Source: Ekhidna lutea
GTDB lineage: Bacteria > Bacteroidota > Bacteroidia > Cytophagales > Cyclobacteriaceae
DNA length: 64,000 bases
Direction of reading: 5' to 3'
Assembly: GCF_900188325.1 (NCBI RefSeq)
Contig: NZ_FZPD01000005.1
Location: 124,001 to 188,000, forward strand
The stretch's first letter is position 1, and every line of letters begins with the position of its first letter. Positions 1-64,000 of the stretch are shown piece by piece. Under the pieces are notes generated by a model that saw only the letters and a list, made by a program, of their open reading frames with translations, did not search any database and was not told where the DNA came from. A program made the translations under genes and the position numbers.

Positions 1-931
1 TCATTGACCGGGCTGTAGCCAGGTTCATGTAGTTGATACAAGCAATCAGAACAAGGAAGATGGCCACCGCAAGAAATATGTAGATATAGTCAATGTTTCC
101 GAGAGCAGATGGTTCATTCTGAAAATCAGAGTAGAGGTGAATGTCAAGGATATTGATCATTTCATATTTGACCTTGATATCAAACTGATCAAATATGGTA
201 GCGACATACTTCGGTATGATTTCATCATTGAGTCGCTTTTCCACATATGCAGGATCTACACCTTCGTTTAATACGACATAGGTATATAAGCCAAAGCCTC
301 CCCAGCTTTGGGAATTCGCATAGCGCTCGTTTGTACTAAATGACGCCATGGCATCTGGTCGGATATGAGAAGTGACCGGAATATCTTCGTAGACTCCCGT
401 TACTTTGTAGGAAAATCGCTCAGTCTCCAGCAATTTTCCCATCGGGTTTTCTCCTTTAAAGACTTTATCTGCCAGTGTTTTGCTAATTGCTACACTGTTG
501 GGAGCATCGAGGGCTGTGACAGGATCGCCTTGTAAGAAGTTCACAGCAAAAACTTCAAATACAGTAGAGTCCACCAGGTACCAGTTTTCTGCCTCATAAT
601 TACGATCATCATACCGGAATCGTGAATTGCCGCCACCCGCAAACCGTGTGAATTGTTTGATTTCCTGAAATTCTTCATTGACAGTTTTTCCGAGAGGTGG
701 CTGGCTTACCGCCCACCGGAAGGCATTGTCAGGCTCAGTGATATCTGCAGAGATGCGGTAAATATTTTCAGCATTCGGATGATGTTTATCAAAGCTGGTT
801 TCCTGATTGAGGTATAAAACGATAAGCAATGCGGAGGCAATGCCAATAGTTAATCCCAAAATGTTAAGAAGGGCATAGCCAGGTTGGCGTTTGAGGTGAC
901 GTATGGCCACCAGAAAGTAATTCTTTAGCAT
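1..931 (-). CDS. FtsX/MacB-family ABC transporter permease, C-terminus cut by window edge
   Basis: Open reading frame on the minus strand, starting at the ATG at 931 and still open at base 1, so about 310 residues are visible. The N-terminus ([20 protein letters not shown]) is followed by a hydrophobic segment at about residues 19-40, then a long periplasmic MacB-PCD-like region. A second hydrophobic segment near residue 285 leads into an [13 protein letters not shown] motif, the usual start of the FtsX core. The same architecture and motif occur in the two full-length permeases at 19499 and 22047, so this is a third paralogue. In the family such proteins pair with an ATPase in lipoprotein or peptide export, or mechanotransmission; no ATPase is adjacent here. 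Substrate unknown. The missing C-terminal half lies outside the window. Confidence 0.9.
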
Positions 932-1039
932 GAGTTTGAGTTTTGTGACGTATCTAAGATACTCGGCTCAATGCCAATAGTTTCAGCCATTCATCATAAT
1001 TATGATTTTTTAACAGATGAACTACCTTTGTCTATAGAT

Positions 1040-1474
1040 ATGAAAACAGCAGAAATACACACGAAAAGGGGAGTGATGAAAGTCGAATTCTTTGAGAAAG
1101 ATGCTCCTAACACAGTGAAAAATTTTATTGATCTCGCAAATGATGGTTACTACGACGGGCTAACCTTCCATCGCGTGATCCCTAACTTCGTTATTCAGGG
1201 AGGCTGTCCCAAAGGAGACGGGACCGGTGGGCCCGGCTACCAGATCGATTGCGAGCTGGATGGTGGGAATCAGTACCATGATAAAGGAGTTTTATCAATG
1301 GCGCATGCTGGAAGAAATACCGGTGGATCACAGTTCTTCATTTGCCACAATCGTGATAATGTAGCTCACCTGGATAGAAACCACACCGTATTCGGGAAAG
1401 TGGTGGAAGGCCTGGATGTGATCGACCAGATCAAAGAAGACGATGTGATGGAAAAAGTGGTTGTTTCAGGATAA
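1040..1474 (+). CDS. Cyclophilin-type peptidyl-prolyl cis-trans isomerase
   Basis: Catalyses cis-trans isomerisation of peptide bonds before proline, assisting protein folding. The 144-residue protein is the compact bacterial cyclophilin: [13 protein letters not shown] carries the catalytic arginine, followed by a GTGGPGY loop, GSQFFI and [12 protein letters not shown]. There is no signal peptide, so it is probably cytoplasmic. I chose the ATG at 1040 ([11 protein letters not shown]), where family similarity begins; an ATG at 971 would add 23 residues that do not resemble the family. A TACCTTTG sequence at 1023-1030 resembles a Bacteroidota -7 element and would lie inside that longer version, weakly supporting the short start. 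It is divergent from the permease and followed by a hairpin terminator. Confidence 0.93.
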
Positions 1475-1495
1475 AATTAAATTGAACAAATGGAG

Positions 1496-1523
1496 AGGCT
1501 TACAGAAATGTGAGCCTTTTTTG
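1496..1523 (+). terminator. Intrinsic terminator of the cyclophilin gene
   Basis: Nine-base-pair stem (AGGCTTACA at 1496-1504 pairing with TGTGAGCCT at 1509-1517, one G-T wobble) with a GAAA tetraloop, followed by a run of T. It sits 22 bases after the stop codon. Confidence 0.85.
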
Positions 1524-1570
1524 TTTCACTCCAATCCGTTTAACTTCATTGTATTAAAATGTTTAAGACT

Positions 1571-2329
1571 ATGAAGAAAATACTCACCTTGATATTAGCC
1601 TGCTTATATGTCTCATGGCTAATTGCTCAGCAAAGGACAGAAGCTGATACAATTGCCACCAACGATGGAGAAGTGATCATTCAACCCATCTTACATGGAA
1701 CATTGGTTCTTTCATGGAATGATCAGACTATATATATAGATCCTTATGGTGGAGCTGAACGATTTGAAGGATTAGCAGACCCAACGCTCATCTTAATTAC
1801 AGATATTCATGGGGATCATTTAAATCAAAAGACGCTCGATGCTTTGGATACGGAAAGAGCGCAGTTTATTACTCCTCTGGCAGTAAAGGAGAAATTACCT
1901 GAAGAAATGAAACGAAGAACTGCTGCGATCGAAAATGGCCAGACAATTGTTTTTGAGGGAATTGAAATATTAGCAATCCCCATGTACAATTTACCAGAAA
2001 CTGACGACTCTCGCCATCCCAAAGGGAGAGGGAATGGTTACATACTTAGTTTAGGCGACAAACGAATTTATATCTCAGGAGATACTGAGGATATTCCTGA
2101 GATGAGAAATCTCCAAGATATTGATGTTGCTTTTGTTTGCATGAACGTACCTTATACCATGGATGTAGATCAGGCAGCCAGTGCAGTTATCGAGTTTCAA
2201 CCAAAAATCGTTTACCCATTTCATTACAGAGGAAAGGGTGGGTTGAGCGATGTTGAATCTTTTAAAAAGCAGATTGATCAGGCAGCTATCGGTGTGGAAG
2301 TGCGGTTAAAAAATTGGTATCCTAAGTAA
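1571..2329 (+). CDS. Exported metallo-beta-lactamase-fold hydrolase (UlaG-like)
   Basis: Predicted hydrolase of the metallo-beta-lactamase fold, probably exported. The N-terminus from the ATG at 1571 (MKKILTLILACLYVSWLIAQ) is a typical signal peptide ending in A-Q; an in-frame ATG at 1559 adds only four residues. A DIHGDHLN motif near residue 84 (counting from 1571) is the degenerate HxHxDH metal site of the UlaG-like branch. An ISGDTEDIPEM stretch and a late FHYRG near the C-terminus match the remaining ligand positions. At 252 residues it has the size of a single-domain family member. The substrate cannot be told from sequence: relatives act on lactone sugars, phosphodiesters or N-acyl lipids. 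It stands alone between two terminators. Confidence 0.82.
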   Translation: MKKILTLILACLYVSWLIAQQRTEADTIATNDGEVIIQPILHGTLVLSWNDQTIYIDPYGGAERFEGLADPTLILITDIHGDHLNQKTLDALDTERAQFITPLAVKEKLPEEMKRRTAAIENGQTIVFEGIEILAIPMYNLPETDDSRHPKGRGNGYILSLGDKRIYISGDTEDIPEMRNLQDIDVAFVCMNVPYTMDVDQAASAVIEFQPKIVYPFHYRGKGGLSDVESFKKQIDQAAIGVEVRLKNWYPK

Positions 2330-2340
2330 ATACTGGATTG

Positions 2341-2397
2341 AATCTTGGATTTAATTGAATTATTGTGCGTGTTATAATTCATTCGTCCAAGATTTTT
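2341..2397 (+). terminator. Long hairpin terminator after the metallo-hydrolase
   Basis: Nine-base inverted repeat (AATCTTGGA at 2341-2349 with TCCAAGATT at 2386-2394), with an inner pairing AATTAT/ATAATT and a following T run. The loop is longer than usual. The rest of the 286-base gap to 2616 is AT-rich and shows no gene; TAGCTTG at 2564-2570 with TTG 20 bases upstream is only a weak promoter match. Confidence 0.6.
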
Positions 2398-2615
2398 CAT
2401 GTTTGATCGATTTTGAAACAATCTAATTTCCCGCAATCGTTGGCGGAAAATTCTACTGTAAAGTCGCCTTAACAAATATTATGGGTGTATTAAGGCAAAA
2501 TAAACTCTTCTTCAATTAGAAATATACCCTAAAGTAGTTATTGCAGAATTTTAAAAGTCTCTTTAGCTTGCTCTTGCCTTAATTAAATAGTTTACTAACC
2601 CATAAAACAATCATT

Positions 2616-3332
2616 ATGAAGAAACTTCTCTTGGTTTCTCTAATGATTTTCTTGACTAGCATCGTGTATGCGCAGGACGATTCCGGAGGGACCAGTCCTA
2701 CGTCAGGGGAATTATTAATTGAAATCACCTCTTCACCATTTGGTAGAGATGGCAATACCTACTCATCGAGTAGTAATAACACTCTGCTAAATTTTGGTCA
2801 GTTCAGAGCACGATATTTTCTGGACGAGACGCTTGTACCTCGCTTAGGTATTTGGTTTTCCATCGACGATAATAGAGATGGAATGACAACACCTGATGCG
2901 ACGGAGACTATATCACAGTTTATGTTTACACCGGGCATAGAGTACCACTTCACAAATGAAGGAGGATTTACCTCTTATGCAGCACTAGATGTAATCTTAT
3001 CTGGAAGGTCAGTTAAAAGAATTAGCGAAACAGATTCTGATATCTCAGGAGCATTGCCTTCAGGAGATGTATCGTCAATTACAGATCCTAATCAATCATT
3101 TTCATTCCAAAATAGAGGATACTTTGGAATTGGCGCGATGGGAGCTGTCGGAGCTGACTACCATTTCTCTTCTCGTTTTTACATGGGAGCAGAAATAGGA
3201 TTCTACTTTATCACAGGTAAAAGTTCTGATGTAGAGATTGATGGAGCCCTTTATCAAGAGGGAATCAAATTTTTCGAGTCTGGTGTGAAAACCAGTAATT
3301 CATTCAGAATTGGATTCAAACTACTTAACTAA
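2616..3332 (+). CDS. Small outer-membrane beta-barrel protein
   Basis: A 238-residue exported protein with a clear signal peptide (MKKLLLVSLMIFLTSIVYAQ). The rest alternates hydrophobic and polar residues with many aromatic strand ends, and finishes in SFRIGFKLLN, typical of Bacteroidota outer-membrane barrels of about eight to ten strands (OMP_b-brl families). Glycine-rich turns such as GIGAMGAVGADYHFSSRFY are the usual hairpin signature. It is the first gene of an apparent operon: the giant T9SS cargo starts 11 bases after its stop. Function unknown; the context suggests a surface structure, perhaps anchoring or assembling the giant protein. Confidence 0.8.
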   Translation: MKKLLLVSLMIFLTSIVYAQDDSGGTSPTSGELLIEITSSPFGRDGNTYSSSSNNTLLNFGQFRARYFLDETLVPRLGIWFSIDDNRDGMTTPDATETISQFMFTPGIEYHFTNEGGFTSYAALDVILSGRSVKRISETDSDISGALPSGDVSSITDPNQSFSFQNRGYFGIGAMGAVGADYHFSSRFYMGAEIGFYFITGKSSDVEIDGALYQEGIKFFESGVKTSNSFRIGFKLLN

Positions 3333-3343
3333 CGTCTAGAATA

Positions 3344-6300
3344 ATGAAAAAATTATATAACAATATTTTATACCTAAGAGCATTGATGCTGGTCATGTTG
3401 ACCGGGCTTTTTGCTTTTAGTGCGAATGCGCAATTTACGATCAATCAAAGCCCAAATCCGGCTGATCTTCGTTTCGTGAATGGGCAGGATACAGTAATAA
3501 TTGATACTACAGGAACTGATTTTAGTTCCTCCACAGTATTCTACCTGCACTATGATCTCACATTGGATGCAGACAAAGTCATAGGGTCTAGTTCAGATAC
3601 CGCAATTGTTTTCAATTGGGAGTATTTGGACGGCTTCACTGAAAGTTACTATGTAACAAGTGCAGTTGACTTTGGATCTAATCAGGAAATAGAATTTGAT
3701 CCGGGAGACATCAACCTAGGTGGAACTCAGGATTATGTGACGGGTGGTGTGAGTTATTATACCAACACCTATGAAATGGATGAGGTTGGCTTTAGAAGAC
3801 TGACTACACCAGAAATACCGGAATTAAATACGTCTGACGATGCAAGCCTTTTTGTGGGTATGTATTTGGCAGATGTCGTTGGTACAGAAGATTCATTGTT
3901 AGTTGAATATTCTACTAATGGTACGGATTGGACTGTAATGGAGGATGTACTTGACTCTGCTTATTTCAACAACCAATATGCTGATGAGCATTTGGGCGAT
4001 GGATACACAACCATCGAATTTGAGCTACCTGTTAATGCTAAGACGGCAACTACTAGTTTTAGAATCAGACAAGGAGTTAGAAGCGATTACGTCGCAGATG
4101 AAGATGAATGGGGTGTAGATGCCGATAATTTTTATGTAAGTATTGGCTCTGAAAGTATTGGTACTCCTGTTTTCGTTAATAACTATGATGTAGACCTGCC
4201 TACTACAACAGTAGCAGATATCGAAGATGAAGATGGTAACTCAAACTTCACCTATTACCCGGGTGATTCAATAAATGTCCTGGCAACTTTTACGGGATAT
4301 GAAGATCAAGTTTCTGAGTACGATTTCACTGCAATTTTCAGATACAGTGGTCAGTCATTTAGACTTGAGGCTGAAGATATTTCTAATATTATATCTTCTG
4401 ATAATGGAGATGGTTCATTTGATTACGATTTTACCGTTTCAGGGTTCCTTCCTGTTGATGTAGAATTTGATGAGACCTGGAACGTTACAATTGAAGCGTA
4501 TTCTGGTTCTTCTCCTACGTTGGGTAACGATATAGACTTAGAAACAGACGCAGTTTATGTAGGCTATTCAGCTGATTTTGATGATGACGGAGATAGAATG
4601 TTAACATCTCCGGAACTTAAAATTGAATCAGTAACTAACGCCTCTGTGTTTGTTGACCTTGTGAAAACAAGCACTGGCTTATCACCATCCGGAACTGAGA
4701 TTGCACTTGAATACTCTACAGATGGTTTTGAGTCGTTTACGCAAATCGGCGATGCAATTAGTTTGAATGCTGATCTTTCTGAAAGAGATACATTTGACGT
4801 TTCGTCTATTTCCGCTTTAATCACGTCTACAACTCAGTTTAGACTTAGACAGCTAAGCAACAATGGTTCGGAACTGGATACCTGGGATGTTGATGAATTT
4901 TCATTCTATGCAGCCGGAACACTTTTGGGTGATGGAGATCCAGTTGATTATCAAGGTACTACTATAGATATTGATGCTCCGGTGATTGTATTAGATGCAG
5001 TAGATGTTCCTGATGATCTTATCTATCCAGGAGATGAAATAGAGCTGACTTATAATATTACAGAAGGACAGTTTGTTGCTGGAACAATGCTAACCGCAAT
5101 ATTAGAAGGAACGGATTTTGAATACATGATCGGAAATTCAGAAGATATTGCTCCGGGTGATGATCAGGATCATACGATTACAGTAACAGTCCCACCGATT
5201 ATAGGGGGTACTTATAGTGTAAAACTTGCTACAAACCCTGAATCAAACACGATTGATTTTCCGGTTTTTGATACTGAGGTCACTATAACAAGTATTGATT
5301 CTGACAATGGGGTATTTGATGGAACTGTAGATGTAATCTATCCTGGTGATGTTGTTACGGCTAATTATGAAATTAGTGGTTCCCTGGGAACCGGCGCTGA
5401 GCTATTTTTTGAAGTATGGGATCAGGGAGATGAAACAACCACTGATGACGATGAATGGACAATCTTAAACTCTGCAACTGGAGCTGATATAAATGGAACC
5501 ATTTCAGGTACGCTTCCAACAGACATCAACTATGATGATCCTTCAAATCCAAAAGTTCGAATTAGAGTTGGAAATGGATTGTTGGCTAATTCTTCAGATG
5601 TACTTGTTGAAGACTTATCAGGAAATAATATCAATTATTTCATTGGAACCGCGGAAGGTTTCTCTGGTTACATTTTTGACGTTTTCGATGAGGAATTGAT
5701 CGAAGGAAATGATCCAACAGATATAGATAAATTGATAGGGTCAGGAGAGCGGTCAGCTACAACGATTCCTTTTGAGATGCCATTTGGTGGCGGAGTATAT
5801 GTTGGCTTGAACGGAATTTCATACGATTTTGATCAGGAAGTAGAAATTCAGGCTTCAAGCGACGGCACCACCTGGGAAACATTGCAAATACTTGAATACA
5901 CTGGAACGGGGACTTTTTTCTCTGATTTCTTTCTTCCAATCTCCGCAGATTCCTGGGGTGATGAGACGAGATTTAGAATAATCTATAATGAAGACGGTGC
6001 TGCTGGTGAGTTCGAAAATGAAATCGAACTTTATTACATGTATGTTGTAGCAAATGAATCAGTCACTGCAAATACGTCCGAATTTGATATTAATGGACAG
6101 TTTAGAAGACCAAGAGTTTCGCTAGAAGTACTTGATAGCTATGATTTTGTAGTAGGAGAGTCTTTTGAAGTAGAATATACTACGGAGGGTACGTTCCCTG
6201 CAAACACAGAGTTCGCGCTTCTTTTCGAAGGCAGTGGAGTCGATGGAGACAACATTGCAGTCGTCGGTACTTCTGCAGATGAGGGAAGCGGAACATTCTC

Positions 6301-9300
6301 AGCAACAGCACCACTTTTCGCATTTACTGAGATGGGTGATGGAGTCGATTTATATGACGAAATCGTTGTTATTGCATATGATGCGACCGATGGAGATTAC
6401 GTTCCAAATGAGGAAATCGACATTGAAGAAGAAGAGCAGTGGCTACTCATTGAAGGTGGAGATGGTGAAGGTGGATTTGATGATTTTGATTTCTCAGATG
6501 ATGGAAACAGAAGCTTGTTAACACAGGCGTTTGATCTTTCCGGTTCTTCTTCTGTAACCCTGGAGTTCGACTTTAATCCATACGGAGTTGATGTAACAGA
6601 CAATGTAAATACAATACCATTCTTACAAACATCTACAGACGATGGCGAATCATTCCAGGTACTTGCTGTTGATGAAACGAGTTTGGTTTCTGATGGAGCA
6701 CTATATGAAAACAAAACCTATTCTGTAGAGCTTCCTTCATCTGTTCTTACAAGTGCAACACACTTTAGATGGTATCAGGCATTGAACCTGGGAGATGGTG
6801 AAAATGGATGGTCAATAGATAACGTAAAATTGATCATGTCTAATGGTAACGAAATTTCAACATTCTACTTAAGAGAGAATGATGAAGAATCAATTACGCT
6901 GAGTCATCCGGATGAAGATGGTTATGATTTTGCACAGGTTGATCCAACAGATGCGGTATTCAATGGAGAAGATGTGGATTTATCTTTCACAAAGACCTTT
7001 GAGACATCTGATGATTTTCCTACTGGAACTACATTAGAATTCTTATTGTATGATCCGGGGGCCGGAGACTATGTGACTGATCCGGAAACAAATGCACCAC
7101 TTCGTATTGCAATGGCAAGTGCGGCAGGTACGTTTACAGGATCTATTCCATTCTACGTGACTGAAGGATCCTATGATGTTTATTTGGTGGCTTCTAGAAC
7201 GGATGGTCCTGATGGAGACTACTATTATGTTGGAGATGAGGACGGTGGTGTAGATGTAGGTGATTTGGATATTTTCCTTAGAGCTGTCAGAACAACCCTC
7301 GACTACCCGGATAATGACGTGCTTTATGCAGGAAGTAATGTAACATTCAATATCACTGTGGAAAATGATGCGACAAATGATGCGGGCACTAGTGGTTTGT
7401 ATGCTACGCTTGTTGCTGAAAACTTCTCAGGAGGTGATGATCTTGTTCTTGCAGTTCAAGAAGGAGTTGATCCAATCACATTAGATCTACCACCATACCT
7501 TAGAAGTAATTATAACTTTGAGGTGAGACTTTCTGAGAATGCCGGTTTGGGTGAAGTAGGAGATATTCTAGGCGATAGTGATTTGCTAAACCTTGAAGAT
7601 GATCCTATGAATTTCATTAATCAGGAGCAACTATCGGATGAAGGCGCTATCTATACCCCTGATTTTCCTGATGAAAATTTAACTGATGGAAATATTGAAT
7701 TTAGATTTGACTATGTATCGAATGGTAATACTGTCTATCTGGATTATAAATACACAGGCGGCTGGGTAACGTGGCAAAACCTTGGTTCTTATTCCAGAAC
7801 TAACGAGTTTAGAAGCTTCAATTTTGGTACAATTTGTTGTGATAATACAGTTCAGTTCAGATTAAGAGTAAATGGAGGAGGTGACGGAGCTGAACTTGCA
7901 ATGCGTGATGTAAATTATGGCAATGTGGTTGCTGAAGATGAGGAACTAAGTCCTAATGACTATATACGGCCTGGTGTATTAGAATTCGCCAATGATTTTG
8001 GACGTGGTTTAATAACTACCAGAGAATTTGAAATGGGTGAACTCTCAGGTTCAACACTTATTTCATTTGATCTAACGTTTGATGAATTGGCTGAGGATAT
8101 CACCGCTGATCAATTCTTAATATTTGAATACTCTACAGATGGGGGTTCAACGTTCGATGAAATTTCTTCATTCCCGGATACCGAGGAGGAAGACAATACA
8201 TTGGACGATGATAACTTCTTATTTGAGGTGACAGATGACATGAAAAATAATGCGTCAATTTTCAGATTCCGACAGGAAGAAAGAAATGACATTGAAGTGG
8301 AAATTGAGAACTTCTCATTCTTAGCAGGTCAATCTTTACCATTCGAGTATATCTCAGATAATCGAACGATTGCACCACAGGTGTTATTGGTAACTGGAAT
8401 TAGTACGGATGAAACTTGCCTTGAGGATGAAATAACACTGAGTTATGAAGTAAGAGGAAGCTTCGGTGCTGAAAATGTGGTTACTGTTACATATGATGAG
8501 ATTGACGGAAATGCGGGTGGAGAGATAGATTTTGAAGAGTTCAATCTTGTAAGCGGTACAGGAGATCTTCCAGCATTCACGCTTCCAAGTGAAGTGTTTA
8601 ATGAAGGAGAGTCTAACAAGCATTTGAGATTCAAGCTCAATTATGATGATGAAACCTATGAAGAAGAATTTGAAATTTCATATTCAAGCTCTTCTGAACC
8701 ATTGAGTGAGGGTAGCATTGAAGTAATTGCACCTGTTGATTTGACAGCAAGTATTTCACTTGTTTCTGGAGATTTGGTTTGTGACCCGGATAACTTGATC
8801 GTAAGCATAGATGATCCTCAAGATTACTTTACGTATCAGGTTATTGACCTGGCTGATGGTAGTAATGTGGGTGATCCATTCACATATGACCCTGAAGAAG
8901 GTGAAACTGAAATTGATTTAGGAGCCTTAACTGCCAATATTGATCTTGGATTAAGTGTTACTGCTTCTAGTTCCACAGGTAATACTTCATGTGGTGCCAT
9001 TACTTCTACTGAAGTTCTGGAGGTTGAAATTCTACAGAATTATGAATTGTATCTCTACAATGACAATAAGAGTGATTACGATATTGTTTCAACAGGCAAG
9101 ACAATCACCATTTGTGAAGATGAATTCACTGAGCTTTCTGTTCGCAGATTGTTTGAGAACGGAAGCACAAGCTCTGCAAGTAATGCACAGATAGAATGGT
9201 TTAGAAATGACTTGAATACTCCTTTAGAGGATGTGCAATTCCTTGATGATGATCAGATCAATCAAACCGGAACGTACTTTGCAAGAGTAACAGACGGTGT

Positions 9301-10951
9301 TTGTTCTTACGTTACTGAATCTATTGACATTACAGTAATACCTAGCGCAGACAAGCCTACTATTACTGTGGCTAGCGGAAATCTTGCAGGTTGTGAGGAA
9401 GATGATCCTGTTGTATTAGAAGCTCCAACTGGTTTTGCGTACTATCAATGGTCTACGCCTGATGGAACCAAAACTAAGCGTGTGATAAATGCAGAGTGGG
9501 ATGGTTCCTACACTGTTCAGGTTTCTAACAGACCGTTTGGTTCTGCTGGTAACTGCGAAAGCCCAGCATCTAATGCAGTTTATGTTGAGCGATATAATCT
9601 ATCTCAGTTCGGAATTTCACTAACCAGCAGTATAACAGGTGGAGATGTGATTTCAGAAGGAGATGTTATTGATGCATGTGAAACAGAAACCATTTACTTC
9701 TTTGATGAGACATCATGGACTGCCAATGCTGGAACTATCGAAATAATCAGAGATGGTGTTAGTGATGGATTTACAACGAGCTCTTTCATAACACTAGAAG
9801 AGTCAGGGGTTTACAGTTTCAATTGGATCAATGATGATGCTCCAATAGATGCACCATCTTGTACTGCGTCTTCAGTAGAGTTTACACTTAACATTCTGGA
9901 GATTCCTGATCCTGTGACAATAACGACCACTGATGCTCTTGCTTTCTGTGAAGGTGAAGGTTCAGTTACAATCACTGCTCCTGCAGGCTTTGCTCAGTAT
10001 AGATGGTTGGATAACGGAAGTGTAATAGATTCCAATGCTGATGGTTTTGGTAATACCAATAACTCAATTACAGTTGACTATGCTGGCGAATTTTCGGTAC
10101 AAGTATCGAATGAAGCGGATGGTACTGGTTGCTTCAGTAATAGATCAAATGAGATTGAAGTGAATGTGAGACAATACGCATTTGATGCTGTTAGTGTTAA
10201 TCAAATTGGAACGCTCTGTGGTCCTGGTACTGCCAGATATGAGATTACAGGAACCGTTGATGATTACAACTATCAGATATACAACAATGAAACGGATGCG
10301 CCTGTTGGCAATGCCTTTAGGGGTAACAATAACAACGCATCTATATTTGTTGATATCGATGTGACTGAACAGACTGATTTTTATGTGATCTCTAGTTATG
10401 CTTCAGGTGAAGGATGTCCTTCGCCGGAACCATCAACTACATTCACTGTATCATTCTATAATGTCGAACTAGAACTTGAAGGCAATACCATTAATGCGGT
10501 AACCTCAGGTGGTTTTGGTTGGGATGAAATAGAGTGGTTCCGTAATGGAGTCAGACTTCAATCTCGAAGTGGTGATGATGAAATCACTATAACTGATGCT
10601 GCAGAGTATAGTGCTGAAGTGACTTTCAATGATGGTGAATGCGTTATCGTTACAAATTCTGTAACGATAGAAAGTACGCAGATTCAGACGTTCTTTGGTG
10701 AACTCGAAGCATCTACCTATCCAAACCCTAGTTCAGATTATATTAATGTGGATATGAAGGGTGGTGATCTTGGATCTTATAGTGTAAGTATTGCCAGTCT
10801 TTCTGGTCAGGTGATGCTTGCTGAGAAGTTTGAGAAAACCGAGGAAGAAGATGCGTTGACTGTAGACATCCGATCGCTTGATAAGGGTATTTATACGCTT
10901 ATTATCAGCAAAGGAAACACTTTACAGAGCTTTAGAATTGTTAAAAAATAA
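3344..10951 (+). CDS. Giant T9SS-secreted surface protein with reelin-like repeats and C-terminal sorting domain
   Basis: A 2,535-residue exported protein. The signal peptide covers roughly residues 1-30 (ending SANAQ). The last 75 or so residues form a type A T9SS sorting domain: YPNPSSDYINVDM, then SLSGQV, ending LQSFRIVKK. The first two thirds hold at least six related units of about 130-380 residues, each ending in a motif like FR(W/I/L)RQ plus a W-x-(I/V)-D segment, at about residues 239, 497, 875, 1138, 1502 and 1638. These resemble reelin/BNR-like jelly-roll repeats. Between them lie Ig-like units starting with a YPGD motif. From about 1750 on, Ig/PKD-like modules with paired cysteines and Y-x-W cores precede the sorting domain. 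Extreme Asp/Glu content suggests calcium binding or salt adaptation. Probably a surface adhesin or matrix protein; no catalytic motif seen. Confidence 0.88.
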   Translation: MKKLYNNILYLRALMLVMLTGLFAFSANAQFTINQSPNPADLRFVNGQDTVIIDTTGTDFSSSTVFYLHYDLTLDADKVIGSSSDTAIVFNWEYLDGFTESYYVTSAVDFGSNQEIEFDPGDINLGGTQDYVTGGVSYYTNTYEMDEVGFRRLTTPEIPELNTSDDASLFVGMYLADVVGTEDSLLVEYSTNGTDWTVMEDVLDSAYFNNQYADEHLGDGYTTIEFELPVNAKTATTSFRIRQGVRSDYVADEDEWGVDADNFYVSIGSESIGTPVFVNNYDVDLPTTTVADIEDEDGNSNFTYYPGDSINVLATFTGYEDQVSEYDFTAIFRYSGQSFRLEAEDISNIISSDNGDGSFDYDFTVSGFLPVDVEFDETWNVTIEAYSGSSPTLGNDIDLETDAVYVGYSADFDDDGDRMLTSPELKIESVTNASVFVDLVKTSTGLSPSGTEIALEYSTDGFESFTQIGDAISLNADLSERDTFDVSSISALITSTTQFRLRQLSNNGSELDTWDVDEFSFYAAGTLLGDGDPVDYQGTTIDIDAPVIVLDAVDVPDDLIYPGDEIELTYNITEGQFVAGTMLTAILEGTDFEYMIGNSEDIAPGDDQDHTITVTVPPIIGGTYSVKLATNPESNTIDFPVFDTEVTITSIDSDNGVFDGTVDVIYPGDVVTANYEISGSLGTGAELFFEVWDQGDETTTDDDEWTILNSATGADINGTISGTLPTDINYDDPSNPKVRIRVGNGLLANSSDVLVEDLSGNNINYFIGTAEGFSGYIFDVFDEELIEGNDPTDIDKLIGSGERSATTIPFEMPFGGGVYVGLNGISYDFDQEVEIQASSDGTTWETLQILEYTGTGTFFSDFFLPISADSWGDETRFRIIYNEDGAAGEFENEIELYYMYVVANESVTANTSEFDINGQFRRPRVSLEVLDSYDFVVGESFEVEYTTEGTFPANTEFALLFEGSGVDGDNIAVVGTSADEGSGTFSATAPLFAFTEMGDGVDLYDEIVVIAYDATDGDYVPNEEIDIEEEEQWLLIEGGDGEGGFDDFDFSDDGNRSLLTQAFDLSGSSSVTLEFDFNPYGVDVTDNVNTIPFLQTSTDDGESFQVLAVDETSLVSDGALYENKTYSVELPSSVLTSATHFRWYQALNLGDGENGWSIDNVKLIMSNGNEISTFYLRENDEESITLSHPDEDGYDFAQVDPTDAVFNGEDVDLSFTKTFETSDDFPTGTTLEFLLYDPGAGDYVTDPETNAPLRIAMASAAGTFTGSIPFYVTEGSYDVYLVASRTDGPDGDYYYVGDEDGGVDVGDLDIFLRAVRTTLDYPDNDVLYAGSNVTFNITVENDATNDAGTSGLYATLVAENFSGGDDLVLAVQEGVDPITLDLPPYLRSNYNFEVRLSENAGLGEVGDILGDSDLLNLEDDPMNFINQEQLSDEGAIYTPDFPDENLTDGNIEFRFDYVSNGNTVYLDYKYTGGWVTWQNLGSYSRTNEFRSFNFGTICCDNTVQFRLRVNGGGDGAELAMRDVNYGNVVAEDEELSPNDYIRPGVLEFANDFGRGLITTREFEMGELSGSTLISFDLTFDELAEDITADQFLIFEYSTDGGSTFDEISSFPDTEEEDNTLDDDNFLFEVTDDMKNNASIFRFRQEERNDIEVEIENFSFLAGQSLPFEYISDNRTIAPQVLLVTGISTDETCLEDEITLSYEVRGSFGAENVVTVTYDEIDGNAGGEIDFEEFNLVSGTGDLPAFTLPSEVFNEGESNKHLRFKLNYDDETYEEEFEISYSSSSEPLSEGSIEVIAPVDLTASISLVSGDLVCDPDNLIVSIDDPQDYFTYQVIDLADGSNVGDPFTYDPEEGETEIDLGALTANIDLGLSVTASSSTGNTSCGAITSTEVLEVEILQNYELYLYNDNKSDYDIVSTGKTITICEDEFTELSVRRLFENGSTSSASNAQIEWFRNDLNTPLEDVQFLDDDQINQTGTYFARVTDGVCSYVTESIDITVIPSADKPTITVASGNLAGCEEDDPVVLEAPTGFAYYQWSTPDGTKTKRVINAEWDGSYTVQVSNRPFGSAGNCESPASNAVYVERYNLSQFGISLTSSITGGDVISEGDVIDACETETIYFFDETSWTANAGTIEIIRDGVSDGFTTSSFITLEESGVYSFNWINDDAPIDAPSCTASSVEFTLNILEIPDPVTITTTDALAFCEGEGSVTITAPAGFAQYRWLDNGSVIDSNADGFGNTNNSITVDYAGEFSVQVSNEADGTGCFSNRSNEIEVNVRQYAFDAVSVNQIGTLCGPGTARYEITGTVDDYNYQIYNNETDAPVGNAFRGNNNNASIFVDIDVTEQTDFYVISSYASGEGCPSPEPSTTFTVSFYNVELELEGNTINAVTSGGFGWDEIEWFRNGVRLQSRSGDDEITITDAAEYSAEVTFNDGECVIVTNSVTIESTQIQTFFGELEASTYPNPSSDYINVDMKGGDLGSYSVSIASLSGQVMLAEKFEKTEEEDALTVDIRSLDKGIYTLIISKGNTLQSFRIVKK

Positions 10952-10960
10952 TAGAGTAGA

Positions 10961-10986
10961 GCAGTAGGAAGGAAACTTCCTACTGC
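10961..10986 (+). terminator. Perfect 11-bp hairpin between the giant gene and the lipoprotein
   Basis: GCAGTAGGAAG at 10961-10971 pairs perfectly with CTTCCTACTGC at 10976-10986 around a GAAA tetraloop. The following sequence is TTCCCTTAAAA, not a T run, so it may be an attenuator or a 3'-end stabiliser rather than a full terminator. Confidence 0.6.
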
Positions 10987-11007
10987 TTCCCTTAAAACAT
11001 CAATAAA

Positions 11008-11418
11008 ATGAAAAAATTATATAAAATGTTAATGTTAGCGGGAGTAGTGTTTCTATCATACTCTTGCTCTGAAACTTCTGCTCCAACGCCTACTCAGATG
11101 GCACCTGGAGAATGGGAAGTTGCCGAAGTTTTTGTTAATGGTCAGACACAAGGTAGTACTGACTTGTTCACTCGTTTCATTTTGGAAAGAGATGGATCAT
11201 TTGTATTGGAAGATGAGAATGGAATTTTCTTTGCAGGAACATGGACTGCATCCACAAGCCAGCTAACGCTTAGCGCTGCAGATGGTACTGTATTTGATTT
11301 TACCATTATCTATCAGTCTTATACCAAAATGCAACTGCTTCAGGCTATTTCTAATGCTGGGGCAACTTTGGAAATTAGATACTTATTAAATAACAGATTT
11401 GATAATGAAGATTATTAA
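11008..11418 (+). CDS. Small lipocalin-like lipoprotein
   Basis: A 136-residue lipoprotein with a type II signal peptide (MKKLYKMLMLAGVVFLSYSC, lipidated Cys20) and then a short Ser/Thr/Pro linker. The mature part (APGEWEVAEV, then a charged strand, FFAGTWTASTSQLTLS) has the pattern of Bacteroidota lipocalin-like or META-type lipoproteins: a small beta barrel with a W near the first strand and a GTW repeat. It is the third gene of the surface operon, separated from the giant protein by a hairpin. The first 17 bases of its coding sequence are identical to those of the giant gene. Role unknown. Confidence 0.75.
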   Translation: MKKLYKMLMLAGVVFLSYSCSETSAPTPTQMAPGEWEVAEVFVNGQTQGSTDLFTRFILERDGSFVLEDENGIFFAGTWTASTSQLTLSAADGTVFDFTIIYQSYTKMQLLQAISNAGATLEIRYLLNNRFDNEDY

Positions 11419-11441
11419 TCATTATTGAATACTCATTAAGA

Positions 11442-11470
11442 AAAGCGAATCAATTTTGATTCGCTTTTTT
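11442..11470. terminator. Bidirectional intrinsic terminator
   Basis: AAAGCGAATC at 11442-11451 pairs with GATTCGCTTT at 11458-11467, flanked by A residues on the left and a T run on the right. It therefore fits both the plus-strand lipoprotein gene and the convergent minus-strand gene ending at 11471. Confidence 0.85.
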
Positions 11471-12355
11471 TTATATCAAATCAGCGATCCATTGCATAAA
11501 TGGGATGTGCTTGTAAATAAGCATTAGTGGCAAACTCAGGATTAATAGAAACCTATCCATTTTTTCATCTTCCCCTGTCTGTGAAATAGTAATTGCAATT
11601 AACAGCCACGCGAAGCTATGGATTGGCATAACCAGGTAAGTAGTGAGCGCAAAAACTAAAATCAGGTAGTTTCGATATCGGGTTATGCTATACCGCTGCG
11701 GTAGTAGAAAAAGCAATGCCAGTAAAGATTCAATGATGATCGTATGCCAGGTGATCAATTTTGTTACCGATCGTATTTTTTGATTTGTGATAAGTGCTGC
11801 CTGGGTGGCCTCATTGGATAACGCACTTTCTTTTAAGGACCTGATATTGGAAGCTAAATCAGCTTGTGATAAATCTCCTAAAATATCAGATTCTTCCACA
11901 AAACGTGAGTCGGTTAGAAATGTGAAATGAAAGTAAGAACCTGACATGAAATCAGGAGACAATACTTTCCATATCGTTGCAAATAGAAAAACAAGTCCAA
12001 TAATAGCTCTTGAATTTTTTACGAGTAGCTGACGCCAATTCTTAAATGAAAGGACAAACGCAATTGTGATTACCCAGTACATGTTGACAAATAGATGATT
12101 ATCCTGAGTCCACCATTGGCTATTGGTCTTCAGAATAAATACAATAGATAAAATGTACCAAACGATCCGGTTTTTATGCAATCCGGGAACCATCAGGCCA
12201 AAAGCAGAAAGGATCATTATTGGCATCATATATACCCATTCATCCCCCGTTACCCATTCAGAGAAAAGGAATAATACCAGGGTTGCTTTTAGGGCAAACT
12301 CAATGGGGTCTTGCCCAATGATCTTTTGATAGAATTGATGGATCGATTTCTTCAA
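11471..12355 (-). CDS. Polytopic membrane protein, HTTM-like
   Basis: A 294-residue protein with about six to eight hydrophobic segments (around residues 20-40, 45-60, 68-80, 90-108, 118-130, 205-222, 230-255, 268-285) separated by short charged loops. The segment around NHLFVNMYWV in the first third recalls HTTM (vitamin K-dependent carboxylase-like) membrane proteins. No catalytic residues can be assigned with confidence. The start is a TTG at 12355 (read as M-K-K-S-I-H), seven bases after the stop of the upstream gene at 12363, so the two are almost certainly translated together. The C-terminus lies against a bidirectional terminator. Function unknown. Confidence 0.72.
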   Translation of the reverse strand: MKKSIHQFYQKIIGQDPIEFALKATLVLFLFSEWVTGDEWVYMMPIMILSAFGLMVPGLHKNRIVWYILSIVFILKTNSQWWTQDNHLFVNMYWVITIAFVLSFKNWRQLLVKNSRAIIGLVFLFATIWKVLSPDFMSGSYFHFTFLTDSRFVEESDILGDLSQADLASNIRSLKESALSNEATQAALITNQKIRSVTKLITWHTIIIESLLALLFLLPQRYSITRYRNYLILVFALTTYLVMPIHSFAWLLIAITISQTGEDEKMDRFLLILSLPLMLIYKHIPFMQWIADLI

Positions 12356-12362
12356 TGTAATG

Positions 12363-12800
12363 CTATTTACTTTTCCTAAATGGGACGGATAAGCTGTTTA
12401 CCTGCTGGTAATCTACAACAGCTTTTTCCGAATCAAAGTGACATTTTTTTACTTCAATAAATAGATGTGTGGGTGTTTGTGAGAGTTTCAAGTTACCCAA
12501 TGCCTTACCGAGCGCTAATAAATGTTCGTCAGAAGGATACGCTCGGGCCCTTTGCCATTTTTTATCGAAATTCTTTTGAAAGGAAGGATCACTTGGGTCA
12601 ATTCGGATTTTCACTTTTTTTTCTCCGAATAATCCATAAACAGATATAACTCTATTGTTTAGCTTATCAACAGTAGAAAACATCCCAAAACCACCACCTT
12701 TTGCGGGAGTAAGAAAACCTTGCCTTTGAGTGATTAGGATTTGGGACAATGCAACCACGATTAGTAAAATGCAGGGGAGGTAAAAGAATGCTCTTTTCAT
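12363..12800 (-). CDS. Single-span membrane-anchored protein, partner of the HTTM-like protein
   Basis: A 145-residue protein with one N-terminal membrane segment (residues 4-24), then a hydrophilic domain. It has a conserved-looking GGGFGMFSTVDK stretch at about 35-46 and a basic middle (EKKVKIRID, KKWQRARAYP). No family recognised. It is the first gene of a two-gene unit with the membrane protein at 11471 (seven-base gap), so the pair probably forms a complex with this protein's soluble part on the outside of the membrane. The ATG at 12800 is the only plausible start. Confidence 0.7.
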   Translation of the reverse strand: MKRAFFYLPCILLIVVALSQILITQRQGFLTPAKGGGFGMFSTVDKLNNRVISVYGLFGEKKVKIRIDPSDPSFQKNFDKKWQRARAYPSDEHLLALGKALGNLKLSQTPTHLFIEVKKCHFDSEKAVVDYQQVNSLSVPFRKSK

Positions 12801-12837
12801 TTTTTAAACTTTATAGAATAGTCTGATCGTGTAGCGA

Positions 12838-13737
12838 CTACAACTTTACACAGCGCTCTTTTAAGTTATCAAACATAAAAATAGACAGCTGGTTTCGAAT
12901 GTCTGAACCAATGGCGCTTTCAATCTTACGTCCATCTATCTCAATAACTGGAGTCAGCTCACCCATTGTTCCTGTGGCAAATACTTCATCTGCATCATAG
13001 AACTCCACCAGACTCAAGTTTTTTTCATGACATGGAATGCCATTATTATGAGCTAATTCAATGACAAACCCTCTCGTTATTCCATGAAGACAGGCATTAG
13101 CATATGGTGTATAGAGTATCCCATCTTTAACCATAAATAGATTTGTGTCATTGAGTTCAGCTACGAACCCTCGTTCATCCAGCATAATTCCCGCATCTAC
13201 ACCTGCGAAGTTTGCCTGAATTTTTGCCAGAATGTTGTTGAGTAGGTTGTTGTGATGGATTTTACTATCGAGAAATTGTGGACCATTTCTACGTTGTGTG
13301 GAAGTGATTACACGGATGCCAGCATCATTATCATAGACCAGAGGCTTCCATTCAGCCAGCACAATCAAACAGCTTCCTTTTTGATTGAGACGGGGGTCCA
13401 TTCCTGAGGTAATTTTCTCACCACGACTAAGGGTTAATCGCATGAGCGTATCTTCCTTCATTCCATTCGCTTCAAGTGTTTGTTTGATCGCATCCTTGAT
13501 GAAGGTACGAGTAGGCACATGCTCAAAGGCAAGCGCTTTCGCTGAAGCGTACAAGCGATCAAGGTGTTGCTCCAAATGCAGAATGCCTTCCTTATAAAGT
13601 CGCAAGCCTTCCCAGACCGCATCACCACCCTGCACGGTGCTGTCAAATACGGAAACTTTAGCTTCATTTCGGTGATAAAGTTTATCACCTACCCACACTT
13701 GAATGTCTTTGTTCTTCGGATTGTATTTCTGTAGCAT
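12838..13737 (-). CDS. Class IV pyridoxal-phosphate aminotransferase, branched-chain or D-amino-acid type
   Basis: Transfers an amino group between amino acids and 2-oxo acids using PLP. The 299-residue length is standard for fold type IV. Lys159 in DSKIHHNNLL is the Schiff-base lysine, Glu194 in FVAELNDTNLF contacts the pyridine nitrogen, and ATGTMGELTPV is the C-terminal phosphate-binding motif. WEGLRLYKEG near residue 42 resembles IlvE-like proteins. Which substrate it prefers (branched-chain, D-amino acid, aminodeoxychorismate) cannot be settled here. It lies 29 bases downstream of the sulfotransferase-like gene on the same strand, so they are probably co-transcribed. Confidence 0.88.
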   Translation of the reverse strand: MLQKYNPKNKDIQVWVGDKLYHRNEAKVSVFDSTVQGGDAVWEGLRLYKEGILHLEQHLDRLYASAKALAFEHVPTRTFIKDAIKQTLEANGMKEDTLMRLTLSRGEKITSGMDPRLNQKGSCLIVLAEWKPLVYDNDAGIRVITSTQRRNGPQFLDSKIHHNNLLNNILAKIQANFAGVDAGIMLDERGFVAELNDTNLFMVKDGILYTPYANACLHGITRGFVIELAHNNGIPCHEKNLSLVEFYDADEVFATGTMGELTPVIEIDGRKIESAIGSDIRNQLSIFMFDNLKERCVKL

Positions 13738-13766
13738 ATTCTCTTATTCTAAAATCAATTTTTAAA

Positions 13767-14540
13767 CTATTCCCCCTTTGAAGGCGGCCCGACGTTTCGG
13801 GGGTGCGGTTGGTACCGCAGTTGGGAGGAGGATGTTTTAAACTTCCTCAACTTGTCATAATAGGGCAAAGCTTCCTCATAAAGCTCCTTACAGTGATCTG
13901 GTAATGGTCGCTCACTCGTTTTCTGTTTTACAAATCCTGTTGAGTTGTGAACATTCCTATACCAATATTTTGCCCAAGATCCATCCTCAGGGATTGCTCC
14001 TTTTTCCCAAGAAAGCATTTTATTCTCAAAAGGTATTCCTAATACCTCACACAAATTAGACAATCCTTTTTCCGGATCACCTAGAATATCATTTGAATCA
14101 ATCACGATTGGCTGATGCTTACCATTTTCCATAACGAAATCCAATAAGTCCGCTTCATGTTTTAAACCAATATCCTGAATAGTTGGATTTGGAATGACCT
14201 GTGCAAAAGAAGCAATGAGCTGCTTAGGATCACGGATGAGAAAGACATTATGCATGCTCTTCAAATAGCTCCAGTCTAATCCTTCATGATGATGAGCCAT
14301 GTTTTTCAGAAAAACAATCTCGTGCTTATTTTCTTGTGCCTTGATTTCACCCAGCACAACCCTCACGTCTGCCGACATGCTTCTAATTGTTACTTCTCTG
14401 CCCGGATGATCAATTCCAGTGTGGACCAAATAGTAAGCGTAAAATGGTTCATCCACAACTTTTACTTTAGGATTCTGTGAAAAAGAATACATCAATGCAG
14501 TAGAGATGTTTCGAGGACCGGAGATTAGATTTATAATCAT
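13767..14540 (-). CDS. Sulfotransferase-like P-loop protein with a repeat-derived tail
   Basis: A 257-residue protein from the ATG at 14540 (a TTG three codons earlier is less likely). LISGPRNISTALMYSF at the start is the 5'-phosphosulfate loop of the PAPS sulfotransferase fold, and VFLIRDPKQLIASFAQ fits the 3'-phosphate-binding R-D-P motif. Relatives are often next to class IV aminotransferases, as here. Substrate unknown; real sulfotransferase activity is unproven. The last dozen codons (PHPRNVGPPSKGE) are translated from a dispersed family C intergenic repeat that fuses into the reading frame, so the native C-terminus has probably been replaced or extended by repeat insertion. Confidence 0.78.
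   Translation of the reverse strand: MIINLISGPRNISTALMYSFSQNPKVKVVDEPFYAYYLVHTGIDHPGREVTIRSMSADVRVVLGEIKAQENKHEIVFLKNMAHHHEGLDWSYLKSMHNVFLIRDPKQLIASFAQVIPNPTIQDIGLKHEADLLDFVMENGKHQPIVIDSNDILGDPEKGLSNLCEVLGIPFENKMLSWEKGAIPEDGSWAKYWYRNVHNSTGFVKQKTSERPLPDHCKELYEEALPYYDKLRKFKTSSSQLRYQPHPRNVGPPSKGE
13772..13832. repeat. Family C intergenic repeat overlapping the sulfotransferase-like 3' end
   Basis: Starts with CCCCCTTTGAAGG and continues through a CGGGGGTGCGGTTGG segment to GGGAGGAGG. Similar G/C-run elements occur at 31350, 45811, 56026, 59326 and 63539, otherwise between genes. Here it supplies the last codons of the gene on the minus strand. Confidence 0.7.
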
Positions 14541-14549
14541 AGCAAACAA

Positions 14550-14584
14550 AAAAAGCCCTGACTCAATTTGAATCAGGGCTTTAA
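14550..14584 (-). terminator. Intrinsic terminator of trxA
   Basis: AAAGCCCTGATTCAA and its complement form a strong stem around a short AT loop. Read on the minus strand, it is followed by seven T residues directly before the sulfotransferase-like gene. Confidence 0.88.
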
Positions 14585-14603
14585 TTTATGATTTTCTTTT
14601 TTA

Positions 14604-14927
14604 TTAATTCATTTGAGCGGTAATCTTATCACTCAAAACGTTTTTCGGAACAGCTCCGATTTGTTTGTCTACAATTTCTCCGTTTTTGAAAACAAGGAGG
14701 GTTGGGATAGATCGGATACCAAACTTGGCAGATACTTCTGGGTTTGCATCTACATCTACTTTTCCTATTACTGCTTTTCCTTCAAAGTCGCCAGCTAGCT
14801 CTTCTACTACCGGGCCGATCATTTTACATGGACCACACCACTCTGCCCAGAAGTCAACCAATACGGGCTGATCTGAGTTGATAATTTCTTCGAAGTTGCT
14901 GTCCGTAATTTCTACTGCTTTTGCCAT
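14604..14927 (-). CDS. trxA: Thioredoxin
   Basis: Cytoplasmic dithiol-disulfide carrier that reduces protein disulfides and is recycled by thioredoxin reductase. The 107-residue protein is a complete single-domain thioredoxin: active site WCGPCKM with Cys31 and Cys34, buried Asp in VLVDFWAEW, cis-proline in FGIRSIPTLLVF, and a GAVPKN turn. There is no signal peptide, which separates it from the TlpA/ResA relatives. It is a single-gene unit: a TACTTTTG -7-like box lies at 14971-14978 upstream and a strong terminator follows. Confidence 0.97.
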   Translation of the reverse strand: MAKAVEITDSNFEEIINSDQPVLVDFWAEWCGPCKMIGPVVEELAGDFEGKAVIGKVDVDANPEVSAKFGIRSIPTLLVFKNGEIVDKQIGAVPKNVLSDKITAQMN

Positions 14928-14970
14928 TATATTAAGATTGTAAGTTTTTATCTTGTTTGTGAATCGAACA

Positions 14971-14978
14971 CAAAAGTA
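14971..14978 (-). promoter_or_regulatory. Putative -7 element (TAnnTTTG) of trxA
   Basis: TACTTTTG on the minus strand matches the Bacteroidota -7 consensus exactly and would give a leader of about 36 bases before trxA. No good TTG -33 element is seen at the usual distance. Confidence 0.4.
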
Positions 14979-15045
14979 ATTTGAATAGTTTATTCTCTTT
15001 TGATAAAAGAGGTATTTGTTGTGTGATTGACAATTAGCTTGGCCC

Positions 15046-15160
15046 TTAACCGCTGAGATATCTGAGATTAATCACAGAGAAACCTGAGGAGTATGATAAT
15101 ATTTTTTTTGTGGATTACCTCTGTGCTCTTTGTGGAATTCTCCGTGTCCACTGTGGTTAA
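15046..15160. repeat. Family D intergenic inverted repeat (CTCTGTG type)
   Basis: The 240-base gap between trxA and dnaE holds a 115-base element with symmetrical ends: TTAACC at 15046 with GGTTAA at 15155, and inside these CACAGAG at 15073 with CTCTGTG at 15119, around a T-rich centre. CTCTGTG-rich motifs like this recur in many bacterial genomes. Only one copy is in this window. Confidence 0.55.
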
Positions 15161-15167
15161 AAGAAGT

Positions 15168-18100
15168 TTAGTTTTTCTGAAGTAACACCCGATACCTCAA
15201 CTCTTCAATTCCTTCCAACTCCTTAATCAACTCATCCGTCGGGTCAATGGTGAACTTACGACTAAGCATCTCCAAATTGATCCCACGATTTTCATAAACA
15301 CCAACAAGCGACATCTTAAGCAAAGACTTGCCAGGATGCTGTTCAGCAATTCGCTCTACTTCGTCAACGATTATTGAGTTCACATCTTCAAGGCGCATTT
15401 TTAGCTCCAATCCCTTCGTCATCTTCTCTCGGATCTCGCTTAAGTGTTCAATGTTTTGAATCTTAAATTCCAGTTCTTCACTGTTCCAGCGGTTCTGGAT
15501 ATTTCCTGATAAGTACAGAAACCAGCCTTTCTCCAGCATGGGCTTGAATTTCAGGTAATCCTGCCCGAACAGATAGAAGGTGTAGTTGTCATTAAAGTCT
15601 TCCAATGTGAATTGACCAAAAGGATTGCCTTTTTTTGATGTTCGATGCTGTACTTCGCTGACTACACCACCAATTCGTATTTCTCTACCCTGAAGCTTTT
15701 CAGGCTCAGCAAGCTGATGAATGCCCGCATTGGTAAGGTGATCCATCTCAAATTTGAACTGGTTGAGAGGATGGCCGGAAATGTAAAGTCCAACCATCTC
15801 TTTCTCGATATTCAACTTCTCAATATCACCGTAAGGTTCTATTCTTCCAACCTTTGGTTTGGCTATATCTGTGCCTGATGCTCCTCCAAATAAAGAAGAT
15901 TGGTTGCTCGCTTCTTCCTCCTGCATACGGTTGGCATACCGGATGGATTTTTCAATCAAAGAGTTACCCTCTTCATCCGGTTCCACATATTGACGTCTGT
16001 GGAATTCTTCAAAACAATCAAATCCACCGGCCTTAGCAAGACTTTCGAACGACTTTTTATTTACTGTTCTAAGATTGACACGTTTAGCGAAATCAAAGAT
16101 GTCTTTAAATGGTCCTTTTGCATCTCGCTCTTCGATGATCGCCATTACAGCAGATTCACCGGTTCCTTTAATAGCACCCATCCCGAATCGAATTTCACCT
16201 TCGGCATTCACTGCAAAGTCCTTATCAGACTCATTCACATGTGGACCCAGCACATTAATGCTTCTGTTTTTACACTCCTCCATGAAGAAACTTACCTTGT
16301 CAATGCTATTCTGATTATGGGTGAGGACAGAAGCCATGTATTCAGCAGGATAATTTGCTTTTAGGTAGCCGGTATGATAGGCAACCACCGAGTAGCAGGT
16401 ACTATGCGATTTATTAAATGCATAGGCAGCAAATGCCTCCCAGTCCGTCCAGACTTTTTCCAGCTTGTCTTCTGGGTGGCCTTTTTCTTTGGCTTGCTCG
16501 ATGAACTTGGGCTTCATCTCGTCCAGAACATCCCGTTTTTTCTTACCCATTGCTTTACGCAATACATCCGCCTCACCTTTTGTAAATCCGGCAAGGGATT
16601 GGGATAGAAGCATTACTTGCTCCTGGTAGACCGTAATGCCATACGTTTCTGCCAGGTATTCTTCCATCTCCGGAATGTCATAGGAGATCGCTTCTTTTCC
16701 GTGTTTTCTCGCGATGAAGTTTGGAATGTATTCCATCGGGCCCGGACGATACAGGGCGTTCATGGCAATGAGATCTTCAAATTTATCCGGCTTTAGTGCG
16801 CGAAGATGTTTTTGCATACCCGGCGACTCAAATTGAAATGTACCGTTGGTTTCACCACGCTGATACAGTTCATAGGTCTTCTGGTCATCTAGCGGAATCT
16901 TATCGATATCAATTTTGATTCCGTGCCGTTTCTCCACATTCTCCACTGCAGTTTTGATGATGGAAAGGGTTTTCAATCCCAGGAAGTCCATCTTCAGCAT
17001 TCCCGCAGACTCCACTACGCTGTTGTCGAATTGCGTAACCAATAGGTCGGAATCCTTCGACTTAGCCAGGGGCACATAGTTACTCATGTCAGCAGGAGTA
17101 ATGATCACTCCACATGCATGAATGCCTGTGTTACGAAGAGAGCCCTCCAATACAACCGCCTGATTCAATACCTGAGAGGGGAGGTCTTTGCCTTTTCTCA
17201 GATCTTCCAGCTCTTTTACTTCTTCAAAAACCTTAGTGAACTTGGTACCTGGTCGTTCAGGAACCAGCTTGGCGATGGCATCTGTCTCCGGTAGGGAAAG
17301 CTCCATCACTCTACCTGCATCACGAATCGCAGATTTGGGTGCCATGGTACCATAGGTAATGATTTGAGCTACCTGATCAAATCCGTATTTGTCTATCACA
17401 TATTTGATGACCTTTTCACGGCCTTCATTGTCAAAGTCAATATCAATATCGGGAAGTGATACCCGATCCGGATTCAGAAAACGCTCAAATAGGAGATCAT
17501 ATGCAATCGGATCCACATTGGTGATTCCAATGCAATAAGCAACCACCGAGCCGGCTGCAGACCCACGACCCGGACCAACAGCTACGTTCATTTCACGGGC
17601 TTTGGCTGTGAAATCCTGAACAATCAGAAAGTACCCTGGATATCCGGTATTGGCAATGGTTTCTAGCTCGAAATCAATTCGTTCACGGATTTCATCCGTG
17701 ATTTCATCGTATCGTTTTTCAGCACCCTGATAGGTCAGGTGACGTAGATAAGCGTTCTCTCCTCGCTTGCCTCCATCCGCTTCGTCTTCCGCATTGATGA
17801 ATTCTTCAGGGATGTCAAAAGCAGGGAGAAGTACCTCTCGCTCCAGACTATAGGTCTCGACCTTGTTGACAAGCTCGGAAATGTTTTCGATGGCCTCCGG
17901 AATATCTCCAAAAGACTCCTTCATTTCCTGCTGCGTTTTGAAGTAGTAGTTCTCGTTGGGGAGACCGGGACGGAATCCACGCCCTCTTCCGATGGGGGTG
18001 CTTTGCTTTTCGTTTTCCTTGATGCAAATCAGAACGTCGTGGGCTTTCGCATCTTCTTTGTCAAGGTAGAAGTACTCATTTGCAGCGATGAGTTTTATGT

Positions 18101-19400
18101 CGTGTTTATCAGCAAAGCCAACAAGAATTTCGTTCAGCCTGTTCTCTTCTTCAAGTCCGTGCCTATTGATCTCCAGGTAGAAATCATCTCCAAATAAGTT
18201 TTTCCAATAGAGTACCGCTTCTTCAGCCTGGGTTTCACCGACATTTAAAACAAGGTGTGGAATTTCACCTCCAAGGCTACCACTGAGGGCTATTACATCT
18301 TCTTTGTACTTCTCTATAAGTGCTTTATCTATTCGGGGATATAATCCATAGTTCCCTTCTTTGTAAGCAATGGAGCTAAGCTTGATCAGGTTTTCATACC
18401 CCTTCTTTGATTTTGCAAGCAGTAGTTGTTTGAATCTTTTGTCGGGGTTGTCCTTTGTGAACTGAAGTTTTAATCGATCTTCTGCAACGAAAAACTCACA
18501 ACCGATGATGGGTTTGATGCCGGCACCTTTAGCAGCCTTTACGAATTTAAAAGCACCAAACATATTGCCCAGGTCAGTCATCGCGACTGCAGGCATGTCG
18601 TATGCTTTGGCCTTAGCAATAATGGCTCCTACATCCGGAGTGGCTTGCAAAACGGAAAATTGAGAATGCCCGTGCAGGTGACAAAATGCACCCTTGATGT
18701 CCTCCGCTTTTACCTCCTCTGTTCCAATTTTACCGGAAGACTTTTCACGCTTTGAAGCAAAGTTGGCATCATCCAGATCCGGACTTTCGTAGATGATATC
18801 ATCAGGGTTGGTATCATCGATGGTTGGGATGATGGAGCGTTTTAAGCACTCGAAGAACGCCTTAGCGGTGGCATCTACATCATACGCGGCATCATGCGCA
18901 TCTGCGAATGGCTCACCAAATAATTTTTCATAAAGTTCAATTAGTCTTGGCGACTTAAGTCGCCCACCGGGACCACCCTGGAGCTGGCAGAATTCTTTTG
19001 TGTCCTCTGAGGTATCGATGTTTTTTGCATCAGCAAGCAGGTTCTCTTTTTCTGTTCTCAGGTACTCCGCACCAATGATCTTATTGTCAAACTCGATGTT
19101 ATGACCGACTAGTACTTCAGCTTTTTTGACATCTTCTGAAAACTTATCAAGTACCTCCGATAAATCTTCACCAACTTCCAATGCTCGTTTGGTGGAGATA
19201 CCGTGAATTTTTTCGGCGTTAAAAGGGATAGTGAATCCTTCAGGCTTTATGATGTGATTGCCGGTGGAAATTAATTTACCACCATGATCGTGCAGTTGCC
19301 ATGCAATTTGTACCAACCTTGGCCAATTATCTAGCTGCTCAACTGGTGCAGTTTTATTGTGTGGTAAACCGGTGGTTTCGGTATCGAAAATGAGATACAT
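15168..19400 (-). CDS. dnaE: DNA polymerase III alpha subunit with N-terminal proofreading exonuclease
   Basis: Replicative DNA polymerase of 1,410 residues, longer than the roughly 1,160 of E. coli DnaE because of an added N-terminal domain. Residues 1-190 are a DEDDh exonuclease: Asp6/Glu8 in DTETTG, Asp105 in GHNIEFDN, His169 and Asp174 in HDAAYD. A linker leads to the PHP domain (HLHGHSQFS, residues 241-249), then the C-family polymerase palm with catalytic aspartates in PDIDIDFD near residue 650. The HhH and OB-fold regions follow (the OB-like ending contains IGGVVSEVQHRTSKKGNPFG). The fusion puts proofreading and polymerase in one chain. The gene is monocistronic, flanked by the family D repeat and a terminator belonging to the upstream gene. 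Confidence 0.96.
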   Translation of the reverse strand: MYLIFDTETTGLPHNKTAPVEQLDNWPRLVQIAWQLHDHGGKLISTGNHIIKPEGFTIPFNAEKIHGISTKRALEVGEDLSEVLDKFSEDVKKAEVLVGHNIEFDNKIIGAEYLRTEKENLLADAKNIDTSEDTKEFCQLQGGPGGRLKSPRLIELYEKLFGEPFADAHDAAYDVDATAKAFFECLKRSIIPTIDDTNPDDIIYESPDLDDANFASKREKSSGKIGTEEVKAEDIKGAFCHLHGHSQFSVLQATPDVGAIIAKAKAYDMPAVAMTDLGNMFGAFKFVKAAKGAGIKPIIGCEFFVAEDRLKLQFTKDNPDKRFKQLLLAKSKKGYENLIKLSSIAYKEGNYGLYPRIDKALIEKYKEDVIALSGSLGGEIPHLVLNVGETQAEEAVLYWKNLFGDDFYLEINRHGLEEENRLNEILVGFADKHDIKLIAANEYFYLDKEDAKAHDVLICIKENEKQSTPIGRGRGFRPGLPNENYYFKTQQEMKESFGDIPEAIENISELVNKVETYSLEREVLLPAFDIPEEFINAEDEADGGKRGENAYLRHLTYQGAEKRYDEITDEIRERIDFELETIANTGYPGYFLIVQDFTAKAREMNVAVGPGRGSAAGSVVAYCIGITNVDPIAYDLLFERFLNPDRVSLPDIDIDFDNEGREKVIKYVIDKYGFDQVAQIITYGTMAPKSAIRDAGRVMELSLPETDAIAKLVPERPGTKFTKVFEEVKELEDLRKGKDLPSQVLNQAVVLEGSLRNTGIHACGVIITPADMSNYVPLAKSKDSDLLVTQFDNSVVESAGMLKMDFLGLKTLSIIKTAVENVEKRHGIKIDIDKIPLDDQKTYELYQRGETNGTFQFESPGMQKHLRALKPDKFEDLIAMNALYRPGPMEYIPNFIARKHGKEAISYDIPEMEEYLAETYGITVYQEQVMLLSQSLAGFTKGEADVLRKAMGKKKRDVLDEMKPKFIEQAKEKGHPEDKLEKVWTDWEAFAAYAFNKSHSTCYSVVAYHTGYLKANYPAEYMASVLTHNQNSIDKVSFFMEECKNRSINVLGPHVNESDKDFAVNAEGEIRFGMGAIKGTGESAVMAIIEERDAKGPFKDIFDFAKRVNLRTVNKKSFESLAKAGGFDCFEEFHRRQYVEPDEEGNSLIEKSIRYANRMQEEEASNQSSLFGGASGTDIAKPKVGRIEPYGDIEKLNIEKEMVGLYISGHPLNQFKFEMDHLTNAGIHQLAEPEKLQGREIRIGGVVSEVQHRTSKKGNPFGQFTLEDFNDNYTFYLFGQDYLKFKPMLEKGWFLYLSGNIQNRWNSEELEFKIQNIEHLSEIREKMTKGLELKMRLEDVNSIIVDEVERIAEQHPGKSLLKMSLVGVYENRGINLEMLSRKFTIDPTDELIKELEGIEELRYRVLLQKN

Positions 19401-19451
19401 AGGGGTGGTTTAAATTGCTATTCAAAATAACACAAACACAGCCTATGAAAA

Positions 19452-19478
19452 TAAAAAAAGCCCCGAAGAATCAGGGCT
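19452..19478 (-). terminator. Intrinsic terminator of the first tandem permease gene
   Basis: On the minus strand AGCCCTGA pairs with TTCGGGGCT-type sequence (eight pairs, one wobble) around a four-base loop, then T7. It lies between the permease stop at 19499 and dnaE. Confidence 0.75.
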
Positions 19479-19498
19479 GTGGATAACTTGTGGATATG

Positions 19499-21931
19499 TT
19501 ACTCATCCTTCAACGATTCAGCCGGATTAATCCGTGCGGCCTTCCAGGACTGAAAACTTATGGTAATCCATGCTATGGTTATAGCTGCAATCCCTGATAC
19601 AATATATGTTGAAGGTTTGAGCTCTGTTCTGTAGGCAAAATCATCCAGCCAGTAGTTCATAGCAATTGAAGCAACCGGAATTGCGATGATGAAAGATATC
19701 GCCACCAGCTTAATGAAGTTTCTCGACAAGAGATTTACAATACTGGTGACCGAAGCACCTAATGTTTTGCGAATGCCAATTTCTTTTCTTTTTTGCTCTG
19801 CTGTAAATGCGGCAAGCCCGAATAAACCAAGACACGCAATAAGAATAGTCAGAACAGCAAACACGGTGAATATTTGTCCAACCTTTTGTTCTGCATGATA
19901 TGTGAGATCAAATCGTTGATCCATGAACTGGTATCCGAAAGGCTGCCCGGGGACGAACTTATTCCATGTTGACTCCAGATCTGCTATGGTCTCATCTACA
20001 TTTTCCATGTGAATTTTGAAGAGGGCGTATCCGGCGTTTTGTCCCAGGTGAAGTACCAGTGGTTCAATATTGCTTCTCAGTGATTGATAATGGAAGTCTT
20101 TCACAACGCCAATGATCCGATAGCCGACAACATCCGGGCTGTCATCCGGTCCATCGTGAGAATAAAGCTTTGATTCGAGCGGATTTTCATAGCCAAATTT
20201 CTGAACTGCTGTTTCATTAATGATCACCGCCATTGAATCGCTTGCGTATTCCTTAAAGAAGAATCGACCTTCTTTCATGGAAATGCCCATCGTATTCATG
20301 TAATCATGATCTACTGTAGCGGTACCAATCACCAGGCTTTCATCAGAACCAGCTGTGGCATTTTTAAAGTAAAGACTCGAGTTGTTGTAATTTCCTGTTG
20401 GGATAAAACTCGAAAGCGAACTGCTGATCACACTGGAGTTTCTGGAAGCTTCATTTTTGAACGCCTCGGCCTGATCACGTAAAATCCAGGCATCATTGAC
20501 CATCAGCACCTGATCTTTTTCGTAACCCAACTTTTTATTTTGAATGAAGGAAAGTTGATCAAAAACGATGGCCGTTCCTATAATCATAATGATGGATATG
20601 GAAAATTGAAAGACCACCAGCGTGCTTCGGATGGGTCCGCTCTTTAATCCCTGACGAATGGTTCCTTTTAATACTTCCACCGGTTTGAACATGGTCATGT
20701 AAAATGCAGGATAGCTTCCGGCTAATAGCCCCACCAACACCATGATTCCTATCATAAACAGAATGTATCCTTCCTCCAGGAGACTGTAAAACGAAAGTTC
20801 TTTGCCAGCCAGCGCATTGAATCCGGGAATGGCTAAAAGAGAGATAACATATGCGAGTAGAAAAGCAATAAAGCAGATCACCATAGCCTCCGAAATGAAC
20901 TGATTGATCAATTGCTTTTTAAACGCCCCCATGGCTTTTCTTACTCCAACTTCCTTGGCACGGTTGGCAGACCTGGCGGTTGCCAGATTCATAAAGTTGA
21001 TACAGGCCAAAATGAGAATGAATAGGGCTACTACAGAAAATATGTAGATGTATTTGATATCTCCGTTGGATCCCAACTCATCCGTCTTATTTGAATGAAG
21101 ATGAATGTCTCTTAATGGAAACAATGGGAAAGCAAGGGCATTGCCGCTGTTCCTGAACTCCTGCAGATTCATATTCAAAAACTGCTCAATGAGTGGACCG
21201 CAGTACGTTTCGATCATTTCAGGAAATTTGGCTTCCAGTTCTTCTTTGGTCGATCCTTCCTTTAGTTTAATGTAAGTATTAAAATTTGTGCTAAGCCAGT
21301 TTTGATTGTTTGCCCATGCAAAAGAGGTCATGGATAACAACATATTGTGGCGAAAGTGAGTGTTTGCTGGTAGATCATCGTATACGGCCACCACTTCATA
21401 GTCAGTTTGGTTATCCAGAACAACTACTTCCCCAACGGGGTTGATGTCACCAAAGATTTTCTTTGATGTACTTAAATCCAGCGCCAGTGTGTTTGGTCTT
21501 GCCAGCGTATTTTTCGTATTACCATACACCAGAGGAATTCCGAAAAAAGAAAAGAAATTAGAGTCTGCCATGAGCACAAGCTCCTCTTTGAAGGTCTCGG
21601 TTTGTCCTTTTCTTTTGATAAACCAATTCCCTGATTCGCGCACCTTCATGGCATCTATTACCTCCGGGTAGTCATTTTTGAGTGCCTGTCCAGTGGGGGC
21701 ACCAACGGTCGCGGAAATATGATCAGAGCCATTTAGCGTTGCTGCAAAATCAACCCGATAGATTTGATCAGCGTCTGATAAATGCGTGTCATAACTCATC
21801 TCGTCTTTGATAAACAAAGAAATGAGCATGAAGCAGGCTAATCCTATGGCTAATCCAAAAATATTTAGGAAAGAATAAAACTTGTGTTTTAGCAGATTTC
21901 GGAGCGCAACGTTGAGATAGTTTTTAAGCAT
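19499..21931 (-). CDS. FtsX/MacB-family ABC transporter permease (tandem copy 1)
   Basis: An 810-residue inner-membrane protein with the duplicated layout typical of Bacteroidota. First transmembrane helix at about residues 20-42, MacB-PCD periplasmic domain to about 280, three-helix FtsX core (about 285-430, with [21 protein letters not shown]), another helix near 430-450, a second periplasmic domain to about 680, and a second FtsX core ending in NPAESLKDE. It would transmit ATPase movement to the periplasm, for example in lipoprotein release or antimicrobial export. It is strongly similar to the next gene upstream (22047), so the pair arose by duplication. No ATPase gene is nearby. Each copy has its own terminator. 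Confidence 0.92.
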   Translation of the reverse strand: MLKNYLNVALRNLLKHKFYSFLNIFGLAIGLACFMLISLFIKDEMSYDTHLSDADQIYRVDFAATLNGSDHISATVGAPTGQALKNDYPEVIDAMKVRESGNWFIKRKGQTETFKEELVLMADSNFFSFFGIPLVYGNTKNTLARPNTLALDLSTSKKIFGDINPVGEVVVLDNQTDYEVVAVYDDLPANTHFRHNMLLSMTSFAWANNQNWLSTNFNTYIKLKEGSTKEELEAKFPEMIETYCGPLIEQFLNMNLQEFRNSGNALAFPLFPLRDIHLHSNKTDELGSNGDIKYIYIFSVVALFILILACINFMNLATARSANRAKEVGVRKAMGAFKKQLINQFISEAMVICFIAFLLAYVISLLAIPGFNALAGKELSFYSLLEEGYILFMIGIMVLVGLLAGSYPAFYMTMFKPVEVLKGTIRQGLKSGPIRSTLVVFQFSISIIMIIGTAIVFDQLSFIQNKKLGYEKDQVLMVNDAWILRDQAEAFKNEASRNSSVISSSLSSFIPTGNYNNSSLYFKNATAGSDESLVIGTATVDHDYMNTMGISMKEGRFFFKEYASDSMAVIINETAVQKFGYENPLESKLYSHDGPDDSPDVVGYRIIGVVKDFHYQSLRSNIEPLVLHLGQNAGYALFKIHMENVDETIADLESTWNKFVPGQPFGYQFMDQRFDLTYHAEQKVGQIFTVFAVLTILIACLGLFGLAAFTAEQKRKEIGIRKTLGASVTSIVNLLSRNFIKLVAISFIIAIPVASIAMNYWLDDFAYRTELKPSTYIVSGIAAITIAWITISFQSWKAARINPAESLKDE

Positions 21932-21987
21932 GATAGTAGGAGTTAGTTATAGTAATGATGCTTTTTTTATCTGATGGTTGCTTGGTA

Positions 21988-22022
21988 TAAAAAAGCCCAT
22001 CCGCCGATTGGCGGACAGGGCT
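21988..22022 (-). terminator. Intrinsic terminator of the second tandem permease gene
   Basis: Strong GC-rich hairpin (TCCGCC with GGCGGA inside AGCCC/GGGCT) between the two permease genes, followed on the minus strand by a T run. Confidence 0.88.
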
Positions 22023-22046
22023 TCCATAGTAGAGTAGGTGAAGTTA

Positions 22047-24485
22047 TTATTCATCCTTTAAGGATCTGGCAGGGTTGATCCTGGCCGCATTCCATGACTG
22101 GAAGCCCATGGTGACCCATGCAATCACCAGAGCTATAATTCCAGCCAATAAGAAAACCATAGGATTAATATTTGTTCTGTTTTCGAAATCTTGAAGCCAC
22201 TCACTCATAAAGTAGTAGGAGATGGGTGCAGCTATTAAAAATGCAATACCAACCAGCTTTAAAAACTCTTTAGAGAGCAGTGTGATAATGCTAGATATAG
22301 ACGCACCAAGTACTTTTCTAACACCTATTTCTTTTCTGCGCTGCTCTGCTGTGAAAGCGGCCAGACCATATAGACCTAAGCAGGCAATGAAAATGGCCAG
22401 GAAGGCAAAAACTCCGAATATTTTTCCAAGCTTCTGCTCATTCTCATACATCTCATTAAATCGTTCATCAAGGAAGCTGTACGCGAATGGTTGGCTAGGC
22501 GCAAACTCATTCCACTTATCTTCCAGAAATCCGATGGTTGCTGGAATATTCTCATTTGTGATCTTGAAGGAAACAAACCCTCTGCTTCTCCCAAGTTTGA
22601 AAATTAGCGGCTCGATTTGATCTTTTAGTGAGGTGAAATGGAAGTCTTTCATAATACCTATCACTTTATATGAGACCGTATAAATGCTATCCTGAAAGCC
22701 ATCGAAAGTGGATATTGTTTTTCCAATAGTTTCCTCCAGTGTCCATCCTATTTTATGCATGGCAGCTTCATTGAGCACCACTGCGAGGCTATCACTTGGG
22801 AAATCTTTCGAGAAGCTTCTACCACTCTTCAATTCAATGTCAAGTGTTTCCATGTAGTCATGATCCACTCGGTATTCGTGAAAAATATATGTTTCACTTT
22901 TGGTAGAGTTGGATCCCGGAAACCAGGCATTATTGTTATCTGCCGTATTCACGGGTAAGAAGCTGGACATGGTTCCGGACAATATGTTGGAATGTTGCAA
23001 CGCTTCATTTTTATATGAATCAGCCTTGTCGTCCATTAGCCATGGATCATGGATCATCAAAATGTGGTCTTTACTATATCCTAACTTCTTATTCTGGATG
23101 TAAGAAAGCTGTTGATATACGATCGCCGTTCCGATGATCATAATTATACTCACGCAGAATTGAAGTACTACCAATGTGCTTCTCAAGCCACCACCTTTGA
23201 GTCCTAGATTTAGTTTGCCTTTAAGAACTTCAACCGGCCGAAATTTGGATAGGAAGAAAGCCGGGTAGCTCCCCGCCAGAAATCCCACCACAATCAAAAC
23301 ACCAAGCATAATCAAAAGAAAAGCGGGAGAGAGCAGGCTATTGAATACCATTGCTTTGTCTGCAAGGGTATTAAATTGATTGAGCAATAGAAAGGAGAGC
23401 CCGTATGCAATCAAAATTGAGATGAAAGTAATTAAGAAAGCTTCGGTTAGAAATTGCTTTCTTAACTGACTCTTATATGCGCCCATCACTTTTCTTACAC
23501 CTACTTCTTTGGCTCGTCCTGCTGAGCGGGCAGTCGATAGATTCATAAAATTGATACAAGCTAATATCAATATGAACATAGCGATTGCAGTAAATATCAG
23601 CACGTATTTCACGTCACCATTAACGTTCAACTCGCCCAACTTATCCGATTTAAGATGGATATCTAAAAGAGGAAAGAGGTAAAAGCCTGCGTCATTTCCT
23701 GCTTCATAGAATTCTTCAAGAGAAGCACCCATGAAGTTTTGAATCTCAGGGCCAATGTACTTTTCAATCAATCCCGGAAATTTGGCTTCCAGGTCATTTG
23801 GATCATAGCCTTCTTGCAATTTCAAGTAAGTGTTGAAATTAAAACTCATCCACATGGTAGATTTTGCTTCTTCTCTGCTTTCCATGGAGAGCATCATTTC
23901 GAAGTTGAAATGAGAATTGGTAGGCATGTCTTCGAAGACTCCTGTAACCTCCCAATCATCATTGTTATCCAAGACAACAATTTTTCCTACCGGATTTTCC
24001 TCGCCAAATACCTTGGACGCCAATGATTCACTTATCACGAGTGTATTCGGACGTTCGAGGCAGGTTTCCGGATTACCAGACTTCAAATTGAAATCCCAGA
24101 ATTGGAAGAAATTATGATCGGCATATACTACAGCATCTTCATTGTAAGCATCTTCCGTATTTTTCTCTTTGATAATCCAGTTACCAGTACTTCTCAGCCT
24201 GGTAGCAGCTTCCACTTCGGGAAATTCAACCGGCATGGTTGGACCAGCCGGTGCGCTGGCAAGAGCCGTTATAAACTCGGATCCATTGATGTTTCCGGTA
24301 AAATCCATCCGATAGATGCGATCGGCATCTGAGTGAAAGGTATCATAGCTAAGTTCATCTACTACATAAAGCGAGATCATCAAAAAGCAGGTAAGCCCGA
24401 TTGATAGACCTAAGATGTTTATAAGCGAATAGAACTTATGCTTAAACAGGTTGCGCAGTGCAACATTTAGATAGTTCTTTATCAT
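22047..24485 (-). CDS. FtsX/MacB-family ABC transporter permease (tandem copy 2)
   Basis: An 812-residue paralogue of the gene at 19499, with the same order: helix 1, MacB-PCD domain, FtsX core (ACINFMNLSTARSAGRAKEVG near residue 310), helix, second PCD domain, second FtsX core, and the same ending (NPARSLKDE). The best-conserved parts are the first 50 residues, the two FtsX cores and the tail; the periplasmic domains differ more, as expected if the partners differ. Starts at the ATG at 24485, 52 bases after the stop of the exported protein gene upstream, so the two may share a transcript. ATPase partner and substrate unknown. Confidence 0.92.
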   Translation of the reverse strand: MIKNYLNVALRNLFKHKFYSLINILGLSIGLTCFLMISLYVVDELSYDTFHSDADRIYRMDFTGNINGSEFITALASAPAGPTMPVEFPEVEAATRLRSTGNWIIKEKNTEDAYNEDAVVYADHNFFQFWDFNLKSGNPETCLERPNTLVISESLASKVFGEENPVGKIVVLDNNDDWEVTGVFEDMPTNSHFNFEMMLSMESREEAKSTMWMSFNFNTYLKLQEGYDPNDLEAKFPGLIEKYIGPEIQNFMGASLEEFYEAGNDAGFYLFPLLDIHLKSDKLGELNVNGDVKYVLIFTAIAMFILILACINFMNLSTARSAGRAKEVGVRKVMGAYKSQLRKQFLTEAFLITFISILIAYGLSFLLLNQFNTLADKAMVFNSLLSPAFLLIMLGVLIVVGFLAGSYPAFFLSKFRPVEVLKGKLNLGLKGGGLRSTLVVLQFCVSIIMIIGTAIVYQQLSYIQNKKLGYSKDHILMIHDPWLMDDKADSYKNEALQHSNILSGTMSSFLPVNTADNNNAWFPGSNSTKSETYIFHEYRVDHDYMETLDIELKSGRSFSKDFPSDSLAVVLNEAAMHKIGWTLEETIGKTISTFDGFQDSIYTVSYKVIGIMKDFHFTSLKDQIEPLIFKLGRSRGFVSFKITNENIPATIGFLEDKWNEFAPSQPFAYSFLDERFNEMYENEQKLGKIFGVFAFLAIFIACLGLYGLAAFTAEQRRKEIGVRKVLGASISSIITLLSKEFLKLVGIAFLIAAPISYYFMSEWLQDFENRTNINPMVFLLAGIIALVIAWVTMGFQSWNAARINPARSLKDE

Positions 24486-24537
24486 GATTTTGAGTTTTTG
24501 TCCTTTTGAGTTAGTCCTTGTTCGTCCTGATCACGTT

Positions 24538-25785
24538 TTAGTCCAGTGTGATCTTCTTTATTCGGTCCCATGGCACATAAACCCTATCTGATTTAGTCCG
24601 AATTAACGTTCCAAGGTTTTTATCAGAAACATCCTGCCCATCCTCGAGAGTCACTTCACTTCCATCGTTAAGGGTGACAATGGAAGAATAGGATCCCCTT
24701 GGTGTAATTTCACGAACGTTATAAAATGGAATGATAAATTTCACGTCATCATTCTCGCCGTTGAGAAGCTCAAAGGTGTATTCTTCATCCAGATCAAAAA
24801 TGATTTCCCCAGTATGAATATCACCATTGTCTACCTCCACTTTTCCCGTTAATTTTTTAGGTGTAGAGAACGAACTGTAAGCTGGTCCGCTATTGGGAGC
24901 TTCTTTAAATGTCACTTTGTCAAACTCGTCCCAGTCAATATCTACACGGCCTAAACCCTTCACAGTAACAATAATGCCCTTATTGTCGTCATCTACATCA
25001 TTGGTGCCTCTTAGATCCAGTTTTCTTCCTGATTTAAGTGTAACAATGCTGCTACTATATCCATCGCGCTCAATGGATGCGATCTTTTCAAACGCGATTT
25101 CATAGTCATCGCCATCTTCTTCTCCGTCCAGAACATCTGTTCCCACACGTTCATCATGATCCCACTGAATGAAACCGGTGAACTCTCCCAGGTCACAGAT
25201 TACTGTACCATAAAGTGGTTCCCCAAATTTTTCATCAAGATTTGAAGGAGTGGGCAAGAATTCCACTTTTTCAATATTGCTCCATGATAGCTGGATAGTG
25301 CCCAATTCATAGTCTATTACCCGTAGTTTGGCACCTACATCATTATAGCCTGAACCACTCACTTCGATATACTCTCCATTCTTCAATTCCACTTCAACCC
25401 GACTACTTGATCGCATTCTAAGTGACTTCAGGTTTCCAAACTCAGTTGAAAATTCATGCACAAATCGTCCATCATTATCATCATCCCATGAGATATTGAT
25501 AAATCGAGAAATCAAATTATCGTTATCATAATAGCGGTCTTCCAGTTTATCCAACTCACGACTAGATAAGTAGTCAAGGTTTTTATTTTCCCTTTTAGAA
25601 GTGTTGAACATGTCAGTCCAATAAACTTCTTCTTTGCCCCATCTGATCGGGCCTTCATATACATCTCCATCTTCAGTTGTCACTTTTCCATAGATGAATC
25701 CCTCATCCTGAGCAGAGATAGATGTAAAAAATAGAATAGCTGTGGCTGAAAAAGCCAGCTTTAAATAAATAGTTAGTCGTTTCAT
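24538..25785 (-). CDS. Exported protein with three repeated beta-rich units
   Basis: A 415-residue exported protein; signal peptide residues 1-26 (ending ISAQ). The mature part is three copies of one unit, at about 31-176, 191-293 and 313-415. Each begins with a (Y/T)GxV-x-x-x-x-G-(D/E)-x-x-(T/E)G strand pattern, contains a V-x-L-x-(S/N)G hairpin, and ends with W-(S/D)-x-(I/F)-x-K-(V/I)-x-(F/L). This is like a repeated small beta barrel. The sequence is very acidic. I do not recognise a family. There is no sorting domain, so it is probably periplasmic. Context (upstream of an FtsX permease) does not reveal a role. Confidence 0.72.
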   Translation of the reverse strand: MKRLTIYLKLAFSATAILFFTSISAQDEGFIYGKVTTEDGDVYEGPIRWGKEEVYWTDMFNTSKRENKNLDYLSSRELDKLEDRYYDNDNLISRFINISWDDDNDGRFVHEFSTEFGNLKSLRMRSSSRVEVELKNGEYIEVSGSGYNDVGAKLRVIDYELGTIQLSWSNIEKVEFLPTPSNLDEKFGEPLYGTVICDLGEFTGFIQWDHDERVGTDVLDGEEDGDDYEIAFEKIASIERDGYSSSIVTLKSGRKLDLRGTNDVDDDNKGIIVTVKGLGRVDIDWDEFDKVTFKEAPNSGPAYSSFSTPKKLTGKVEVDNGDIHTGEIIFDLDEEYTFELLNGENDDVKFIIPFYNVREITPRGSYSSIVTLNDGSEVTLEDGQDVSDKNLGTLIRTKSDRVYVPWDRIKKITLD

Positions 25786-25936
25786 AGTTTTTTGAGTTTA
25801 GGTCTTCTTGTGGGTTTGATGCCGTCTAATGACAAAAGGTTGCATCAAAGGTTACTTTTAATATGTATTAGTTGGTACTTGTTAATGCATAGTACATACG
25901 AATATGTATTCGCTATGTTGCATGGCTTTTACATAA

Positions 25937-26875
25937 TTAGTTTTTCAGAAGGGTGTCAGAGTTAAACATGTGTTGGAAATAGCCTCTTTTCCACTGATGG
26001 TTTGTTGACGAGATGAGTATCCACTCAGTGGCACCAAGCGAATAAAAAATTAATCGTCCACGATCTTTCAGGTTAGGCTCGCTTAAATCTTCTCGGATTT
26101 CTTCTCGATATTCTCGGAGAAGTTTTATTCTATTCTCATTGGAATTGGTTTGGTTCCAATGCTGAAGAAGGTCTATTTCCAAAAACCTGGGAAATCCCTC
26201 CTGCCAAATCTGAAAATTGAAATAGCGGTAGTCCTTTTCAGAAATGACAGACTTTAGTTGCCGCTTAGCTTCCCAATACTTAGGGAGCACACTTTCTCCG
26301 TCCATTGATTTTAGGAGTAATCCACTCATTTCTTCAATTATCTGATCTACAGTATCATTTTCATACGGGAATGAATAGTTTAGTGGCCACATACCATCTA
26401 GGGAATCCTTTGCTAGATCCAGTTCATTCGATTTTTGATAGTAACCTTCTCTGGTGTATTGAAATTGATGAAAATGCTCATGGAGTAATGTCCAAACCCA
26501 CCTTTCTTCATCGAAATAAGAGTTCATAATATTACCCATCACTATGACTGGATTAGAATCAATAAGCGGAAAACTGGCAGACATGTTTTTAGGGAACGTT
26601 CGCTTACGAAAATATATTTTCTGGTTAAGCAGGGAGTCAAAATAACTTGCTTGTGAGAACGTAGCTGGATTGGGATGCCCGGCTAAGTATTCAAAATCTT
26701 CATCAACCAATAAGATAATGAAAGGAACTTCCATCCATTCCGGCCAGTATGATGCTTTTACTTCTTCAGCAATCTGTTGGATTTCTGCTATTCGATGTGA
26801 CTCTTTGGTTGGGAAGGATTGTGCAAAAAGTACGAACGGCAATATTATCAATAGAGATAGGATCGATTTTTTCAT
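25937..26875 (-). CDS. Exported putative zinc metallopeptidase (HExxH)
   Basis: A 312-residue protein from the ATG at 26875 (an upstream TTG adds two residues). Signal peptide residues 1-19 (ending LFAQ). The sequence LLHEHFHQFQ holds an HExxH zinc site (His132, Glu133, His136), and an acidic helix around residue 184 (IIEEMSGLL) could supply the third ligand, as in gluzincins. The motif and size suggest a periplasmic protease, but I recognise no specific family and activity is inferred from the motif alone. It is the last gene of a minus-strand set with the YCII-domain and propeller genes upstream. An imperfect palindrome (CGAATA-TG-TATTCG, 25899-25912) lies in the 151-base gap downstream. 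Confidence 0.65.
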   Translation of the reverse strand: MKKSILSLLIILPFVLFAQSFPTKESHRIAEIQQIAEEVKASYWPEWMEVPFIILLVDEDFEYLAGHPNPATFSQASYFDSLLNQKIYFRKRTFPKNMSASFPLIDSNPVIVMGNIMNSYFDEERWVWTLLHEHFHQFQYTREGYYQKSNELDLAKDSLDGMWPLNYSFPYENDTVDQIIEEMSGLLLKSMDGESVLPKYWEAKRQLKSVISEKDYRYFNFQIWQEGFPRFLEIDLLQHWNQTNSNENRIKLLREYREEIREDLSEPNLKDRGRLIFYSLGATEWILISSTNHQWKRGYFQHMFNSDTLLKN

Positions 26876-26929
26876 TACCAATCTTACATTTTTTGTTTGT
26901 TAATTGCCGCTAAAGATGGTTAAATAGGG

Positions 26930-27253
26930 TTAAGCCACTGCTTTAACATATAAATGAAAGTATTCATTAAGTGGACAAGAAGCAGCAATCTTTTTAGCTT
27001 CATTCAAATCAGTGGCAGTAATCAATACAAATCCAGCGATTAGCTCCTTTGCTTCCACAAATGGTCCGTCTGTTGTTACCGCATTTTTGCTTGGAATCAG
27101 TTCTCCACTTTCAAGCGAAAGACGTCTTGCAACAATGTGTTTCTCTGCAAGCGCCTCAGCCCATTTACCATATTCGGTGATGCAATGTTGTTCTTCTGAA
27201 GTGGTGAGCTCCCGCTCGTTTTCGGCAGCTATTAAAATTAGATATTCCGACAT
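26930..27253 (-). CDS. YCII/DGPF-domain protein
   Basis: A 107-residue cytoplasmic protein of the YCII-related (DGPF) superfamily, a ferredoxin-like dimeric alpha-beta fold. The hallmark DGPF is at residues 62-65 in TTDGPFVEAKELIAGFVLI, and the N-terminus MSEYLILIAA forms the first strand. In other bacteria such proteins are often encoded near ECF sigma factors; no ECF gene is adjacent here. Biochemical function of the family is mostly unknown. It follows the propeller gene on the same strand by 35 bases. Confidence 0.85.
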   Translation of the reverse strand: MSEYLILIAAENERELTTSEEQHCITEYGKWAEALAEKHIVARRLSLESGELIPSKNAVTTDGPFVEAKELIAGFVLITATDLNEAKKIAASCPLNEYFHLYVKAVA

Positions 27254-27288
27254 ATGTTCCTAACGATCGTGGATGGTTTAAATGGACA

Positions 27289-28533
27289 TCATTCAATAAC
27301 TCCAATAATAACTGATTCGCCTTCCGGTTCAAAATTACCGTCCTGGTCATAGGCCGCCCATGGACTATTAACAATGATATGCAGTTTACCATCAATCCAA
27401 ACACCCTGGGTAGGCTCACCCAAATCACCTGCTTGTGCCAATGTCTCTTTGTCCATAAGTGTATTCCCATCTTCAGAAAGAACGTATCGAACCACTCTGT
27501 TTGGATTCGTTCCGTTGTGCAGGCCAATAAGGGTATTGTTGTCAAAATAGAGTCCATCAACTCCTTTGATTAGGATGTTTTCGCCCTTTATAGCCAACTT
27601 GGTTGCAATCTTGCTTTCAAGGTTTAGCTTGTAAATGCCATCGATATAGTCACTCAAAAAGATGTTTTGCTGATCTTCATCAAATGTCAAACCTTGTAGG
27701 TTAAAAACCTGTTCCGATAAATCAACAAACGCTTCCAATTCTCCTGTTTCCTGGCTAATCCAGTAAAGGGTGTTAGCAGTTCCATCTGATATAAACACAT
27801 TTCCATTTTGATCCACAATCAAATCACCAAAGATGTGTCCGCCGGGGAGAGTATATGTTTCCAGTAATTCACCGGATTTTAAATTGTATTTAAGCACGCT
27901 TGCATATCCCTCTTCATTTTGGTCATAGTTTTCATAGTTACTCATTGAAGCGGTGCAAACCCATAGCGTTTTTTGATCAGGAGCTATTTCCAATCCCATG
28001 ACGCTCCAGCTGTTTTTAGGAGAATTAGCAAATATCTCAGGGGTTTTCCCTTCTCGTGCCTGCCAAATTTTACCATCCCGCACACCACCAAAAAAGTAAC
28101 ACTTCTGTTTCGTGGAATAGGTGATGGACTCAGGGTGAGATTTTAAAATTGGAAAAGAAAATGTCTTTTCAAATGAAAGGGGAGTTGTCAATTCTTTTTG
28201 TCTCTCTTGAATCATGCTAAACTCATCCAGTGACAGGATTGATTCAAAATCACTGTCTTTAGCAAAATCCTGTGTGGCGTCCATCAAAATGTACTTATTC
28301 AACACTTCAAGCGATTTTTCAGCATTTCCTGTGAGTGCGTAGCTTCCCGCCAGATTGTAAACGACCGCCGGATAGTTAGGTCGCATGCTGTCGATCGTAA
28401 ACATTTTCCGATTAAACAGTTCATAATCTTGTGCTTCATAAGCCTGTACACCTGCCTGATAAATTTCTCTTAGGCTTTGGGCATTGGAAGTGATAGTAGT
28501 AAGAATGAGTAGTGAGTATATAGTCTTTTTCAT
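27289..28533 (-). CDS. Exported TPR plus SMP-30/NHL-like beta-propeller protein
   Basis: A 414-residue exported protein. Signal peptide residues 1-18 (ending TSNAQ). Residues about 20-115 are helical with TPR-like spacing (VYNLAGSYALTGNAEKSLEVL). Residues about 130-414 form a six-bladed propeller like gluconolactonase/SMP-30, with blades carrying patterns such as ISDGTANTLYWIS and GLTFDEDQQNIFLSDYIDGIYKL. Relatives hydrolyse lactones or bind ligands; no catalytic set of residues can be assigned confidently. Probably periplasmic. First gene of the minus-strand cluster 28533-25937. Confidence 0.78.
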   Translation of the reverse strand: MKKTIYSLLILTTITSNAQSLREIYQAGVQAYEAQDYELFNRKMFTIDSMRPNYPAVVYNLAGSYALTGNAEKSLEVLNKYILMDATQDFAKDSDFESILSLDEFSMIQERQKELTTPLSFEKTFSFPILKSHPESITYSTKQKCYFFGGVRDGKIWQAREGKTPEIFANSPKNSWSVMGLEIAPDQKTLWVCTASMSNYENYDQNEEGYASVLKYNLKSGELLETYTLPGGHIFGDLIVDQNGNVFISDGTANTLYWISQETGELEAFVDLSEQVFNLQGLTFDEDQQNIFLSDYIDGIYKLNLESKIATKLAIKGENILIKGVDGLYFDNNTLIGLHNGTNPNRVVRYVLSEDGNTLMDKETLAQAGDLGEPTQGVWIDGKLHIIVNSPWAAYDQDGNFEPEGESVIIGVIE

Positions 28534-28896
28534 AATTGTTTTTGCTAGTCATCGAGAAAGATTTTGAGGATTGAAACACTCAAAAACACACCCTTTCATT
28601 CCCTAAAGGGATTCTTTTAGCAACACCTTTAGGGCTGGGGTATTTTGAATTTTTGAATAAAATCTTTTATCAGATATGGTTCAAATTCTTCTGTTTAATA
28701 AATGAAGTGATAATTGTTTCATTACATCTGCACAACAGACTTGTACCGGGTAACCATTAACCATTTGTAAAAATGCTGAAATTTTGGGATGTGAAATCTG
28801 ATATCCGATTTTTGATTACCTATTTGGAATAATCACATTATCATTTGATATATTGGGCATTCAATTATTTAGTCACCATTTAACCAAACATTAAAA
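28534..28896. other. 363-base non-coding region with a family E repeat
   Basis: Divergent spacer between the propeller gene and the small beta-rich protein gene. Its left part carries the repeat at 28582-28646; the rest is visibly AT-rich. No ORF with a plausible start, no tRNA and no clear TAnnTTTG element were found. A near match (TATCATTTG, one base too long) lies about 65 bases before the gene at 28897. Confidence 0.5.
28582..28646. repeat. Family E inverted repeat (CCCTAAAGG type)
   Basis: Two half-elements facing each other: AAAACACACCC followed by CCCTAAAGGG on the left, and CCTTTAGGGCTGGGGTATTTT on the right, whose complement reads AAAATACCCC then CCCTAAAGG. Layout matches families A and C. 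Confidence 0.5.
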
Positions 28897-29247
28897 ATGG
28901 CAATAATCACAATTAACTTAACTTTAGATGGAGGGGTTCTTAAGTATCAAGACGATGCTGGTAACTGGCAAACCGTTGATGCGGGGAGCCCAAGCACTGG
29001 TGTTGATTCGGGAGATGAGGTAGATTGGTCAGGAGATGATACAATTGGTAAGATAAAGATTAAACCCAATAAGAATAGGATTCTTGATCGTGTCGATGAT
29101 GACGATACAAAGAAGCCGAAGGGAAAAGTAAAGCAAGGTCTGACCGGTACAATTACGGAGAAGTATACCATTTCAGTAAAACCTGCTAATGGAGGAGGAT
29201 ATACTGATTTTGATCCTGATTTGACCTATCCCAAAGGCGGTGATTAA
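28897..29247 (+). CDS. Small beta-rich protein of unknown function, coupled to a TPR histidine kinase
   Basis: A 116-residue protein without signal peptide or membrane segment. The N-terminus is strand-like (MAIITINLTLDGGVLKYQD). A middle acidic part contains EVDWSGDDTIGKIKIKP, then a Lys/Asp-rich linker (RVDDDDTKKPKGKVK), and a final strand region ending TYPKGGD. The whole looks like a small beta-sandwich. I recognise no family. The kinase gene starts five bases after its stop, so the two are translationally coupled and probably act together; it could be an input or partner protein of the kinase, but that is inference only. Confidence 0.68.
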   Translation: MAIITINLTLDGGVLKYQDDAGNWQTVDAGSPSTGVDSGDEVDWSGDDTIGKIKIKPNKNRILDRVDDDDTKKPKGKVKQGLTGTITEKYTISVKPANGGGYTDFDPDLTYPKGGD

Positions 29248-29252
29248 TTAAT

Positions 29253-31172
29253 ATGAAGTTTAGATTTAGAAATATTAAACTTATAAAAGGTGCCATTTTA
29301 TTAATGGCACTTTTTTGTGTTTTAGAAGCTGAATGTCAAAATCAACGTAAGGCGGATAGCTTAATAAATATTCTTCAAAATGAAGATCTAAAAGAGGAAA
29401 GAAGACTTGAGATTCTCTCTAAGGTATCTATTTTTTCTACTGATCCTAAAGATAAAATCGAGTATGCCAATCAAGTACTTCTTGAGGCAATTAAGACTGA
29501 AAATCATTCGCTAATTATTACGTCTTACATTGTTATTGGAGGTGCACATTCAAAAATTGGGCAACTTGAGAAATCCCTTGTTGCATTATTTGAGGCTGCT
29601 GAATATGCTAAATCCCTTGAAATGCATGAAGAACTTGGAGCAATCTATGGGCAAATAGCATCTACTTATTCACTTAACAATGATTTGAGAAATTCACTTC
29701 TTTTTAAAAAGAAGTCTCTAAAACTATTTGAGCAAGTTAATGATTACGAGTACATAGGGTATGGTTCCCTAAACATCGGTTATGAGTATTATAAACTCAA
29801 AGAATATGATAGCGCCCTGTATTATACGCAAAAAGCTCAATCAATTTTCGAGGAGTTAGAATTTGAAGTTGGAATTGCTTACGCAATTGGTAACACTGCA
29901 TTGGTTAGATGGAAACAAGGTGACTATCTCCTAGCTGAAGATCTTCTTCACAAAGCGATTGAAAAATTAAGACCTGTAAAAGATTATTATGCGATGGCTG
30001 ATTATTTGCATAATCTGGCCAGGGTGTTGTTTGAGCAGGAAAAAATTAGCCAATCGATAGAAGCAGCTCAAGAGGCCTTAGAAATGTCACTTAATAATAA
30101 CCTGAAGGAGCAGGCAAGGGATGCTTCATTGATGTTAAGTGAATTGTATGAAGATATTGGAGACCATAAAGAATCCTATACATATCACAAACAATTTGTC
30201 GCTTTAAAGGATAGCATACAAAGTATTGAAGCCACTCAAAAAATGGCTGACCTACGTACCGAATTCGAAGTAGGTCAGAAGCAAGCAGAAGTAGATTTGT
30301 TGACTGCTGAAAAGCGAACGCAACGTATCATCACCATTGCTGTAGGGGCTTTTGCATTTATACTCATTGTTCTTGCGGCCATTATCTATAAATACTATCG
30401 GTCTAAAGCGAAAATCAATCGTATCCTGGGTGAGCAAAAAGCTGAGCTAGAGCGGCTGAATAGTACCAAGGACAAATTTTTCTCCATTATCTCACATGAT
30501 TTAAGAAGTCCGGTCGCGGGTTTCAATGGTATCAGCCAGATGATCAAAATGATGGTGCAAACCAAGCAAACGGATCAGCTGCTGGAAATGACCGAACACA
30601 TTGATTCTTCGGTAGATCAACTTTCCAAGTTGCTGGACAACCTGCTAAACTGGGCCATGCAACAGCAGGGCCATGTGCCTAATGTGCCGGAGAAACTCAG
30701 TCTGAAAGAAATGGCTGAAGATCTGGTGAAAACATTGTCTACCATGGCACAAGGAAAGTCGATTGAGTTGGGTGCCGATGTTCCGGAAGCATTAGAATTA
30801 TGGTGCGACAAAAACACCACGATGACCATCTTAAGAAACCTTGTCAGCAATGCGCTGAAGTTTACTCCGGAAGGAGGGGAGGTTGGAATAAAAGCTACTG
30901 AAGAAAACGGTACGGCCAAAATTGAGGTGTATGATACCGGTGTAGGGATGCCACAGGACAAGCTCAGAAAGCTATTTCAATTACAGGATAAGAAAAGTAC
31001 CTACGGCACCTCCGGCGAGAAAGGTCTGGGTCTTGGCCTTCAGCTCGTGCATGAGTTCATGGAAATGAACAATGGCAAGATCGAAGTATCCAGTGAAGAA
31101 GGAAAGGGTACGACTTTTACGTTGTGGCTGCCGTTGTTTGAGGCTGTGGGATCAGAAGTTGCTAAGCAATAA
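29253..31172 (+). CDS. Membrane-bound TPR sensor histidine kinase
   Basis: A 639-residue protein. N-terminal signal or anchor (residues about 8-26), periplasmic TPR-like helices to about 330, a coiled coil (MADLRTEFEVGQKQAEVDLL), a transmembrane helix at about 358-379, then the kinase. HisKA has ISHDLRSPV with phospho-acceptor His near 415; the ATPase domain has N-box NLVSNALKF (about 529), DTGVGM (about 561) and GLGLGLQLVHEF (about 592). There is no receiver domain and no response-regulator gene beside it. This TPR-helix-kinase layout is common in Bacteroidota. The first half of the gene is clearly more AT-rich than the kinase half, suggesting a mosaic origin. It is coupled to the small protein upstream. 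Confidence 0.9.
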   Translation: MKFRFRNIKLIKGAILLMALFCVLEAECQNQRKADSLINILQNEDLKEERRLEILSKVSIFSTDPKDKIEYANQVLLEAIKTENHSLIITSYIVIGGAHSKIGQLEKSLVALFEAAEYAKSLEMHEELGAIYGQIASTYSLNNDLRNSLLFKKKSLKLFEQVNDYEYIGYGSLNIGYEYYKLKEYDSALYYTQKAQSIFEELEFEVGIAYAIGNTALVRWKQGDYLLAEDLLHKAIEKLRPVKDYYAMADYLHNLARVLFEQEKISQSIEAAQEALEMSLNNNLKEQARDASLMLSELYEDIGDHKESYTYHKQFVALKDSIQSIEATQKMADLRTEFEVGQKQAEVDLLTAEKRTQRIITIAVGAFAFILIVLAAIIYKYYRSKAKINRILGEQKAELERLNSTKDKFFSIISHDLRSPVAGFNGISQMIKMMVQTKQTDQLLEMTEHIDSSVDQLSKLLDNLLNWAMQQQGHVPNVPEKLSLKEMAEDLVKTLSTMAQGKSIELGADVPEALELWCDKNTTMTILRNLVSNALKFTPEGGEVGIKATEENGTAKIEVYDTGVGMPQDKLRKLFQLQDKKSTYGTSGEKGLGLGLQLVHEFMEMNNGKIEVSSEEGKGTTFTLWLPLFEAVGSEVAKQ

Positions 31173-31224
31173 TTATTTGCATCATTACAATCAAAGCGTA
31201 CAATATTCCAGTTTGATAGACCGT

Positions 31225-31334
31225 ATTCCCTTGGGAGGTGACCGAAGGGAAACCGAGTCATGGGAATCCCCCTGAGATAGAATGTAGGTTCTTGAGATCC
31301 CCAAGTCTCACTCCTGCGTCGTTCGCAAGGGGAT
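31225..31334. repeat. Family A REPIN-like inverted pair, copy 1
   Basis: Left half 31225-31268 (starts ATTCCCTTGGGAG, ends CATGGGAATC) and right half 31296-31334 (starts GATCCCCAAGTCTC, ends CGCAAGGGGAT). The right half is the inverted complement of a left-type element. It lies between the kinase and peptidase genes. Confidence 0.75.
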
Positions 31335-31349
31335 AAGGATTGGGAATGT

Positions 31350-31382
31350 TTACCCACCCCAGCCCCTCCGAGGAGGAGATTT
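31350..31382. repeat. Family C half-element
   Basis: TACCCACCCCAGCCCCTCCG followed by AGGAGGAGATT; matches the right arm of the pair at 59326-59449. It lies just before the stop of the M28 peptidase gene. Confidence 0.65.
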
Positions 31383-31389
31383 GTATTGA

Positions 31390-32616
31390 TTAAAACTCAA
31401 TCTCAAAACTCAACTTCTCACCACCGCGATCAACTAGCACAGTGGTTTTGTCTCCCTTCTCAAAAGTGGAGAGTGCTCGCATGTAACTCATCATATCAGT
31501 GACAGTGCTGTCACCGAGCTGAACAACCACATCACCTTTAAGGATTCCTGCTTTGATTGCTGGCTTGTCTTCACTCACTCCATCGATGCGCATGCCTTCA
31601 CCATCAAACATGTAGTCAGGAACGACACCTAGAGTCACTGTGAACCGAGGGTTATCAGATTCGTCTTTGGTTTTCGTGAAAGCGATTTTCTCATCATCAT
31701 CCATGAGCACAATCATCCGTTCTATGATTGAAGCGACTTTAAGGATGCCTTCTTCATTGATTTTCTCAGGATCGTCACTTGGCTTGTGGTAGTCCTCATG
31801 CTGACCGGTGAAGAAATGCAACACCGGAATATCCTGAAGGTAGAAGGAAGTATGATCAGATGGACCAACACCTGATTCACCTTTGATGAGCTTCAAGCTA
31901 TCCGCATTCACTTCATCCAATAGCCAGTTCCAGATAGGAGAGGTGCCGGTTCCATTTACTGCCAGCCCTTTGGATTCATCCAGTCGTCCCACCATATCCA
32001 TATTGATCATGAAATTGACTTTTGTGAGATCAACTGTTGGATTTTTTGTGAAGTAATTCGACCCCCAAAGTCCTTTTTCTTCCCCGGAAAAACCGATGAA
32101 AAGGATATCACGATTTAATTCCTGATCAGATAACACTCTCGCCAAATGAAGCATTGCGGCAATGCCGCTTGCATTATCATCTGCACCATTGTGAATGGCT
32201 TTCTCACCTCTATAAAGTGAAGAAAAATCACCCATCCCCAGATGGTCATAATGGGCGCCAATGACCACCAACTCATCACCCGGATTATCAATCATGCCTA
32301 CCACATTATATCCGGTGATCCCATCCTCACCAGTCTCTTCAGATGGTTGAGCGTGCGGGTTATCCGCATCTTTCACAAAAAAGGACTGGTAAAAACCATT
32401 CGTTCCTTTGGGCTGAACACCAGTTGCTTTGAGCTCAGCTGCAATGTAATCTGCCGCCATTTTCTCCCCCTCGGTTCCTACTTCCCGTCCGGCTAGTGAG
32501 TCGCTTGCAAGAATAGAAATGTCAGCTTCAATAGCTGATATTGGGTTGTATTGTTCTGTTTGAGAACAAGAGCAAATAAGGAAAGTCAGTAGAAGAGGTG
32601 ATAAATGCTTTTTCAT
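31390..32616 (-). CDS. M28-family zinc aminopeptidase lipoprotein with PDZ domain
   Basis: Exopeptidase, 408 residues from the ATG at 32616. The longer frame to 32658 adds 14 residues before the lipoprotein signal and is not needed. Type II signal MKKHLSPLLLTFLICSC, lipidated Cys17. M28 metal ligands are visible: GAHYDHLG (about 120), NGADDNASG (about 142), SGEEKG (about 180, catalytic Glu), NMDMVGR (about 207), SDHTSFY (about 255). A PDZ-like domain fills about 325-408 (GVSEDKPAIKAGILKGDVVV). Such proteins trim peptides in the periplasm or at the outer membrane. Divergent from the TolB-like gene with a 45-base shared promoter region. Confidence 0.92.
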   Translation of the reverse strand: MKKHLSPLLLTFLICSCSQTEQYNPISAIEADISILASDSLAGREVGTEGEKMAADYIAAELKATGVQPKGTNGFYQSFFVKDADNPHAQPSEETGEDGITGYNVVGMIDNPGDELVVIGAHYDHLGMGDFSSLYRGEKAIHNGADDNASGIAAMLHLARVLSDQELNRDILFIGFSGEEKGLWGSNYFTKNPTVDLTKVNFMINMDMVGRLDESKGLAVNGTGTSPIWNWLLDEVNADSLKLIKGESGVGPSDHTSFYLQDIPVLHFFTGQHEDYHKPSDDPEKINEEGILKVASIIERMIVLMDDDEKIAFTKTKDESDNPRFTVTLGVVPDYMFDGEGMRIDGVSEDKPAIKAGILKGDVVVQLGDSTVTDMMSYMRALSTFEKGDKTTVLVDRGGEKLSFEIEF

Positions 32617-32661
32617 ACAAATTCTTTGTGAGTTAGATTCGCATCTCGAAAATACCAATGA

Positions 32662-33744
32662 ATGAAGAACTTTACGATTTTATTTCTATCGCTGGCCATC
32701 ATTTCATGTCAGCAATCCTCCAATTCTGAACAAGAAACAACGAATACCGATTCGCTAAGATTTGAGCAGGAGGTACATCTTAAAAATGTACGTCAGCTTA
32801 CCTGGGGTGGTAACAATGCAGAAGCATACTGGAGCTTTGATGGAAAAAGTCTGGTATTCCAATCAGACTACTCAGAATGGGGTGTGGAATGCGATCAAAT
32901 CTTCACTTTGGATGTCAATGATCCGAAAAAAGGTGAGCAACCGAGCATGGTGAGTACTGGCCTAGGTAGAACTACCTGCGCTTATTTCCTGCCCGGAGAT
33001 TCATTAATTGTATATGGGTCTACCCATTTAGCAGACAGCCTTTGTCCCGCTACTCCTGAGCGAACCAGCGGTAAATATGTTTGGCCGATCTATGAGGGGT
33101 ATGATATTTTCGTTGCGGATCTTGAAGGAAATATCGTGGATCAATTGACTTCAGAAGAAGGGTATGATGCAGAGGCCACTGTTTCACCGAATGGCGATCA
33201 AATCATTTTTACCTCTACCCGTTCAGGTGATTTGGAACTTTACACCATGAATTTAGACGGTTCGGATGTGGTGCAACTGACTGATGAGTTAGGTTATGAT
33301 GGGGGTGCATTCTTCTCACCGGATGGAAGCAAAATTGTTTGGAGAGCATCACGACCACAGACGGATGAAGAAGTTGCGGAATACAAAGGGTTGTTGGAAC
33401 AGGGTTTAGTTCAGCCAACTAAAATGGAGTTGTATGTAGCCAATGCCGATGGTACGGATAAGAAGAAAATTACCAATTTGGGTAATGCCAACTGGGCACC
33501 TTTCTTCACCCCTGATGGAAAGAAGATTTTATTCTCTTCCAACCATTCTTCCAAGCGAGGATTCCCTTTCAATCTTTTTATGATTAACCTGGATGGAACA
33601 GGCTTGGAGCAAGTCACCTTCGACAAAACTTTTGATTCCTTCCCGATGTTCAGTCCGGATGGTAAGTATCTGGTTTGGGCATCTAACAGATACAATGGTG
33701 GCAATAGAGATACGAATCTATTTGTAGCTGAGTGGGTGGATTAA
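32662..33744 (+). CDS. TolB-like PD40 beta-propeller lipoprotein
   Basis: A 360-residue lipoprotein: MKNFTILFLSLAIISC with lipidated Cys16, a Ser/Thr/Glu linker, then PD40/TolB-type repeats. These are seen as EAYWSFDGKSLVFQSD, EATVSPNGDQIIFTS, GGAFFSPDGSKIVWRA, FFTPDGKKILFSSN and MFSPDGKYLVWASN, five copies of the xxSPDGxxIxF blade motif. The family binds proteins or peptides, and in some members is joined to a prolyl oligopeptidase; there is no hydrolase domain here. Divergent from the M28 peptidase lipoprotein, which suggests a shared role in peptide handling (inference). Confidence 0.88.
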   Translation: MKNFTILFLSLAIISCQQSSNSEQETTNTDSLRFEQEVHLKNVRQLTWGGNNAEAYWSFDGKSLVFQSDYSEWGVECDQIFTLDVNDPKKGEQPSMVSTGLGRTTCAYFLPGDSLIVYGSTHLADSLCPATPERTSGKYVWPIYEGYDIFVADLEGNIVDQLTSEEGYDAEATVSPNGDQIIFTSTRSGDLELYTMNLDGSDVVQLTDELGYDGGAFFSPDGSKIVWRASRPQTDEEVAEYKGLLEQGLVQPTKMELYVANADGTDKKKITNLGNANWAPFFTPDGKKILFSSNHSSKRGFPFNLFMINLDGTGLEQVTFDKTFDSFPMFSPDGKYLVWASNRYNGGNRDTNLFVAEWVD

Positions 33745-33761
33745 GAAATTATTTTTAATAT

Positions 33762-33824
33762 GTCATTTAGACGCTAGGAGAAATCTTTACCTAAGTTTAA
33801 AGATTCCTCGTTCCTCGGAATGAC
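33762..33824. repeat. Family B repeat, copy 1
   Basis: Begins GTCATTTAGACG, has AGGAGAAATCTTT, then AAAGATTCCTCGTTCC and ends GGAATGAC. The ends and the AAATCTTT/AAAGATT parts are complementary, so it can fold on itself. Close copy at 63425. Confidence 0.72.
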
Positions 33825-33937
33825 ATTCTAATTTTATATTGGATATAATCTCAATAACTCTCTTCATCAAGAAGCCTCAATAATTAACCATATTCCCATG
33901 GTTGTTGATTTGGCTCAATTTCTTTTTTACTCACCAT

Positions 33938-34048
33938 ATTCCCTTGGGAGAATGACCGAAGGGAATTCGAGTCATGGGAATCTTATATTGGAAGATGTTG
34001 GGCTTTAAGATCCCCAAGTCTCGTTCCTTCGTCTCTTCGCAAGGGGAT
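33938..34048. repeat. Family A REPIN-like inverted pair, copy 2
   Basis: Left half 33938-33982 and right half 34009-34048, same design and nearly the same length (111 bases) as the copy at 31225. Both share GACCGAAGGGAA and GATCCCCAAGTCTC blocks. Confidence 0.75.
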
Positions 34049-34062
34049 TGGGGGCTTAATGA

Positions 34063-34101
34063 GAAAAAAGTCGTCTCACCACACGAATGATGAGACGACT
34101 T
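34063..34101 (-). terminator. Intrinsic terminator of the 268-residue lipoprotein gene
   Basis: Perfect 11-base stem AAGTCGTCTCA (34069-34079) with TGAGACGACTT (34091-34101), followed on the minus strand by a T run. Confidence 0.9.
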
Positions 34102-34145
34102 CTGCTATGAAGATCCCGGTACAAGGCCGGGATGAATATCATTTC

Positions 34146-34952
34146 TTACTCTTCCAGAGTAACCGTTCGCTCTACTGAATTGAATGGCCCGGGAACGAGG
34201 TTTCCTTCAGAGTCAATCAATTCAAGTTTGATTTCGTTTCTACCCATTGGCAGTCCTTCCATATAATATGGTGCCCACTCATCAATCATAAATTCATTAC
34301 CATTGATGGTGGCTCGCACTTTGTTTCCATCGGCTGAAAGCTCCGTATTCAATAAGTAGAAATCCAACATTACTTTCTTAGCATCTGCTCCGGTATAAGT
34401 TCCTTTTGGTCTGCTGTAGAATAGATGTGGAGCTGATAAGTCAGCAGAGTCAGGTTCTACATCACCAACCACTAAGTTTTCAATGTGATAAGCATCCGGA
34501 CTTTTCACACTCTCATGATACGAACGTGAAAGGAAGGCAAGCACTACATAATTCCCAGCTTCTAACTCGTCATTGATACCTGGCATGTAATGTGCGGCAT
34601 ACGGTCCATTATTCACGATATAGTGAATGTGTTGGCCTTTGCCAGAGTTAGCAATACCACGTGTTTCATAGTCATCCGTAGGTTTGCCAAGTTCATAGTT
34701 TTGCACATCGAATGTGTAGTTCACCACGAAAGAGCTATCTGTAGGTGTGATTGCAGCGTCACCTCTTTTAATGAGATTGGCAGCTGGAAACTCAGGTGAA
34801 GGAGGGGCTTTGGTGAGTGTGATGTTAGCTTTCACCTCCATTGTACCGCTGGTCTCGTCACTGCTCTCCTCTGATTTTTTGGTGTTAGTGCATGAAAACC
34901 CGATGAGGGCAATCATTAAAAATGCTATTAATCCAAGCTTGTTCATTTTCAT
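34146..34952 (-). CDS. Lipoprotein of unknown function
   Basis: A 268-residue lipoprotein (268 from the ATG at 34952, 266 from the ATG at 34946). Type II signal with lipobox IGFSC, then an acidic Ser/Glu linker. The mature part has two regions: one around GKGQHIHYIVNNGPYAAHY, rich in His and Tyr, and a C-terminal beta region with two NEFMIDEW- and NEIKLELID-type strands. Similar Bacteroidota proteins are, as I recall, labelled phosphopeptide-binding in databases, but nothing here proves that. A single-gene unit with its own terminator. Confidence 0.7.
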   Translation of the reverse strand: MKMNKLGLIAFLMIALIGFSCTNTKKSEESSDETSGTMEVKANITLTKAPPSPEFPAANLIKRGDAAITPTDSSFVVNYTFDVQNYELGKPTDDYETRGIANSGKGQHIHYIVNNGPYAAHYMPGINDELEAGNYVVLAFLSRSYHESVKSPDAYHIENLVVGDVEPDSADLSAPHLFYSRPKGTYTGADAKKVMLDFYLLNTELSADGNKVRATINGNEFMIDEWAPYYMEGLPMGRNEIKLELIDSEGNLVPGPFNSVERTVTLEE

Positions 34953-34974
34953 ATTCAGGTTGTTTCAGTTTGTT

Positions 34975-35003
34975 TAAAGTTACTGTCTGTGGTTTACAAC
35001 AAA
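34975..35003 (-). promoter_or_regulatory. Putative promoter of the 34146-34952 lipoprotein gene
   Basis: Minus-strand TTTG, 17 bases, then TAACTTTA, one mismatch to TAnnTTTG. It overlaps the T run of the terminator of the gene at 35048. Confidence 0.35.
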
Positions 35004-35027
35004 AAAAACCGGAGGTTTGATCCGGTT
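35001..35027 (-). terminator. Intrinsic terminator of the 163-residue membrane protein gene
   Basis: AACCGG and CCGGTT stem around a nine-base loop, followed on the minus strand by eight T residues. Confidence 0.75.
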
Positions 35028-35047
35028 ATTTGAGATTTAAGAAAAAC

Positions 35048-35539
35048 TTATGGCGTACGAATTTCAAGCTTTAGTTTACTTGTAATTGGAGATATTTTTG
35101 ACTCAAGTTGTTTTAGACTTCTATTTTCTCCCAAATAGATCTTTCTTTTCTCTGTTTTTAAGTAAGCTTTAAATAGCACTCCTTTTACATTAGTTGAAAT
35201 TGATTGATGGTTTAGCTGTTGATTATATTTTGTTGCAGTTATGAAAACACAATCAAGTTCCTTGTATTGGAAGATTTCTTTTTCTGTTTTCAAGCCAAGA
35301 ATAAAAAGGTAATCTTCTATTTCTTGATTTGAGGGATCAATACTCAAACGATAATGAGTCGACACAAAAAGATAGCCCAAGAAAGCTGATATCAATCCAA
35401 TATACCAAGCCATCAGAAAAAGGAATAGACTTAAAAAAAGCATCACCCAACCAAGGCTAAAAAAGATTCCTTCAAAGTACATCTTTACAGGTATGCTTAT
35501 TGTGTTCTTATTGCTCACACCCCAAATATAGAATGACAA
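35048..35539 (-). CDS. Two-helix membrane protein of unknown function
   Basis: A 163-residue protein with two adjacent membrane helices (about residues 25-47 and 48-65) followed by a basic cytoplasmic domain with beta strands (KGVLFKAYLKTEKRKIYLGENRS). The pattern resembles PH-like or YcxB-type small membrane proteins: two helices, then a strand-rich domain, but no family can be named. It is AT-rich compared with the aconitase gene beside it. Own terminator downstream; 66 bases separate it from the acnA stop. Confidence 0.62.
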   Translation of the reverse strand: MSFYIWGVSNKNTISIPVKMYFEGIFFSLGWVMLFLSLFLFLMAWYIGLISAFLGYLFVSTHYRLSIDPSNQEIEDYLFILGLKTEKEIFQYKELDCVFITATKYNQQLNHQSISTNVKGVLFKAYLKTEKRKIYLGENRSLKQLESKISPITSKLKLEIRTP

Positions 35540-35605
35540 AAAAAATCCACCTAAAAAACGAACAAACCATTGCGCGTTTTTTCAAGCTGATTTTATCTGA
35601 AAGGA

Positions 35606-38341
35606 CTAATTATCCTTCAGGAAGTTTCTCAACACATAATTCAAAATTCCTCCGTGTTTGTAGTACTCTACATCTACACCGGAATCCAGCCTTACTAATG
35701 CTTTGAATTCTACTTTGGAGCCTTCTTTCTTCGTTGCAGTCACATCCACCAGTTTTCCGGGTGTCAGATTATCTGAGATGCCTGAGATATCGTAGGTTTC
35801 TTCACCTGTCAGGCCTAAAGTATCCTGAGTTTCGCCTTCCTGGAACTGGAGTGGAAGTACTCCCATTCCTACCAAATTTGAACGATGAATACGTTCGTAG
35901 CTTTCTGTGATTACTGCTTTCACGCCTAGAAGCGTTGTTCCTTTGGCTGCCCAATCTCTGGATGAACCTGAACCGTATTCTTTTCCTCCAATCACAACCA
36001 AAGGAGTTCCTTCCTCCTGGTACTTCATGGAAGCATCGAAAACCGTCATTTCTTCCCCGTTTGGCTGATAGGTTGTCCAGCCTCCTTCTCTGGAAGCCAG
36101 CTTGTTCTTGATTCGTACGTTTGCAAACGTCCCACGCATCATTACTTCGTGGTTTCCTCTTCTGGAACCGTACGAATTGAAGTCTTTCTTGTCAACATTG
36201 TGGTCTACCAGGTATTGACCTGCCGGGTGCTCAGGTAAGAATTTACCAGCTGGTGAGATGTGGTCAGTGGTAACCATGTCACCAACCTGAAGCAATACTT
36301 TCGCACCTTTGATGTCGTCAGGGTTTGGTACATCTTCCGAGATATTCTTAAAAAATGGCGCTTCCTGAATGTAGGTTGACTTGCTGTCCCACTCGTACGT
36401 TTGTCCTTTAGGGGCTTCCAGATTTTTCCACGTATCATCACCGGCAAAAATCGTTTCGTAATTTTTCTTATAGTCTTCTGGGCTAAGTACAGAAGTCATC
36501 ACCTCATCTATTTCCTGTGAGGTTGGCCACAGATCTCTCAGATAAACCTCATTACCATCTTTGTCCCTTCCAAGGGGCTCATTATTCATATCAAAGTCGG
36601 TATGACCGGCCAGGGCATAAGCAACCACGAGCATCGGTGACGCGAGAAAGTTCATCTTAATATTCGGGTGAATACGCGCTTCGAAGTTTCTGTTGCCGGA
36701 AAGCACAGAACTTACAATCAAATCATTTTCTATTACCGCCTTTTGAACGGTTGGAATCATATCTCCAGAATTACCAATGCATGTTGTGCAACCGTACCCA
36801 ACCGTATAAAACTTAAGGTCTTCCAGGTAAGGAAGCAGTTTAGATTTCTCCAGGTATTCGGTAACTACACGCGATCCGGGTGCCAGAGAGGTCTTTACCC
36901 ATGGTTTTACTTTAAGCCCCAACTCAGATGCCTTCTTAGCAACCAATCCTGCGCCTATCATAACGCTCGGGTTAGATGTGTTTGTACAAGAGGTTATTGC
37001 AGCCACTACTACAGAAGCATCTGATATACAGTGCGTTTGACCATCAATTTCAACATCTACACTTCTTATTCCATTTTTATTGCTGACCGTAGGGGCAGGC
37101 TGACCACCTTCGTTGGCCCAGTCAGACACCCTTTCATTTATTGCGATGTATTCTCTTCCCTGTTGCTTAAGGAGTTCAACCATTTTGCTCTTGGCTTCTC
37201 TCAAAAGGATTTTGTCCTGTGGTCGTTTAGGACCCGAGATGGTTGGCTCTACAGTTCCTAAATCCAATTCTACTACGTCTGTATATTCAATCTCTGCATG
37301 GTCGTCTCTCCACAGCATGTTCTCCTGTGCATACGCCTTTACCATATCAATATGTTCATCGGTACGGCTGGTATTTCGCATGTAATCAAGCGTTCGCTGA
37401 TCGATTGGCCAGTGGGTATCGGTACATCCAAATTCTGGTGACATATTGGAGATTGTAGCTCGGTCAGTAACGGCCAGATTTTCAAGCCCGGGACCAAATA
37501 CTTCAACGATTTTTCCAACTACTCCATAGTCTCGGAGCAACTTCGTAATGGTCAAAACAAGGTCAGTGGAAGTTGTTCCTTCTTTCATCTTACCGGTGAT
37601 CTTCAGACCAATTACCTGTGGTAAGATCATATAAATCGGCTGACCAAGCATGGCTGCTTCTGCTTCAATTCCTCCAACACCCCATCCTAGTACGCCAATA
37701 CCATTGACCATCGGTGTGTGGGAATCTGTTCCTACCAGCGTATCTGGAAATAAATAGCCATCTCTCTCGATAACCCCTTTTGCCAGGTATTCCAGATTTA
37801 CCTGATGACAAATACCCATGCCCGGAGGAACAACTGAGAAGTTTGTGAATGCTTGTTGCCCCCATTTGAGAAGCTTATATCGCTCATCGTTACGTTCGTA
37901 TTCCAGGTCTACATTTTTCTGATAAGAATCTGCTGTACCAAAGTGATCTACCACTACTGAATGATCAATGACCATATCTGCCGGTACAACAGGGTTTGTT
38001 TTGCCTGTGTCTTTTCCTTTTCTTGCTACCTCAGCTCTAATTGACGCAATATCTACTACAGCAGGAACACCTGTAAAATCTTGCATCAATACCCTCGCAG
38101 GACTATAAGGAATGTCTTTTTTACCCGCTGTTTCCTTCCAGTTTAATACAGTTTTAATGTGATCTTCGGTTACAGCGAATGCATCATAGTTCCGGATGAC
38201 GTTTTCCAGAAGGATACGAATGGAATACGGTAGCTTTTTAACTACTGCTTCTTTTTCGGCAAGATCCTTCAGACTGAAGTATTTGTGATTGCCAAGTTGT
38301 GTGGATAGTTGTTTTTCTATTCCTAAAAAATCCTGAGGCAT
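35606..38341 (-). CDS. acnA: Aconitate hydratase A
   Basis: Isomerises citrate and isocitrate in the TCA cycle using a [4Fe-4S] cluster. The 911 residues from the ATG at 38341 (MPQDFLGIEKQL) fit AcnA/IRP1. Forty more in-frame codons upstream, to 38461, are not family-like and run through a family A repeat remnant, so I reject them. Cluster cysteines are in TSCTNTSNPSVM (near residue 451) and YGCTTCIGNSGD (two Cys near 516-519). The domain 4 motif GGKEYGSGSSRDWAAKG is intact. It lies 430 bases downstream of acnB on the same strand; the gap is full of repeats, so co-transcription is uncertain. In many bacteria AcnA is the stress-stable form. Confidence 0.96.
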   Translation of the reverse strand: MPQDFLGIEKQLSTQLGNHKYFSLKDLAEKEAVVKKLPYSIRILLENVIRNYDAFAVTEDHIKTVLNWKETAGKKDIPYSPARVLMQDFTGVPAVVDIASIRAEVARKGKDTGKTNPVVPADMVIDHSVVVDHFGTADSYQKNVDLEYERNDERYKLLKWGQQAFTNFSVVPPGMGICHQVNLEYLAKGVIERDGYLFPDTLVGTDSHTPMVNGIGVLGWGVGGIEAEAAMLGQPIYMILPQVIGLKITGKMKEGTTSTDLVLTITKLLRDYGVVGKIVEVFGPGLENLAVTDRATISNMSPEFGCTDTHWPIDQRTLDYMRNTSRTDEHIDMVKAYAQENMLWRDDHAEIEYTDVVELDLGTVEPTISGPKRPQDKILLREAKSKMVELLKQQGREYIAINERVSDWANEGGQPAPTVSNKNGIRSVDVEIDGQTHCISDASVVVAAITSCTNTSNPSVMIGAGLVAKKASELGLKVKPWVKTSLAPGSRVVTEYLEKSKLLPYLEDLKFYTVGYGCTTCIGNSGDMIPTVQKAVIENDLIVSSVLSGNRNFEARIHPNIKMNFLASPMLVVAYALAGHTDFDMNNEPLGRDKDGNEVYLRDLWPTSQEIDEVMTSVLSPEDYKKNYETIFAGDDTWKNLEAPKGQTYEWDSKSTYIQEAPFFKNISEDVPNPDDIKGAKVLLQVGDMVTTDHISPAGKFLPEHPAGQYLVDHNVDKKDFNSYGSRRGNHEVMMRGTFANVRIKNKLASREGGWTTYQPNGEEMTVFDASMKYQEEGTPLVVIGGKEYGSGSSRDWAAKGTTLLGVKAVITESYERIHRSNLVGMGVLPLQFQEGETQDTLGLTGEETYDISGISDNLTPGKLVDVTATKKEGSKVEFKALVRLDSGVDVEYYKHGGILNYVLRNFLKDN

Positions 38342-38437
38342 GTATTTAGTGTTTTTAAGGTTTACGATTCTAAAGATAAACAGGAATTGACGTTGTTTAG
38401 TTTCTGGGACAATTTCCTTGTGCTTATGGTGGTTAAG

Positions 38438-38456
38438 GATTCCCATGACTCGAATT
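38438..38456. repeat. Family A half-element remnant
   Basis: Nineteen bases (GATTCCCATGACTCGAATT) that are the exact complement of the 3' part of the left half at 33938-33982. Confidence 0.65.
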
Positions 38457-38483
38457 GACAAAACGCTGCATATTTATTTTGGT

Positions 38484-38520
38484 CGTCATTCCTGATGCAG
38501 CGTAGCGGAATTTAGGAATC
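38484..38520. repeat. Family B partial copy
   Basis: CGTCATTCCTGATGCAGCG followed by TAGCGGAATTTAGGAATCTC; resembles the start of the family B copies at 33762, 54789 and 63425. Confidence 0.5.
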
Positions 38521-38546
38521 TCATGTAATTACAGCTTCTCAATGGA

Positions 38547-38685
38547 GATTCCCAAGTCTCGTTCGTTCCTCTCTCGCAAGGGAATATGGAATAAGCCAAG
38601 TCTTAATTTCGACTCAAAAATCATCTGTTTAATAACTACCCCTATTCCCTTGGGAGGAAAAGTGATAGCTTCCGAGTCATGGGAA
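38547..38685. repeat. Family A pair with half-elements in swapped order
   Basis: Right-type half at 38547-38585 (GATTCCCAAGTCTC to GCAAGGGAAT) comes first and the left-type half at 38644-38685 (ATTCCCTTGGGAGG to CATGGGAA) second, separated by about 58 bases. This shows that half-elements can be arranged independently. Confidence 0.7.
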
Positions 38686-38770
38686 CCCCAGTCTTGTATG
38701 GAAATACGGGTGCTATAAACAGCAAAACCCGAATCAACGACCCGGGCTCTGTTTTCAAATGTCAGTTAAG

Positions 38771-41551
38771 CTATGCTGCTACAAGCTTCTTACTGGAAGG
38801 CTTAAACTTGGTCAGGTCGATTCCCTGGACTGCCGCTTCGTATTCATCCATGGTAGGAGTGCGACCAAGGATGGTTGATAGCACTACTACTGGAGTAGAT
38901 GAAAGTAGAGATTCTCCTTTCTTCTCACCTGAATCCTTTACCACTCTCCCCTGAAATAACCGTGTAGAAGTAGCCATTACTGTGTCACCCGGTTCAGCTT
39001 TCTCCTGGTTACCCATACAAAGATTACAGCCAGGTCGCTCGAGATAAAGCATATTTTCATACTTCGTACGTGCCGCTGCTTTTGGATTGTTATCATCAAA
39101 TTCGAAACCTGAGTATTTCTGCAATACTTCCCAATCGCCTTCAGCTTTCAACTCATCCACGATATTGTAAGTAGGAGGAGCTACAACAAGAGGTGCATTG
39201 AATTCCACTTTACCATGTTGCTGCTCTATGTTCTTAAGCATTTGAGCCAAAATCTTCATGTCACCCTTGTGTACCATGCACGATCCTACGAAACCAAGAT
39301 CTACTTTTTTCGTGCCTCCATAGTAAGAAAGCGGTCGAATGGTATCGTGCGTGTAACGCTTCGATACGTCATCGTTGTTGACATCCGGGTCAGCAATCAT
39401 CGGCTCTGCGATCACATCGAGATCAACGGTCACTTCCGCATAATACCTCGCATTGGCATCCGGCGTGAGAGCCGGTTTCTCGCCTGATCTGATTTCTGTA
39501 ATTCGCTTGTTCGCTTTGTCAACCAAACCTTGCAGGACTTGCAGATCATTGTCCATGCCCTTTTCAATCATGATCTGAATTCTTCCTTTGGCAATCTCCA
39601 GTGATTCGATCAGCGTCTCATCTTCAGAGATACAGATAGAAGCTTTTGCCTTCATTTCAGCCGTCCAGTCAGTAAAAGTGAAGGCCTGATCTGCAGTTAA
39701 TGTGCCTAAGTGCACTTCAATTATTCTACCCTGGAATACATTTTCACCGCCGAATTGCTTGAGCATTTGTTGTTGAGTCGCATGAACCACATCACGGAAG
39801 TCCATGTATGGCTTCATCGCTCCTTTAAAGATCACCTTTACTGATTCCGGAATCGGCATGGAAGCTTCTCCGGTAGCAAGTGCAAGAGCAACCGTACCAG
39901 AATCAGCACCAAAAGCAACGCCTTTGGACATTCTGGTGTGTGAGTCTCCACCGATGGTGATATCCCAATCATCAACGGTAAGATCATTCAACACTTTATG
40001 AATCACATCAGTCATAGCCGGGTAAACGCCTTTCGGATCACGTCCGGTGATCAGCCCAAAGTCGTTCATGAATTTCATCAGTTTCGGGATGTTTGCCTGT
40101 GCTTTACTATCCCAAACAGAAGCGGTGTGGCAGCCTGACTGATATCCGGCATCTACGATCGGAGAAATAATGGTAGCAGCCATTGACTCTAATTCCTGAG
40201 CTGTCATCAAACCTGTTGTATCCTGAGATCCTACAATGTTTACTTCCACGCGAACATCAGAGCCGGCATGCAATGTCTTGCCAGGAGTAGTACCTACCGC
40301 ATTTTTGTTGAATATTTTCTCAACGGCCGTAAGTCCCTGTCCTTCGTTTGAAATCTCTTTCGACGGAGCGAATACTGTCGGAGCTTCAATGCCTAAGGTT
40401 TTCGCTGCAAACGTCTGAAGCTTTTTGCCAAAGACTACCGCATATGATCCACCAGCTTTGATAAACTCAACTTTTTGAGGTGTCAGTGAAGAAGAGATAT
40501 CAATCAACTCCTGATCACCATTATATAATTTCTTCTTCCTGGTGTTGATGGTAAGAACTGTTCCTGTTTTCACAGAATAAGCTTCTTCCAACACAGGTTC
40601 GCCATCCTCATTTACGATTACATTGCCATCTGCATCTGTCTTCTTCACCCAGTTTTTCAGGTCAATCCCGATACCACCTGTAACACCGACTGTAGTTAGG
40701 AAAATAGGAGAGATGCCATTTGTGCCAGCTATAATTGGTGCAATGTTGACAAACGGAACATAAGGACTCGATTCAATACCGGTCCACAATGCCACATTGT
40801 TTACACCTGACATTCTGGATGAACCAACACCCATCGTGCCTTTTTCAGCGATCAACATCACACGCTTATCAGGATGCTTTTCTTTTAAGGCTGAAAGCTC
40901 TTTTTGCATTTCTTTGTTGTGCTCGAAAATGCATTGTCCGTGAAGCTCCCGATCTGATCTGGAGTGTGCATCGGCTCCCGGGGAAAGTAAATCTGTGGAA
41001 ATATCGCCAGTACCTGCAATGAACGTAACGATCTTAATCTCTTCTTCTACTTCAGGAAGCTGGGTGAAAAACTCAGCCTTGGCGTAGCTCTCTAATAGCT
41101 CCTTCGCGATTGCATTCCCGTCTTCAAATGCTTCTTTCAGACGATCATAATCTGCGTCGTATAAGAATACTTGCGTTTTCAATACATCAGCAGCTTGTTT
41201 GGCGATTGATTCATTGCTTCCCAAAGCAATATCAAGTAGTACTTCGATAGAAGGACCGCCTTTCATATGGGAGAGTAATTCAAAGGCGAAAGAAGGAGAA
41301 ATTTCTTCTACATCCGATTCACCAAGAATGATTTCCTTGAGAAATTTCGCTTTTACAACAGCCGCAGGAGTAGTGCCCGGTAGTGTATTGTAAATGAAGA
41401 ATTTCAACGAGTCTTCTCTATGCGCATGGCTCGTGTCTTTGATTTGCTCAATGATCTCACTTAGCAATTCACCACCATCAATCGGTTTCGGCTGAAGACC
41501 CTGTCTTTTTCGTTCTTCGATCTCCTTGATGTATTCGTTGTATGTATTCAT
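38771..41551 (-). CDS. acnB: Aconitate hydratase B / 2-methylisocitrate dehydratase
   Basis: The second aconitase, 926 residues, of the AcnB type that starts with a HEAT-like helical domain (about 1-160) and a swivel domain (about 165-380) before the cluster domains. Cluster-region cysteines are in GFVGSCMVHKGD (near 757) and ERPGCNLCMGNQ (two Cys near 840-845). AcnB is usually the main TCA-cycle enzyme and can also act on 2-methylisocitrate. It has a good Bacteroidota promoter at 41646-41674 and a leader of about 88 bases containing an exact 17-base tandem duplication that ends next to the ATG. Confidence 0.96.
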   Translation of the reverse strand: MNTYNEYIKEIEERKRQGLQPKPIDGGELLSEIIEQIKDTSHAHREDSLKFFIYNTLPGTTPAAVVKAKFLKEIILGESDVEEISPSFAFELLSHMKGGPSIEVLLDIALGSNESIAKQAADVLKTQVFLYDADYDRLKEAFEDGNAIAKELLESYAKAEFFTQLPEVEEEIKIVTFIAGTGDISTDLLSPGADAHSRSDRELHGQCIFEHNKEMQKELSALKEKHPDKRVMLIAEKGTMGVGSSRMSGVNNVALWTGIESSPYVPFVNIAPIIAGTNGISPIFLTTVGVTGGIGIDLKNWVKKTDADGNVIVNEDGEPVLEEAYSVKTGTVLTINTRKKKLYNGDQELIDISSSLTPQKVEFIKAGGSYAVVFGKKLQTFAAKTLGIEAPTVFAPSKEISNEGQGLTAVEKIFNKNAVGTTPGKTLHAGSDVRVEVNIVGSQDTTGLMTAQELESMAATIISPIVDAGYQSGCHTASVWDSKAQANIPKLMKFMNDFGLITGRDPKGVYPAMTDVIHKVLNDLTVDDWDITIGGDSHTRMSKGVAFGADSGTVALALATGEASMPIPESVKVIFKGAMKPYMDFRDVVHATQQQMLKQFGGENVFQGRIIEVHLGTLTADQAFTFTDWTAEMKAKASICISEDETLIESLEIAKGRIQIMIEKGMDNDLQVLQGLVDKANKRITEIRSGEKPALTPDANARYYAEVTVDLDVIAEPMIADPDVNNDDVSKRYTHDTIRPLSYYGGTKKVDLGFVGSCMVHKGDMKILAQMLKNIEQQHGKVEFNAPLVVAPPTYNIVDELKAEGDWEVLQKYSGFEFDDNNPKAAARTKYENMLYLERPGCNLCMGNQEKAEPGDTVMATSTRLFQGRVVKDSGEKKGESLLSSTPVVVLSTILGRTPTMDEYEAAVQGIDLTKFKPSSKKLVAA

Positions 41552-41552
41552 T

Positions 41553-41586
41553 CTAAATCTTTTTCAGTGCTAAATCTTTTTCAGTG
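41553..41586 (-). repeat. Exact 17-bp tandem duplication in the acnB leader
   Basis: CTAAATCTTTTTCAGTG occurs twice without a gap (41553-41569 and 41570-41586), one base before the acnB ATG. On the mRNA the unit is CACTGAAAAAGATTTAG, so the A/G-rich block that may bind the ribosome is present twice. Confidence 0.9.
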
Positions 41587-41645
41587 TTAAAGGCAGACTT
41601 CAAAGCCAATGATTATACCACCATTATCCTGCTATCAAAAGCCTG

Positions 41646-41674
41646 CAAAGATAATTGATTTCGTGTTTGATCAA
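41646..41674 (-). promoter_or_regulatory. Bacteroidota-type promoter of acnB
   Basis: On the minus strand TTG, 18 bases, TATCTTTG: a perfect TAnnTTTG -7 element with correct -33 spacing. The expected start point is about 88 bases before the acnB ATG. Confidence 0.6.
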
Positions 41675-41695
41675 GATATGTGTCAAAACAAAAAC

Positions 41696-42694
41696 TCACT
41701 TCAAGTCGGTTAGGAATGCAAGCGTATCTACATCATCCGCATAGTCCCACAATTCAGGTCGTTGAGCCTTGCCGAAAGGAATGTAGTCTTTCCCAACAAT
41801 GCACTGGATTTTGTCTTTCTGATCATCAAGAATGGTTTTTAATTTCTCAATTGAATCATATTCCTGGTGAAATAATACACTGATAGGTGACACCAATTCA
41901 TCAGTAGAGTTGATCAAAAGAAAACCAGTATCCAAATGGGGAGTTTTGTTTACCAGATAGATGGACTTGTAGTAGTCATAGTTGTTGCGATACTTATTGT
42001 GATTTGCGATATCCTGATAATTTTCAAAATGTGGAAATGCTGTCCGTATGTCAAATCCCTTTGGTGTAAAAACTTTTGATACGTTTCTACATCCCAAACC
42101 AAAATAGCTGAAAATATCATCACCCAGAGCCTTAAATTCTTCATCTGACTCCTCACCATTCAGAATAGCTACTGAGGTGCGGTTTTTCCGGATGATGTTT
42201 GGAATGTCTTTAAAGTAGTATTCAAAATATCTAGCTGTATTGTCGCTTCCGGTAGCAATTACTGCATCAATTCCTGTAAGCTTCTCCCGAATTTCGATGT
42301 TTTTCTTGAATCTAGGTTCTATTTCAGTGATCCATTCAATTACAGTCCTGGTTAGGAATTCATCATCAGAACTTGGCTTTACTGCTGCAAAATGCTCTGA
42401 AATTAAAACAGAAAGCAGATCGTGAAATCCTACGAGCGGGATATTCCCTGCCATTACAATCCCAACGATTTTCGGCGAGTCTGTATTCAGATTATAATCG
42501 CCCGCCCACTTCTCAAGTTTTGATTTTTCCAACATGAAGCTAATGCCTTGCAATGCATTCTTTACGCCCTCATAGGAGAACCAACCGTTCTTTTGTTTGG
42601 CTCTTGCAGCTAAATCCTGTAGTTCATCGTCGGTCAGCATGCCAATTTTCTTCTGAAGTTGACTGAATGCCGTTATTTTGTCCTGAATTTTCAT
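41696..42694 (-). CDS. LuxC-type acyl-CoA reductase
   Basis: NAD(P)H-dependent reductase that converts acyl-CoA (or acyl-enzyme) to aldehyde; 332 residues. The family signature is SYFGLGCRNVSKVF, with the acyl-accepting Cys at about residue 202. VAVIATGSDNTARYFEYYF-like sequence (here DAVIATGSDNTARYFEYYF) and KNRTSVAILNGEE are the cofactor-binding parts of the aldehyde-dehydrogenase-like fold. Shorter than LuxC of luminous bacteria (about 480), and no lux genes are near. It is divergent from a ferredoxin gene with closely packed promoters. Probable role in fatty aldehyde or wax-type metabolism, inferred from family only. Confidence 0.88.
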   Translation of the reverse strand: MKIQDKITAFSQLQKKIGMLTDDELQDLAARAKQKNGWFSYEGVKNALQGISFMLEKSKLEKWAGDYNLNTDSPKIVGIVMAGNIPLVGFHDLLSVLISEHFAAVKPSSDDEFLTRTVIEWITEIEPRFKKNIEIREKLTGIDAVIATGSDNTARYFEYYFKDIPNIIRKNRTSVAILNGEESDEEFKALGDDIFSYFGLGCRNVSKVFTPKGFDIRTAFPHFENYQDIANHNKYRNNYDYYKSIYLVNKTPHLDTGFLLINSTDELVSPISVLFHQEYDSIEKLKTILDDQKDKIQCIVGKDYIPFGKAQRPELWDYADDVDTLAFLTDLK

Positions 42695-42723
42695 AAAAAA
42701 TTAAAATTGTCCTCCATTGATGG

Positions 42724-42754
42724 TTGGGCTGCAAACTTATTGCGATTAATTTTG
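42724..42754 (+). promoter_or_regulatory. Promoter of the ferredoxin gene
   Basis: TTG at 42724, 20 bases, TAATTTTG at 42747-42754: exact -7 consensus with acceptable spacing. Start of transcription is expected about 30 bases before the ATG at 42792. Confidence 0.55.
42732..42739 (-). promoter_or_regulatory. Putative -7 element of the acyl-CoA reductase gene
   Basis: TAAGTTTG on the minus strand, inside the spacer of the divergent ferredoxin promoter. No TTG element is visible at the usual distance. Confidence 0.4.
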
Positions 42755-42785
42755 TTCCCTCATTTAGAATACAACAAAAAGCTAA

Positions 42786-43136
<351 letters not shown>

Positions 43137-44039
43137 TTATCTCATTTTTTTACGCTTAATCAAGTAAGCCCCCAAGATTTTATCAAAGGAATCATTGGTG
43201 TTAACAGGTACAAAATCTACTTTCATCATTCCACATTTGATTTTCAGGTCTTGATAAAATTGAGCCATTTCTTTTCTGTAAAGATCCTTTACCTCATGTG
43301 GGTTGACTTTGATTGATTCTTTTGTTTCCATGTCAATAAACTTGTAAGGCCGATCTTCAAATTCAAATTTTAGTTCACTCGCATAGTCCGAGACATGGAA
43401 TAAAATCACTTCGTGTTTATTGTGTTTGAGGTGCTGGAGAGCACTCAATAAGTCTTCTTCATTTGAATTTTGAAACATGTCAGAAAAGATCACGACTAAT
43501 GATCTTTTATGTATTTTATCAGCTATTTCATGCAAGACAGAAGAAATGTTGGTCGAAGTGTCCGGTGTTGGTTGATTTTGTAATTCAGATAGTTGGGTTA
43601 AAATGGTGTTTAAATGAGCTTTAGTACTCCTAAGGTCAGTTTCATGCTCAATCTTGTCTGAAAAAACAGAAAGGCCAACCACATCTCGTTGCTTTGTCAG
43701 CAAATAGGAAAGGGCAGAGGCAGCAAACACCGAAAATTTCAATTTATCCTTCCCCGGCGCAGGATAATGCATAGAGGCAGAATTATCAATGAGTATTCGG
43801 CATCTCAGGTTTGTCTCTTCTTCGTACTGTTTGGTATAGAGTCTATCCGTTCTGGCAAATACCTTCCAGTCGATATGTCGGGTACTTTCTCCAAAATTGT
43901 ACAGTTTGTGCTCTGCAAATTCTACTGAGAATCCATGATAGGGTGATTTATGAAGTCCGGTGATAAATCCGTCGACTAGTTGCTTAGCAATTAAGCCGAG
44001 GTTATCATATTGGTTAATTTCTGAAATGTTTGTTGTCAT
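43137..44039 (-). CDS. DUF58 protein (von Willebrand A-like, MoxR-associated)
   Basis: A 300-residue cytoplasmic protein. HIDWKVFARTDRLYTKQYEEE (about 55-75) is the DUF58 signature, directly followed by a vWA-like fold starting at ILIDNSASM with Asp85 of a MIDAS metal site. In Bacteroidota DUF58 genes usually sit next to a MoxR ATPase and BatA/BatB-type genes; none of these is near here, so this is an isolated copy. Function of the family is thought to be in metal insertion or complex assembly. Convergent with the ferredoxin gene. Confidence 0.9.
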   Translation of the reverse strand: MTTNISEINQYDNLGLIAKQLVDGFITGLHKSPYHGFSVEFAEHKLYNFGESTRHIDWKVFARTDRLYTKQYEEETNLRCRILIDNSASMHYPAPGKDKLKFSVFAASALSYLLTKQRDVVGLSVFSDKIEHETDLRSTKAHLNTILTQLSELQNQPTPDTSTNISSVLHEIADKIHKRSLVVIFSDMFQNSNEEDLLSALQHLKHNKHEVILFHVSDYASELKFEFEDRPYKFIDMETKESIKVNPHEVKDLYRKEMAQFYQDLKIKCGMMKVDFVPVNTNDSFDKILGAYLIKRKKMR

Positions 44040-44151
44040 ATGTTGTTATTCAACGGGGATTCACCAGTTTGTTTTGCAGATAAAAAATATAAAGCACTAT
44101 ATTTAGCCCCGATTTTAGTTAAAACTAACACCTAACACAAATTTTAAGCAA

Positions 44152-44508
44152 GTGGAAGACAATAACGAAAAAGGAAGAGACGAGATCTATTCTGAGAGAG
44201 TAAAGGCGGGAAAGCGTACTTACTTTTTTGATGTGAAAGCGACACGGTCGAATGATTACTACCTAACTATTACGGAAAGCAAGAGAAAACCTAAAGATGA
44301 TGGTTTTTTCTATGAAAAGCACAAGATTTTCTTGTATAAAGAAGATTTTCATAAGTTTGTGAATGCACTAAATTCTACAGTAAACCACGTAAAGGATGAA
44401 TTGATGCCGGAAGTGGATTTTACACAGTTTGACAGAGAGAATGATGATGAACATGCCGTAGCGAATGCCGGAGTATCAGAATCTGATTCCGAACTAAAGT
44501 GGGATTGA
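44152..44508 (+). CDS. PUR-alpha-like nucleic-acid-binding protein (DUF3276)
   Basis: A 118-residue protein starting at a GTG (44152; the codons before it are non-coding). IYSERVKAGKRTYFFDVKATRSNDYYLTITESKR contains the strand-strand-strand PUR repeat core, with conserved aromatic and basic residues; the C-terminal 25 residues are acidic and probably disordered. Relatives in Borrelia (BpuR) and Bacteroidota bind single-stranded DNA or RNA and act as regulators. The GTG start and its own terminator mark a single-gene unit before ychF. (Motif quoted in parts: IYSERVKAGKRTYFF and YYLTITESKR.). Confidence 0.88.
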   Translation: MEDNNEKGRDEIYSERVKAGKRTYFFDVKATRSNDYYLTITESKRKPKDDGFFYEKHKIFLYKEDFHKFVNALNSTVNHVKDELMPEVDFTQFDRENDDEHAVANAGVSESDSELKWD

Positions 44509-44537
44509 CAAGATAACTTTTTTAAGTATGAAGAGAG

Positions 44538-44570
44538 AGGCTTCCTGATTAATTTCGGGAGGCTTTTTTA
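44538..44570 (+). terminator. Intrinsic terminator of the DUF3276 gene
   Basis: GCTTCCTG (44540-44547) pairs with CGGGAGGC (44556-44563), two wobbles, followed by T6. Confidence 0.78.
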
Positions 44571-44584
44571 TTTTATAAATAAAC

Positions 44585-44592
44585 TAGTTTTG
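44585..44592 (+). promoter_or_regulatory. Putative -7 element of ychF with a leader hairpin
   Basis: TAGTTTTG matches the -7 consensus. Just after it, AAAGAGT (44600-44606) and ACTCTTT (44610-44616) can form a small hairpin in the leader. No -33 element is clear. Confidence 0.35.
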
Positions 44593-44637
44593 CGCCCCGA
44601 AAGAGTTTCACTCTTTAGATAGGCTAGAATAAATTAT

Positions 44638-45735
44638 ATGGGACTACAATGCGGTATTGTTGGATTACCTAATGTTGGTAAATCCACTCTTTTCAATGCG
44701 CTTTCCAACGCTAAAGCGGAGGCGGCTAATTTTCCTTTCTGTACAATCGAACCAAACGTCGGAGTGATTACCGTTCCGGATGAGCGGCTTCAGATTCTTT
44801 CAGATTTGGTAAACCCCAAAAAGGTATTACCGACCGTGATGGAGTTTGTTGACATTGCCGGGCTGGTGAAGGGTGCAAGTAAAGGAGAAGGACTTGGAAA
44901 TCAATTTCTGGCCAATATTCGGGAAGTAGATGCCATTATTCATGTCGTTAGATGCTTTGATAACGATAACATTGTTCATGTATCCGGAAAAGTAGACCCT
45001 ATCGAAGATAAGGAGGTTATTGACACAGAACTTCAATTGAGAGACCTTGAATCTGTAGATAAGCGAATCGAACGAGTACAGAAAATTGCTAAATCGGGTG
45101 ATAAAGATGCTAAAGCAGAGTATGAAGTTCTTGTGAAATTCAAATCACATCTTGAAAGTGGGCAGAATGCTCGTTCACTTGAGATAGATAAAGAGCAAAG
45201 AGCGTGGATAAAACCACTTCAGTTGCTTACTGGTAAGCCCATTATTTATGTTGCGAACGTAGACGAAGAATCTATTAACACTGGCAATGAATGGAGTAAA
45301 AAGCTGGAAGAGAACATCAAACATGAAGACGCACAGCTGATTTTAGTATCTGCCGGATTGGAAGAACAAATTGCGGAATTCGATGATCCGGAAGAGAAGC
45401 AAATGTTTTTGGAAGAGTACGGACTGAAGGAATCTGGACTTAACCGTCTGATTAAGACTTCCTATTCATTATTGGATCTCATCACTTACTTCACAGCAGG
45501 TGAAACTGAAGTTCGAGCCTGGACGATCAAAAAAGGATGGAAAGCTCCACAAGCTGCTGGTGTGATTCACACTGATTTTGAAAAAGGATTTATCAAAGCG
45601 GAAGTGATTAAAATCCCAGACTACCAGCAATATAAATCAGAAGCAGGCTGTAGAGAAGCTGGAAAATTAGCTATCGAAGGGAAAGAATATGTAGTAAAAG
45701 ATGGAGATGTGATGCACTTTAGATTCAATGTGTAA
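44638..45735 (+). CDS. ychF: Redox-regulated ATPase YchF (Obg/OLA1 family)
   Basis: Ribosome-associated P-loop protein that prefers ATP; 365 residues, full length. Walker [10 protein letters not shown] (residues 9-17), switch region [11 protein letters not shown]3 [20 protein letters not shown], and the altered NKxD region (here YVANVDEE) that accounts for the loss of GTP specificity. The C-terminal TGS domain ([30 protein letters not shown]) is complete. Starts at the ATG at 44638. Monocistronic; followed by a family C repeat pair. Confidence 0.96.
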
Positions 45736-45810
45736 TTATGGTGTAAGTTCGTAATAAGAACCTCCAATAGATTCAAGAAGTAGACATTTGATATAAAACG
45801 ATGAACTAAT

Positions 45811-45900
45811 TCCTCCCTTGAGTGAGGCTAGGAGGGTGTATTTTGATATTATTTGACTTTGATAGAATGAAAACACCCCTGTCGTCCCCTCAAGGGGACA
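45811..45900. repeat. Family C inverted pair
   Basis: Left half TCCTCCCTTGAGTGAGG through GGAGGGTGT (45811-45839) and right half ACACCCCTGTCGTCCCCTCA through GGGGACA (45873-45900), facing each other in the 194-base gap between the convergent ychF and plug genes. Confidence 0.68.
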
Positions 45901-45929
45901 TTAAGCCAGCTAGCTTAACTCACGTTAAT

Positions 45930-47222
45930 TTAGCGCTCAATTGATCTGAAGCGTTTGTACCCGATTAGCTCATCATTGATATTGCCGGGTTTTCGATAGT
46001 ATACCAATATTTCATATTCATTTTCTGCCTGAAAATGGCTTCCTTCAAAATGGTAAGGAGGTAGTTCATCACTTTTGGCGTAGTACAGGTACTCATAGTA
46101 TCCTTGCTTAAGCGAAAGTGAAGTTTCATAACGACCCAATCCATTTTGGTTGGTGTAGCGCATACGATTTATATCTGTTATCCTCCAGTTGTTGAATTGC
46201 CCGATAACATATACCTCACCATTGATTGGTTCGGATTTTAATGCAAAAGTGACATTTGCATAATCTGCATTGAGTTGTCCCTCTCCCGGATCATTATTTT
46301 GGATGATGAAGTTACCGTTGATATCCTGAAAATTCTGTGTATAGGTAATGTTACCACGTGTACCATCCAACTTCAAAGGAGCATATATTTTACTCCCGGT
46401 ATTGGTGATTCGTCCTACATTTCGGCCAGCTACATTTAGGGTTCTTAAATCAGCGAAGCGAAATTCGTTCCACCCATTAAAGTTCGTCTTTAGGTCAAGA
46501 TGTCTAAACTCCATATAGCCTTCATTGGCACGAATTAAAGTAGGTTGTACATCTGTAATGGCTGTGCTCCAATTGTGATTCTGGAGTAAGACCGTGCCGA
46601 TATCCTGGGTAGGGGAATTTACCATAAGGTTACCATAGTTCACACTGTATTCTATTTGATGATTTTCGTCTCGTTCGGCAATAGTGGTACTGACTCTTAC
46701 GGTATGATCGATGGAAACAGCTCCATCCACAACCATGAATCTTCTTGTGAAGATCAAGTCGTCTGGGTTTGCCCGTCTATGCACTGCGAGAATATAATTG
46801 CCTGAAAGTGTGGGTTTAGGAACGCTAAATCGATAATTGATATATGGTTGAACCGTGTTGACTGAATAATCAAAATCTGTAATTCTATAATTATTGATCT
46901 GGGAAAGAAACTCCATGTCTCTTAACCCGGATCTTGTCCAATCTTTATTGCAGTGATAAATATTAGCGCTTAGATTTTCGAATTCATCTGTCAATAGGTC
47001 AAAGGTCAGTATTAATTGTTCCTCTTGTCTTAGACTAATAACTGGATTTTCGAGCTCTTTTAGTTGACCATTTTCAGTGGGGTATAATTTAGAGAATCCC
47101 ACTATGTCTTCATATTCATAATTATCGAAAATTATTTTTTTATTTATCGATGATTGTTGGGGTACGACCGGTTCACATTGTACTAATAGAAAGCAAATTG
47201 TAATTATCGCCAGGTTCTTCAT
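45930..47222 (-). CDS. T9SS plug protein (DUF5103)
   Basis: Exported 430-residue protein; in this family it closes the periplasmic side of the SprA/Sov translocon of the type IX secretion system. I take the ATG at 47222 (MKNLAIITICFLLVQC, possible lipobox with Cys16). The longer frame to 47348 adds 42 residues overlapping the ECF sigma gene. The N-terminal plug domain shows YHCNKDWTRSGLRDMEFLS, YRITDFDYSVNT and YILAVHRRANPDDLIFTRRF in order, and the C-terminal domain has QFNNWRITDINRM and a KQGYYEYLYY strand. These are typical DUF5103 motifs. Starts 79 bases from the divergent sigma gene. Confidence 0.85.
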   Translation of the reverse strand: MKNLAIITICFLLVQCEPVVPQQSSINKKIIFDNYEYEDIVGFSKLYPTENGQLKELENPVISLRQEEQLILTFDLLTDEFENLSANIYHCNKDWTRSGLRDMEFLSQINNYRITDFDYSVNTVQPYINYRFSVPKPTLSGNYILAVHRRANPDDLIFTRRFMVVDGAVSIDHTVRVSTTIAERDENHQIEYSVNYGNLMVNSPTQDIGTVLLQNHNWSTAITDVQPTLIRANEGYMEFRHLDLKTNFNGWNEFRFADLRTLNVAGRNVGRITNTGSKIYAPLKLDGTRGNITYTQNFQDINGNFIIQNNDPGEGQLNADYANVTFALKSEPINGEVYVIGQFNNWRITDINRMRYTNQNGLGRYETSLSLKQGYYEYLYYAKSDELPPYHFEGSHFQAENEYEILVYYRKPGNINDELIGYKRFRSIER

Positions 47223-47301
47223 ATCTTTAGAGGTACGAAAGACCAAATTAGAGATTGCAACTATAATATTCAGCATAGGGTCTATTAAAATGCCAACATA
47301 G

Positions 47302-47859
47302 ATGTCGGTTACTGAAGAAAAATTGATAAAAGGATGCCAGAAAGGCAAACGAGAATATCAGCAAGCCTTGTATGACAAGTATTGCGATGGGATGTTTCTT
47401 GTAGCATTAAGGTACTCTAAAGCACAACAGGAAGCAGAAGATATATTACAGGAAGCTTTCATCAAGGTGTTTAAAAACATCAAAAACTTCAGAAAAGACT
47501 CTTCGCTGGCGTACTGGATAAAGCGAATTGTTGTAAATACGGCACTTAATCATCAGCGCAGCAAACTTTATCTCTACCCGATGGTAGATGTAAATGATCT
47601 GGATGATTGGAGTACAAAAGAGTCGGTAATCTCTGGTATGGGTTATGAGGAACTATTACAACTAATCAGAGAACTCCCAACAGGCTGTCAGGTCATTTTC
47701 AACTTGTTCGCAATTGAAGGGTATAAGCATCACGAAATAGCTGAGAAGCTGCAGATAAGCGAAGGAACTTCGAAATCACAGTATTCACGAGCTAAATCAT
47801 TGCTTGTAGAAAAGGTAACGCAGAGAGATAAGTTAAGATATGGGTCCGGAGAGCTTTGA
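47302..47859 (+). CDS. ECF RNA polymerase sigma factor
   Basis: A 185-residue sigma-70 family ECF factor. Region 2 includes DILQEAFIKVFKNIKNF and AYWIKRIVVNTALNHQR (-10 recognition and melting); region 4 includes LPTGCQVIFNLFAIEGYKHH followed by EIAEKLQISEGTSKSQYSRA (helix-turn-helix). The ATG at 47302 gives a normal length. It overlaps by 20 bases the next gene, which encodes its probable anti-sigma factor. The gene diverges from the T9SS plug gene; ECF sigma SigP works with PorX in Porphyromonas gingivalis, but whether this one does is not known. Confidence 0.93.
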   Translation: MSVTEEKLIKGCQKGKREYQQALYDKYCDGMFLVALRYSKAQQEAEDILQEAFIKVFKNIKNFRKDSSLAYWIKRIVVNTALNHQRSKLYLYPMVDVNDLDDWSTKESVISGMGYEELLQLIRELPTGCQVIFNLFAIEGYKHHEIAEKLQISEGTSKSQYSRAKSLLVEKVTQRDKLRYGSGEL

Positions 47860-49129
47860 AAATAACATCCAGAAGAAGTTTGAGAATCAAACAACAAAAG
47901 CACCGGTTGGTACATGGGCAAATATTGAAAGTAGCCTAAATGCACAATTGGTAGCTACCTATGCTTCCCAGCATAGTATGTATAAATGGCTTTCGGTAGC
48001 AGCTGTTTTTATTGCAGTATTAATGACTGGAGCCTTACTGTATCCATCAAACAGTGAGACTCAGCAAGCAAATAATGAGGGGGTTTACAATGCTCTGCTT
48101 TCCAGTGATTTTGATTATAACAGTTATTATAGTCACAGCAATTCTGGTATATCGGCAGGTGATTTATCTTTTACTGGTATTGCTCCTTTGGATAATGTCC
48201 AAGATGATGCTGAAGATTCCTCCGGTGAAATGATTATAAATACAAGGTCAGAAGTATTTTTTGTAAACTCACGTCGACCATCGTTAGAAGCAGAAAACAC
48301 AACTCCTGAAATCCATCGTTATTATTTGGTCGGAAATTTCTCTCGTTCACGAAAGGCTCAATCTGATGATCAAAAAGTTTGGGCGGGATTAGAAGCAGGT
48401 GCTGGCACCTTCAATGCAGATTTTGCAGGTTCAGGAGCCCTGGCAAGCTCGCTAAACCCTTCAGGGTTAGCATCGGCAATTGGCTCTGGTAGCTTTGTTA
48501 ACCCTACCACAAGCATCGATCAAAAAATGAGTGAGGGAGTGGCTACAACATTAGGAGTGGGCTTTGGCATGCAATTGAGCGATAAATGGACGTTGGAAAG
48601 TGGGGTAGCTTATACAAGCATGGATAATAGAGGGTCTGCGTCCATTAACGTATTAGATGTTTATACCATTGATAATAATGACTTCATTAATGATAATACA
48701 GGTATAGAGGATGGGTCAGTTGTTGGTGCCAATGCAAGAGAAGCAACTATAGAGGTAGAAAAAATTTATGATCACAAGGTTAAAATCAGGAACAGTGTAC
48801 AGTTTGCATCAATTCCATTGAAAGCAGGCTATTTTGTGTTGGATAGGAAATTCAGCCTGAGAGTGAATGCAGGATTGTCGGCCAACTACCTTGTAGAATC
48901 AAAGCTATCAGATCCTTCCAAGCAGATTTTAAATGGAAATAAGCTCAACTTATACAATGAATGGTCATTTGATGGAATTGGGGGGCTGGAATTAGGCTAC
49001 TCGATTTTTAATAACGTTGATTTGACTTTAGAACCAAATTATCGACACTCAATAACACCTATTAGCAATTCTGTTAATTCTCCTTCCAGATTTGTCGTTC
49101 AGACAGGGTTTAGGTACACCTTAAACTAG
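47840..49129 (+). CDS. Anti-sigma-like membrane protein with C-terminal outer-membrane-type barrel domain
   Basis: A 429-residue protein. Residues 1-47 are a cytoplasmic helical part (FENNIQKKFENQTTKAPVGTW), then one membrane helix at about 48-68 (WLSVAAVFIAVLMTGALLY), a Ser/Asn-rich periplasmic linker, and from about 180 a beta-barrel-like domain ending RFVVQTGFRYTLN, like OMP_b-brl_2. This sigma/anti-sigma-barrel gene order is common in Bacteroidota. The start ATG lies 20 bases inside the sigma gene, so the two are translationally coupled. The mixed inner-helix and barrel structure raises the question of where the barrel sits. Confidence 0.8.
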   Translation: MGPESFENNIQKKFENQTTKAPVGTWANIESSLNAQLVATYASQHSMYKWLSVAAVFIAVLMTGALLYPSNSETQQANNEGVYNALLSSDFDYNSYYSHSNSGISAGDLSFTGIAPLDNVQDDAEDSSGEMIINTRSEVFFVNSRRPSLEAENTTPEIHRYYLVGNFSRSRKAQSDDQKVWAGLEAGAGTFNADFAGSGALASSLNPSGLASAIGSGSFVNPTTSIDQKMSEGVATTLGVGFGMQLSDKWTLESGVAYTSMDNRGSASINVLDVYTIDNNDFINDNTGIEDGSVVGANAREATIEVEKIYDHKVKIRNSVQFASIPLKAGYFVLDRKFSLRVNAGLSANYLVESKLSDPSKQILNGNKLNLYNEWSFDGIGGLELGYSIFNNVDLTLEPNYRHSITPISNSVNSPSRFVVQTGFRYTLN

Positions 49130-49257
49130 CCTTCCATCATCAATATGGACAGTTTCACATAAAAGATGTAACCTCTCGTCAAATAGACAGTATTCCTTTG
49201 TAGATGCAACGTTAGGACTATCGTTGGGTCTTTTACTCGTCAACTAACTCAAAAACC

Positions 49258-51879
49258 ATGCACTCCAGAGGACTGATATATGTCGTATTGTCAATCTTAT
49301 GCTTTTACGGCTACTCACAGTCAGAATTACCTGAAAAAAAATCTTACACCACAGCTTGGGCGCAAACGGAAATTGTCCTTGATGGAAAATTGGATGATGA
49401 TGCATGGAATCAGGTTGAGTGGGGAGGTGACTTTATTGGTCACAGGCCGGAATACAATGTAGAGCCTCATCAGGAAACACAGTTTAAGATTCTATATGAT
49501 GCAAAGTTCTTATATGTAGGAATAAGAGCGCATGATACTGAGCCAGAAAAAATCGTTAAGCGGATGTCCAGAAGAGATGGATTTGACGGTGACTTTGTGG
49601 AGATCAACATCGATAGTTATAATGATAAACGAACAGCATTCTCCTTCACCGCATCCGTTTCAGGAGTTAAGGGTGATGAATATGTTTCCAATAATGGTGA
49701 TGATTGGGACTCAACATGGGATCCAATCTGGTACCTACGCACAAGCGTAGATGATAAAGGGTGGATTGCTGAGTTTAAAATACCACTTTCGCAGCTGAGA
49801 TTTGCAAATCAGGAGGAGCATACCTGGGGGATTCAATTTACAAGAAGAATCTTTAGAGAGGAAGAGCGATCTACCTGGCAGCCCATTGACCCTAATGCAC
49901 CGGGATGGGTACATCTTTTTGGAGAACTGAAAGGAATAAAAGGGATTAAACCTCAAAAACAACTTGAGATACAGCCTTATGTGCTGACATCTTATGAAAA
50001 ATATCCAAGAGAGAAAGAGAATCCATTTAGGGACACAGGAAAAGAATATATGGGCAATGTGGGACTGGATGCTAAAGTGGGTATCACCTCTGATATCACA
50101 CTGGATTTGACCTTTAACCCGGACTTTGGACAGGTAGATGCTGATCCTTCAACTGTAAACCTATCTGCATTCCAATTGTTCTTTCAGGAAAGACGACCAT
50201 TCTTTTTGGAGGGGAGCAATCTTTTGTCATTTCGTACAAGCGGCGGTCCAAACAACCTTTTTTACTCAAGGAGAGTAGGGGGACGTCCTCATGGCTACCC
50301 AGATAATGTTGAGCACATTGACTACCCTGATAACACGCGAATCATCGGTGCGGCTAAGGTTACCGGAAAAAATGCAAAGGGTTTTTCATGGGGCATTCTT
50401 GAGTCAGTAACCAATAGAGAAAAGGCTGATGTGATTTATGAAGGTGGAGGCAAAGGCGAAGAAATAGTAGAGCCATTCACCAATTTCCTTGTAGGAAGAG
50501 TTCAGCAGGACATTGATGGTGGAAAGACAGTAATTGGAGCACTCGCCACAAATGTCAAACGATTTGATAATCGTGGAAACGGACTAGAATATCTGCATGA
50601 CAATGCGACAAGTGCAGGAGTAGATGTGAACCACAATTTTAAGGATCGGGAGTATGGAATGGAGTTTAAAGCGATGTTTAGCAAAGTAGAAGGAACTCAG
50701 GGAGCTATCTACAGGACTCAGACATCCTCTCAACGTTTCTTCCAACGACCGGATAATAATCACAAAGAGGTAGACACCACTCGAACAAGTTTGGTAGGAT
50801 CAGCTGCAACACTCTCTTTTGGTAAGCAAAATGGAAATTGGAGATGGAGAATTGGGTCGAACTTTAAATCGCCTGAGCTTGTGTTAAATGATGCCGGATT
50901 CCTCCGTCAAACGGATGATATCAATAATTGGCTTTGGACGCAATACAGAATCAACAAGGTTACCAATTTATTCAGATGGCAGAATTACAATATTTATGCT
51001 GAGCACAACAACGACTTTGGAGGGGCTATAACAGGTAGAGGTATGAACTTCAATATGAATTGGGAGTTCAATAATTACTGGGGTTTTGGACAAGGAGTTT
51101 GGGTAGGTGGTACCCGATTTTCTAATGCAGATCTTAGGGGAGGCCCATCCATTAGGTATCCCGGCAATGTAAATTACTGGTATAGGTTGAGTTCGAATAG
51201 TAGAAAAAAAATCACTGTATCATTCAACAATTGGTTCAACTGGGGTGATAAAGACTTCACAAAAAGCTCTGGTATCTCAGTTAATATTAATGCACGCCCG
51301 ACGGATGCTATGGAATTATCAATTTCTCCAAATATCAACTGGAATAGAGATAATCTCCAATACATTGCCCAGAGGGATTTCAACAATGATACCAGATACA
51401 TATTGGGTAAAGTGGTTCAGGAAACATACAGTATGTCCATCCGTGCAAACTATAACATCACCCCTAATCTGACTTTAGAATATTGGGGCCAACCATTTCT
51501 TGCCAAGGGTGAATACAGCGAATTTAAGCGTGTAGATCAGCCCAGTTCAGAAGCCTACGATCGCAGGTTTACCATGTATGAAAATGCTGAAATTATGTTT
51601 GATAAAGAAAACCAGGAATATCAGGTTTTCGAGACAGGAGGTGAGGTTCCGGATTACACTTTTAGTAATCCAAACTTTAACATGGTTCAATTTCGATCAA
51701 ATTTTGTGATGCGATGGGAATACATTCCAGGCTCCACGTTGTTTGCAGTCTGGTCAAGCAATGGCTCGTACTTTGATCAGTCTCAGGGTAATAGCTTTAG
51801 AGACCTAAGTAATCAACTGACCGATTTATCAGGAAGCAATACTTTCCTTATCAAATACACCTACCGATTTATTTTGTAA
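49258..51879 (+). CDS. DUF5916 outer-membrane protein with CBM9-like N-terminal domain
   Basis: An 873-residue exported protein. Signal peptide about 1-20 (ending GYSQ). Residues about 35-225 are a CBM9-like sugar-binding fold (VLDGKLDDDAWNQVEWGGDF, LYVGIRAHDTEPEKI, WIAEFKIPLSQLRF). Then follows the DUF5916 barrel beginning TLDLTFNPDFGQVDADPSTV and QERRPFFLEGSNLL; the barrel ends NTFLIKYTYRFIL. In known members the two parts form a ligand-binding outer-membrane protein; the ligand is not known here. It follows the sigma/anti-sigma pair by 128 bases, without a visible TAnnTTTG promoter. Confidence 0.88.
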   Translation: MHSRGLIYVVLSILCFYGYSQSELPEKKSYTTAWAQTEIVLDGKLDDDAWNQVEWGGDFIGHRPEYNVEPHQETQFKILYDAKFLYVGIRAHDTEPEKIVKRMSRRDGFDGDFVEINIDSYNDKRTAFSFTASVSGVKGDEYVSNNGDDWDSTWDPIWYLRTSVDDKGWIAEFKIPLSQLRFANQEEHTWGIQFTRRIFREEERSTWQPIDPNAPGWVHLFGELKGIKGIKPQKQLEIQPYVLTSYEKYPREKENPFRDTGKEYMGNVGLDAKVGITSDITLDLTFNPDFGQVDADPSTVNLSAFQLFFQERRPFFLEGSNLLSFRTSGGPNNLFYSRRVGGRPHGYPDNVEHIDYPDNTRIIGAAKVTGKNAKGFSWGILESVTNREKADVIYEGGGKGEEIVEPFTNFLVGRVQQDIDGGKTVIGALATNVKRFDNRGNGLEYLHDNATSAGVDVNHNFKDREYGMEFKAMFSKVEGTQGAIYRTQTSSQRFFQRPDNNHKEVDTTRTSLVGSAATLSFGKQNGNWRWRIGSNFKSPELVLNDAGFLRQTDDINNWLWTQYRINKVTNLFRWQNYNIYAEHNNDFGGAITGRGMNFNMNWEFNNYWGFGQGVWVGGTRFSNADLRGGPSIRYPGNVNYWYRLSSNSRKKITVSFNNWFNWGDKDFTKSSGISVNINARPTDAMELSISPNINWNRDNLQYIAQRDFNNDTRYILGKVVQETYSMSIRANYNITPNLTLEYWGQPFLAKGEYSEFKRVDQPSSEAYDRRFTMYENAEIMFDKENQEYQVFETGGEVPDYTFSNPNFNMVQFRSNFVMRWEYIPGSTLFAVWSSNGSYFDQSQGNSFRDLSNQLTDLSGSNTFLIKYTYRFIL

Positions 51880-51900
51880 CCATTCTTCCTGCTAACTTTG
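51873..51900 (+). promoter_or_regulatory. Promoter of the carboxy(nor)spermidine operon
   Basis: TTTTG at 51872-51876, 16 bases, TAACTTTG at 51893-51900. The -7 element is exact; spacing is one base shorter than usual. It overlaps the end of the DUF5916 gene. Confidence 0.48.
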
Positions 51901-51921
51901 GGCAAACCTTAAATAAACCAT

Positions 51922-53127
51922 ATGTCCAGAGTTGTAATTATTGGAGCCGGTGGAGTGGGTAGAGTTACCGCTTTCAAGTGTGCTCAGAATAAAGAAATCT
52001 TTTCAGAGATTGTACTAGCCTCACGCACCAAATCCAAATGCGATGTTATAGCTGCAGATATAGAAAAGCAGCTAGGTGTAAAAATAAAGACAGATCAGGT
52101 CGATGCAGACCATGTAGATCAGGTGGTGGCGTTATTCAAAAAGCATGAACCTAAGATGGTTATCAATGTTGCGCTTCCATATCAGGACCTTACCATTATG
52201 GATGCATGTCTGCAAGCTGGTGTTCATTATTTGGATACAGCCAACTATGAGCCGCCTGAGGAAGCTAAGTTTGAATATAAATGGCAATGGGCTTATCAGG
52301 ATAAATTTAAAGAAGCAGGACTCACTGCTGTGCTTGGATGTGGCTTTGATCCGGGCGTAACAGGCGTATTCACTTCCCGCGCCGCAAAACATTTCTTTGA
52401 TGAGATTCATTATTTGGATATTGTAGACTGTAATGCCGGAGATCACGGAAAAGCTTTCGCTACCAATTTCAACCCTGAAATCAACATTCGTGAGATCACT
52501 CAGAAAGGCAAATATTGGGAAGATGGAAAATGGGTTGAGACAAATCCATTCGAATTCAGAAAAGATTTAGACTATCCAAATATTGGGAAGCGTCCTTCTT
52601 ATTTGCTATTTCATGAAGAGTTGGAGTCGCTGGTTAAAAACTATCCAACCATTAAGAGAGCCAGGTTTTGGATGACATTTGGAGACGAATACCTGACCCA
52701 TTTACGAGTGATTCAGAATATTGGCATGGCTTCTATTGAGCCTGTCAATTATGAGGGTAAAGAAATTGTACCACTTCAGTTTCTGAAAGCTGTCTTGCCA
52801 AATCCGGGAGATTTGGGTGAAAACTATGAAGGAGAAACTTCAATAGGATGTCGAATTAAAGGAGTGAAGGACGGCAAGGAGAAAACCTACTACATATGGA
52901 ACAACTGCAGCCATAAAGCCGCATTTGACGAAACCGGAGCTCAGGGTGTATCTTATACAACTGGGGTGCCGGCGATGATTGGTGCTGCTATGATGCTGAC
53001 AGGAAAATGGTCAGGAGCCGGAGTTTTCAACGTTGAAGAATTTGACTCGGACCCATTTTTAGAAAAACTTGCTACTTCAGGTTTACCTTGGCATGAAAAG
53101 CATGATATAGAATTAGGAATGGATTGA
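51922..53127 (+). CDS. Carboxy(nor)spermidine synthase (saccharopine dehydrogenase-like)
   Basis: Makes the carboxylated polyamine from putrescine or diaminopropane and aspartate semialdehyde with NADPH, first step of the alternative polyamine route. The 401 residues have an N-terminal Rossmann domain (VVIIGAGGVGRVTAFKCAQN), then HYLDTANYEPPEE and LGCGFDPGVTGVFTSRAAKHF, typical of the saccharopine dehydrogenase family. The C-terminus has YTTGVPAMIGAAMMLTGKW. The assignment rests on the downstream decarboxylase NspC: together they form the two-step CANSDH/CANSDC pathway. It is followed by a DinB-fold gene after one base. Confidence 0.92.
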   Translation: MSRVVIIGAGGVGRVTAFKCAQNKEIFSEIVLASRTKSKCDVIAADIEKQLGVKIKTDQVDADHVDQVVALFKKHEPKMVINVALPYQDLTIMDACLQAGVHYLDTANYEPPEEAKFEYKWQWAYQDKFKEAGLTAVLGCGFDPGVTGVFTSRAAKHFFDEIHYLDIVDCNAGDHGKAFATNFNPEINIREITQKGKYWEDGKWVETNPFEFRKDLDYPNIGKRPSYLLFHEELESLVKNYPTIKRARFWMTFGDEYLTHLRVIQNIGMASIEPVNYEGKEIVPLQFLKAVLPNPGDLGENYEGETSIGCRIKGVKDGKEKTYYIWNNCSHKAAFDETGAQGVSYTTGVPAMIGAAMMLTGKWSGAGVFNVEEFDSDPFLEKLATSGLPWHEKHDIELGMD

Positions 53128-53128
53128 T

Positions 53129-53635
53129 ATGGTGGATATTCAGAAAGTTCCGGAGTTCTATCGAGGATATATTGAGACACTCGGTGGAGGAGAATTAGTG
53201 CCATTGCTACTAAAGACGGGAGATGAATTTATCTCCTATTGCAATAGAATCACTGAGCAGCAAGGGCTGTATCGTTATGAAGATGGGAAATGGAGCATAA
53301 AGGATGTTATCCTTCATGTGACTGATGCAGAAAGGGTATTTGCTTATCGCGCCTTACGCTTTGCAAGAAATGATAGCAATGAGCTTTCCGGATTTGAGCA
53401 AAATGATTATGTGCCTGAGGCCAATGCCGATGATCGTACCATTCATAACTTGTTAACAGAATTTACAAATGTACGAGCTGCTTCAGTTGATCTTTTTTCA
53501 TCGTTCAGTCAAGAGATTCGCGAGCGGACCGGCATGGCCAATGGCGTAGAAATGAGTGTTGAAGCAATTGGATATATTATTTCAGGTCACTTGAAGCACC
53601 ATTTAGAGATCATTCAGGAAAGGTATACGAAGTGA
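53129..53635 (+). CDS. DinB-fold four-helix protein
   Basis: A 168-residue protein of the DinB/YfiT superfamily. Motifs are WSIKDVILHVTDAERVFAYRALRFAR in the middle (His in ILHVTDAE) and HLKHHLEIIQERY near the C-terminus. These give the three-His metal site of the family. Such proteins carry out thiol transfer (e.g. bacillithiol S-transferases) or have unknown roles. Here it is sandwiched between the two polyamine biosynthesis genes: it begins one base after the synthase stop and its stop overlaps the GTG of nspC (GTGA). A link to polyamine or thiol chemistry is possible but unproven. (Motif quoted in parts: WSIKDVILHVTDAERV, HLKHHLEII.). Confidence 0.85.
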   Translation: MVDIQKVPEFYRGYIETLGGGELVPLLLKTGDEFISYCNRITEQQGLYRYEDGKWSIKDVILHVTDAERVFAYRALRFARNDSNELSGFEQNDYVPEANADDRTIHNLLTEFTNVRAASVDLFSSFSQEIRERTGMANGVEMSVEAIGYIISGHLKHHLEIIQERYTK

Positions 53636-54747
53636 AAATTCCATCACCATGCTTCGTCTTGGATGAAAGCAAACTGATCCAAAACTTTGAGCTGATTGAT
53701 AGAGTTCAGAAAGAAGCCGGAATAGAGATCATTCTGGCTTTCAAAGGATTTGCTATGTGGAGTACATTTCCGGTTGTAAAACAATACATCAAAGGAGCAA
53801 CCGCTAGCTCACTCAATGAGGTCAAATTATGCAATGAAGAAATGGGGGTGAAATCACATACCTATTGTGTTGCCTATTCTTCGGATGAATTTGAAGAGAT
53901 AGTTTCCAGGTCTTCTCACATCACATTCAATTCATTGGCGCAGTATCATAAATACATTGATCTGGTGCCAAAAGATGTAAGTATCGGTCTTAGAGTCAAT
54001 CCCCGGTGGTCCGATGTTGAGACGGACCTGTATAATCCTTCAAGTCCCGTTTCCAGACTGGGCGTGACAAGTGAAAATCTGGAATCCCTTCCTGAAAGGG
54101 TAGAGGGGCTTCACTTTCATGTACTTTGCGAATCAGACTCCTATGCCCTTGAAAAAGTTTTGGAGTCACTTGAAGATCGTTTTGGTGGTTTCTTGTCTCA
54201 GGTAAAATGGGTTAATATGGGTGGTGGTCATTTGATGACTCGTGAAGATTATGACACGAAGCACTTAATTGACCTGCTAACTAATTTTAGAGAAAAGCAT
54301 CAGGTGAAAGTGATTTTGGAGCCCGGAAGTGCTTTTGCATGGCAGACGGGTGATTTATACACCAGGGTTTTGGATGTAGTCGAAAATGGAGGCCAGAAGA
54401 CGGCCATTTTTGATGGATCATTTACGTGCCACATGCCCGATTGCCTTGAAATGCCTTATCGTCCAAAGCTGGCAGAAGGTTCTGATGAACCTGTAGAGGG
54501 CTGGCATGCCTATCGACTGGGTGGAGTCAGCTGTTTGGCTGGTGATTTTCTGGATGAATACTGGTTTGAAAAGCCACTAAAGGAAGGAGATGCCATCATT
54601 TTCAAAGACATGATTCACTATACGATGGTGAAAACCAGCACGTTCAATGGAGTGAAGCATCCATCAATTGGAATTCTAAGAAAAGATGGAAATTTTGAAT
54701 TGATAAGGGAATTTGGATACGAAGACTTCAAAAACCGCCTTTCCTGA
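53632..54747 (+). CDS. nspC: Carboxy(nor)spermidine decarboxylase
   Basis: PLP-dependent decarboxylase that turns carboxynorspermidine or carboxyspermidine into the free polyamine; 371 residues. The N-terminal alanine-racemase-like barrel has the PLP lysine in ILAFKGFAMW (Lys38), a HFHVLCESDS motif, VNMGGGHLM and EPGSAFAWQTGDLY. C-terminal residues FTCHMPDCLEMPYRP complete the active site. Starts at GTG (53632) inside the stop of the DinB gene. The three genes are one transcription unit with tight coupling. Whether the product is spermidine or norspermidine cannot be judged from sequence alone. Confidence 0.94.
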   Translation: MKIPSPCFVLDESKLIQNFELIDRVQKEAGIEIILAFKGFAMWSTFPVVKQYIKGATASSLNEVKLCNEEMGVKSHTYCVAYSSDEFEEIVSRSSHITFNSLAQYHKYIDLVPKDVSIGLRVNPRWSDVETDLYNPSSPVSRLGVTSENLESLPERVEGLHFHVLCESDSYALEKVLESLEDRFGGFLSQVKWVNMGGGHLMTREDYDTKHLIDLLTNFREKHQVKVILEPGSAFAWQTGDLYTRVLDVVENGGQKTAIFDGSFTCHMPDCLEMPYRPKLAEGSDEPVEGWHAYRLGGVSCLAGDFLDEYWFEKPLKEGDAIIFKDMIHYTMVKTSTFNGVKHPSIGILRKDGNFELIREFGYEDFKNRLS

Positions 54748-54788
54748 GAAAATAAGCATGTGTTTCAAAAGGTCTTAAAGATATTAAC

Positions 54789-54873
54789 TGTCATTCTGAC
54801 GAAGGAAGAATCTCAGTATTTAGAAGTTTAGTAGTCTTTACCGGTGAGATCCTTCATAACTTCAGGATGACAG
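54789..54873. repeat. Family B repeat, copy 2
   Basis: TGTCATTCTGACGAAGGAAG at one end and CTTCAGGATGACAG at the other, with GAATCTC and GAGATCCTTC blocks inside. It is the only feature of the 162-base gap between the convergent nspC and TPR genes. Confidence 0.7.
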
Positions 54874-54909
54874 ACCTTTTAAGACACTAAAAGGTAACTT
54901 TTTAACAAA

Positions 54910-55494
54910 TCAATCCTTCAACTTCGGTTCCAGATCACCACGCATAAATAAGTTATATTCCTCACAAGAGAGATAACCCTCTCCAAGAGAATACGGACAA
55001 GTTTTATATACTTCGTCAAAGAGCCCCTGATGAACTACAACACCGGCCCCATGACAAACAGGACAAAGCATTTTTTCAAGCCCACCACAATCATACTCTG
55101 CGCTGGCTAAGTCTTCTTCGAATCTTTCAGCCTGTGAGCGCTGAATTCTCAAATATTCATCTTCAGCAAATTGGAGGTATTGAATGGCAGGTTCATAATA
55201 TCTTCCTTTTGTGCCTTTGAGCTGGATATACTTGTTGAGCCAGTTGATACTTTGTTTATACTTTCCAAGATGAAAACTATTTCTACCAAAGAAATATGCC
55301 ATTTCAGATGGGAGCTTATCCATGTTTTGCAATACTTCCTGAAAAAGCATTTGAGCACTATCGTACTTTCCTAAGGCCATCATCTCAGCACCCTTATCCA
55401 TTTTTGTTCTTAACTCAGACTCTCTGATCAATTGACCATTTCCATCGAAAGATATGATTAAGAGAAATGTGATTGTGAAAATTAGTTTCTTCAT
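54910..55494 (-). CDS. Exported TPR protein with DnaJ-like CxxCxGxG zinc motif
   Basis: A 194-residue exported protein. Signal peptide about 1-20 (ending GNGQ). Residues about 25-115 are helical with TPR-like spacing. The C-terminal part contains Cys136, CPVCHGAG at 144-151, Cys166 and Cys177 in CPYSLGEGYLSC, a single half of a DnaJ-type zinc finger. I recognise no named family. A zinc finger in a periplasmic or surface protein is unusual. The start ATG at 55494 is followed directly by a signal peptide. It faces nspC across a family B repeat. Confidence 0.7.
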   Translation of the reverse strand: MKKLIFTITFLLIISFDGNGQLIRESELRTKMDKGAEMMALGKYDSAQMLFQEVLQNMDKLPSEMAYFFGRNSFHLGKYKQSINWLNKYIQLKGTKGRYYEPAIQYLQFAEDEYLRIQRSQAERFEEDLASAEYDCGGLEKMLCPVCHGAGVVVHQGLFDEVYKTCPYSLGEGYLSCEEYNLFMRGDLEPKLKD

Positions 55495-55647
55495 CGAGGT
55501 TTGCTAACGACCGGAAAAATAAAATGGTTTGATCGGCTTCTGATGCTTTCATGCAAAAGATTAACCAATTTTATGATCGTTGGAAATCTTTTTACAGTTT
55601 TGGCAATAATTTAAACCAGCATCGTTGTGAGGAGTAAGAGTGTGTTT

Positions 55648-56022
55648 ATGCGAAAAATAATTTTATCCTTAGTAATACTACTATTTGGTGTGTCGTCATT
55701 TGCTCAGAATACGCGAAGTGCTGAGACACCAAAACCACCCCGTGCACAATATCAAGCTGCAAAGAAGGAAAAGAAGGGTTTTTTCGATTTTCTAAAAAAG
55801 AAGAAAAGCACCGATTTAAAAACTTCTCAGGAAGAAACATTGGCATTCAGAAAAAGAGTGAGCAAGGCTTATGCCGAGAATGCGAAAATTGACCGTAAGG
55901 TGAAAAAGGTGAAAAAGCGAGAAGCTAAAAAGGGAGAGAAGTTTCACGGACATAAGCGACCTCCCAAAAAACGCCCGCCTGGGAAGCAAAAGTTTTGTAA
56001 TGTCTGCAAAATAAAACATTAG
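55648..56022 (+). CDS. Small exported highly basic protein
   Basis: A 124-residue protein from the ATG at 55648 (a GTG at 55627 would add seven residues before a good signal peptide). A GAGGAG sequence lies 14 bases upstream. Signal peptide about 1-19 (ending SSFAQ). The mature part is dominated by Lys and Arg (FFDFLKKKKS, KVKKVKKREAKK, PPKKRPPGKQ) and ends with FCNVCKIKH, a Cys-x-x-Cys pair that may bind metal or form a disulfide. No family recognised. It may bind nucleic acid or polyanionic polysaccharide outside the cell; this is inferred from charge only. Family C repeat follows. Confidence 0.65.
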   Translation: MRKIILSLVILLFGVSSFAQNTRSAETPKPPRAQYQAAKKEKKGFFDFLKKKKSTDLKTSQEETLAFRKRVSKAYAENAKIDRKVKKVKKREAKKGEKFHGHKRPPKKRPPGKQKFCNVCKIKH

Positions 56023-56025
56023 ATT

Positions 56026-56053
56026 TCCCCTCTTGAGGGGGCAAGGGGGGTGA
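56026..56053. repeat. Family C half-element
   Basis: TCCCCTCTTGAGGGGGCAAG followed by GGGGGTGAT: a short palindrome with the G-rich tail typical of family C. Between the convergent basic-protein and coiled-coil genes. Confidence 0.65.
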
Positions 56054-56069
56054 TTCGAAAAAAAAAATC

Positions 56070-56273
56070 CTATTTAGATACCCCGTTCTTATCCATTCGA
56101 TTGTCCAGCTCTCGGATTTTATCATAAATAAGATCTAACTCATCCTCACTTACTTCCTTCAGCTCCTGGAATGCTTGTTCCATAAATTTAGAATGATCTT
56201 GCAAGTACTTCAACTTGGCATCTGTGATCATCCTAAGTCTTTCTACTTTCTTATTTATTTCATCGATTGTCAT
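56070..56273 (-). CDS. Small helical (coiled-coil) protein
   Basis: A 67-residue cytoplasmic protein, almost entirely helical with heptad-like spacing: MTIDEINKKVERLRMIT, then LKYLQDHSKF and LDLIYDKIRELDNRMDK. No family recognised. It is 36 bases downstream of the 166-residue hypothetical gene on the same strand, so they may be one unit. The ATG at 56273 is the only start that keeps the helix pattern. Moderate confidence because the ORF is short, but it is not in the shadow of another gene. Confidence 0.55.
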   Translation of the reverse strand: MTIDEINKKVERLRMITDAKLKYLQDHSKFMEQAFQELKEVSEDELDLIYDKIRELDNRMDKNGVSK

Positions 56274-56309
56274 GATCTTATAACGTCAGCAGAATAAAAA
56301 TAGTTAAAA

Positions 56310-56810
56310 TCAAGCACTCACCCTGTAAAGCGTCTGAGAGCGCATTCTCAAACCAAAATGTGAAAGGATTGCACGTCTGATGGATTGTTTAAGGAAAGTA
56401 TGATTAATATCGCCTTCACTCACAGCATATTTGATGATCGGACGCTGGATCTCTTTCACTAAAGATAATTTCTCGATCCAGGACTGATACATAGATTTCC
56501 AGTCAGCATCATAAGCTTCCATGTGTGATCGTCCATCCCACATAATTTCTAGTTGATTATCCGCATGATCGTGACGGTAGATGGCAGCAAGGATGTCATA
56601 GTTCGCTTCAAGCAGCTCTTTACCAAAATGAATTTTTTGCTTTAACTCTATAATGAAATCATCCTCTAAACCCATAGGATTGTGCTGGAAAGAGTAAGAG
56701 CGAAGAATTTGCTGGAGCCATTCGTTGAGTAGCACTTCCTTAGAGAAGGCTTGCACGGACTTGAGTAGATAATTCTTGTCCTGAGCGAAATATTTTTCTT
56801 CGATGAGCAT
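56310..56810 (-). CDS. Hypothetical protein of unknown function
   Basis: A 166-residue, mostly helical protein from the ATG at 56810. The earlier start at 56828 (six more codons) lies inside the terminator of the upstream lipoprotein gene and is rejected. The sequence has many Leu, Lys and aromatic residues, a YRHDHADNQLEIMWDGRSHME stretch near the middle, and a basic C-terminus (SHFGLRMRSQTLYRVSA). No motif allows a function call and there is no signal peptide or membrane segment. Probably co-transcribed with the small coiled-coil gene downstream. Confidence 0.62.
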   Translation of the reverse strand: MLIEEKYFAQDKNYLLKSVQAFSKEVLLNEWLQQILRSYSFQHNPMGLEDDFIIELKQKIHFGKELLEANYDILAAIYRHDHADNQLEIMWDGRSHMEAYDADWKSMYQSWIEKLSLVKEIQRPIIKYAVSEGDINHTFLKQSIRRAILSHFGLRMRSQTLYRVSA

Positions 56811-56815
56811 AAAAA

Positions 56816-56842
56816 AAGGGTAACACAAAGTTACCCTTCAAA
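56816..56842 (-). terminator. Intrinsic terminator of the GGGG-type lipoprotein gene
   Basis: AAGGGTAAC (56816-56824) pairs perfectly with GTTACCCTT (56830-56838) around a five-base loop, and on the minus strand T7 follows. Located directly before the ATG at 56810. Confidence 0.87.
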
Positions 56843-56862
56843 ATTATTTTTTTGTTGAATAA

Positions 56863-57324
56863 TTAAAAAACAAATGTCCATTCGCCGGCGATACCGTTTG
56901 TTCTGGCAGTTGGCTCATCAACATCAAAAGTCAATGAAAGACTTCCCTCTGAAACTGTTGCGGACATATCTGTAGATTCAGAGCTTCCAGTATGTGTTTT
57001 GGTAATTACTGAACCGGAAGTATTTCCGAACGACCATGTACCATTTGACCATACGTCACTAAAACCATCAGGAACACCACTAACCGTGTAAGATCCGCCA
57101 TCTTTACTACCACTAAATGTAATACTAAAGCCGGACCAATCACCATCAGGCGTACCTCCATCGGTTTGAACAGTACTAGGCTGTGCCCACGCAGAAGCTG
57201 TTAAGTCAGTTGCCACTTCTTCCAATGGGTCTGGAGCTGGATCATCACCACCGCCACCACACGACATAAAAATAACTAAGGAAGCAAAAACTAAGGCAGC
57301 AAGTAAGTTTGATAATCGTTTCAT
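56863..57324 (-). CDS. Small lipoprotein with beta-rich mature domain
   Basis: A 153-residue lipoprotein: MKRLSNLLAALVFASLVIFM followed by SCGGGGDDPAPDP, with lipidated Cys22 and the G/D/P linker typical of Bacteroidota surface lipoproteins. The mature part (about 110 residues) is rich in Ser, Gly and Thr with alternating strands (FSITFSGSKDGGSYTVSG, SLSLTFDVDEP) and ends WTFVF. Similar small lipoproteins are very common but not characterised. Single gene with a possible -7 element TACTTTTG at 57362-57369 and a strong terminator. Confidence 0.72.
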   Translation of the reverse strand: MKRLSNLLAALVFASLVIFMSCGGGGDDPAPDPLEEVATDLTASAWAQPSTVQTDGGTPDGDWSGFSITFSGSKDGGSYTVSGVPDGFSDVWSNGTWSFGNTSGSVITKTHTGSSESTDMSATVSEGSLSLTFDVDEPTARTNGIAGEWTFVF

Positions 57325-57361
57325 AAAATTAAATATTGTCTGATTAGATAAAAGAATGAAT

Positions 57362-57369
57362 CAAAAGTA
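57362..57369 (-). promoter_or_regulatory. Putative -7 element of the small lipoprotein gene
   Basis: TACTTTTG on the minus strand, exact consensus, about 38 bases before the ATG at 57324. No clear -33 element. Confidence 0.35.
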
Positions 57370-57438
57370 GGACTTTTTCACATTTATACCTACTAAACTC
57401 AAAATTGCTAAAGAAATTATTCGTCCACTCTGTTTTTT

Positions 57439-58017
57439 TTAAAGATTAAGCTGTTTTGAGCACTGTTTTATTTCTTCATTATCGTTAGAAGCAATAATCA
57501 ATAGTGTGTTGGATAGTTGACTCAGGCTGGATTTCCACCATTTAAACCCTTCCGCATCAAGATTTGAAGTAGGCTCATCCATGCATATGAGATCATTTTC
57601 AAAGAAAAATGCTGTAATAAGCTTCGTTCGTTGCTTCATTCCCGTAGAAAAATCAGCAATAGGCTTATCAAGGGGTAGAGAAGCGGATTCTGCCATTTCC
57701 TCAATGGATTTAATAGATTCTTTAAATTTTTGATGGAATTGCAGGAATTCTCTAAGTGTAAACTCTTCAATGATTTCAGTGTATGGCCCAATGAAACAGG
57801 CATTATGTATACTTTCATCAATAGGCACACCGTCTACCAAAACTTTACCGTTTGATGGCGTTAAGTAGCCGGCAATGATCTGCAGAAGTGTTGATTTTCC
57901 AGCCCCATTTTTCCCGGTAATAGCTACAGAATCACCCGATTGAAATTCAAATGATTGATTTCTAAAAATCCAGGTTTTCCCGAATTTCTTTCCAATATCC
58001 TCCCCTTTAATAATCAT
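57439..58017 (-). CDS. ABC transporter ATP-binding protein with non-standard Q- and H-loops
   Basis: A 192-residue stand-alone ATPase subunit. Walker A GKNGAGKST (residues 35-43), ABC signature FSTGMKQR (123-130), Walker B DLICMDEPTSNLD (142-154). Instead of the usual Q-loop glutamine the sequence reads CFIGPYTEII (75-84), and instead of the switch histidine it reads IASNDNEE (175-182). These changes may be family traits. No permease gene is next to it. It starts 13 bases after the stop of the HD-domain gene, so the two form an operon. Confidence 0.9.
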   Translation of the reverse strand: MIIKGEDIGKKFGKTWIFRNQSFEFQSGDSVAITGKNGAGKSTLLQIIAGYLTPSNGKVLVDGVPIDESIHNACFIGPYTEIIEEFTLREFLQFHQKFKESIKSIEEMAESASLPLDKPIADFSTGMKQRTKLITAFFFENDLICMDEPTSNLDAEGFKWWKSSLSQLSNTLLIIASNDNEEIKQCSKQLNL

Positions 58018-58030
58018 CTTATGGAAAAAT

Positions 58031-59263
58031 TCAATGTTTTAAAAGTTCTTTTGGAGCACATAAATAATGTTTCGTCACGATTTTACTCATTGCTTTGATA
58101 TTTGGAAGATCAGAAGCTTCTGCAACATCAACAACCTCACCATGTTTGCGCAAAATTTTTATCGACTGACCTGAAGCTATATAAGCTGAATTACTGACAG
58201 AGCCTGTCTGAACCAAATAGGAAGCCTCATGATCATTGATGTTGTATTTACTGGATACTTTTTGCATTAGATCATCAGTGATAATCCGGCCAATAGGATC
58301 GTTGGAAAAAGAAATACCCAGCAACTTACGATCGAGTAGCCTTTCGCTCAATGTTCGCAAAATAATGTCTTTATGATCCCTCCAGAATTTAATAGAGCCC
58401 CAAATGTCACTGTCATCTAACAGTGCATAAACCTCCAAAATATCCTGGTCCTCACCGAAATCCTTTACGTCCAGATTTCGCTCAAGAAAGATAGATAATG
58501 CCGGTGTTGCTGGTACTTTTTCACCCTGTTGTGTGAGTTCTTTCGCACGCTGGATGAGTTTAATAAGCATCATCTCAGCGCTGACAGCTGTTTTGTGCAG
58601 GTACACTTGCCAGTACATGAGTCTTCTTGCGCTCAGGAAATTCTCAATGCTGTAAATGCCTTTTTCTTCTACTACTAGATGCTCACTTGCCACATTCAGC
58701 ATTTTGATGATCCGTTCAGACCCAATTGAGCCTTCATAAACCCCTGTAAAAAAGGAATCGCGTTTAAGGTAATCAAGTCGATCAATATCCAACTGGCTGG
58801 AAACAAGCTGATGAAAGAATGGACGATGATATTTATTTGTGAAGATGGAAATGGTCATATCCAGTGCTCCATTAAACTCTTTGTTTAATCGGTCCATCAT
58901 CCATAAGCCTACCTGCTCGTGATGCACCCCTTTAAAAAGAGAAAATTCCAGCGTATGAGAAAATGGCCCATGACCTACATCATGCAGAAGAATTGCGAGC
59001 ATTCCTGCCTGTCGCTCTTCATCAGAAATTTCAACTCCTTTATCCTGAAGTGAGTTTAATGCTCTTCGCATGAGGTCCATTGCCCCGAGTGCATGATGAA
59101 AACGGGTATGCAATGCACCCGGATATACCAAATCCGTAAGACCAAGCTGTTTGATTCTTCTTAGCCGCTGAAAATAACGATGCTCGATGATGTCGAATAT
59201 GAGATCGTTGGGTATATTGATGAATCCGTATACCGGATCATTGAGAATTTTCTTTTTGTTCAA
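58031..59263 (-). CDS. HD-domain phosphohydrolase (SAMHD1/dGTPase-like)
   Basis: A 410-residue cytoplasmic protein from a TTG start at 59263 (read as M-N-K-K-K-I-L-N-D-P-V-Y-G-F, matching family starts). HD motif set: RFHHALGAMDLM (His56-57), LLHDVGHGPFSHTLE (His94, Asp95), HHEQVG (His114-115), QLDIDRLDYLKRDSFF (Asp in DIDRLDY). Related enzymes hydrolyse dNTPs to nucleosides and triphosphate. The partner gene downstream is the ABC ATPase. No family-specific regulator is visible. The upstream gap holds a family C pair. Confidence 0.88.
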   Translation of the reverse strand: MNKKKILNDPVYGFINIPNDLIFDIIEHRYFQRLRRIKQLGLTDLVYPGALHTRFHHALGAMDLMRRALNSLQDKGVEISDEERQAGMLAILLHDVGHGPFSHTLEFSLFKGVHHEQVGLWMMDRLNKEFNGALDMTISIFTNKYHRPFFHQLVSSQLDIDRLDYLKRDSFFTGVYEGSIGSERIIKMLNVASEHLVVEEKGIYSIENFLSARRLMYWQVYLHKTAVSAEMMLIKLIQRAKELTQQGEKVPATPALSIFLERNLDVKDFGEDQDILEVYALLDDSDIWGSIKFWRDHKDIILRTLSERLLDRKLLGISFSNDPIGRIITDDLMQKVSSKYNINDHEASYLVQTGSVSNSAYIASGQSIKILRKHGEVVDVAEASDLPNIKAMSKIVTKHYLCAPKELLKH

Positions 59264-59325
59264 CAGCGTTTGTGATTTAATTTAAACTAAACTTAAGAAT
59301 CCAGATTTTATTCAAAAATGATTCC

Positions 59326-59449
59326 TATAATCTCCTCTTGGGAGGAGGAAGAGGTGGGTGGTTTAAACCCGTCATTTTTGAATGAAATTTGACAAAAAGA
59401 AAACGATCTTCTGAAAACCCACCCCAACCCCCTCCGAAGAGGGGATATA
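59326..59449. repeat. Family C inverted pair with nested hairpin
   Basis: Left half TATAATCTCCTCTTGGGAGG through GGTGGGTGGTTT (59326-59364) and right half AAAACCCACCCCAACCCCCT through GAGGGGATATA (59414-59448) are inverted copies. In addition ATTCAAAAATGA (59310-59321) and TCATTTTTGAAT (59372-59383) are a perfect 12-base inverted repeat flanking the left half. This accounts for most of the 254-base gap before porX. Confidence 0.72.
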
Positions 59450-59517
59450 ATGCGTTTTCTTTTTTATTCTTACGTCGAACTCAAGTTACTTAGCAAACTA
59501 ATGCCAAAACTGAATTA

Positions 59518-61068
59518 ATGCAGCAATTTAAAATCTTATGGGCGGACGATGAAATTGAACTCCTCAAGCCTCATATTTTATTCCTGGAACAGAAAGGGTA
59601 TCAACTGACTCCTGTCAATAGTGGGGCGGATGCACTTGAAGAAATCGACCACAACTATTTTGATATCGTCTTTCTAGATGAAAATATGCCTGGAATGAGT
59701 GGGCTTGAAACCCTCAACTACATAAAGTCAACCCATCCAAATCTTCCTGTGGTGATGATCACCAAAAATGAGGCCGAGGAAATCATGGAAGAAGCCATAG
59801 GGGCAAAAATTGCTGATTACCTGATCAAACCACTGAATCCGAATCAGATTTTGCTTTCAGTCAAGAAAATTCTTGATAACAAACGGATCATTTCCGAAAA
59901 GACCAATCTAGGTTATCAAAAGGAATTTCAGCAGTTGTCGATGGGGGTGATGGATGCGCAAGATCATCACGACTGGATGGAGATTTATAAGAAATTGGTG
60001 TATTGGGAGCTGGAAATAGATGAGACAGAAGATAAAAGCATGGTGGAAGTGCTCAATGCCCAAAAAGTGGAGGCCGATGGGAATTTCTCTGCCTTTATTA
60101 CTTCCAACTATGAAAGCTGGATCACCAATCCGGATATAGACCGACCACTACTTTCACACAATCTCTTAAAGCAAAAGGTGTTTTCAGAAGTAGGTGATGA
60201 ACCTGTCTTTCTGATCGTGATTGACAACCTGAGGTATGATCAATGGAAGATTATTGAGCCGGAAGTAGCCGAGCTTTTTAGTGTTGAGTCAGAGGAAATG
60301 TACTACTCTATTTTGCCGACAACTACTTCTTATGCAAGAAACTCACTCTTTGCAGGCTTAACGCCTGTTGAAATTGCCAGAAGATATCCTGATTTGTGGG
60401 TGGAAGAAGAAATAGATGAAGGTAAGAACTTGAAAGAAGAGGAGCTATTAGAAGCCAATATGGCTCGAAACCAGATCAAAGAGCGATTTTCTTATCATAA
60501 AATCCTAAGAGCCGAAGAAGGTAAACAGTTGAGTGAGAACATTCCTAATCTAATGAATAATAAGCTAAATGCGATCGTATTCAATTTCGTGGACATGTTA
60601 TCACATGCACGAACTGACATGCAGATGATTCGTGAGCTGGCCCCCGATGAATCTGCCTATCGCTCACTCACCAGGTCCTGGTTTACACATTCTTCACTTT
60701 TTGACACATTGAGGGTGCTGGCTAATCAGAAAGTTAAGGTTATGATCACCACGGATCACGGTACGATTCGCGTAAATAAGGCTCAAAAAATTGTAGGTGA
60801 TCGCAATACCAACACCAACCTAAGGTACAAGGTGGGTAAAAACCTGGCGTTTGACGAGAAATCTGTTTTCTATACAAGAGAACCAGAAAGGTTTGGACTC
60901 CCTAAGCCGCATGTTAGTTCTGCATACGTTTTCGCTAAGGACAACCATTTTTTTGCTTATCCCAATAACTTTAATCACTACGTTCGTCACTACAAAGACA
61001 CGTTTCAGCATGGAGGCATCTCCATGGAAGAGATTATGATTCCATTTATCACGCTCGCTAATAAATGA
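59518..61068 (+). CDS. porX: PorX-type response regulator with PglZ phosphatase domain
   Basis: Response regulator of the PorXY two-component system that controls T9SS genes; 516 residues. The receiver domain (1-120) has Asp10/Asp11, phosphorylation site Asp54 in IVFLDENMPG, Thr82 and Lys104. A helical linker leads to the PglZ (alkaline-phosphatase-fold) domain with FLIVIDNLRYDQWKII, ILPTTTSYARNSLF and ITTDHGTIRV as metal-site segments. This receiver-PglZ order defines PorX. It heads an operon: tsaE starts four bases before its stop. No porY kinase gene lies within the window. Confidence 0.93.
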   Translation: MQQFKILWADDEIELLKPHILFLEQKGYQLTPVNSGADALEEIDHNYFDIVFLDENMPGMSGLETLNYIKSTHPNLPVVMITKNEAEEIMEEAIGAKIADYLIKPLNPNQILLSVKKILDNKRIISEKTNLGYQKEFQQLSMGVMDAQDHHDWMEIYKKLVYWELEIDETEDKSMVEVLNAQKVEADGNFSAFITSNYESWITNPDIDRPLLSHNLLKQKVFSEVGDEPVFLIVIDNLRYDQWKIIEPEVAELFSVESEEMYYSILPTTTSYARNSLFAGLTPVEIARRYPDLWVEEEIDEGKNLKEEELLEANMARNQIKERFSYHKILRAEEGKQLSENIPNLMNNKLNAIVFNFVDMLSHARTDMQMIRELAPDESAYRSLTRSWFTHSSLFDTLRVLANQKVKVMITTDHGTIRVNKAQKIVGDRNTNTNLRYKVGKNLAFDEKSVFYTREPERFGLPKPHVSSAYVFAKDNHFFAYPNNFNHYVRHYKDTFQHGGISMEEIMIPFITLANK

Positions 61069-61484
61069 CCATCCCAAACTACAATGAAGAAGAGCTACAA
61101 GAGGTAGCCCGAAAACTAATCAGCAACTTTGGACACCTCAAAGTGTGGTGCTTTGATGCGGAGATGGGTGCAGGAAAAACCACGTTGACGAAAGCAATTT
61201 GCAGAGAGTTAGGGGTGCAGGATGAGATGAGTTCACCTACTTTCTCCATTGTGAATGAATACCTGACGGACAAAAACCAGGACATTTATCACTTCGATTT
61301 TTATCGATTGAAGGACATGGAAGAGGCCATGGATATTGGTGTGGAGGATTACCTTTTTTCGGGAAATCTGTGTTTGCTGGAATGGCCTCAGATTATTGAA
61401 CCACTATTGCCGGATGAATACCTGCAAATAAACATTAAATTAGTAGGTGATAATACCCGATCACTAACTGCTCAACCTAAATGA
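61065..61484 (+). CDS. tsaE: tRNA threonylcarbamoyladenosine biosynthesis ATPase TsaE
   Basis: Small ATPase that powers TsaD/TsaB in making t6A37 on tRNAs reading ANN codons; 139 residues. Walker A EMGAGKTTLTKA (34-45), SSPTFSIVNEY with the switch threonine, FYRLKDMEEAMDIGVEDYL, and LLEWPQIIEPLLP, all typical. It overlaps porX by four bases and the ald gene by four bases (ATGA in both cases), so the three are translationally coupled. Confidence 0.95.
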   Translation: MTIPNYNEEELQEVARKLISNFGHLKVWCFDAEMGAGKTTLTKAICRELGVQDEMSSPTFSIVNEYLTDKNQDIYHFDFYRLKDMEEAMDIGVEDYLFSGNLCLLEWPQIIEPLLPDEYLQINIKLVGDNTRSLTAQPK

Positions 61485-62707
61485 ACGAATCGTCGAAATC
61501 CGGATTTGCAAAGCTTGCGCAAGAACAAACGCTTTACCCTCAGGAAGCGCCCGCTAAAATCTCAAAGAAGCATCAATCAATGCAAATAGGAGTACCACAG
61601 GAGATTGCTGATCAGGAAAAACGCATGCCAATCAAACCTTCATCAGTAGGTGTACTGGTTGCAAATGGTCATGAGGTACTGGTAGAGTCCGGAGCTGGGG
61701 AATCAGCTAATTTTTCAGACGATGAGTATAGCGAAGCGGGAGCACAGATTGCCTACAGTGCCAAGGAGGTCTTTGAGTGTCGGACGGTACTTAAGGTAGA
61801 GCCGCCAACCATCAAGGAAATTGAAATGATGAAACCGGGGAGCACACTTATTTCTGCGTTTCAGGCTGGGAAGCAAAACACAAAATACCTGGAGGCTATC
61901 AACAAGAAAAAGTTGATTGCGATTGGCTATGAATTCATTGAAGATAAAGTGGGAGGACTGCCTCTTGTTCGTGCGATGAGCGAGGTGGCCGGAAGTACGG
62001 TAATGATCATAGCGGCTGAATATTTAAGCAGCGCCAACAATGGGAGAGGAGTGATTCTGGGAGGAATCACCGGAGTGCCACCCACACGCGTAGTGATCAT
62101 AGGTGCCGGCACAGTGGCTGAGTTTGCTGCCAGAGCAGCATTGGGTCACGGAGCTGAAGTTCGGGTCTTTGATAATCAGATTTACAAGATGCGAAGGCTG
62201 AAGCATTCCCTTGGACAGGAAATCTATACGTCTACCTATGATGAGGCATTGCTGAAGAAAGAAGTTCAGGAAGCAGATGTGCTAATTGGGGCCGTACGCT
62301 TTGAAAAAGGAAAAAGTAAGATGCTGGTGACCGAAGATATGGTGATGAGCATGAAACCCGGTTCGGTCATCATAGATGTAAGCATCGACCATGGCGGATG
62401 CATCGAAACATCTGAACTAACGAATCATAAAAAGCCGGTCTTTGTGAAGCATGACGTGACACACTACTGCGTACCTAACATTGCTTCGCGGGTAGCTAGA
62501 ACCGCATCACTCGCGATCTCGAACATCTTCACCCCGATCTTACTGGAAGCAGGAGACTGTGGAGGATTTGACGAGATGATCTACACCCATCGTTGGCTGC
62601 AAAAAGGTGTGTACTCCTACAAAGGCACCTTGACTAACCTCGCCCTCGCCAAGCGCTTCAACCTGGCATTTAAGGATATCAGTTTATTTATGGCGGCTAG
62701 GATATGA
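61481..62707 (+). CDS. ald: Alanine dehydrogenase
   Basis: Oxidative deamination of L-alanine to pyruvate with NAD+; also pyruvate amination. The 408 residues are about 35 longer than classical Ald because of an N-terminal lead (FAKLAQEQTLYPQEAP) seen in Bacteroidota members. The family body starts at MQIGVPQEIADQEKRMPIKP; the glycine loop VVIIGAGTVAEFAARAALGHG (about 207-227) binds NAD, followed by AVRFEKGKSKMLVTEDMV and VIIDVSIDHGGCIETS with the catalytic Asp. The gene ends the porX-tsaE-ald unit; the neighbouring cassette is on the other strand. (Glycine loop quoted in part: VVIIGAGTVAEFAAR.). Confidence 0.93.
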   Translation: MNESSKSGFAKLAQEQTLYPQEAPAKISKKHQSMQIGVPQEIADQEKRMPIKPSSVGVLVANGHEVLVESGAGESANFSDDEYSEAGAQIAYSAKEVFECRTVLKVEPPTIKEIEMMKPGSTLISAFQAGKQNTKYLEAINKKKLIAIGYEFIEDKVGGLPLVRAMSEVAGSTVMIIAAEYLSSANNGRGVILGGITGVPPTRVVIIGAGTVAEFAARAALGHGAEVRVFDNQIYKMRRLKHSLGQEIYTSTYDEALLKKEVQEADVLIGAVRFEKGKSKMLVTEDMVMSMKPGSVIIDVSIDHGGCIETSELTNHKKPVFVKHDVTHYCVPNIASRVARTASLAISNIFTPILLEAGDCGGFDEMIYTHRWLQKGVYSYKGTLTNLALAKRFNLAFKDISLFMAARI

Positions 62708-62713
62708 ATAGAA

Positions 62714-62848
62714 TTATTTACTCTTTTTTGGAGGAGGAGATGTAGGTGTTCTTGATGTAGGAACTTGTCCTTTAATAACTCCGCTTTCACTTCTTTTTAC
62801 GGTACCACCTACATTGGATGGTTTTCCTGATGGTTTTTGTTTAGCCAT
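62714..62848 (-). CDS. Tiny proline/lysine-rich protein (44 residues)
   Basis: A 44-residue ORF from ATG 62848 to TAA 62714. It begins MAKQKPSGKPSNVGGTVKRS and ends with TPTSPPPKKSK; nearly half the residues are Lys, Ser, Pro or Gly, so it is probably disordered. It starts eight bases before the end of the membrane-protein gene (overlap 62841-62848), which points to translational coupling. The sequence has no close match that I recognise with certainty, but a small Pro/Lys-tailed protein beside a two-helix membrane protein is a pattern I have seen in other Bacteroidota. Partner of the broken gene upstream. Confidence 0.6.
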   Translation of the reverse strand: MAKQKPSGKPSNVGGTVKRSESGVIKGQVPTSRTPTSPPPKKSK

Positions 62849-63331
62849 ATCTGTTATTAAAATATAATTTTTCTTCTCTATCAGTTTTTTCTAATAATTT
62901 GGGTATTTGTCTAACGTGTACTTCGTTATCAAGTTCTTCAATTTTTTCTTTAATATCAGATCTGAGTGCGAAAAATGATTCTGATGCCTGATTTTCATTC
63001 ATGATTTTATTTTCAAAATCACTCCATAGTTTCTCTAATTGATTGAAGTATTTTAAATACAGATTTCTCAATGAGCTTATTTTTAACAACTCCTCATCTG
63101 ATTTGATTATTTGATTTTCGATTAGATTAATCAATTGTATTAAGGCTATTATTATACATGCTATTAAAGCCACAGGCTCCCAAATTGACCAACCAAAAAC
63201 ACCACCTCCTGAAAAAATTAGTGTAAGAATTTTATATTTTTTTTAATATTCTTACACCTATTGATATAATTAGCTAGATATAGTTCTCCGTACTTGGCGT
63301 CAACCAATTCATACCAAATTTTATTTCTCAA
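62841..63331 (-). pseudogene. Membrane and coiled-coil protein gene broken by a frameshift in an A8 tract
   Basis: Two consecutive frames that together make one protein of about 163 residues. Frame 1 runs from TTG 63331 to a stop at 63218 and encodes KIWYELVDAKYGELYLANYI and RCKNIKK. Frame 2, read without a start codon from about 63234, continues YKILTLIFSGGGVFGWSIW and then a hydrophobic helix (VALIACIIIALIQLINLI), an ENQIIKSDEELLKISSL segment and a helical tail. The switch falls at eight A residues (T8 at 63237-63244 on the plus strand); one more A would restore the frame. A GTG at 63173 opens frame 2 as a 110-residue ORF. The gene may be inactive, phase-variable, or a sequencing error. Family not identified. 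Confidence 0.6.
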
Positions 63332-63424
63332 CTTTTATAGGTTTTCTTAAAGTTAAGAATTTTATCTCAACAGAGGTAGTTGTGATTGACCCTTATATTT
63401 TTAGATACTAAGCGAGACGGCCCT

Positions 63425-63512
63425 GTCATTTCGACGATAGGAGAAATCTTTACTTCTAGCCATTAGAGATTCCTCGTTCCCTGCCTTTGTCGGCAGGCAG
63501 GCTCGGAATGAC
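63425..63512. repeat. Family B repeat, copy 3
   Basis: GTCATTTCGACGATAGGAGA, then AATCTTT and AGAGATTCCTCGTTCC, ending GGAATGAC. Contains an inserted CTGCCTTTGTCGGCAGGCAG stem that the copy at 33762 lacks. Confidence 0.72.
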
Positions 63513-63538
63513 ATCCAGAACAAAGTATTGAGGTTATT

Positions 63539-63565
63539 CCCCCTTTGAAGGGGGGGGTGAGAGGA
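63539..63565. repeat. Family C half-element
   Basis: CCCCCTTTGAAGGGGGGGTG AGAGG; like the elements at 13772 and 56026. A further family B end (CCTTCAACAGGCTCAGGATGAC, quoted in parts CCTTCAACAGG and CTCAGGATGAC) lies at 63590-63611 before the valS stop. Confidence 0.62.
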
Positions 63566-63614
63566 TGTGTGTTGGCGGGGGATGTCTATCCTTCAACAGG
63601 CTCAGGATGACAAG

Positions 63615-64000
63615 CTATAAAGAAGCCAAACTCTCCTCCAGCGTCTTCACTTTAGCCTCAGCATCGGCCAGTTTTTTTCGCTCCATGGCTACCACTTGCT
63701 CAGGGGCACCATTCACGAACCTCTCATTGGAGAGCTTTTTCTCCACAGACTTCATGAAGCCTTTCGTGTAGTTCAGCTCTTCCTCGATCTTCTTCTTTTC
63801 CGCTTCAATGTCGATACTCTCTGTTGCCGGAATGAAGAACTCATCCGATCCCACAACAAAGCTGAATGCATTGGCTGGCTTATCTCCTGATTTAATTTCG
63901 GAAATGTTTGCCAGCTTCTTCAACGATTCGTCAATGGAATCCACAACACTGCTATTAGTCGTCAACTCAAATGTCTCCTTAGGTGAGATACCCTTTGAAC
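63615..64000 (-). CDS. valS: Valyl-tRNA synthetase, C-terminal fragment at window edge
   Basis: Charges tRNA-Val. Only the last 128 residues are inside the window; the frame is still open at base 64000 and includes SPKETFEL before the internal segment, as in ValS. The C-terminal coiled-coil arm is clear: VVGSDEFFIPA, then IDIEAEKKKIEEELNYTKGF, VNGAPEQVVAMERKKLADAE and KTLEESLASL, the tRNA-binding arm of this enzyme. The gene begins outside the window on the minus strand and ends at 63615, just after repeat elements. A TTG at 63965 is internal, not the real start. Confidence 0.93.
   Translation of the reverse strand, partial: SKGISPKETFELTTNSSVVDSIDESLKKLANISEIKSGDKPANAFSFVVGSDEFFIPATESIDIEAEKKKIEEELNYTKGFMKSVEKKLSNERFVNGAPEQVVAMERKKLADAEAKVKTLEESLASL

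Follow-up and report, generated by a model that had tools for sequence, protein, structure and literature searches.

Toxin-antitoxin pairs with a membrane-acting toxin consist of two small genes that abut or overlap, stand alone and occur patchily, and PrrC, an anticodon nuclease, serves as a back-up system beside type I restriction-modification genes. According to sections of the report on DRT10, defence by this system requires a SLATT protein, for which the authors suggest a pore restrained until infection (PMC12632851). Sections of two further papers describe SLATT as a pore-forming effector in other conflict systems (PMC7159879) and mention that some DRT9 systems have an adjoining SLATT (PMC12483538). 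SLATT effectors are already known, but their pairing with a small proline-rich gene is apparently undescribed: Pfam, NCBIfam, PADLOC and PHROGs yielded no SLATT-like family that comes with a Pro-rich peptide gene, and no description of such a pair was found among the open-access papers listed.

The window considered here, a stretch of 64,000 nucleotides of the Ekhidna lutea genome, carries next to valS an accessory cassette (Table 1), probably the broken representative of a module of two genes that is widespread and in which a SLATT-like membrane protein gene is followed by a small Pro-rich gene. The pair probably acts together in anti-phage defence, and our best explanation, to which we assign a probability of roughly 45%, is a plug-in membrane effector that would be controlled by a disordered partner.

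Table 1. Features of the cassette and its flanks, in window coordinates.
Feature	Position	Strand	Remarks
Membrane gene, N-terminal part	63218..63331	-	TTG start, 37 codons plus stop; aligns with P0001 residues 1-31
Membrane gene, remainder, -1 frame	62841..63242	-	Stop at 62841, open back to 63242; hydrophobic stretch plus helical tail; P0001 and 34 relatives align here
A8 run, site of the frame change	63237..63244	-	
Imperfect inverted repeat around the A8 run	63216..63262		19-nt arms, 84%; not conserved in relatives
Pro/Lys-rich partner gene	62714..62848	-	44 aa, ATG; 8-base overlap with membrane gene end
Intergenic part with dispersed genome repeats	63420..63525		Flank, outside the cassette
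valS 3′ end	63615..64000	-	Flank; Pfam Val_tRNA-synt_C
Alanine dehydrogenase/PNT-type gene	61481..62707	+	Convergent flank; Pfam

The preliminary description had proposed that two reading frames, linked through an A8 tract, form a single protein with a hydrophobic region and a helical tail. An intact relative, P0001 (HUW51_RS00240, 161 aa, annotated as hypothetical), which is encoded on a plasmid of Adhaeribacter swui, bears this out. It spans both pieces, with 49% identity to the N-terminal one (opening residues MRNKIWYELVDAKYGELYL) and 37% to the C-terminal one, and it is ungapped at the junction, so that the two frames represent one protein beyond what chance would give. The helical, membrane-type nature of this protein is likewise supported by the alignment and by a predicted model (see below). 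Sub-cut-off Pfam matches of the window fragment, such as Spectrin_7, FlxA and GP41, look like coiled-coil noise. The 44-residue ORF overlapping the 3′ end of the membrane gene by eight bases is also present as described, and its sequence is MAKQKPSGKPSNVGGTVKRSESGVIKGQVPTSRTPTSPPPKKSK.

The 110-aa window fragment alone gave no confirmed relatives in either genome_contigs (207 pattern matches) or viral_contigs (32 pattern matches), and comparison of the downstream window fragment with 97 other related genomes gave one weak match of 42 residues. The Adhaeribacter plasmid protein was the first relative found, with the downstream fragment as query. Within the class, 4 of the 394 further genomes have relatives, which also occur in more genomes across the phylum and on two proteobacterial plasmids. 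Two collection scans together yielded 43 loci from several phyla, namely 36 places in genome contigs (from 112 pattern matches) and seven in IMG/VR (from 140 pattern matches). Judged by their record titles, the genome-contig loci include Gamma- and Alphaproteobacteria, Burkholderiales and Desulfobulbaceae, as well as Bacteroidetes, Clostridia, Nitrospirae, Planctomycetota and Chloroflexota. When 34 relatives and the window piece are aligned, three tryptophans are invariant and the core reads SSxSIAxWxIW ... W..IIA.SQ.

Three candidates were left out as too weak (L003, 48% over 42 residues, E 9e-4; L017, 39 residues; L018, E 0.004), while L057 was kept in the counts despite its weak similarity (34% across 65 residues). 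L012 duplicates L008, L039 duplicates L007, and L002, L005, L010, L013 and L019 are the window itself. The partner count described below covers 41 of the 43 loci, 37 of them intact and four broken, with L050 (= L049) and L058 (= L033) omitted; as it includes L039, L007 was not counted again. A gene was called intact when its frame reaches the C-terminus; the N-terminal stretch is partly missing in L045, L048 and L063, and L051 was counted as intact although no start codon was found.

For the partner count we considered ATG-initiated ORFs of 30-90 aa that start between -30 and +30 nt from the stop codon, and the most Pro-rich one was taken, for control ORFs likewise. The preliminary description had suggested looking at whether the small gene always follows homologues of the larger one. 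A partner with at least 8% Pro trails 36 of the 37 intact genes, compared with 25 of 370 other ORFs at the same loci, which is the layout of a two-gene module (a SLATT-like gene, then a small Pro-rich ORF). With a threshold of at least 15% Pro, such a partner remains behind 24 of the 37 genes, compared with 5 of 370 controls. The window copy has the same layout, with gene 1 broken. Behind the 36 intact genes the partners start at offsets of -11 to +27 nt and measure 34-87 aa. Six more intact relatives (L004, L008, L014, L015, L020 and L021) have a small Pro-rich ORF when inspected by eye, that of L015 being 23 residues long, and all 43 intact genes, L063 included, have a partner ORF. Among the eight broken membrane genes, which were found by eye, the partner is kept in four (window, L016, L038 and L052) and gone in the other four (L006, L009, L027 and L055).

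The 38-aa Pro-rich partner of Adhaeribacter swui (MAGKSTQSSSKKDQGKKEVKGNVPKMRNPPPPPKANKD), which begins 13 nt past the stop codon, is missing from the gene table of its plasmid, where locus tags run unbroken; in two other plasmid records, a locus tag is skipped at the partner position, as in the Methylotuvimicrobium record, so that the partner may be annotated there. pN (0.11-0.29) lies well below pS (0.39-0.87, often saturated) in five pairs of partner genes, three of them drawn from the same three loci, and the partner ORF is thus a real gene. Distances between membrane proteins and between partners correlate (Mantel r 0.54, 0 of 2000 permutations, n = 36), as common descent alone could also bring about. 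The partners have a median length of 47 residues, on average 18.9% Pro and a median net charge of +4 (range -19 to +16). Most of those aligned show a hydrophobic residue plus Pro, then six or seven residues and a PxPx stretch; a pattern PMPxVKPP is present in 19 of 37, poly-Pro in eight and neither in ten.

Some partners depart from this general picture. That of L063 (offset +12 nt) has 74 aa and 4% Pro, with a hydrophobic N-terminus resembling a membrane anchor followed by KKPIPMG, and the partner ORFs of L026 and L045 are acidic rather than basic. A second Pro/Lys-rich ORF of 42 aa lies between the DUF6119 and membrane genes at L007:1360-1488, so that two such ORFs flank the membrane gene, and three tandem small ORFs, each bearing a SIFPxF-like motif, lie behind the membrane gene of Methylobacterium oryzae plasmid pMOC4 (L021:5489-6086).

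The larger protein is related to SLATT proteins by several weak signals. With E <= 0.1 as limit, the NCBIfam model SLATT_4 matches 14 of the 35 members, the lowest E being 4.7e-10, and SLATT_1 matches six; the Pfam model SLATT_4 matches two of 35 (best 0.035), and the PADLOC 2TM effector and RT-SLATT models give weak matches with a few members. When ten members were scored singly, six had SLATT_4 E values <= 0.01, but none of the ten passed the curated cut-off of 55 bits, the best being L059 with 39.5 bits; P0001 reaches 20.5 bits. The predicted model of L022 is all-helical (pLDDT 93.2), and two hydrophobic helices, TM1 and TM2, can be read off the alignment and the model. Among the 50 matches listed for this model in the BFVD library of viral structures, ten are named SLATT or SMODS/SLOG-associating 2TM, with probabilities of 0.96-1.00 and a best E of 4.2e-3; no structure matched at E <= 0.001, whether among all matches of the viral library or among solved structures. 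Matches to CdvB, BAR domains and the like among solved structures, including those of the PDB, reflect general helical arrangements and were set aside as unspecific. An hhalign comparison with a two-sequence alignment of sub-cut-off SLATT_4 hits gave a probability of 0.7%. We therefore call the larger protein SLATT-like, and likely a divergent SLATT relative on the strength of profiles and predicted structure, but leave it outside the superfamily proper, because the profile scores are below cut-off, the structure matches have E > 0.001 and the hhalign probability is 0.7%. Note also that a Pro-rich ORF of 30-90 aa was found behind none of 11 SLATT_4/SLATT_1 control hits, which represent ten places, some of them doubtful (L077 and L084 are the same place, L078 and L081 resemble membrane proteins of other kinds, and L085 was left out).

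The genomic site of the pair varies between loci. Out of 266 called flanking proteins, 19 hand-picked ones were scanned, and their restriction, caspase, Fic and HEPN types agree with the earlier view of an accessory gene pair that often adjoins defence genes. Caspase-domain proteins adjoin the pair in L043, L046 and L052. Restriction-modification neighbours comprise a C5 methyltransferase (L037), a type I R protein (L048), type II enzymes (L009 and L049), a methyltransferase with a type II restriction enzyme downstream of the pair (L056) and an adjoining relative of type III R (L006). A Fic protein (PDC-S24) is separated from the pair by two genes in L004, a NERD protein lies 252 nt from the pair in L047, and further neighbours are HEPN AbiU2-like (L021), PIN (L044) and DUF6119 (L007). 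None of the 19 neighbours scanned is a SLOG protein, a cyclase or a reverse transcriptase. Housekeeping-type neighbours, named by eye, are dnaN (L008), metH (L014), tatD (L024) and, in the window, valS; of the 26 ORFs that lie upstream on the same strand at no more than 400 nt, several look housekeeping or spurious. The caspase-domain protein of L046 (L046:4151-5902), located 80 nt ahead of the pair, is also the PADLOC candidate PDC-S65.

In its own genome the cassette is present as one copy. valS was found in nine of ten genomes of the genus, own included, and no match to the cassette was found in up to 1.5 kb beyond valS at any of the eight sister loci (of which L068 is short and L067 has 767 bases masked). 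A single sister locus (L070, genome G001) also shows the alanine-dehydrogenase flank, and two other sisters have unrelated sequence past valS. In L070, an ORF of 261 aa (L070:710-1495) that by eye resembles an ion channel (TVGYGD) stands between valS and alanine dehydrogenase instead of the cassette. The cassette had also been described as flanked by repeats, a view that did not hold: the repeats lie on its valS side, are dispersed over 11 places across this genome and do not bound the cassette, and the idea of a repeat-mediated insertion was dropped.

In the explanation that we prefer, gene 1 would encode a membrane-perturbing or pore-forming immune effector, a SLATT-like protein of about 165 aa predicted to be all-helical and to comprise TM1, TM2 and a tail that is also helical. 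Directly behind gene 1, or overlapping it, gene 2 would supply a peptide of about 47 aa, usually Pro-rich and probably disordered, that carries a common short motif. We infer that this partner binds the gene 1 product and either restrains it or determines how it is gated; an infection, detected directly or through a neighbouring system of the restriction, caspase, Fic or HEPN type, would then release the effector, and growth arrest or cell death would follow. We favour this explanation because the helical SLATT-like protein, the coupled peptide, the exchangeable immune neighbours and the patchy occurrence all fit it. An antidote role for the partner suits its universal presence with the 43 intact genes and its retention in four of the eight broken ones, small though these numbers are. 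However, many copies adjoin housekeeping-type genes, and the spread of partner charge from -19 to +16, with the acidic ORFs of L026 and L045 and the membrane-anchored type of L063, also counts against an effector of this kind. Tentatively, the pair may constitute an unrecognised immune module that crosses phyla, in which a disordered Pro-rich peptide would gate a SLATT-like, death-inducing membrane effector that works alone or beside varied systems. Restriction enzymes, caspases, Fic, HEPN, PIN and DUF6119 proteins would then be the systems that it is plugged in beside, the peptide gene perhaps being small enough to miss.

The partner could instead be a required co-effector or assembly factor that links the membrane protein to a sensor, a phage component or an envelope target, a possibility that we regard as doubtful. 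Its near-universal presence with intact genes, its co-divergence with them, the resemblance of the C-terminal PxPx motif to a docking motif, and the additional small ORFs of L021 (three in tandem) and L007 (ahead of the membrane gene) would all suit such a function, but four of the eight broken genes keep an open partner ORF, which would be needless for a pure co-effector, although these copies are few and the breaks may be recent. It is very improbable that bacteria acquired the pair from phages as a lysis or envelope module, with a holin-like protein and its regulator: the pair does occur on seven IMG/VR contigs, and in L033 (3.8-9.6 kb; Clostridium ljungdahlii; = L058, also in IMG/VR) it lies near genes that by eye are endolysin- and holin-like, but two queries gave no match in 50,697 phage records, PHROGs gave one weak match to a non-lysis family, and 36 of the loci stem from genome contigs.

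As for the window copy itself, gene 1 has most likely been inactivated through the -1 frame change in A8, with gene 2 still open. The preliminary description left the choice between a dead and a phase-variable gene, of which the former is the likelier; phase variation is unsupported, since among 43 genes of relatives, a set that includes broken and duplicate copies, none has an A/T run of at least 8 near the matching codon and the hairpin at the run is unconserved. Seven-base A/T runs occur near codons 28-35 in three relatives, and 8-base runs only near codons 131-135; a tract kept at the switch point in relatives, characteristic of phase-variable genes, is thus not seen, although strain-private phase variation can occur. 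A8 runs are frequent here, the 64-kb window containing nine A8/T8 runs plus one A10. A functional gene, from which ribosomal -1 frameshifting, transcript slippage or phase variation at A8 yields some full-length protein, is quite unlikely. The -1 change does lie exactly within A8, the zero frame reads A_AAA_AAT there, which we take to be of the slippery type, the remaining frame stays open, and the hairpin has an RNA z of -2.90 (2 of 200 shuffles were equally good). Yet in the matching region of relatives z <= -2.9 was reached in 0 of 36 cases (mean 0.02, lowest -2.36), no run of at least 8 stands at that place in the 43 genes, the A8 run is located within the loop of the inverted repeat or at the loop's margin and not ahead of the hairpin, and the other broken copies have different break points. 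A programmed frameshift (A_AAA_AAT plus hairpin) was ranked low, neither run nor hairpin being conserved. The TTG start of the window gene is weak evidence in this respect, because the broken relative L016 has TTG too; start codons among 39 relatives' genes are ATG in 37 and TTG in one, with no start found in one. An assembly or sequencing error, which would leave the gene intact in the cell, is unlikely as well: a single-base difference within a homopolymer and a draft genome of 16 contigs would be in keeping with it, but this genome is rated 99% complete, and of the eight A8/T8 runs elsewhere in the window, three sit within open ORFs (of 146 and 874 aa).

If the module functions as we propose, a widely used bacterial membrane effector would have a small obligatory partner, and tests of the membrane gene only would therefore leave out half of the system. 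Restriction-modification and bacterial caspases would moreover be linked through one common effector, and the module would provide a compact example of how a disordered peptide can control an effector.

The closest known relatives are the SLATT proteins (NF033632 SLATT_4 and NF033634 SLATT_1; PF18186 and PF18181), which likewise consist of helices throughout, two of them hydrophobic and others forming a tail, have immune genes as neighbours, and give weak profile and structure matches to the proteins described here. The latter differ from them in scoring below the cut-offs, in having their own small partner gene, absent behind the 11 control hits, and in the absence of SLOG or cyclase proteins among the 19 neighbours scanned. 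DRT10, which according to its description combines the UG17 reverse transcriptase and an ncRNA with SLATT, resembles the proposed module in its required SLATT-type membrane effector, whereas the pair described here has a small Pro-rich partner, with no reverse transcriptase among the neighbours scanned. PrrC-type back-ups resemble the pair as an extra gene by restriction genes (L037, L048, L049, L056, L009 and L006), but the protein here is of membrane type and not an anticodon nuclease, and it has non-restriction neighbours too. With toxin-antitoxin pairs that have a membrane-acting toxin, the pair shares the abutting or overlapping arrangement, the stand-alone occurrence and the patchy distribution.
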